In this document: positions 1 through 27,071 of the stretch, one piece after another | Numbering within the stretch: the stretch's first letter is position 1 | How the letters are laid out: the number at the start of each line of letters is the position of its first letter | Origin: a virus | Strand: one strand, 5' to 3' | Virus record (IMG/VR): IMGVR_UViG_3300029268_002504 | Location: 1-27,071 of that record | Length of the DNA stretch: 27,071 nucleotides | Program-made: the position numbers and the translations under genes | The notes under the pieces: model-generated | Told to the model about the DNA's origin: nothing | Database searches by the model: none | Seen by the model: the letters and a program-made list of their open reading frames with translations, nothing else

Positions 1-180
1 TTATGCGTTTAGAACAGGAATCTTGTCTTCATGCTTGTCCAATGTTTTTACTTTCATGACATGATCATAATGTTTCTGAGCAGAGCCAAAAGACATCATG
101 CAAACATTACAAAGTAAGCCATGAGACCACAAAGGCAATTCTTTTCTACAAAAGAGTTCTTTTATGAATTTCCAGATCAT
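1..180 (-). CDS. Small putative zinc-finger protein, 59 residues
   Basis: A short frame begins at an ATG at 180, overlapping the upstream stop by four bases (ATGA), and ends at a TAA in the first three bases of the window. GGGGGTGCAGA before the ATG is a fair ribosome-binding site. The product contains LLCNVCMMSFGSAQKHYDHV and then a further His (CxxC at residues 24-27, His40, His50). The CxxC, x12, His spacing resembles C2H2 and U1-type fingers, though the last His is four residues further than usual. Small zinc fingers are common in archaeal viruses. Confidence 0.6.
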   Translation of the reverse strand: MIWKFIKELFCRKELPLWSHGLLCNVCMMSFGSAQKHYDHVMKVKTLDKHEDKIPVLNA

Positions 181-404
181 TCTGCACCCCCTTTTTCTTT
201 TTTGAATATAGGATCTGATAAATCTCTGAAAAGAATTGTTTTCTCTCCAGTCTTAGAATTTATTTTATGTGCTTCTACAACTTTCCCTGTTTTTTTATTA
301 ACTAAAACACCCATACTAATTTCATTATCACTTCCACCACAACAAGGACATTTTTTGAACAGTTTCTTTGCCTGTTCTTCAGAAATAATTTTAACAGGAA
401 TCAT
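177..404 (-). CDS. Small protein with a CPCCGG cysteine cluster
   Basis: The 75-residue protein has a basic N-terminal helix (ISEEQAKKLFKK) leading into CPCCGGSDNEISMGVLVNKK and then a beta hairpin with KTGKVVEAHKINSKTGEK. Three cysteines lie together at residues 19, 21 and 22; no second cysteine pair is present, so a full zinc ribbon would need the single His or a partner protein. It overlaps the fibre gene by four bases (ATGA) and the next gene likewise, so it is part of the operon. It may be a small regulator or a structural protein; I cannot tell. Confidence 0.6.
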   Translation of the reverse strand: MIPVKIISEEQAKKLFKKCPCCGGSDNEISMGVLVNKKTGKVVEAHKINSKTGEKTILFRDLSDPIFKKEKGGAE

Positions 405-1285
405 GGTGCTTGATACGGGTATTCTCCCGCCCCCACTAAGAATTTATAACCATTAGCTCCGATGTAAGAAATATGTGTATCACCAAATTCACTGTCTACC
501 CAGGTAAATCCTTTTTTGTCTGTTCCTGCATAAGTTGGTCCTGTTGGCCCATTACTCCAGGTAGAAGCAAACTGTTGAATTCTCCATCGTACTCTGTAGT
601 TATTACCGTCGTTTCCAATCCAATGTAAATAATTATCATTGTCAATCCACATGTAACCTTTTTTATTTGTGTCAACATAACCCTGATTGTCTCCAGCCAT
701 GCTATGCTTCCATCTATTTGCATTAATGAAACAGAGATTATTTCCTTCAACCCAAATATAACCTATTTTTGTCGATGATAGTTGAGTTGTGCTTGGAACA
801 TTGCTAAAAGAAATAATTGTATCTTGCTGTCCTATTGCTCCCGCACCTGTTGACCAACTTCTTACCCTATAATTCCCGGCAACATCAATTTCCCAACCTG
901 CAACCCCTTGATTGCAAGCATACATATATTCATACCAATAATCTGTTGCGACATTAAGACTTACTGCCAATCCATTTGCACAAGTGAACATTAAATTATT
1001 ATTTTCATCTCTCCATTGAGAATAAAGATATGCTGTTCCACTCACTGGCCCATCCCAATGCCAACCACAGAAAAATGCAACTACTTCATATCCTGGATAA
1101 AATCCTGATAAATCAAAGCTCGTTCCTTCGCCATTATAAGTAAAGGGTCCCCGACCTTCTCCCCAGCTTCCATCCCAAAGATTAGGAACAGGCATATTAA
1201 AATTAGTTTTCCACCAAGTCATAATATTATTGCTACCACCATCCTGATCTACTCCTTTCGCAACGTGATGATACATGTATGCCAT
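401..1285 (-). CDS. Terminal tail fibre / putative receptor-binding protein
   Basis: The 294-residue protein is rich in Trp, Tyr, Gly and Asn. It starts MAYMYHHVAKGVDQDG. An N-terminal domain contains aromatic patches (FYPGYEVVAFFCGWHWDGPV) suggestive of a carbohydrate-binding sandwich. The C-terminal 125 residues carry three units of the form K-x-G-Y/F-x-W-V/I-D/E followed by N-x-L/I (TKIGYIWVEGNN, NKKGYMWIDNDN, DKKGFTWVDSEF), each followed by an I-G/N-A-N-G type turn. The frame is open to 1333, but the ATG at 1285 one base after the hub stop matches the other junctions. The last fibre gene in the module is often receptor-binding; that is inference. Confidence 0.72.
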   Translation of the reverse strand: MAYMYHHVAKGVDQDGGSNNIMTWWKTNFNMPVPNLWDGSWGEGRGPFTYNGEGTSFDLSGFYPGYEVVAFFCGWHWDGPVSGTAYLYSQWRDENNNLMFTCANGLAVSLNVATDYWYEYMYACNQGVAGWEIDVAGNYRVRSWSTGAGAIGQQDTIISFSNVPSTTQLSSTKIGYIWVEGNNLCFINANRWKHSMAGDNQGYVDTNKKGYMWIDNDNYLHWIGNDGNNYRVRWRIQQFASTWSNGPTGPTYAGTDKKGFTWVDSEFGDTHISYIGANGYKFLVGAGEYPYQAP

Positions 1286-1286
1286 T

Positions 1287-3236
1287 TTAGTATAGATTTG
1301 TCCCCACAGGCAAACGGAATTTCCCGCTTGCATATGTTATTCCTGTTACCTGAAAATCTCCGCTGATGTAATTGATAGCACTTGAAGCTCCGATATTGAG
1401 AAGTGAACCCTGGACTAAGTTACAAAGTATATCTCCGCAAGTTATGTCATCACAATCAACAATATCATATTGATTCATGTCGAGATTACTTGTGGCACTT
1501 CCATTCCAAGGATTATGACTGTCAACATAACTCTTAGTTGCAGCATCAGTACTGCTTGTTGGTGTTCCTAAACTTGTAATCTTTGAACCTCCCATGCTTA
1601 AATTTCCCGCAATAATATTTCCTGCACTCGATGCATTTATGTTCAAGATTGTTCCCTGAATTGTTCCTAATGAACTGATATCCCCAACACTTACAATATC
1701 ATTATTATTCATGTCAAGATCTCCACCTAAATCAGCACCCATATCTGCATGCAAAGTTCCTAATAGAAAACAATCAGCCCATTTCTCTCCTATTCCTGAC
1801 CCGCCGAGATTATTGTAAGTATAACCACTTCCAGTTGCATTTGGAACTAAAGAATAATTTTGATCATGAACTTTAATCCAGTTATTTCCAACATCCTTAT
1901 CAAATAAACTGGATCCACCACCATATGTATCAACATAGCTCTTTGTTGCGGCGTCTGCAGGATTTGTAGGAGTGCCAAGATTTGTTATTTTGTGAGAACC
2001 CAAATCTAGTTGTTCCCATATAATACTTCCCATGCTTGAGCCATTTATGTTAATATGAGTACCTCTAAGGTTTCCCATTGTGCTGATGTTATAAGTTCCA
2101 AAATCAGCCCATCCACCACTTAATGAAATTTCAGCACCGCCAACATAAGTGTCATAATTTTGATTTGCATACTCATCATAATACTGATCATAAGTCTGCT
2201 GATCGTTTGCTCTTTTTTCTATTTCTGCAAGAATCCGGTTTATCCCTCTTTCCATTGCACTATATTCTTTATTAGAAACCTGGAGAGTCATAAATTCCTG
2301 GTTATTTCTAAATCCTCTATCAATGGCAACAACTCTTACTTCTTCGTTAACCAATCCCTTTGTCGACGAGTTTAATATAATGACATCTCCTGCAATGAGA
2401 TTTTTATTTGGATTAATTATATCAAATTCATAAATTTTAACAGGAGTCTTCCATTGAGCAACTAACTTGTCGGCGAGAGTGTTTGCTTCATCTTCACTTG
2501 TGACAGAAGGATCATCATATATTTTTCTTATTGTGCCATATGTCGCTTTGCTTGTTGCATCTTGTCCATGACCTGTATTGCTTTTTACTCTGGTATTTCC
2601 TTCACCCTGCCCATAAACTCTCACATCGTTTGCAACAGGATATGTATGTCTGACTGTCAGATCTTGAATTTGAACACCATCATTCAAAGTCATCACGCTT
2701 GTTGAACTTCCTTTGTGATCCAATATGTCAATTGATAAATCTGAATAATCTACTCCAATGTCCTGCGCTGTTCTTTTAATGAGACTTGATAGAGCATTCC
2801 ATAAACTTGAAGTATCTTCAACTCTGAAGTCAAGTGTTTCTCCGGACTGAATTGTTCCAGCTGAAAATTTTGAAGACTCACTTAAAATTGCTGATGCAAT
2901 TGTTGAACTTGCAGTTGAATCCCATGGACTATTGGGATAATCTCCATTTTCTTTTCCCAGCCATATTTCATAACCTTGAAGGTCTGCAGAAATTCCTCCA
3001 GCATGTAAGTAGCTTAGAGAATTAATTATTCCACGAAATTCTAATGCTCCGTTTCTGTAAATATAAATTTCTGATCCAATCTCAAATAAACTTCTTTTTA
3101 CCTCTCCAGTTCCTGATATTTTTAATTGCCCATCATTAACTTCATTTAATTTATCAGCATATGAAAAACCAGCATCAGCTATAACTGTCCCCTCTGTTCC
3201 CGACGTATTTTTTACTTTTATGATATAATTTGACAT
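1287..3236 (-). CDS. Tail hub with C-terminal fibre repeats
   Basis: The 649-residue protein has two parts. Residues about 1-340 resemble the tail hub/baseplate barrels of gp44/gp37-like proteins (GSEIYIYRNGALEFRGIINS, ISADLQGYEIW, TYPVANDVRVYGQGEG, AGDVIILNS). Residues about 345-649 are fibre-like. The phrase KITNLGTPTNPADAATKSYV (416-435) recurs as KITSLGTPTSSTDAATKSYV (552-571), a repeat widely used in phage tail fibres, and three NI(N/G)xSSxGxIIxG-type turns occur between and after them. It probably closes the tail tip and projects a fibre. It starts with one base of overlap with the Dit-like gene. Confidence 0.8.
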   Translation of the reverse strand: MSNYIIKVKNTSGTEGTVIADAGFSYADKLNEVNDGQLKISGTGEVKRSLFEIGSEIYIYRNGALEFRGIINSLSYLHAGGISADLQGYEIWLGKENGDYPNSPWDSTASSTIASAILSESSKFSAGTIQSGETLDFRVEDTSSLWNALSSLIKRTAQDIGVDYSDLSIDILDHKGSSTSVMTLNDGVQIQDLTVRHTYPVANDVRVYGQGEGNTRVKSNTGHGQDATSKATYGTIRKIYDDPSVTSEDEANTLADKLVAQWKTPVKIYEFDIINPNKNLIAGDVIILNSSTKGLVNEEVRVVAIDRGFRNNQEFMTLQVSNKEYSAMERGINRILAEIEKRANDQQTYDQYYDEYANQNYDTYVGGAEISLSGGWADFGTYNISTMGNLRGTHININGSSMGSIIWEQLDLGSHKITNLGTPTNPADAATKSYVDTYGGGSSLFDKDVGNNWIKVHDQNYSLVPNATGSGYTYNNLGGSGIGEKWADCFLLGTLHADMGADLGGDLDMNNNDIVSVGDISSLGTIQGTILNINASSAGNIIAGNLSMGGSKITSLGTPTSSTDAATKSYVDSHNPWNGSATSNLDMNQYDIVDCDDITCGDILCNLVQGSLLNIGASSAINYISGDFQVTGITYASGKFRLPVGTNLY

Positions 3237-4018
3237 TATGAAGTATAAGCATCTCTAAACTTTGCAGTCCATCCTGCATTTAGATTACTTATTGAAAGTG
3301 TAGAAGTTGATGCCCCGGTATCTAGTTGTAAAAGACCTAATCCGTCTGTGACTGAAACTGCACTTGTCTGAGTTCCTGCAATTGTTGTATAGTTATACTC
3401 AGTCACATAAATTCCATCTCCGGAATCAACCATTTCAACAAATTTAATTACAACAGTCTGGCCTGTTGTTAGAACACTTTCAGGAATTGTGATTTGATTT
3501 CCTAAACCATCGCTTACAACTATCGGATTTGATCCATTAGAAACCACTCCACTTATTTCCTCAATAAATGTTTTTGTATTTCCACTGTTTGTTGCATGAG
3601 CTCCGCCATTTGTATATGTCTTTTGAGTATTTGAGAATAAAACACCGACGATAGTCTGAAAATTAGCAACATAATCAACAAAGTTCGTTCTTCCACCAGT
3701 ATGGGTTTTTTTAATGTTGTTTCCAACACCTAGATAAAATTTATCTGATTCCCAATATAACTTTTTAAGTTTATGAGTTTCTGAGAAGTGTTTGCTTAAT
3801 GATCCATAATCTGTATTTTTATTTGCTCCATGGAACTGTCCGGTTAAGACAACCATCTTAGGAGCAATTCCTCCGCCGCTTACAAAATAATGATACCTTT
3901 GATAGTCTACATTTGTTACTGTGTAATTTGGAACTAGCTCATCATCGAAAGTATTTGGATTATTTGGAAATGTGAAAGTGTCTGCTGTTCCAGAATAATT
4001 TTCTATTTTCATCACCAT
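3236..4018 (-). CDS. Distal tail protein (Dit-like)
   Basis: The 260-residue protein follows the tape measure and precedes the tail hub, the usual slot of Dit. It is beta-rich with a start like FTFPNNPNTFDDELVPNYTV and an early segment PKMVVLTGQFHGANKNTDYG followed by KHFSETHKLKKLYW, which matches the short N-terminal domain of Dit proteins that forms the ring at the tube end. The second half (about 150-260) is a beta-sandwich that could bind fibres. A TAAAATG junction precedes it and it ends sharing one base with the hub gene (TAATG). The sequence is diverged, so position matters. Confidence 0.68.
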   Translation of the reverse strand: MVMKIENYSGTADTFTFPNNPNTFDDELVPNYTVTNVDYQRYHYFVSGGGIAPKMVVLTGQFHGANKNTDYGSLSKHFSETHKLKKLYWESDKFYLGVGNNIKKTHTGGRTNFVDYVANFQTIVGVLFSNTQKTYTNGGAHATNSGNTKTFIEEISGVVSNGSNPIVVSDGLGNQITIPESVLTTGQTVVIKFVEMVDSGDGIYVTEYNYTTIAGTQTSAVSVTDGLGLLQLDTGASTSTLSISNLNAGWTAKFRDAYTS

Positions 4019-4019
4019 T

Positions 4020-4874
4020 TTATATCACGTACCTCATGTCCAACTCCGATTGATTTCTAGACCATTTTTTTAGATTTTGATAAAACATGTATTCATTGTA
4101 AGCTTGCAATTGTTTATCCAAGAATCCTGGCTCTCCGGTAATTTCTCTTTGATAAGTATTTATTAAAGGTCCTATTCCTATTGCCGTAGCTATGCCGGTT
4201 GTTCCTAGAACTGAACTCACTATGCTCGAACTTGCCCCGCCTGTTAAAAGTCCGCCTATTTTAGATCCTAATCTGCTAAACCATGAAATAATTGACCCAA
4301 TTGCTGATCCTACTTTTGATGCTAATGATGCAATTGTAGATCCAATAGTTCTGAAAATATTGCCTAATGCCGCCCATCCTGTCCAGGATGTTAATCCCCT
4401 AAATAATCCAAAGAAACCTTCCCATGCCTTGTAGATCCATCCACCTACTTTAATTATGACTGTTGCAGCTGCCAGGCCCATTATGCTATTGACTATTCCT
4501 CTGAATAAATCAGGATGTTCATCAACCCAATTTGCTATTTTATTCAATACACCCGCTACGGCATCAAATGTAGGTTTAAGTGCCTCTCCTGCAGCCATCT
4601 TTAATTTTAACATAGAAACATTAATCTTTGCCATTGCCCCAGCCAGCGCAGGAGCTCCCTTTGTTAAGGCAATTAAAGCTCCAGTTCCAGCTATTGCCAT
4701 CCCACCAAATATTGTTACAAGCTTACTTCCTCTTGCTGATATCCTCTCGAAATCTGACTCTACTGATTTTGCTTTTGTACTTATTTCCTTAAATCCAAAC
4801 TCTATTCTTTTGATTCCTTTTTCAATGTCTATTGTCTGGATTGACCCGCCGATTTGAATTGATCCTATTTCCAT
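4020..4874 (-). CDS. Short tape measure protein
   Basis: The 284-residue protein has a helical N-terminus (GIKRIEFGFKEISTKAKSVE), a hydrophobic segment (TIFGGMAIAGTGALIALTKG), the phrase AAGEALKPTFDAVAGVLNKI that is common in tape measure proteins, and further hydrophobic Gly/Ala-rich segments (about 130-160 and 225-245). It lies straight after the chaperones, with TAA and ATG touching and GGGGAG ahead. Tape length sets tail length at about 1.5 angstroms per residue, so the tail would be only about 40 nm, unusually short for a siphovirus. No lytic or peptidase domain is present, which fits a host without peptidoglycan. Confidence 0.8.
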   Translation of the reverse strand: MEIGSIQIGGSIQTIDIEKGIKRIEFGFKEISTKAKSVESDFERISARGSKLVTIFGGMAIAGTGALIALTKGAPALAGAMAKINVSMLKLKMAAGEALKPTFDAVAGVLNKIANWVDEHPDLFRGIVNSIMGLAAATVIIKVGGWIYKAWEGFFGLFRGLTSWTGWAALGNIFRTIGSTIASLASKVGSAIGSIISWFSRLGSKIGGLLTGGASSSIVSSVLGTTGIATAIGIGPLINTYQREITGEPGFLDKQLQAYNEYMFYQNLKKWSRNQSELDMRYVI

Positions 4875-5479
4875 TTAAAATCTCCCCATTCTTGACAAGG
4901 CATCCTGAATATCACTTTCTCTTTGCCTTCTTTCTTCTACTGCATTTTTAATTTCCATAATTTCTTTTATATCTCTCATCTGGCATTTCCTGAATTCCCG
5001 AGGGCTTATCCCCTCTTCAAAAAACTTGTATTTAAGCCACAACAAAGATTCTTCTTTGCCTTCCAACAAAAATCCGGCTTTTGGATTTGATGTCTGAATC
5101 TTAAATATTAGTTTTTTTTTACTTCGGACTCTGGAGCATCTATGTCATTGATTTTTCTGATTATTTTATCAAACATAGAAGGCTTGAGATTCTGGATGAA
5201 CTTCCATTTTTCATCATTTGTCAGGTTCTTCCATTCCTTGTCAACATTGATCTGCGACTTGATCATCTCTCTGCTATAAGGCACATCTATGAGATTCCTG
5301 ACTTTGCACATGTTTATCTTTTGAAGATTGGGTTTTGGTTTTCCTTCTTCTCCGACTTCCATGTACTCATTAAGCCATTCATTCTCATCGCCAGCAGTTG
5401 TTGGTTTAAACTTGAACTTTCTGTTTTCTATTTCAAACTCTACCAGTTCATCTTTTACGAAGTCTTCTTCAAATTCCAT
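4875..5479 (-). CDS. Tail assembly chaperone G-T, made by -1 frameshift
   Basis: The joined product would be about 201 residues. Ribosomes read the G gene to GTA AAA AAA, slip back one base on the A run (5112-5120), and continue AAA CTA ATA TTT AAG. That path enters LIFKIQTSNPKAGFLLEGKE and runs to the stop at 4875, which includes the basic helical segment EFRKCQMRDIKEIMEIKNAV. The T segment has no ATG and no ribosome-binding site of its own, only a TTG, so frameshifting is the simplest way to express it. Shared G/G-T chaperones with a -1 slip are conserved in tailed phages. The stop is immediately followed by the tape measure ATG. Confidence 0.8.
5108..5479 (-). CDS. Tail assembly chaperone G
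   Basis: The 123-residue acidic protein lies between tail tube and tape measure genes, the fixed place of the G-type chaperone. It has a strand start (EFEEDFVKDELVEFEIENRK), a helical middle with NDEKWKFIQNLKPSM, and ends EVKKN at a TAA. A strong AGAGGAGGTAAAA site precedes the ATG. Just before the stop the mRNA carries nine A residues, and the -1 frame from there is open through the following 64-residue segment. So this is the shorter of two products, which bind the tape measure during assembly. The sequence is diverged and position is the main support. Confidence 0.8.
   Translation of the reverse strand: MEFEEDFVKDELVEFEIENRKFKFKPTTAGDENEWLNEYMEVGEEGKPKPNLQKINMCKVRNLIDVPYSREMIKSQINVDKEWKNLTNDEKWKFIQNLKPSMFDKIIRKINDIDAPESEVKKN
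5112..5120 (-). other. Slippery A9 sequence for -1 ribosomal frameshifting
   Basis: Nine consecutive A residues on the mRNA strand give the heptamer A AAA AAA in the reading frame, followed by C and then the zero-frame stop TAA. This is an efficient -1 shift site in other systems. The +1 frame meets a stop within six codons, while the -1 frame stays open for 79 codons, so the direction is determined. I saw no clear stimulatory stem downstream by eye. Confidence 0.78.
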
Positions 5480-5497
5480 TTTTACCTCCTCTTGAAT

Positions 5498-6460
5498 TTA
5501 GTAATCGCTTAGGGAATCTTTTGCGACTATTGCAACACTCTTGATTGTTCCAACCACATCAACATTTGTAATACCGTCGATGTTTGTAGGACTTACAGCT
5601 GTCTGAAGATATAAATCTGTAAATGCAAAATCCACATTATCATTCGATCCTCTTATAAATTCCAATTTGTTTGTACTTGGAACAGCCACTTGATCTTCCC
5701 AGGCATCATAAAAATTGTCATCCTTCTGGTTGATGTTAAATCTGCACATATATCTTCTAACTTTTGGAATTGGTTCTCCAATGGCCTGATCCAGTGTTGA
5801 ATTACAGTATCTACTATCTTCCTCATCAATTCCATTGTCTATGTTTATCTCACCTGAATTAACTTCAGTGATTTCAGTTCCATTGTATGTGAGCTTAACC
5901 ATTCTGAACTGGAATGCATTTTCTGTTTCTGCAGCTATTGTTGTTATTGAAGTCCCTGATGATGCTGATTTTGCCAAACATTCTGCTGTAACAGTTATGA
6001 ATCCTTCAGTTGCCCCAGTTCCCTTTGCGAATGAAACTGTGCAGCTCTTTATTATGCAACCAGTCAATGTTATGACCTGATTTGTTTCTCCTCTTTTCGC
6101 CCATTCAAGAGTAAAAGATTTGGCTTCATCTGTCGCAGTAAAAGTGTGTGTATAATATCCGCCTGAATTTGTGTTTGTCACAGTTCCATGTGCACAATAT
6201 CTCAGAAATTTCCAATTTGTTGGATTAAAAGTCAATGTAAACTTATAGCTTTCAGGTCCAGGTTCTAAGCTATTAATATCCCGACTGTCTGCACCAGCTG
6301 TTAAAACTTCCTGCCAGTTCTTTGAAAAGTCAGGAGTCACTACAACATTTTTTCCAACAATAAATCCATCATTAGCCATGGTTTTTGTTCCAAGCGTTGC
6401 CCATGTATCTTCCTCACACATTGCAATTTGTTCTCTTTTTCCCAGGAAATATTCAGTCAT
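5498..6460 (-). CDS. Major tail tube protein
   Basis: The 320-residue protein has the layout of phage tail tube proteins. It starts with EYFLGKREQIAMCEEDTWAT, typical of tube proteins that sense an unusual N-terminal loop. Two beta-barrel halves follow, one with YKFTLTFNPTNWKFLRYCAH and one with GEINIDNGIDEEDSRYCNST and VRRYMCRFNINQKDDNFYDA. It would stack as hexameric rings round the tape measure. GGAGGCAAAAA before the ATG is a strong ribosome-binding site, in keeping with an abundant protein. The chaperone genes follow, as in other siphoviruses. Confidence 0.85.
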   Translation of the reverse strand: MTEYFLGKREQIAMCEEDTWATLGTKTMANDGFIVGKNVVVTPDFSKNWQEVLTAGADSRDINSLEPGPESYKFTLTFNPTNWKFLRYCAHGTVTNTNSGGYYTHTFTATDEAKSFTLEWAKRGETNQVITLTGCIIKSCTVSFAKGTGATEGFITVTAECLAKSASSGTSITTIAAETENAFQFRMVKLTYNGTEITEVNSGEINIDNGIDEEDSRYCNSTLDQAIGEPIPKVRRYMCRFNINQKDDNFYDAWEDQVAVPSTNKLEFIRGSNDNVDFAFTDLYLQTAVSPTNIDGITNVDVVGTIKSVAIVAKDSLSDY

Positions 6461-6479
6461 TTTTTGCCTCCATATTTAT

Positions 6480-7169
6480 TTATTCTCCCTCAGATACATT
6501 GATCCCTTTTAGTTCAGCTTCCATAATTGAGTGAAAACACTCCATCTCCTGATTAAACCCGAGATCTCTTGGTATTCCGATAGGAGTATAATTGTATAAT
6601 TCAGGATGCAATTCATTTTCGTAAGCTCTGAAAGATTTCATAATTTGATGAGCTAAATATTCAGCAAGTTTATCCCCTTCATATTTTATTGAATCAATTG
6701 TGAAAGTTTGATTTTCTTTTGTCCAGATATCTATTTGAAAATGCATAACTGATTCTACATCAGAATTATATTGTCCCAATCTTTCTCCGGATCCGCCAAC
6801 TACTAAAAGATTTATTCTTGGAAAAGCAGTTCTTGAAAGAGTTTTCTTTGCTTTGTCAGGATATATCCAATTTGTAGTTCCTTGTTTGTAAGTTATGGAG
6901 ACATTGTCAGTTCCGCTTGATGTTGCAGAATAAAAAATAACTTTTTGATTTTGAAAATCTATGTAATAATCTTTCCATTTTGTTTTTTCAACTGAATCAA
7001 CTTGTACGGATGTAATGCCTGACATTGTTCCAGAAGTAGGTGTTAAACTGAACTCAGTGCCGCCTCCATCAAAAGTTTCATTATTAGTATTTTCAGCCCT
7101 CTCTCTAGGATCAATCAATTTAACTCTCAGAAAATCTACTAAAACATTTTTTGGACTTATAAATACCAT
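6480..7169 (-). CDS. Tail terminator / tail completion protein with an inserted domain
   Basis: The core looks like a siphovirus tail completion protein: a helical start (SPKNVLVDFLRVKLID), then FPRINLLVVGGSGERLGQYN, MHFQIDIWTKEN and a helix KYEGDKLAEYLAHQIMKSF. The usual length is about 120-150 residues. Here 229 residues are explained by a beta-rich insertion (about 33-110, EFSLTPTSGTMSGITSVQVD through IDFQNQKVIFYSA). It would cap the tail tube and bind the neck. AAGAGGAAA precedes the ATG. The gene follows the third repeated element, so it may begin a tail transcript. Confidence 0.72.
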   Translation of the reverse strand: MVFISPKNVLVDFLRVKLIDPRERAENTNNETFDGGGTEFSLTPTSGTMSGITSVQVDSVEKTKWKDYYIDFQNQKVIFYSATSSGTDNVSITYKQGTTNWIYPDKAKKTLSRTAFPRINLLVVGGSGERLGQYNSDVESVMHFQIDIWTKENQTFTIDSIKYEGDKLAEYLAHQIMKSFRAYENELHPELYNYTPIGIPRDLGFNQEMECFHSIMEAELKGINVSEGE

Positions 7170-7230
7170 TTTCCTCTTGGATCATTAAACCTCTTGGTTT
7201 TGTGACTTATCCTCGAGAAACCCTTTTTTC

Positions 7231-7264
7231 TATTTAAGAATACTTGCTCAAATGATGGATTATT
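7231..7264 (-). promoter_or_regulatory. Repeated intergenic element, copy 3 (candidate internal promoter)
   Basis: One base in 34 differs from the copy at 19149-19182. The TAA stop of the gp10-like gene (7260-7262) falls at the same place within the element as the portal stop does in that copy. On the minus strand it reads GCAAGTATTCTTAAATA at the core, with the TATA-like CTTAAATA about 65 bases before the tail terminator ATG. A promoter here would drive the tail genes separately from the head genes. Confidence 0.55.
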
Positions 7265-7685
7265 TTAATGCCTTCTCCCAGTATCTTTTTATCCAGACAT
7301 TTTTTACCTGATCTAATGCAGGCCTGAAAAATGGATGCGCCTCTGTTCCCCTCATTGCTATCTTCTTAGCAACAGGGTATGCTAAGTTTGGATCTTTCAA
7401 AACCCTTCTAGCCCAGGATTTAAGATGCTCTGCACTTACTACATGAGGACTTGTGCCAAATTCCACATGGATTCCATAATCAACACCATCAGACAACACA
7501 TATTTTTTGTATCCAGGAGTAGATGGACTGAAAATTATGCTACTCCTTAATCTTCCAGTATCAACAGGACAGTATATATTCGCGAGCTCATGCATCTTAA
7601 GAATACAATTAAACAAAACTTCCTTTGCTTTTTCTTCTGTTTTGTCTTTGTCTACTTTCCAGTCTACTTTAAATTTGAGTTTCAT
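7260..7685 (-). CDS. HK97 gp10-like neck/tail protein
   Basis: The 141-residue protein carries the signature of the HK97 gp10-like family: CPVDTGRLRSSI near the middle, YGIHVEFGTSPHVV, then LKSWAR, and AHPFFRPALDQV near the C-terminus. Members join the neck to the tail in siphoviruses. The frame is open to a TTG at 7703, but I use the ATG at 7685, one base after the upstream stop (TAAGATG), the pattern of many neighbours. The stop codon lies within the third copy of the repeated intergenic element. Confidence 0.9.
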   Translation of the reverse strand: MKLKFKVDWKVDKDKTEEKAKEVLFNCILKMHELANIYCPVDTGRLRSSIIFSPSTPGYKKYVLSDGVDYGIHVEFGTSPHVVSAEHLKSWARRVLKDPNLAYPVAKKIAMRGTEAHPFFRPALDQVKNVWIKRYWEKALK

Positions 7686-7686
7686 C

Positions 7687-9339
7687 TTATTGGTTGAGAT
7701 CAATTTTATTTATTATTCCTGTCCTGAACACTTCTCCACCTTCAGCTTGCTTGCTGGCCAGGATCTTTTCTAATCTCCAATAAACATTGTCATCATCTTT
7801 TATAATGTCACCTACTTCAGGAGTAACAATTCCATTCCCGGTGATTGAGTCAGGATATTCATGAAAGAAGTAAATCTTTGCACTTCCAGGAATTGCCAAC
7901 CCCATATCTCTAATTTGACGATCCTTTTTTGTTATGTCTTCAATCATCACATATATGCTGTATTCTTCCTCTGAAACCCCTACAACTCCCCCAATGCCGT
8001 CGATAACCTCTGACTCTCTGATAAGTGTTGCCTGGATCCCCTGTATTGTAAGAAGGGTTTGTACATCGCTTCTTCTAGCTCTTAACCCCTTCAGAACTGA
8101 TGACCTTTTCATTAAATCTAAGAAACTCAAGTTCTCAATCAAAGTCTTATAAAACTTTAATTCTTGATCACCATCACTCAAATAGATTGTCTCTGTAAAT
8201 GTCCTTAGAATTCCCTTGAAGTAGTCATAGATATCCTCAAGTTCTATACTCTCTATTTTTCTAATTTTTATTATTCTTTCAAAGAGTTCATTAATATTAA
8301 TTGATTCTGAAAATTCTTTAATTGGTTTCCTAGAATTACTATCTGCCAAATTAAAAGATTCTGTTAGCAATCTAATAATTTCCTTTGTGTCTCCATCAGA
8401 TAAATAAACAGACTCTAATAATGACTTAAAAATATCTCTTAAAAATTCATCAGAAAGACTTAAGCTTTCACTAAACTCTTTATAAAAAATTCTCCCAAAC
8501 AGATCTGATAAACTTAAGCTTTCATTTAAATCTCTCTGGAGTTTTAATTTTCTATTTTCAGATAATCCAAGACTTTCACTTAATAATCTTGAAATATTTT
8601 TTAAATCTCCATCGGATAAATTCATCTGCTCTGCAAGATCGATTATAGTTTTTCTTAAAATTAGACCTGACAACGAAATTGACTCTGTTTTTCTTATTTT
8701 TGTTTTAAGTGATTTGGCATCTGAAATATTTAAACTACCCGTCAATAGTTTATGGGCAGTTAAGATTTTAATAAAATTATCTCCTGTATTGATTGATTCA
8801 TTCAATATCTTTGTCATTTGTTTGATATCTCCATCAGTCAATGATATTGATTCTATCTTTATTATGGCACTTGAAAATATTTTATAATCATTTAAACTCA
8901 TGCTCTCTGTAAATGTGATGAATCTCTTTTTTCTCAAAATATCAGTCAGAGCAATGCTTTCTATTTTTCTTGTCTTTGTCTTTTTTAGAATAATTCCTGT
9001 TAAGTTTAGATTTTCATCTAATATTTTTCCAGCTGTAAATATTTTAATAACTGTGTCTGAAAGTGAAAGATTGCCTGTAAATGTCTTTGGGAATTTGAAA
9101 TTTAGAGAGTCGTTAATGTCTATAACTTCATTTAGTTTTCTTATAATCTCCTTGAGGAAAGAATCTGTTAATGTTATTGTTTCTGATCTTCTTTTTTTAG
9201 ATTTTTTTAATAAAATATTACCTAAAGTCAAAGATTCTGTTCCTCTTTTCTTTGCTTTTTTAGGAATATTCCCCGATAGATTAATTGTCTCTGTTAAAAG
9301 TTTTACAAATTTTGCAGAAGGTGCGAATGATGTAGGCAT
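7687..9339 (-). CDS. Repeat protein fused to a second head-closure (stopper) domain
   Basis: The 550-residue product has a short lead (MPTSFAPSAKFVKLL), 22 tandem repeats of 18-20 residues (about 16-418) and a C-terminal domain (about 419-550) that is a paralogue of the stopper at 13877-14281. The C-terminal domain conserves DVQ, YSIYVMIEDITKKDRQIRDM, YPDSITGNG, VGDI, WR and FRTGIINKIDL. The repeats read roughly [T/S]-E-S-L-S-L-S-D, four variable residues, then a short helix with K and R. The fusion probably places an elongated arm on the neck. The gene starts one base after the surface-protein stop (TAAAATG) and ends one base before the gp10-like gene. The stopper domain is well supported; the arm's role is inference. 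Confidence 0.85.
   Translation of the reverse strand: MPTSFAPSAKFVKLLTETINLSGNIPKKAKKRGTESLTLGNILLKKSKKRRSETITLTDSFLKEIIRKLNEVIDINDSLNFKFPKTFTGNLSLSDTVIKIFTAGKILDENLNLTGIILKKTKTRKIESIALTDILRKKRFITFTESMSLNDYKIFSSAIIKIESISLTDGDIKQMTKILNESINTGDNFIKILTAHKLLTGSLNISDAKSLKTKIRKTESISLSGLILRKTIIDLAEQMNLSDGDLKNISRLLSESLGLSENRKLKLQRDLNESLSLSDLFGRIFYKEFSESLSLSDEFLRDIFKSLLESVYLSDGDTKEIIRLLTESFNLADSNSRKPIKEFSESININELFERIIKIRKIESIELEDIYDYFKGILRTFTETIYLSDGDQELKFYKTLIENLSFLDLMKRSSVLKGLRARRSDVQTLLTIQGIQATLIRESEVIDGIGGVVGVSEEEYSIYVMIEDITKKDRQIRDMGLAIPGSAKIYFFHEYPDSITGNGIVTPEVGDIIKDDDNVYWRLEKILASKQAEGGEVFRTGIINKIDLNQ
8086..9294 (-). repeat. Region encoding 22 tandem 18-residue repeats
   Basis: The protein repeats start at TETINLSGN and run to IENLSFLDL, with unit lengths of 18, 18, 18, 18, 20, 18 and so on. 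The consensus is T-E-S-L-S-L-S-D followed by about ten residues ending K/R-x-L. Units 9, 13, 17 and 21 share an LSDGD or LTDGD variant, and units 5-6 and 10-11 share a TAGKIL/TAHKLL pattern, so a higher-order period of four to five units is visible. At DNA level the units have diverged, so this is not a recent slippage product. Confidence 0.85.
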
Positions 9340-9340
9340 T

Positions 9341-12300
9341 TTAGATTATATCAAAATCAATATTTACTCCTGGATTTGCGTGAACATAAGAACAGTTTGC
9401 ATACATCCAAATCATTTGTGTTTGAGTGGGATTTAAACTAATAAGATTTTGAAGAGAGGCATTTAGTTTTATTTGTGTTTGTGATGAATTTGCAGCATAT
9501 AGTGTCCATCCGGTATTAAGAGCTCCAGTGTATTTTATTCTTGCTGTTCCTGTAGATCCTCCAATGTTTGTCAAATTAATTGTTCCAACTGTTGGAGTTT
9601 GTCCTAGTGGTTGAGCAGTTGCGTTCTCAAAATCAGGACTGCATATTCCGAACTGAAATTGTGGAAGATTCAAGACTCCTGAAACATTTGGCACTGTTGC
9701 TGTCCATAGCTGTAAGAAAACATTTGTGTTTAATGTAAAAGAGGTTATATTTGTAACATAGCCTGTTTTTGTTGCCTGGACTGTAAAAGGATTTTTATTG
9801 TTTGTAACTCCACTTCTGTTTGTATAAGAAATTACTGGGAATAACAATTGATATCCATTAGCGTCTGTTGTTCCCGATACAATCTGACTGTTGGTATCAT
9901 TTAAAGTCCATGAGACAGAAGATATTCCTTGCAGAGTATTTGAATCATTAATCTGAAATCCATAATACCATTTTCTTGTCAGATTCCCGCCGTTTACAGT
10001 TTCTTCCCCATAAGTTGTATTAATAAAAATATAATCTGTTCCGGATTCAAGGTTTACTGATCCCGAATTAAAGTTCGAGTTTATTATTGTAGCATTTTTA
10101 ACATTATCTCCTTCAGCAAAATGCAAGATTGCTAAATTATCATTTGACCACATATTTCTTACAATAGAGTCATTTGATTCATAGAACGATACAGCTCCAA
10201 AAGAGCCCCCAGTTCCAACATCATAAGTTATATTTTCCCAGAGTACATTTGAGCTCAGATATTCTATAAGAACAAATTGATCTGGATTTGTAGCATAAGA
10301 ATTGATAATCTTATGATTTTTTCCTTCTATGTCAAATAATACTGCTAAATTATCACCCCCATCAACATTTGCATTCTGAATTGTTACATTTTGTACTGTA
10401 AATCCTGCACCATACGAATCAACCCAAATTCCGACGGCATTTCCACTAAGTTCTGTATCATAAGTAGTTACTGTTACATTTTTAATAAATGCATTGTGAT
10501 TTTGTATTCTTATTCCTCCGATAATATCAAAAGGTTCTCCTGACCCTAAAAGTGAAAAATTGATAACATGACCCTGCCCATTTAAAGTCACATTATTTGC
10601 AGTTATAATAATACAATCCCCTTCTAAATCTTGGATGTTATTTTGAATAAGATAAACTTTATTGGCTGTGTTGAGTTCCATGCAGGTAGTCACATTCGGA
10701 TTAAAAGGAGGAAGAGGCGAATATTGATTAATTTCTACATCTGCACTCCATCCTTCTTCAGTCAAGGTCTCCAGATTTTGAGTATATGTTAATTGCCCGC
10801 TTGTTGAATTCCATACTAATGCGTCGGCATCACTTTCTCCGAGCACTGATGCAGCAACCATTCCATTTCCAGTTCTATCCCAATCTGCAAAATTAGTTTC
10901 TATATTTTTAGCAGTATACTGCACGATATTTGCAGAATTATATGAATCATTAATGTAATGGCCATTTCCAGAAATTGAGAAAAAATAAATAAATCTTCCT
11001 GTGTTTGGCATTGCGACAGCCGCAGCAAAAGGGGGTTCATTTGCGAATGAGTTGTCAGTTATCTCAGTGTAATTAGCAAGCCCTAATGTGCTATTAATCT
11101 CAAATATCCATAAATCATTATCATCATCGTATGCCCATCCTCTAATTTTATTTTCCCAATTGCTTGAAGTTAATTCAATAAACTGTACATCCGGAGTTGA
11201 AGCCCCATCTTGAATAACTGGCGATCCAGCCCAACCGCCAGAAGTGCTAAATGTTCTCGAGATTAATCTATATCCTTCTTCTCCCCAATAAGCAACTCCT
11301 GTAGAACCATCTTCTAACCAGGCAAAATCAAAAGTCCTTTCAGCAGACGTTGACGTGGGATCTCCTGTAGAACCATCTTCTAAGTCAGAAGTTAAGATTG
11401 TTTGACTTCCAAAAGAATTTCCATTCCAATAATAAGCGTATAACACATCAGCACTTTCTTCAGCAAGCATCATAATTTCATTTGTTCCGGGTCTTGTTCT
11501 TAATACAATATTTTCAACCTGATTTCCAAGATCATCCGAAAGCTGATTGACTCCACTCCAAGAAGTTCCATCATAAACATCATACCAAACCCAGTCATCA
11601 TTAGCGATTCCTGCTCTTGACCAAGCAACTAATAAATTTCCACTTTGTTCCATATATGCTAAATCTGCGAATCCTCTATCAGAGTCATAATAATCATCGT
11701 CTAATTCTATATGATCAGACCATCCTACTCCATTCCAAAACATCACATGTAAATCATTTGCGGCATCTTGTATCAACATTGCCTTTTCTTGTTCAAACGG
11801 ATGTTGTAATAACTTAACCCATGCAGTGTCGTCTCCGATATCTAAAGCTGTCCCTTCATTACTCCATGATCCAGCATAAGTTCCATTTCTATAAATCGGA
11901 GTATTTGATGAGCTGTCTCCATAAACTAAAAGAATTGGCGAATTTCCATAAAGTTCTGGATCAAGTTCTTCATTAAATGCTCTCACCCCCCATTTGACAT
12001 TGTCTTGTGCTTTCTTTCCAACTACAAACCAGAAGTTATAAGTTTGGCCTACTTTAAATGTGAAATTGCTTGTGTTATAAACAGGTTCCCAGTCTCCAGA
12101 ATTATTAAAATAAACTCCCTTTCTTGCCTTTCCTTGCAAATAAACTTCAAAACTAATTCCATCTTTAGGAGCATGAATATCAAAGTAAGTTTCACAATAT
12201 TCTCCACAGGCTTGATTTGCATCTCCGATAACTGTTATATTTTCAGCAAAAAAATAAACTCGTACTCTTTTATTTAAGTTAATTTCAAATTTATCTGAAT

Positions 12301-13036
12301 CTCTAAATATTTCTTTTCTTGTTCCATTTTTTAATGCATCACTTTCTCTGAATCCTTCCTGCAAAATTAATTTTTCAGGCAGATTAAATCCGTCTCTATT
12401 CGAGATAATTAATTTATCATTTTTTATATGTGCGTCAATTTCATCAGGTTCTTTAATAACCCTAAAAGAATGATATGTTGGAATAATCACTCCTCCACCA
12501 TCAAGTGGTTTTTCTCCAAGCCATATAGGATCTAGCTCTCCCTTGGATGAATCAAAAGTCCATTTTATATTTTCATCTGGAAAACGTTTTATTCCTACTA
12601 ATCTAAACTTGATAGTTGAATAGGCTGGAAACCTGAATACATATTCTGCATCTTGTCTTGGCTTAGTTGCATTTGTAAAATCCACACATCTCCATCCATT
12701 AAATCCAGTTGTTTGATTGTTCTTTAATTGGCATGCACATTTGCCCTCGGCACTACATCTTTCATCAACTACGAATAAAGCATAATCTTCTATCTCCGGA
12801 CTAAACTCTAATTTTATATGATCCTTTGAATAAATGTCAACATTAAAAGAACTAGGATTTTTGACTTTAAATTCAGATATGCAAGGATTTTTATATGTTC
12901 CCTCGCAAATAATATTTCCTGTCAGATCTGTGATTTGAAAATTATAGGTTAAACTAAATAAAATAAAAAGTCCTATGACTGTTGTTGTACCTGCTGCTAT
13001 TCCACCACCTATTTTCAACCATCTTCGATTTGCCAT
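9341..13036 (-). CDS. Large membrane-anchored surface protein with beta-propeller and beta-helix
   Basis: The 1231-residue protein has one N-terminal hydrophobic helix (about 8-30, IGGGIAAGTTTVIGLFILFS) and then a long outer part with many N-x-S/T sequons. Two related N-terminal modules each end in a KWxxxxxxxELDP segment (158-170 and 348-360). Residues about 415-770 contain repeated YWNG/W-type turns (FWNGVGWS, YDGTSWSG, YWNGNSFG), suggesting a beta-propeller. Residues about 795-1010 form a right-handed parallel beta-helix (NNVTLNGQGHVI, GGIRIQNHNAFIKNVTV). An Ig-like and a final beta domain follow. Such proteins are typical of archaeal cell surfaces, especially DPANN. Encoded inside a head-neck operon, it is either a virion adhesin or a cargo protein displayed on the host. 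No ribosome-binding site is seen. Confidence 0.85.
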   Translation of the reverse strand: MANRRWLKIGGGIAAGTTTVIGLFILFSLTYNFQITDLTGNIICEGTYKNPCISEFKVKNPSSFNVDIYSKDHIKLEFSPEIEDYALFVVDERCSAEGKCACQLKNNQTTGFNGWRCVDFTNATKPRQDAEYVFRFPAYSTIKFRLVGIKRFPDENIKWTFDSSKGELDPIWLGEKPLDGGGVIIPTYHSFRVIKEPDEIDAHIKNDKLIISNRDGFNLPEKLILQEGFRESDALKNGTRKEIFRDSDKFEINLNKRVRVYFFAENITVIGDANQACGEYCETYFDIHAPKDGISFEVYLQGKARKGVYFNNSGDWEPVYNTSNFTFKVGQTYNFWFVVGKKAQDNVKWGVRAFNEELDPELYGNSPILLVYGDSSSNTPIYRNGTYAGSWSNEGTALDIGDDTAWVKLLQHPFEQEKAMLIQDAANDLHVMFWNGVGWSDHIELDDDYYDSDRGFADLAYMEQSGNLLVAWSRAGIANDDWVWYDVYDGTSWSGVNQLSDDLGNQVENIVLRTRPGTNEIMMLAEESADVLYAYYWNGNSFGSQTILTSDLEDGSTGDPTSTSAERTFDFAWLEDGSTGVAYWGEEGYRLISRTFSTSGGWAGSPVIQDGASTPDVQFIELTSSNWENKIRGWAYDDDNDLWIFEINSTLGLANYTEITDNSFANEPPFAAAVAMPNTGRFIYFFSISGNGHYINDSYNSANIVQYTAKNIETNFADWDRTGNGMVAASVLGESDADALVWNSTSGQLTYTQNLETLTEEGWSADVEINQYSPLPPFNPNVTTCMELNTANKVYLIQNNIQDLEGDCIIITANNVTLNGQGHVINFSLLGSGEPFDIIGGIRIQNHNAFIKNVTVTTYDTELSGNAVGIWVDSYGAGFTVQNVTIQNANVDGGDNLAVLFDIEGKNHKIINSYATNPDQFVLIEYLSSNVLWENITYDVGTGGSFGAVSFYESNDSIVRNMWSNDNLAILHFAEGDNVKNATIINSNFNSGSVNLESGTDYIFINTTYGEETVNGGNLTRKWYYGFQINDSNTLQGISSVSWTLNDTNSQIVSGTTDANGYQLLFPVISYTNRSGVTNNKNPFTVQATKTGYVTNITSFTLNTNVFLQLWTATVPNVSGVLNLPQFQFGICSPDFENATAQPLGQTPTVGTINLTNIGGSTGTARIKYTGALNTGWTLYAANSSQTQIKLNASLQNLISLNPTQTQMIWMYANCSYVHANPGVNIDFDII

Positions 13037-13050
13037 TTTGAATTACCATT

Positions 13051-13206
13051 TTATTTAGCCTTCTTTGAATCCAACTCAATTGCTTTTTTATCCAGTTCAA
13101 CTTTCCCAGTCTGATCATCCCTGAATATTTTTCTTTCATCAATGACCTGACCTTCTTTGTTTTTTGCAACTAAGTGAAGTTCTCCACTTCTTTCAGCCTT
13201 TGCCAT
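13051..13206 (-). CDS. Small protein of 51 residues
   Basis: A short reading frame fills the gap between the 156-residue structural gene and the large surface protein. The product starts MAKAERSGELHLVAKNKEG and ends AIELDSKKAK: two strand-like segments (ELHLVAKNKEGQVIDERKI) followed by a charged helix. The ATG is one base after the upstream stop (TAAAATG), the same junction used by many neighbours, and AGGT lies about ten bases before. A longer frame in another phase (12954-13169) crosses into the next gene and is less likely. The strand-turn-strand with a central acidic/Gly turn resembles the end of the 61-residue protein upstream. Function unknown. Confidence 0.55.
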   Translation of the reverse strand: MAKAERSGELHLVAKNKEGQVIDERKIFRDDQTGKVELDKKAIELDSKKAK

Positions 13207-13207
13207 T

Positions 13208-13678
13208 TTAACTTACCTGTATTTTCCAAGTAACTTCAAGGGAATCGCCATTTGCTACATTGATAGCTGAAAATACTTGCCTGCATAACAGATCGCCAGT
13301 TGAAGCGGCATTTAAAACTCCGGATTCAGTAATAGCAAAACTGCTTGTAAAGTTGTAGGTTACTACAAATTGAGCAGTATCATTTGTTACAGATGTAGTG
13401 ACTCTTGTTCCGGTTGCGCCCGCTCTCTGTCCACCACCGCTCGCTATTTCTGTTTGCAGTTGTGTATCTGTTGCTGCAGCTGCAGTCGTTCCAGTTCCAA
13501 TAGCAATATAATCAAACTCATTGCCTGCGACATCTGCCACGATGGTTGCTGCAACTGCTGCTTTTCCGGCATTGGTTATTACATTTGGCATAGTAAATTC
13601 TCTTAACAGCTTTCCAGCTTGGTCTCTGTGCCTCATAGTAAACCAGCCCTTCAATTTCAATTGTTGCTTTTTTTCCAT
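13208..13678 (-). CDS. Phage structural protein of the ITNAGKAAVA...IAIGTGTT type
   Basis: The 156-residue protein follows a layout seen repeatedly in tailed phages: VITNAGKAAVAATIVADVAG, then FDYIAIGTGTTAAAATDTQL, a variable segment, SVTNDTAQFVVTYNFTS, a conserved ITESGVLNAASTGDLLCRQV and a closing NGDSLEVTWKIQV. It is all-beta and probably part of a virion appendage or capsid surface, although the exact role in such phages is not settled to my knowledge. CAGGAGGTAAA then ATG is a strong ribosome-binding site, suggesting high expression. It opens the accessory block between the two stopper copies. Confidence 0.7.
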   Translation of the reverse strand: MEKKQQLKLKGWFTMRHRDQAGKLLREFTMPNVITNAGKAAVAATIVADVAGNEFDYIAIGTGTTAAAATDTQLQTEIASGGGQRAGATGTRVTTSVTNDTAQFVVTYNFTSSFAITESGVLNAASTGDLLCRQVFSAINVANGDSLEVTWKIQVS

Positions 13679-13689
13679 TTTACCTCCTG

Positions 13690-13875
13690 TTAATTATTTA
13701 ATTTTGCCTTGACATTTCCGTTAGAGTCTCTTAAAACCAACTCTACTCTGTCAGACATTGAAACTTGCTCATCTCTATTTTTGTTTTCCTCTATTCTTTC
13801 TAATTCATGCAAATACAAATGTAATATTCTCAATAAATTGATTATTTTTTTGTTGATTGATTCTTCTGTTTCCAT
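13690..13875 (-). CDS. Small hypothetical protein
   Basis: This 61-residue protein has a helical N-terminal half (SINKKIINLLRILHLYLHEL) with a leucine-rich face and a strand-like end (DRVELVLRDSNGNVKAKLN). The closing strand resembles the DxxGxV turn at the start of the next gene's product (MRHRDQAGKLLREF), so a small relationship or shared contact is possible but weak. It begins one base after the stopper stop (TAAAATG) and has no ribosome-binding site, implying coupled translation. Function unknown. Confidence 0.55.
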   Translation of the reverse strand: METEESINKKIINLLRILHLYLHELERIEENKNRDEQVSMSDRVELVLRDSNGNVKAKLNN

Positions 13876-13876
13876 T

Positions 13877-14281
13877 TTAATCCAAATCTATTCGTTTAAT
13901 TATTGCAGTTCTGAAAATTTCATTTGCCTGCGATTTTCTTTCTGCAATTATTTGCTCAACCCTCCAATGTTGATCAGCGGCATCTTCTACAATATCTCCA
14001 ACCTGGACTGCCATCTCTCCATTGCCAGTAATAGAATCCGGATAGAGGTGAAAGAAAAATGCTTTTGAGTTTCCTTCTATTGCAAGACCCATCTCGTGAA
14101 TTAATCTATCATTTTTTGTAATGTCCTGGACTAAAACATAAATATTGTAATTCTCCGTAGAGACTGTCGTAACTCCACCCATGCTGTCTGTTGTTTCAGT
14201 CTGTCTTTTTAGTATAGCTGAAACTCCATGGGTCTGAATAATACTCTGCACATCTGTTCTCATCTGATTATAATCTGTCAT
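13877..14281 (-). CDS. Head-closure (stopper) protein, first copy
   Basis: The 134-residue protein fits the head-tail joining/stopper family in size, position and beta-barrel pattern: an N-terminal helix, then YNIYVLVQDITKNDRLIHEM, YPDSITGNGEMAVQVGDIV and a closing EIFRTAIIKRIDL strand. Such proteins plug the portal channel after packaging and receive the tail. The C-terminal domain of the 550-residue protein at 7687-9339 is a clear paralogue: by hand alignment about 65 of 127 positions are identical, including YPDSITGNG. This shorter copy follows the adaptor and is probably the ancestral stopper. It starts at a TAAAATG junction. Confidence 0.78.
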   Translation of the reverse strand: MTDYNQMRTDVQSIIQTHGVSAILKRQTETTDSMGGVTTVSTENYNIYVLVQDITKNDRLIHEMGLAIEGNSKAFFFHLYPDSITGNGEMAVQVGDIVEDAADQHWRVEQIIAERKSQANEIFRTAIIKRIDLD

Positions 14282-14282
14282 T

Positions 14283-15110
14283 TTATCTTATGCATGGCCT
14301 TGGTTTAATTGTCGCCATCAACAAATCCCTTTCAATAATCAGTTGATTTGCTGTTTCTCTCCACTGCGTATAAGGTTCTCCTTTTTGAACATTTAATTCT
14401 CCTAATCCATAACCAACAGTGTCCGTATAAGACTGTCCTACAATTCTTGCAACCATTGCGATTGCACAGGCAATATTCATTAATTTCTTGAATACCTCAT
14501 TTATCTGTAACTTCACAACTTTGCTTCCGGATTCATGAGATAAAATTAATTGATCAACTTGAATGGTATTTACAGAAGGTGATGCATTAATCTGAGCAAC
14601 TTCTCTTTTTCCATCCATTCCATAAATTTCTATCCAATCGTCTTCGCTAAAATCAGTAATGCTTCCAACAATTAATCCAACATTTGTTCCAGCAGTGCTG
14701 GCTTGGCTTGTTATTGTATTTGTTGAACTTTCTTCCAACATTCCATAAAGATATTTAACAACTATTGTTTTCTCCTTCGCTATGAAAGTTGAGGTTGTAG
14801 CACTTGAGTTCAAAACTATTTTTCCACTCTCTTTAGAAATATTCAAATTTGCAGGATCTTCTGTGTCTCCATCAATCCTTAATTCTCTGACTGATAAAAC
14901 AGGATTTTTATCCAGAAAAATTCTAGATGTTCCATTTCCATCCAAGATGTCTATTCTTTCTTTTGGAATAAAAGAAGTATTGTAAAATCTCTCCACTTGG
15001 GGTTCACATTCCGCGATTATTGCGCCAACATCTGTGTCATTTATTTCATCACTATCTATGCCTGCTGTTCTTCTTACACTTGCAATAGTCACGTAATTTT
15101 CATCAGCCAT
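14283..15110 (-). CDS. Head-tail connector / adaptor protein (gp6-like)
   Basis: The N-terminal half reads like the gp6/gp15 adaptors that dock below the portal: a helical start (DTDVGAIIAECEPQVERFYN), then TSFIPKERIDILDGNG and NPVLSVRELRIDGD. At 275 residues it is longer than the usual 100 or so. The extra length includes a beta-rich insertion (about 130-200, with VGSITDFSEDDWIEIYGMDG) that looks like a surface domain, then a helical end (EVFKKLMNIACAIAMVARIV). Position directly before the stopper gene supports the call. The start shares the stop-N-ATG arrangement (TAATATG) and a weak GGGGA site. Confidence 0.78.
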   Translation of the reverse strand: MADENYVTIASVRRTAGIDSDEINDTDVGAIIAECEPQVERFYNTSFIPKERIDILDGNGTSRIFLDKNPVLSVRELRIDGDTEDPANLNISKESGKIVLNSSATTSTFIAKEKTIVVKYLYGMLEESSTNTITSQASTAGTNVGLIVGSITDFSEDDWIEIYGMDGKREVAQINASPSVNTIQVDQLILSHESGSKVVKLQINEVFKKLMNIACAIAMVARIVGQSYTDTVGYGLGELNVQKGEPYTQWRETANQLIIERDLLMATIKPRPCIR

Positions 15111-15111
15111 A

Positions 15112-15306
15112 TTAAATCCCCATAAATTTTTTTAATCCCAAAAGGATTGTAAGAATTGACAGCCAAGCATATTGCAATTTTTTATGAAATCTATAATCTT
15201 CAATTTTCTTTCTAATATGGACTAGATTGTTGTAAATGAGAATATCTCTGTCTATGCTTTTCATTCTTTTGAACTCATTTAATCCAATATCAAGATTGTT
15301 TTCCAT
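15112..15306 (-). CDS. Small protein with one hydrophobic C-terminal segment
   Basis: The 64-residue product has a charged helical N-terminus and a hydrophobic stretch near the C-terminus (YAWLSILTILLGL, about 47-59) followed by KKFMGI. The stretch is short for a membrane helix but could anchor the protein or pack in an oligomer. AAAGAGGAAT before the ATG supports translation. It overlaps the upstream gene by 17 bases and is followed after one base by the adaptor gene. A small neck protein or a holin-like membrane protein are both possible; I do not recognise it. Confidence 0.55.
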   Translation of the reverse strand: MENNLDIGLNEFKRMKSIDRDILIYNNLVHIRKKIEDYRFHKKLQYAWLSILTILLGLKKFMGI

Positions 15307-15682
15307 ATTCCTCTTTTAATTTATTTTCTACATCATCCCTAAAAGGAAGTTTTTTGTTTTCAGAAATAGCCTTAATTAATTCTTCCTGAATAGGATAGAC
15401 TTTGATAATGTCATCAACAGTTTTCCTGCCGATCCCTTTAATGTTTCGCAATCTTTCTCGGTATGTATCTTTTTGTAAATCAGGCACTTCGATTTGCTTA
15501 GTTTCAACTTTTTCTTCACCAATCTTTCCTTCAGTAGTTTTAAACTCTTCAAGACCATAAGCTCCCCCTAATTCTTCCGGAAGATCTATTGTTTCTCCAG
15601 TTTTAACGTCAGTCCACATGTATCTACCATCTCTATCTTTAAGCCTGACCTGAATAGGATTGCCTTTGTTTATAAACCTCAT
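15290..15682 (-). CDS. Head-region protein with a helix-hairpin-helix motif
   Basis: The 130-residue protein begins with a strand-rich segment (NPIQVRLKDRDGRYMWTDVK, then TGETIDLPEE) like short neck or head proteins, continues through a charged linker, and ends with RLRNIKGIGRKTVDDIIKVY (about 78-97), a good helix-hairpin-helix, a fold that binds the DNA backbone without sequence preference. Such a motif is unexpected in a structural gene and may contact packaged DNA, or simply mediate protein contacts. GGAGGAAGATTAAT stands before the ATG, and the gene overlaps the next one by 17 bases. Confidence 0.65.
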   Translation of the reverse strand: MRFINKGNPIQVRLKDRDGRYMWTDVKTGETIDLPEELGGAYGLEEFKTTEGKIGEEKVETKQIEVPDLQKDTYRERLRNIKGIGRKTVDDIIKVYPIQEELIKAISENKKLPFRDDVENKLKEEYGKQS

Positions 15683-15683
15683 A

Positions 15684-16070
15684 TTAATCTTCCTCCACAG
15701 CTACATGGACGCTAACACTATGTCCCGCAGTTCCAGATGCTAATGTTAAAAGCAACCTTCCATTAACTAAAAATTCCCCATACATTGCAATGTCTCCGCC
15801 CTCTGCATCACTTAGATCAATTGCACTTCCATCATACTTGTGCAATGGAGTTCTTGGATAATAAGTCGCATCGGTGCTTGCACTTGCCAAATCTAAAATT
15901 TTTTGTGCACTTGCTTCATCAGCAGAATCAATATCAACTGTGCATGCTGCAGTATTATAGTCAACTCCAACTTTGAGGATCTTTCCTCTTATCACCTGGC
16001 TATAAGCAGTTGCTCCGGTTGCCCCTGTTGGGATTGTTGCCTTCCATCTGTATGTTCTGATTCTTGACAT
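15684..16070 (-). CDS. Putative virion structural protein
   Basis: The 128-residue product looks beta-rich throughout: TYRWKATIPTGATGATAYSQ at the N-terminus, a VDIDSADEASAQKILDLA middle, and a closing GEFLVNGRLLLTLASGTAGH segment ending in an acidic tail. I infer a capsid-associated or decoration protein of a type often found between capsid and adaptor genes. The GAAGGAGAAAAA sequence before the ATG is a good ribosome-binding site. The next gene starts one base after its stop. No family assignment is possible by eye. Confidence 0.6.
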   Translation of the reverse strand: MSRIRTYRWKATIPTGATGATAYSQVIRGKILKVGVDYNTAACTVDIDSADEASAQKILDLASASTDATYYPRTPLHKYDGSAIDLSDAEGGDIAMYGEFLVNGRLLLTLASGTAGHSVSVHVAVEED

Positions 16071-16126
16071 TTTTTCTCCTTCAATTTAGTTGTTGGTTTT
16101 CTTTTTTTGCTAAACCTAAAGCAAAT

Positions 16127-16145
16127 TTAAAATAAAAAATAAAAA
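16127..16145 (-). terminator. Oligo-T terminator after the 153-residue structural gene
   Basis: Directly after the stop codon the minus strand reads runs of five and six T residues plus shorter ones (16141-16145, 16134-16139). A modest stem of six base pairs (TTTGCT with AGCAAA, eight-base loop, about 16106-16125) follows rather than precedes the runs, so this is not a bacterial-type hairpin-plus-T terminator. It fits an archaeal T-tract terminator in the 75-base gap before the next gene. Confidence 0.4.
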
Positions 16146-16607
16146 TTATTCAACATCTACTTCTACTCCAGTAACGGCCACATCGCAAGCGACATTGTTG
16201 GCAGTTGTACCTGTAATTTTCACATAGTATTGATAGTCATCTTTTATGAGCTCTGACCTTGTGAAAACTTTCTCAGAATCCAAAGCAGTATCAGCGACTA
16301 CACTTACCTGGGTAATCGCTCCCACTTCTGAATCTGTAACAGATCCAGCGCCCTTTGTTACTTTATGTAATGCTACATCTATGACTGTTGCATTAGCAGT
16401 TGTTGCTCCTAAAGCACCCAAAATCCTAAAGCCAGATATCTGTCTTCCGACAGGTAAATTAGGCAAAGGAATCATAAGCACTTTTGAAAACAGGTTTGTT
16501 GCTAAGCTATAAACTCCTGCAGTAGTTTCTACCCATCCAGATGCTGTTACTGCATGGCCTGCATTAAACAATCTGGTTTCTTTTCTTACAACTCTTGGCA
16601 CTGTCAT
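16146..16607 (-). CDS. Putative virion structural protein, beta-rich
   Basis: The 153-residue product is Ala/Thr/Val-rich with alternating hydrophobic residues (SGFRILGALGATTANATVID, VACDVAVTGVEVDVE), as in small beta-sandwich virion proteins. A polar N-terminus (MTVPRVVRKETRLFNAGHAV) precedes it. It starts 15 bases after the preceding gene with no obvious ribosome-binding site and is followed by oligo-T runs. Its place between capsid and neck genes suggests a head decoration or minor head protein. I do not recognise the family. Confidence 0.6.
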   Translation of the reverse strand: MTVPRVVRKETRLFNAGHAVTASGWVETTAGVYSLATNLFSKVLMIPLPNLPVGRQISGFRILGALGATTANATVIDVALHKVTKGAGSVTDSEVGAITQVSVVADTALDSEKVFTRSELIKDDYQYYVKITGTTANNVACDVAVTGVEVDVE

Positions 16608-16622
16608 TTTTCAATTAACAGC

Positions 16623-16916
16623 TTATGCCGGAGTTCCTGCAACAAGTATTCTGATTGCATCTGTTCCACCTGCCTGCAAGACGATCTTATTTTTTGTTGT
16701 ACTATCTACAGTCACTGGCTCTGCAGTATATACTCCAGATGCAACTGTTGCAGCACTAACAAATTCAATCTCATTGAATTCAGGTAAAACTATCCAATCA
16801 CCATTCTCTGTGCTTGTCACTTCGTAGATTCCCCACACCAACCCAGTTCCAGAGTTTGAAGCTCCAGCTCCGATTGTTGCGCCTACGAACGTGTGACTTA
16901 ATAGTTCTGCTGTCAT
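16623..16916 (-). CDS. Small head-associated protein, possible capsid decoration protein
   Basis: The 97-residue protein is rich in Ala, Gly, Thr and Val and is likely all beta-strand, with hydrophobic alternation (EIEFVSAATVASGVYTAEPV). It has no cysteine, membrane segment or catalytic motif. It follows the capsid gene, where many siphoviruses encode a decoration or cement protein, and it has one of the best ribosome-binding sites here (TAGGAGGTTAAAAC then ATG), which suits an abundant protein. The family is not recognised, so the decoration role is inference from position, size and expression signals. Confidence 0.6.
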   Translation of the reverse strand: MTAELLSHTFVGATIGAGASNSGTGLVWGIYEVTSTENGDWIVLPEFNEIEFVSAATVASGVYTAEPVTVDSTTKNKIVLQAGGTDAIRILVAGTPA

Positions 16917-16962
16917 GTTTTAACCTCCTATGATTTAATTGTCGTTATTTTTTCTGTAAATC

Positions 16963-17000
16963 AAAAAAATAAATTTTTAATCTAAAAAATAACAAAAAAG
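16963..17000 (-). terminator. Oligo-T terminator after the capsid gene
   Basis: On the minus strand, starting four bases after the capsid stop codon, three runs of six, six and seven T residues occur within 37 bases (16994-16999, 16984-16989, 16963-16969), with no hairpin before them. Archaeal RNA polymerase terminates at such T-rich tracts. Partial termination here would raise capsid mRNA relative to downstream genes. A strong ribosome-binding site for the next gene follows. Confidence 0.5.
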
Positions 17001-17003
17001 GAT

Positions 17004-18143
17004 TTATGCGATGTCGTCTACAAAGCTATTGAAAGCGGTGTTTCTCATGATCAAACATTCATATATTTTCAACATGAACTTTTGCGAATCATTAGTTTTT
17101 GCTAAATCTTCATAAGTCATGTCTTGTAAGACTCTCATCTCTATGAAGTCTGTATCAAGGAAGTAGATCTGTTTTGCACCAGATGTGTTGCTCAGGTTCA
17201 TGCTCGGAATGACCGGGATTGATCCCACCATTGTTTGAAGCACTAAACTAGCGCTTACTCCAAATGGCAAGTTTCCGCCCGCAGACATATCAGCTGGGCT
17301 GTACCTGAATGTGTCAATCATTAACTTTCTGATATCAATTAAAACCGCACTTGAACATACAGCGATTTTTGGCCTTCCGCCATCGTCCCATGCATATCTC
17401 ACAGCAGTTTCAATATCATCCCATGTTAATGCTGCACCATCAAGATCTACAACATTTGTAGTGCTTTGAAGCTTTACAATTCCGTCGAACTCTGTGCTAT
17501 CAGATGAAGAATCTCCATTCACAATAAGATCTTCTTCTTTCTCTCTCAATGATCTAGCTTTCATCAGGACTTCAAGTTGTTTCGCATTTGGAGCCCCTGT
17601 TGGGCTAAATGGACTACCTGCGCCTAATCCTGAACCTGTAGGTTGAAAACCTTCCAGGATGTATGATGGATAAGCTGCCTGTGCTTGACCAGTCACTCTA
17701 CCAACAGCATAAATATACTTGATAGATGCACTTGCCCTGTCATAAGTATCAGTGGTTTCACTCATCGATGAATCTTCAGCCGCAGTAAACGCACCGCCTT
17801 TAGCAGTGATTTTATTGTAATCAGCTGTTAATCCTTGGTTTGTAACCCTTGGAATTAATTCAACTAATGGAGTGAACTTTCTTGTCGTGTCAACAATTCT
17901 TGGATCAAGATATACTGGAACCATTGCGTATCCAGCTGTTCCTGTTCCGCCACTTGTTGTTGATAAGGATTTAAATCCTATATCAAACGCAGACTTGAGC
18001 TGAGGCCTTATGTCAATAGCCTTCCATCCGTCGACATATCTAGTTCCTTCAGGCATTGCTCCAAAAGAATGGCTATAAGCGCTTTTGTCGTTTATCTTAC
18101 CAACTTCTCCGGTGTGTATGCCTTCTTGTAAACTGTTTGTCAT
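17004..18143 (-). CDS. Major capsid protein, HK97 fold
   Basis: The 379-residue protein has the hallmarks of an HK97-fold capsid protein. An N-terminal arm is followed by GYAMVPVYLDPRIVDTTRKF, an extended-loop region with KITAKGGAFTAAE, then AKQLEVLMKARSLREKEEDL (spine helix), VNGDSSSDSTEFDGIVKL, and an axial domain with GRPKIAVCSSAVLIDIRKLM. It forms the icosahedral shell. It follows the protease and scaffold with a one-base gap (TAAGATG). No ribosome-binding site is visible before the ATG, which is unusual for the most abundant virion protein and suggests strong coupling or a leaderless message. Three oligo-T tracts follow its stop. Confidence 0.93.
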   Translation of the reverse strand: MTNSLQEGIHTGEVGKINDKSAYSHSFGAMPEGTRYVDGWKAIDIRPQLKSAFDIGFKSLSTTSGGTGTAGYAMVPVYLDPRIVDTTRKFTPLVELIPRVTNQGLTADYNKITAKGGAFTAAEDSSMSETTDTYDRASASIKYIYAVGRVTGQAQAAYPSYILEGFQPTGSGLGAGSPFSPTGAPNAKQLEVLMKARSLREKEEDLIVNGDSSSDSTEFDGIVKLQSTTNVVDLDGAALTWDDIETAVRYAWDDGGRPKIAVCSSAVLIDIRKLMIDTFRYSPADMSAGGNLPFGVSASLVLQTMVGSIPVIPSMNLSNTSGAKQIYFLDTDFIEMRVLQDMTYEDLAKTNDSQKFMLKIYECLIMRNTAFNSFVDDIA

Positions 18144-18144
18144 C

Positions 18145-18447
18145 TTAAGCTATGGCATCAAGAGGTTCAATGGATTTCTGCTCAAAAGGTTCTTCTTTCC
18201 TTTGAGGTTCAGCCATTGATTTGTGAACAGGCCTTTTTAACAAAGCCTTGATCTCTGCATTTTCTTTCTTTAATGCATTAACTTCCTCTCTGAGAGCTTT
18301 CAATTCACTTTTAGATTCAACATCACCTGATTCTGAACTTACAGACTTTTCTTCAGTTTCTTCAGATCCTTCATCAGAGTCTTTAGATTCCTTAGAATCT
18401 TCTTCTTGTTCTTCTTCTGGTTTTGTTTTATCTTTACCTTTTACCAT
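18145..18447 (-). CDS. Nested scaffold protein from an internal start
   Basis: Within the protease gene, in the same frame, the sequence CGGGAGGAAAAAC stands directly before an ATG at 18447 (protease residue 223, MVKGKDKTKPEE). This is one of the strongest ribosome-binding sites in the window, with a six-base spacer, and it falls exactly at the boundary between protease and scaffold domains. The product would be 100 residues: an acidic region, a coiled coil and a basic tail. Lambda makes its scaffold Nu3 from inside the protease gene C in the same way. This would supply many free scaffolds and few protease-scaffold fusions. The initiation site is seen; use in vivo is inferred. Confidence 0.72.
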   Translation of the reverse strand: MVKGKDKTKPEEEQEEDSKESKDSDEGSEETEEKSVSSESGDVESKSELKALREEVNALKKENAEIKALLKRPVHKSMAEPQRKEEPFEQKSIEPLDAIA

Positions 18448-19113
18448 GTTTTTCCTCCCGTAATTTAATTTAGTATCACTTACGTGATTATGATTTTTGA
18501 CTTCCAGTTTATTTTCTATCTCTGGGTTTGTTGATTTCTCATTTTTGTATTCTTCAATTGCATCAATAGATTTCATGAAAACATCTCTAATTTGAGAAAC
18601 AGTATTAACAGGATTTCCTGTAAGGGCAACATTCAGTAATCTGACATCATCTAACAATCGTACTTCTTCTCCATTAATTGATTTGTTTGCGATCTTAGTC
18701 GGGATATAAGCAATTGAAAAAGCATCAAGATATTTCTCCAAAACATTCCCTTTTATTTTATCAAACTCTTTATGATTTCTGTTTAATTCTGCTTTGACAT
18801 TAAGACCAAATCTTCCATCATTAAAATCTCTTACAGTTGCATCAGTTATTTTTCCAGCAGGTATTCTTGTTTTGTTAATCTCTTTTTCTTCAACACTACT
18901 TCCCCTGAATGCTTCATGTTCAATATCTAATTTTATATTTCGCTCCAGAATCTGTTGCTGCATAGAACTCAGACAATTTTTCGTAACAACATCATTAACT
19001 AAATCTTTGTCAGTTGTAGAAATAAATCCTTCCATAAAAACTCTCTCTTCCCCTTTGACTTCAACTACATTTACGTTGAATGGTGTTGTGAAAATAAAGC
19101 TTGCCTCTTTCAT
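18145..19113 (-). CDS. Prohead protease with C-terminal scaffold domain
   Basis: Residues about 1-190 match the HK97-type prohead protease fold: catalytic histidine in KLDIEHE (His66), catalytic serine in LDAFSIAY (Ser133), and the usual closing strand ALTGNPVN. It would cleave the capsid protein and scaffold during head maturation. Residues about 223-322 are different: a highly acidic, Ser/Glu-rich stretch, then a coiled coil (LKALREEVNALKKENAEIKA) and a short basic tail, as in capsid scaffolds. A second, in-frame ribosome-binding site and ATG at 18447 allow the scaffold part to be made alone. The stop is one base before the capsid start. A GAGGAT site precedes the ATG at 19113. Confidence 0.93.
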   Translation of the reverse strand: MKEASFIFTTPFNVNVVEVKGEERVFMEGFISTTDKDLVNDVVTKNCLSSMQQQILERNIKLDIEHEAFRGSSVEEKEINKTRIPAGKITDATVRDFNDGRFGLNVKAELNRNHKEFDKIKGNVLEKYLDAFSIAYIPTKIANKSINGEEVRLLDDVRLLNVALTGNPVNTVSQIRDVFMKSIDAIEEYKNEKSTNPEIENKLEVKNHNHVSDTKLNYGRKNMVKGKDKTKPEEEQEEDSKESKDSDEGSEETEEKSVSSESGDVESKSELKALREEVNALKKENAEIKALLKRPVHKSMAEPQRKEEPFEQKSIEPLDAIA

Positions 19114-19148
19114 TTTATCCTCGGTTTAAGCTTAAAAGCTAAATTTTA

Positions 19149-19182
19149 TATTTAAGGATACTTGCTCAAATGATGGATTATT
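19149..19182 (-). promoter_or_regulatory. Repeated intergenic element, copy 2 (candidate internal promoter)
   Basis: This copy sits between the portal and protease genes and actually supplies the portal stop codon (TAA at 19178-19180). It differs from the copy at 7231-7264 at one base in 34, far closer than neighbouring non-coding sequence. On the minus strand the core is GCAAGTATCCTTAAATA. The CTTAAATA end is a good archaeal TATA-like box about 40 bases before the protease ATG, and a GAGGAT ribosome-binding site lies just before that ATG, which fits transcription starting about 25 bases after the box. Alternatives are a regulator binding site or an RNA processing site. Confidence 0.55.
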
Positions 19183-21415
19183 CTTTGTCCTCTTTTTTAG
19201 AAATAAAAACTACACTTGATCTGCAGTTGATGTGAGCCGGAGGAGCTGGCCCTTCCCATCCTGTATGATTATCTTTGAAATTTTCATTTAACCCAACTGT
19301 TTGACCATCAAGTTCCCTACATATTTCGCTTGTTCTTTCATCTTTTGCTGACACCCATTTCTTTAAAAAATCTTCATTGCTTGATTTAAATGCCTGGAGT
19401 TTTCCCTGATTCTCTGCTCTATTGGTTTCTGTCCTTGCAATCATTTCTGCTCTATTTGCTCCGGAATCAAAAACCTTTGTAATTCTATTTTTTAAATTTG
19501 TTATTCCTTCTCCAGCAATAATCCCTCTTTGCAATTCAGCTCTTAAATCATTCTTAATCTCTTCAGTTAAATCAATTATGTTGTTAAAAGTATAATCCTG
19601 CAAATATTGTACAGCATCTTTATTTATCATAAAATTTTTATTGAGCTGTTTTTCTGCTGAATCCCATCCATCCATAAAAGTATTTTTGATTACAAGGTCA
19701 CTAATATTTTTTAATCCCTCAAATGCAACTAATTTCTTAATTGCTTTTGTTATGTCATCAACACTTTTAATCTTAGTAACCTGATTATGCCCCATCTCTT
19801 TTACTATAAGATCTTTTAATTTTTCTTCATTCTGTTTTAAAACATAAACTATACTTTTTCTCAATCTTTCATACCCCATTTCTTCGCCTTCTTTTGGGAT
19901 TAAAGGATTCTGCTCTGCTTGAAATGATTTTTCTTCAGTATCTTCTTTTGGTTCTGGTTGTTTGTCCTCTTTTTTTCCCTGATCTGGATAATTTCCAAAA
20001 TTAAAATTATTTCCCTGATTTCTTTTAGGATCTTCATCTCCCCACTCCACTTCTTCAAGGCCCTCATCTTTTCTTATTTCATTAACAGTTCTTATTCCTG
20101 CATCTATTTGTAATTTGTATAGTGTAGCTTTCTTTGTTTCTTCTTCAACATCAAACATTTGATATTGAAATTTTATATCTTCATATCCAAACTCTGAAAT
20201 TATCTCTGTGTTGATATGATATTCAATAAGTCTAAGAAGCGGATTAATTGCTCTCTTTCTAAAAACATTTGATTGCACTATCTGATTGGCCATTCCTTTT
20301 GCATCTTCAGTATAACCTAATTCTACAGCGGTCACGCCGAAACATGCCCAAACCATCTTCGCCCACCATTGCTGTCCTTCAATTAATTGTAGCTCTGAAT
20401 TTGTGAATCCTAACCTCTCAAACTTTGGAATCTTTCCAACTACGGGCATCTTATGAAACACTTTCTTCCATCTCCCTGCACTATCCTTAACCCTTTGCTG
20501 TTCTTCCCACTGTTCTTTGAATGCTTTAATTTCATCAGAATCACTCCCGTCCAATCCTATAACTCCAGGGGGAATAGAATTATCTCTAAAATAATCAAGA
20601 TTGTGTTCGATAGCATAAATTAAAGTTTGAATTGAATCTGCTAATATTTCAACAGGACTTCTCCCATAAACAGAATCGGATCGGGGGTTTCTTTCTAACC
20701 AAACTATTTCTTTTTTTCCGAATGGAACTGGCTTTGCTCCTGTTATCCATCCATATTGAAAATAAGCAGCTTGTTCAGCGGCATCCTGAGAGGTTATCCA
20801 TCCCGGCTCCATGCTTCTTGATGACTCTTGAAGTTTCTGTGTTTCCGGAGTATTAAATGCTCCAGGAACATTTAGAATATTTGAATCTAATATGATATCT
20901 ACTCTGTCAGTTATAAATCCATGAAGATCTGGATTTTTAGTAAATGTCGCTCCATCTCTTGAAACTATCTCAACCATTTCTTCGTATCTATTAAAAATCT
21001 TGTTGATAACTCCTGCATCTATTTCTAAAATATCTCTGACAAAAATCCTAGTTATTTTTTCCCAGCTTTCTTTATTAGTATTTGGATTTTCAAAAAAGGA
21101 TCTAACATGATCTATTTGTTTTTGTTTTTCTGGACTCACCTCTATACTGTCATCATCAGATATGATCTCCCAAGGCACTGCACTAATCTCATCAATAATT
21201 GTGGTTATGCACATATCAACAAAAGGAGTAGCTGCTAATCTTCTTAAATTTGGAAGATCTAAAAATCTAGGATATCCAAATGGAGGTTTATAGAAAAAAT
21301 TAGGTATGTAAGACTTAGGAAGTCCACCTCTTGTGATTTCACTCACTGATTCTACGGCGGGGACTGTCTTCTTTTCTGGAATTAACCCGAATAAGTTTTT
21401 GAATGACTTCTTCAT
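19178..21415 (-). CDS. Portal protein fused to MuF-type head morphogenesis domain
   Basis: The 745-residue product joins two proteins that are often separate. Residues about 40-470 form a portal: the DMCITTIIDEI segment, YGRSPVEILADSIQTLIYA and SIPPGVIGLDG are typical. A charged linker follows (about 475-515). The C-terminal part (about 515-745) ends in a MuF / SPP1 gp7-like minor head domain, with ARTETNRAE (660-668), RTSEICRELDGQ (694-705) and PPAHINCRS (725-733). The portal forms the ring through which DNA enters and to which the neck attaches; MuF proteins act inside or at the head vertex. Fusion fixes the MuF copy number to the portal's. The ATG at 21415 has no ribosome-binding site, consistent with a short or leaderless transcript from the element upstream. 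Confidence 0.94.
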   Translation of the reverse strand: MKKSFKNLFGLIPEKKTVPAVESVSEITRGGLPKSYIPNFFYKPPFGYPRFLDLPNLRRLAATPFVDMCITTIIDEISAVPWEIISDDDSIEVSPEKQKQIDHVRSFFENPNTNKESWEKITRIFVRDILEIDAGVINKIFNRYEEMVEIVSRDGATFTKNPDLHGFITDRVDIILDSNILNVPGAFNTPETQKLQESSRSMEPGWITSQDAAEQAAYFQYGWITGAKPVPFGKKEIVWLERNPRSDSVYGRSPVEILADSIQTLIYAIEHNLDYFRDNSIPPGVIGLDGSDSDEIKAFKEQWEEQQRVKDSAGRWKKVFHKMPVVGKIPKFERLGFTNSELQLIEGQQWWAKMVWACFGVTAVELGYTEDAKGMANQIVQSNVFRKRAINPLLRLIEYHINTEIISEFGYEDIKFQYQMFDVEEETKKATLYKLQIDAGIRTVNEIRKDEGLEEVEWGDEDPKRNQGNNFNFGNYPDQGKKEDKQPEPKEDTEEKSFQAEQNPLIPKEGEEMGYERLRKSIVYVLKQNEEKLKDLIVKEMGHNQVTKIKSVDDITKAIKKLVAFEGLKNISDLVIKNTFMDGWDSAEKQLNKNFMINKDAVQYLQDYTFNNIIDLTEEIKNDLRAELQRGIIAGEGITNLKNRITKVFDSGANRAEMIARTETNRAENQGKLQAFKSSNEDFLKKWVSAKDERTSEICRELDGQTVGLNENFKDNHTGWEGPAPPAHINCRSSVVFISKKEDKE

Positions 21416-21461
21416 GAGTATGATGCGGGAAGAGGGTGATGCTTTTGTTAATCCAAATTAT

Positions 21462-21495
21462 CTTTTAAGGATACTTGCTTATTTGATTGATTATT
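21462..21495 (-). promoter_or_regulatory. Repeated intergenic element, copy 1 (candidate internal promoter)
   Basis: This 34-base element lies in the 81-base gap between the large terminase and portal genes. It matches the other two copies (19149-19182 and 7231-7264) at about 28 of 34 positions. Read on the minus strand it contains the invariant core GCAAGTATCCTTAAA. The CTTAAAAG end resembles an archaeal TATA box about 50 bases before the portal start codon, leaving room for a leader of roughly 25 bases. This copy is the most diverged, mainly in the A/T-rich part next to the stop codon. Promoter function is inferred from position and composition only. Confidence 0.5.
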
Positions 21496-21496
21496 T

Positions 21497-22864
21497 TTAG
21501 ACAAAATCAAAAGCTAATGGTGGTCTTAAAATAAAGATCATTCTCATCATCATTGCATCACCTACATCTGTTGATCTACCTAAACTTTCTTTAATCTCCT
21601 CTTTAGATAAAATTGTAAGCGGAGCATCTTTTCCAGGATCTTTTTGTTTTATCTGCTCTAAGTCCTCAATGATTAATTCCCTGACTTCAACAGGCACATC
21701 TCTGTAAATTCCTATCTGTCCCGTGTTTACGTAATTCGCTAATTCAAACCAGCACTGAGCTTTAAGATTTCTATAATTTCTTAATGATTTCTCTCTGTCT
21801 GTTTCTTTTTTACTTTTTATTGGTTGAGCATTGTTGACAAATCCCTTAACCCCTGATAGATTCTTAACTAATCCAAACCCAACACCATCTTCATCTATCG
21901 CACACTTACTTCTTGGTATTTTCTTCTCGATTAAGATTTTATCTAACTCATCACTTGATATGTTGTCTTTTAAGATTATTTTTTCAATAAACCAACCATC
22001 CCAGATGATTATCACGGTTCTATCTCTCCCTCTGCCAGCAACGTCAACTGTGCAATATCTCTGTCCTTTTTCTACATTGTTTGTAAACAAATCAACAATA
22101 GCATCATAGCTGAATAGTCTTGTAGGATCGTCGTCATACTCAAAATTCCCATATAATAACCTCTCCTTACTTATTCTATCTAATTTTTTTAAATTCTCAA
22201 TGTAATGTTTAGAAATAAAGGGATTGTCTCCAACTAATGCAGGAGTAAATGCCCGATAAGGTTCAATCTTTCCTTCCTTCCATGGCTTGTAAAATTCAAA
22301 ATATAAAAAATTCTTTGATGGATTGCTTGCAATTAAAAGTTTAGGAACAAGGCCGAATTCATCCAATTTATATCTGATCCTTGACATTACTATGTTCTTT
22401 GCTTTTGCAGTGATCTGGCTTGCTTCATCAATGAATGCCCCGGTGTATTCTGTTGAACCAAGACTATCAAACTCAGGATCACTTGGATATAAAAATAAAT
22501 CTTTCAAATAAATTGAGCTTTCATTGGGAAATCTAATAACTCCTTCCATTGGATTGTATTTGTAATGCTCTCCGGGAATTAATCCCCAAGATCTGCATAT
22601 TTGAAGAAATGTTAAAAGAGTTGATTCCTTTAAACTTTTAAGAATTGCTCTGCCCATTAGCCATCTACTCCCAGGATATTTTATACAATTAAGAATTAAC
22701 CAAGCACATCCTAGATAAGATTTACCTCCACCGGCTCCTCCACCATAAAATATTTCAGTATGAACTCTATCTCTTAAGAGTTTCAGACATTCAAACTGTT
22801 TGGATGAAGGGTCCCAATCAATTATTTTCTCCTGTATCTGTAGGTCCTTTAGGTCCATCATCAT
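21497..22864 (-). CDS. terL: Large terminase subunit (packaging ATPase and nuclease)
   Basis: The protein has the two-domain layout of large terminases. The ATPase domain carries Walker A (GGGAGGGKS), Walker B with catalytic glutamate (AFIDEAS) and a coupling motif (ASNPS). The nuclease domain carries three acidic positions: TVDVAGRGRDRT, CAIDEDGVG and STDVGDAMM. It would pump DNA into the prohead and cut the concatemer. At about 455 residues it is of ordinary length. The start is uncertain: the frame is open upstream to a GTG at 22903 with ATGs at 22882, 22864, 22861 and 22858, none with a clear ribosome-binding site. I use the first of the three clustered ATGs. All options overlap the small-subunit gene, indicating coupling. 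The stop lies just before a repeated 34-base element. Confidence 0.95.
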   Translation of the reverse strand: MMMDLKDLQIQEKIIDWDPSSKQFECLKLLRDRVHTEIFYGGGAGGGKSYLGCAWLILNCIKYPGSRWLMGRAILKSLKESTLLTFLQICRSWGLIPGEHYKYNPMEGVIRFPNESSIYLKDLFLYPSDPEFDSLGSTEYTGAFIDEASQITAKAKNIVMSRIRYKLDEFGLVPKLLIASNPSKNFLYFEFYKPWKEGKIEPYRAFTPALVGDNPFISKHYIENLKKLDRISKERLLYGNFEYDDDPTRLFSYDAIVDLFTNNVEKGQRYCTVDVAGRGRDRTVIIIWDGWFIEKIILKDNISSDELDKILIEKKIPRSKCAIDEDGVGFGLVKNLSGVKGFVNNAQPIKSKKETDREKSLRNYRNLKAQCWFELANYVNTGQIGIYRDVPVEVRELIIEDLEQIKQKDPGKDAPLTILSKEEIKESLGRSTDVGDAMMMRMIFILRPPLAFDFV

Positions 22865-23279
22865 ATAAACTGGCAGGTTCATTAACTCTAATCTTAATCC
22901 CACCTATATCCAGTTTCTCTGGAACTCTCTCTTTAAGTCCATAATCTTCCAAGAATTTAGTAAAAGACTGAATTGATTCAAAATATAGTCTAACTGATTT
23001 TAGTTGAGTTGTTTCGTTGAGACTATCCATTAATCTTATTGATTTTGTTATTGCCTTGTCAAATGTGATCAGAAATTTATTGGCCACTTCTTCTATCACT
23101 GGCTTTGGAACCCTCTTTATTATTCTTTTAACATCCATGTAGATCTGCCTTTCAGTAACTCCATATTCCTTTGCTAATTCCTGAACTACAGAGCTTGAAA
23201 CCTTCCATGCACCGGCTTCGGCCATGAACTTCAGTATTTTTTCCTGCCTCTCTCGATAATTGCTGTTTTTCTTTGCCAT
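22818..23279 (-). CDS. terS: Probable small terminase subunit
   Basis: The 153-residue protein has an N-terminal helix-turn-helix (residues about 27-52, SSVVQELAKEYGVTERQIYM) followed by long helices (about 64-115) likely to drive oligomerisation, then a flexible tail. This architecture matches small terminase subunits, which recognise virus DNA and load it onto the large subunit. Position supports this: it lies directly upstream of, and overlaps, the large terminase gene. No ribosome-binding site precedes the ATG; instead the sequence AACTTCAAAA occurs twice in tandem immediately before it. Small terminases diverge quickly, so the call rests mainly on domain layout and position. Confidence 0.75.
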   Translation of the reverse strand: MAKKNSNYRERQEKILKFMAEAGAWKVSSSVVQELAKEYGVTERQIYMDVKRIIKRVPKPVIEEVANKFLITFDKAITKSIRLMDSLNETTQLKSVRLYFESIQSFTKFLEDYGLKERVPEKLDIGGIKIRVNEPASLYDDGPKGPTDTGENN

Positions 23280-23297
23280 TTTTGAAGTTTTTTGAAG

Positions 23298-24029
23298 TTA
23301 TAATTTGATTGCTTTTTTGCCTGTCAATAGCTCCCATCTGCCTATTGTTCTCTCTACATACTTTGGATCTAAATCCATCATGTAGCAGATTCTATCTGTC
23401 TTTTCACAGGCTATCAGAGTGCTTCCGCTTCCCCCAAATAAATCAAGAACAATATCTCCTGCATCTGAGCTGTTTTGTATAGCAGTCATAATTAAACGAA
23501 CTGGCTTTTGAGTTGGATGCACATATTTCCCTGTTGCTCTGCGCTTAACAAACCATACATCGCTCTGGTTTCTTTCTCCCCTGAACTTCTTTTTATCAAA
23601 ATAATAATACATCATTTGCTCATAGCCTGAATGATAATCTCCCGGCAGAATTGAATATCCATTTTTTACCCAGATGATCATTCTTGCTCTTGTCTTTAGA
23701 TTCTTAGATGCCCATTCATAAATTGGTCCTACCTGCTTAGATCCACAGCAGACATAAACAGCACCTTCACAAATTCCTGTATTTATCAAGTCTAACAAAG
23801 CACTTATTTTAAAATTGATATCTCCTAAGATTCCACCAAGCTCTTTCATTTTCCTTCCGCCCTTTCTTCTTTCTTCTGGAACATAATTGACAGAATAAGG
23901 CGGATCTGTAAAAATCATAGTGCTGACTTTTTTATCCATCAGTCTTTGAACATCAATTAAGTTCAGACTATCTCCGCACATCAATCTATGCTTACCTAAT
24001 AAAAAGATATCACTTTTTTCTATTTGCAT
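23298..24029 (-). CDS. DNA methyltransferase, DPPY type (probable N6-adenine)
   Basis: This 243-residue enzyme has the catalytic motif TDPPY (41-45), then the cofactor loop DLFGGSGST (196-204), ending with LDPKYVERTIGRW, all usual for beta-class DNA methyltransferases. DPPY favours methylation of adenine N6. It lacks the ParB domain of its neighbour and is the minimal size for the fold. The ATG overlaps the end of the upstream methyltransferase by 10 bases, and the upstream gene's last codons supply its ribosome-binding site (GAGGTGATTAA then ATG). The two enzymes are therefore probably made together and may mark two different sites or bases. The terminase genes follow 18 bases later. Confidence 0.92.
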   Translation of the reverse strand: MQIEKSDIFLLGKHRLMCGDSLNLIDVQRLMDKKVSTMIFTDPPYSVNYVPEERRKGGRKMKELGGILGDINFKISALLDLINTGICEGAVYVCCGSKQVGPIYEWASKNLKTRARMIIWVKNGYSILPGDYHSGYEQMMYYYFDKKKFRGERNQSDVWFVKRRATGKYVHPTQKPVRLIMTAIQNSSDAGDIVLDLFGGSGSTLIACEKTDRICYMMDLDPKYVERTIGRWELLTGKKAIKL

Positions 24030-25336
24030 TTAATCACCTCAAACTTTGCAGTTGGTTTGTAAATCAGATATCTTTCTATGACTACACTTACATAATTTGG
24101 ATCGAGTTCGATTCCATATCCTTTTCTGTTCAATTGATCTGCTGCAATAATTGATGTCCCACTTCCAACGAATGGATCAAGTATCAACTCTTTTTCAAAA
24201 GTAAAGAACCTTATACAATTAAATGGCAATTGTACTGGAAAAGGTGCAGGATGATTTCCACCGAGAGCTGTTTCAGTCATCATTTCCCAAACATTTCCAG
24301 AATATTTTCCCAATAAGATATCAGGTATTTGCTCTCTCTTTTCCCTTTGACCCTCGCCAAATTTGTAAGTTATTAAAGAGTCATAGACTTGCGGATTTTC
24401 GTCATCTGAATAAAGTTGAATTATTTCTGTCTGCACTTTTGGAATGTAATATCTTGGAAAAGGATTTCTCCCAGTTATTGTTCCACGAGCACTTCCCAGG
24501 GGTTTACTCCAATAGATATTTCTGAAAAAGACATAACCAATCCCCTCAAGAATTTCATCGTATTTTGCAGGCATATTTATAGGCCCCCATTCTCTTCCGA
24601 TGTTGATACATAGAAATCTCCCACGATTCATAAATGTCTTACAGTTTTGGAATACACTTTTAATCATCTTTATGTAATCAGTGTAATCTTTGTTATCTCG
24701 ATACTTTCCATATTTGATATCCAGATTGTAAGGAGGACTTGTAACTAACAAGTCTACTTTATTTTCTCCCAATAGCTTTCTTAAAACATTGGGATCTGTT
24801 GCATCTCCGCAAATTATTTTATGCTGATCATCTAATACAACGATATCTCCTTCTTCTATTCCATATCTGTTTGTTAGATCGAAATCATCCTCTGCAGCTG
24901 TTGCGTATATTTGCTCTTTCTCTTTTTCTCTCAATCCTAAAAGATAATTTATTTCTGAATTATCAAATCCTGTAAGATTTAAGATATCTTCATTTTCTTC
25001 TTCGATCAAGCTTAAGAGATCAATAAGTTTGTCTTCTTCAAATCTTCCGCCAATTTTATTCATAGCAAGATTGAGAGCTCGCTCTTTTGAAAGATCTAAA
25101 TCAACAAGCATGCAAGGAACTTCTTTCATTCCTAGTTTCTTTGCAACCTGTAATCTCTGATGGCCACTAATTACAACATTCTCTCTTGCAGGATGAATAT
25201 TAACGACAATTGGCTGTACTAAACCAAACTCTTTGATAGAGTTCTCTAACTTTTTGAATTCATCCTTTGTGATCTGTCTCGGATTGTATTCTGAATCTTT
25301 CAAAAGCTCAACGCTTATCATTTTTATATTTTCCAT
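24020..25336 (-). CDS. ParB-domain DNA methyltransferase, beta-class (TSPPY type)
   Basis: Residues 8-100 form a ParB/Sulfiredoxin-like domain, seen in the NPRQITKDEF start, the GLVQPIVV strand and the ISGHQRLQVAKKLG signature. Residues about 165-438 form an S-adenosylmethionine-dependent methyltransferase. The catalytic motif TSPPY (199-203) comes before the cofactor-binding motif DPFVGSGT (387-394), the order of beta-class enzymes. Serine in TSPPY is typical of N4-cytosine methylation, though the target base cannot be read with certainty. ParB-methyltransferase fusions are common in phages and mobile elements, where they modify virus DNA against host restriction. The gene begins one base inside the previous stop and ends 10 bases inside the next methyltransferase gene. 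No restriction endonuclease lies beside it, so I infer an orphan, protective modification enzyme. Confidence 0.92.
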   Translation of the reverse strand: MENIKMISVELLKDSEYNPRQITKDEFKKLENSIKEFGLVQPIVVNIHPARENVVISGHQRLQVAKKLGMKEVPCMLVDLDLSKERALNLAMNKIGGRFEEDKLIDLLSLIEEENEDILNLTGFDNSEINYLLGLREKEKEQIYATAAEDDFDLTNRYGIEEGDIVVLDDQHKIICGDATDPNVLRKLLGENKVDLLVTSPPYNLDIKYGKYRDNKDYTDYIKMIKSVFQNCKTFMNRGRFLCINIGREWGPINMPAKYDEILEGIGYVFFRNIYWSKPLGSARGTITGRNPFPRYYIPKVQTEIIQLYSDDENPQVYDSLITYKFGEGQREKREQIPDILLGKYSGNVWEMMTETALGGNHPAPFPVQLPFNCIRFFTFEKELILDPFVGSGTSIIAADQLNRKGYGIELDPNYVSVVIERYLIYKPTAKFEVIKCK

Positions 25337-25755
25337 TATAAGCTTAACCTCGTTCCGATTGCATCTCTTATCTTTCTGATATCTTCATTCACTTGTTTCA
25401 AATCTTCTTCATTCTTCTTTAGATCATCTTCTTCTTTTTTTCTTTCATCAGCCCCAATTTTTTCATCGTGATCTATTTTTTGAAGAGTAATCAGTTGCTC
25501 TTTCAACTTTTGAAGTTCAGGAGTTAATTCTGGTTTTGGTTCTTGCAACCTGCTTAAAATCTCAATGTTCTTTTCGATAGCTTTCTTTTTTAATTGCAGA
25601 TTAGCTAACACTTTTCTTATTCCCTCCTCATTGTATGTTCCTTTGCTCTCTAGATTAATCTGTCCGAAATCTGTTTCCTTGATTTCTCTTGTTGTATGAG
25701 TGAGCTCTTTTCTTCTGTCGTCATATTTAACAATACTTTCTTTTTGCGATTCCAT
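25336..25755 (-). CDS. Coiled-coil protein of unknown function
   Basis: The 139-residue protein is almost entirely charged helix. Residues about 48-135 show heptad-like spacing of leucine and isoleucine among many Lys and Glu residues (LQLKKKAIEKNIEILSRLQ, then LKEQLITLQKIDHDEKIGAD and KKNEEDLKQVNEDIRKIRDA), so a long coiled coil is likely. There is no signal peptide, membrane segment or catalytic motif. A near-perfect ribosome-binding site (AAAGGAGGTGAACA then ATG) fixes the start at 25755, inside the end of the regulator gene. Its stop and the methyltransferase start share one base (TAATG). Position before the methyltransferases and terminases suggests an accessory to DNA modification or packaging, but that is only context; I do not recognise the family. 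Confidence 0.7.
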   Translation of the reverse strand: MESQKESIVKYDDRRKELTHTTREIKETDFGQINLESKGTYNEEGIRKVLANLQLKKKAIEKNIEILSRLQEPKPELTPELQKLKEQLITLQKIDHDEKIGADERKKEEDDLKKNEEDLKQVNEDIRKIRDAIGTRLSL

Positions 25756-26062
25756 TGTTCACCTCCTTTTCACTTTCTTGATTGCAATTAGTTTTCTCTG
25801 ATTGCTGCATTGCAATAATATCATATTTTCTAATAACCTCTAAGAGATTTCTCCCCACATCTGTTAATTCGATGACAAATTCTCTACCACTTTTATTCTT
25901 CTTAATCAGACCTTCTTTTTCCCATTGTTTCATTACAATTGTCAGATGGCTTGGAGTCATATCACAAACTCTACTTAGTTGCTGGATATTCTTCTTCCTC
26001 ACGCTATTCATAGCTAAGAATAAAATCACATACCTTCTTCCGTTCATCATGAATCTATACAT
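25727..26062 (-). CDS. MarR-like winged-helix regulator
   Basis: This protein of 111 residues has a compact winged helix: NIQQLSRVCDMTPSHLTIVM forms the helix-turn-helix, EKEGLIKKNKSGREFVIELT the wing, and a helix GRNLLEVIRKYDII follows, as in MarR-type and archaeal phage-type regulators. The open frame extends upstream to 26125, but I choose the ATG at 26062 because the short run AAGGTGGGAGAAG directly before it resembles a ribosome-binding site and because the longer version would overlap the upstream gene by 71 bases rather than 8. The polar C-terminus (QQSEKTNCNQESEKE) looks unstructured. It probably represses or activates virus transcription, perhaps its own operon, but no operator is visible here. 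Confidence 0.75.
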   Translation of the reverse strand: MYRFMMNGRRYVILFLAMNSVRKKNIQQLSRVCDMTPSHLTIVMKQWEKEGLIKKNKSGREFVIELTDVGRNLLEVIRKYDIIAMQQSEKTNCNQESEKEVNNGIAKRKYC

Positions 26063-27071
26063 CTTCTCCCACCTTCTTGATGATTTTAACCATGTTTTTC
26101 TCCATCTGTTGTAAGACCTGGCCAAGCATGATCTGATTCTCTGAGCTTGTTTTCATCATCTGCCTGAGCTCCTCGAAATTAGAGTGAATCTCTTGAGTTG
26201 TTATTGGCCGAGTTTTTATAGAATTAAAGAAGTTGAGAACATTTTCATTGTCAACATCTGATGTCTTTGGATGCACAGTTTCAGCTTCGTGTAAATTGTA
26301 AGAATTATCTATAACGAACCATAACCCATTAGCAGAATAAACCATTAATTTCTTCCCTTCTTCATCATACTGCTTTGCGAGAGCATTTTTAACGAGAGCA
26401 TAATGTTGCCTTGTAACTCTGAACCTGTATTGTCCATTGATGCTGAAATCTGCTCCCAGAAAACTCTCTAATGACTTTATAAGCTTCAAAAAGTGAAAGA
26501 TAGCAGAACTCTTGGCTTCTTTGGCTAGATCTGAAATATAGCTCTCTTTTTCATAAATGATGACAGAACTGTTAGTGAGATGCACTTTCCTACCTTTAAA
26601 ATCTAGACCCTGGCCGCCACCAAATAAATGTTCTAATTCATCAAACTTGATATCTTTTTTCTTAAAGATATCTGCTCTCTTATTCCAGTTTCTTAGATTG
26701 AAGGGAACTGAAAGCTTGAATTGAAAAGCATGACCCCTCACCTGATCTTGTTTAAGAAGTTCAAATTTACTACCCCAGTTGTCATGAGGTACTCGGGTTG
26801 TTTTTTTGAACTTGTTTTGATCAAATTCTCCAATAACTTCCCAAACCCCATACCCTAATTTATTGATTAATTTTGCTTCAATCAGCGACGTTAAATAGTA
26901 TTGCAGAGCTGTTTTCTTAAGATTAAGAATCTTACATATCTTAGATGGCCGTACTCCGCTTTTTATGAACTCATATACTAACAAGTTCAAATTTGCTTGC
27001 CGAGTTGTTTTTTGAACTTCTTTTTCTTTTTTCAATTTATCCAAAAAACAAGAATTCTCTTGAAGTTCCAT
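26055..27071 (-). CDS. Winged-helix DNA-binding protein, possibly partial at the window edge
   Basis: The 338-residue protein has a helix-turn-helix near its N-terminus (about residues 36-80, including SGVRPSKICKILNLKKTALQ followed by a wing around YGVWEV). The middle (about 115-260) has alternating strands and helices in a pattern I do not recognise, and the last 40 residues look like a coiled coil (QMMKTSSENQIMLGQVLQQM). I infer a DNA-binding regulator or replication-associated protein; the exact family is unknown to me. The reading starts at an ATG in the last three bases of the window, so an upstream start cannot be excluded. Its stop overlaps the next gene's start by 8 bases, so the two regulators are probably translated together. 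It is the first gene of the visible operon, a common place for early or regulatory virus genes. Confidence 0.75.
   Translation of the reverse strand: MELQENSCFLDKLKKEKEVQKTTRQANLNLLVYEFIKSGVRPSKICKILNLKKTALQYYLTSLIEAKLINKLGYGVWEVIGEFDQNKFKKTTRVPHDNWGSKFELLKQDQVRGHAFQFKLSVPFNLRNWNKRADIFKKKDIKFDELEHLFGGGQGLDFKGRKVHLTNSSVIIYEKESYISDLAKEAKSSAIFHFLKLIKSLESFLGADFSINGQYRFRVTRQHYALVKNALAKQYDEEGKKLMVYSANGLWFVIDNSYNLHEAETVHPKTSDVDNENVLNFFNSIKTRPITTQEIHSNFEELRQMMKTSSENQIMLGQVLQQMEKNMVKIIKKVGEDV

Follow-up and report, generated by a model that had tools for sequence, protein, structure and literature searches.

Why should a tailed virus encode the stopper of its neck twice, once as a free protein and once at the end of a repetitive arm, and what might the armed copy do there? 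The question is raised by 27,071 bases of DNA from an uncultured tailed virus in an IMG/VR record (hereafter the window, meaning this whole stretch of DNA), on whose minus strand the genes for head, neck and tail follow one another in order. A preliminary description of the sequence had placed two copies of a head-closure protein around a 61-aa protein, an appendage-type protein, a 51-aa protein, a 1231-aa surface protein and a 22-unit repeat arm, with the usual gene order resuming at gp10-like after the second copy. Its coordinates and gene order for positions 7687-14281 are correct, the proteins are present as described, and the adaptor (phrog_442) and gp10-like (phrog_5) genes border the block (Table 1). 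Searches of annotated phages at the DNA and protein level found nothing matching the window, and scans of bacterial and archaeal genomes with its stopper and its tail-tube protein found no host.

Table 1. Neck genes and features of the window with the evidence for each assignment
Feature	Coordinates	Strand	Evidence or remarks
Head-tail adaptor, 275 aa	14283..15110	-	phrog_442 E 1.2e-11; 36 related loci
Free stopper (head closure), 134 aa	13877..14281	-	phrog_161 E 6e-4; 40/41 family-conserved residues
61-aa protein, accompanies appendage protein in arm-bearing viruses	13690..13875	-	homologues after adaptor: L008, L013, L019, L038, L042
156-aa appendage protein (APP)	13208..13678	-	phrog_5417 E 1.7e-25; tail-fibre phrog_4176 E 8e-13
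51-aa protein	13051..13206	-	no assigned function; no homologue among related loci
1231-aa surface protein, N-terminal membrane segment aa 9-27	9341..13036	-	ends conserved, middle replaceable
550-aa arm-stopper fusion	7687..9339	-	stopper alignment, repeat count, predicted fold
Arm, aa 17-422, 22 tandem units of ~18 aa	8074..9291	-	phrog_12240 E 1.4e-10
Fused stopper domain, aa 423-549	7693..8073	-	35/41 family-conserved residues
gp10-like (tail completion/Neck1)	7260..7703	-	phrog_5 E 3.9e-17; 17-nt overlap with arm-stopper gene
Next neck/tail gene, 229 aa, terminator position	6480..7169	-	order conserved across lineage; no strong family match

Two stopper paralogues in one neck locus

Residues 423-549 of the 550-aa protein align without gaps to residues 8-134 of the free stopper with 65/127 identities (145 bits, E 3e-46), exactly the number that had been estimated by hand, and the matched stretch includes the motif YPDSITGNG. 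The duplication is therefore real, but it is not recent, since the two copies are only ca. 68% alike at the DNA level over their best 110 bases. The PHROG 161 profile (head closure Hc1) recognizes the free copy and, weakly, the fused one (0.09), while a sequence profile search of solved structures returned chance matches only. An AlphaFold2 model of the 550-aa protein built from 35 aligned rows reaches a pLDDT of ~90 in the stopper domain and mostly stays below 50 in the arm, and Foldseek matched the fused domain to at least nine stoppers with probabilities of 0.99-1.00, including T4 neck gp14, the T1 stopper, Pam3, SPP1 gp16 and the GTA stopper. The C-terminal domain is thus predicted to adopt the stopper fold, in line with the earlier reading of this protein, and the same holds for the stopper of a relative (L003). 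Both copies are encoded between the adaptor and the tail completion gene, and together these results support a true stopper duplication and a neck-ring protein to which an arm is covalently attached. The arm indeed comprises 22 units, mostly of 18 and in some cases of 19-21 residues, with a consensus like ESLSLSD; it is rich in L, I, S and K and contains neither cysteine nor tryptophan.

In predicted fold, the window's stoppers resemble SPP1 gp16 / Hc1 (PHROG 161) and the T4 gp14, T1 and GTA stoppers, and they share with the SPP1 gp16 / Hc1 family the gene position between adaptor and gp10-like as well as a predicted gating segment between two strands. Unlike in the SPP1 gp16 / Hc1 stoppers, there are two paralogues per genome, one of them on a 422-residue arm. 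Near relatives with a single stopper share 41 conserved positions, of which free copies retain 38-40 and arm copies 33-35. In or just after the predicted gating helix, 4/5 arm copies are changed at K57 and some of them also at I61 and L66, whereas free copies retain the gating segment. At the gate, the contrast between the two copies is less sharp in the window than in other groups, with one change in its free copy (K57N) and a gating segment that differs at Q52 only in its arm copy. This residue pattern fits a division in which the free copy would be the gate and the arm copy the anchor.

The adaptor-to-gp10 interval in related viruses

Scans with the stopper, tail-tube and adaptor proteins yielded about 70 related loci (the fused stopper domain alone as query found none), for which stopper counts and the layout from adaptor to gp10 were established by six-frame profile searches with whole-record checks for 20 contigs. 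N-terminal arm-stopper fusions occur in five groups, i.e., the window, L008/L009, L007/L010, L013/L024 and L019, and every one of them also encodes a second, free stopper. Where the contig covers the complete interval, two stoppers are found in 4/4 arm-bearing viruses and in 0/14 armless ones, an association that would arise once in 3060 if the contigs could be treated as independent. Related viruses are not independent, however, and the five arm groups should not be counted as five separate events, since they may have a common ancestry. The whole-record searches revealed no further stopper copies. That arm and second stopper always co-occur supports the idea of two stopper types in one neck, as the preliminary description had suggested. 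A distant relative (L034:409-1307) encodes its own short tandem stopper pair without an arm.

The preliminary description had further proposed that the duplication opened room for a neck-decoration module of about 6 kb that includes the 1231-aa surface protein, and the gene order of the window contig speaks for it. The relatives tell otherwise. Four single-stopper viruses (L016, L017, L053 and L067) indeed lack an insert, with adaptor, stopper and gp10 in bare succession and 377-394 bases in between, but in 10 of the 14 relatives with one stopper the adaptor and gp10-like genes are already 3-9 kb apart (L003, L011, L018, L032, L035, L041, L058, L062, L065 and L070), so that this interval is an insertion hotspot independent of the duplication. 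Many of these inserts code for proteins whose N-terminus contains a membrane or signal-like segment. In the four other arm groups, the stoppers are adjacent in the order arm-stopper, free stopper, gp10, with the consecutive genes overlapping by a few bases, and in the three groups with contigs that reach the adaptor the block lies upstream of both; the order free stopper, block, arm-stopper, gp10 is found in the window alone, and stoppers that bracket the block are thus peculiar to this contig. Finally, a homologue of the 1231-aa protein (L057, on the same contig as L016; 41% over 1130 aa) is encoded between portal and protease in a virus with a single stopper directly after the adaptor, so that this large protein is not bound to the neck locus. 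For the 1231-aa protein, this is the very arrangement that the preliminary description had named as contradicting its proposal. We therefore consider it very unlikely that the duplication made space for the block.

Could the peculiar order of the window instead result from misassembly of two related viruses? It is seen in one contig only, and the window's free copy stands weakly apart from other free copies, yet gene spacing is tight throughout (1-14 nt or short overlaps) and at least four other groups yielded the combination of two stoppers and an arm in separate assemblies, which makes a contig artefact most improbable.

Across the complete arm intervals, the constant set is small and consists of the two stoppers, armed and free, together with the 61-aa protein and the 156-aa appendage protein. 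The other genes of the block vary. Both small proteins occur in 4/4 of these intervals, and neither was seen in a complete interval that lacks an arm. In armless relatives, the single stopper often has a smaller N-terminal extension in which an 80-residue domain of predicted all-beta structure occurs once or twice, indicating that additions to the stopper N-terminus are a habit of this lineage. This domain of ~80 residues, with a motif like TGADCSGSSGDxNRxLTL, was observed on the stopper N-terminus in L003:9728-10405, L002, L004, L011, L014, L020, L027 and L041, and the same type of domain is joined to a terminator-like protein in L088:2102-2785. Proteins with signal or membrane segments, several of them with fibre-like motifs, occupy the gap between adaptor and stopper in L003:1584-3296, L011, L018, L035, L041, L058, L062 and L065.

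Arm tips and the exchange of arm cassettes

From gp10 onward, the viruses L007 and L008 agree at 98.6% of 2,854 bases, but across the arm-stopper and free stopper genes just upstream their identity drops to 69%, a contrast which argues that the stopper pair was exchanged as one cassette; L009 and L010, independent assemblies from other samples, reproduce both versions. In the stopper trees, L008 pairs with L019 in the arm copy as well as in the free copy, whereas the core-gene tree places it with L007; the two copies therefore move together. In the four groups other than the window, arm copies and free copies form separate clades with identical internal order. A tree that unites the free copy of the window with those of the other groups is neither favored nor rejected (AU p 0.29), so that one shared duplication and two duplications are both compatible with the tree. 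In the pairs tested, dN/dS is 0.10 and 0.13 for arm-stopper domains, 0.05 and 0.10 for free copies and 0.14 for arm repeats, and both stopper copies are under purifying selection.

Some homologous arms carry recognizable domains at or near their N-terminus, namely Laminin_G_3 in L008 (E 2e-18) and L019 (E 1e-16) and Gly_rich_2 in L013 (E 3e-20). Glycine-rich adhesins are known to set host range in haloarchaeal hafunaviruses (PMC8651126). The domain search recognized no tip domain on the window's arm, and Pfam, PHROG and NCBIfam gave no match to a fibritin or NPS family. An arm-stopper that serves as an assembly factor or tail-side component, e.g., a tail-docking chaperone, with an arm that is not a host-binding fibre, would agree with this bare arm and with the role in assembly proposed for the neck whiskers of other phages (PMC10966104, PMC12886913). 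We nevertheless regard such a function as unlikely in view of the lectin and glycine-rich domains on homologous arms and of cassette swapping of a kind usual for host-recognition genes.

The arm repeats also occur well beyond this lineage, as a scan with the 156-aa protein found it adjoining arm-repeat genes in unrelated viruses that include L074, L076, L088, L092, L095, L098, L099, L101 and L102. In L074, L076 and L088, a large surface protein is encoded between the two, with likeness to that of the window mainly at its two ends. Appendage protein, surface protein and arm lie immediately upstream of the neck genes in L074 and L076, where a 304/314-aa protein in adaptor position is followed by the stopper (phrog_161 E 4e-5 in L076). 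These stoppers (L074:18680-19120 and L076:18730-19176) bear a single arm-type unit at their C-terminus in addition to the separate arm gene upstream; the units score 28 and 14 bits, respectively, and 0/5,000 shuffles scored as high. Arm repeats are thus connected to a stopper in a second way. The cassette of L088 follows the tail genes, and a location at the neck is thus not universal. In the large surface proteins of the window (9341-13036), L059, L019, L074, L076 and L088, the first ~175 and the last ~115 residues are kept and the middle is swapped. This membrane-anchored protein is hypervariable and encoded among virion genes.

A putative neck-fibre anchor and its known counterparts

We think that the duplicated stopper has probably given rise to a neck-fibre device in which the free copy serves as channel gate and the arm-stopper holds an adhesin at the neck. 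In phage SPP1, six gp16 stoppers lie beneath twelve gp15 (PMC9701221). The stopper domain of the fusion would dock beneath the adaptor ring, its N-terminal arm would leave the outer face of the neck and reach for cell-surface glycans, and the free stopper would provide the gate. Both termini of the phage 812 stopper touch outer decoration proteins that are probable whisker holders (PMC12886913), suggesting that an N-terminal arm could exit outward, but the stopper N-terminus of TP901-1 also contacts the adaptor (PMC10747895), which makes the exit path uncertain. The two copies would most likely sit together in a single six-fold ring, because all arm-bearing viruses have kept a free stopper and because a plain ring would become crowded with six arms, each several hundred residues long. 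Arm, 156-aa appendage protein and 61-aa protein would then form one host-recognition cassette swapped between viruses, often accompanied by the large surface protein, although that protein is not tied to the stopper. More tentatively, the mixed ring of paralogues may be at once gate and socket for exchangeable adhesin arms, with the cassette of arm, appendage and surface protein hooking on in two ways, possibly by fusion to the stopper N-terminus as in the window and by an arm-type unit on the stopper C-terminus as in L074 and L076.

Instead of mixing in one ring, the two stoppers could build alternative necks, giving two virion types with either plain or fully armed rings. Nothing in the sequence fixes the composition of the ring, and both copies retain the stopper signature under the purifying selection seen in tested pairs. 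Such a dimorphism seems doubtful to us, given that the consecutive, overlapping genes of the four adjacent-pair groups suggest joint expression and that the altered gating segment of 4/5 arm copies might weaken a ring made only of them.

Compared to neck appendages described before, the device that we favor, with arm-stopper as anchor and free stopper as gate, would differ in how the fibre is held, and in the open-access literature we found no fibre fused to a stopper paralogue. Like the neck arm postulated here, the whiskers of T4 fibritin and the neck fibres of A-1(L) project from the neck (PMC10966104), but these are separate fibre proteins that sit non-covalently on neck rings, whereas the window's anchor would be a covalently attached stopper domain. 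The distal carbohydrate module of the A-1(L) fibres did not bind its host (PMC10966104), an observation that speaks against the adhesin reading. The neck passage structure (NPS) of lactococcal TP901-1 and the 936 group binds by way of an N-terminal collar ring of its own, close to the portal-adaptor junction, and has no stopper fusion, and how neck passage proteins attach in TP901-1 is stated to be unknown (PMC10747895). The stopper decoration protein of phage 812, located on the outer stopper surface where it probably attaches whiskers (PMC12886913), is a separate add-on dimer and not a duplicated stopper as in the window. The attachment of neck fibres is unresolved for most siphoviruses, and a stopper-fused fibre would answer this question directly in one lineage. 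If our reading is true, a gate protein has been split into a gating and an anchoring copy, and a hotspot for the exchange of host-recognition functions lies at the neck rather than at the tail tip; it predicts that both paralogues are present in the virion and that arms are seen at the neck.

A protein of one family fills the accessory slot adjoining the arm-stopper gene in L008:2279-3598, L013:3111-4400 and L019:679-2040, and its L008 member matches glycosyltransferase and methyltransferase families; these proteins could be modifiers of the arms. Elsewhere in the window, positions 23298-25336 hold two neighbouring DNA methyltransferase genes, the larger of which has a ParB-like N-terminal domain.
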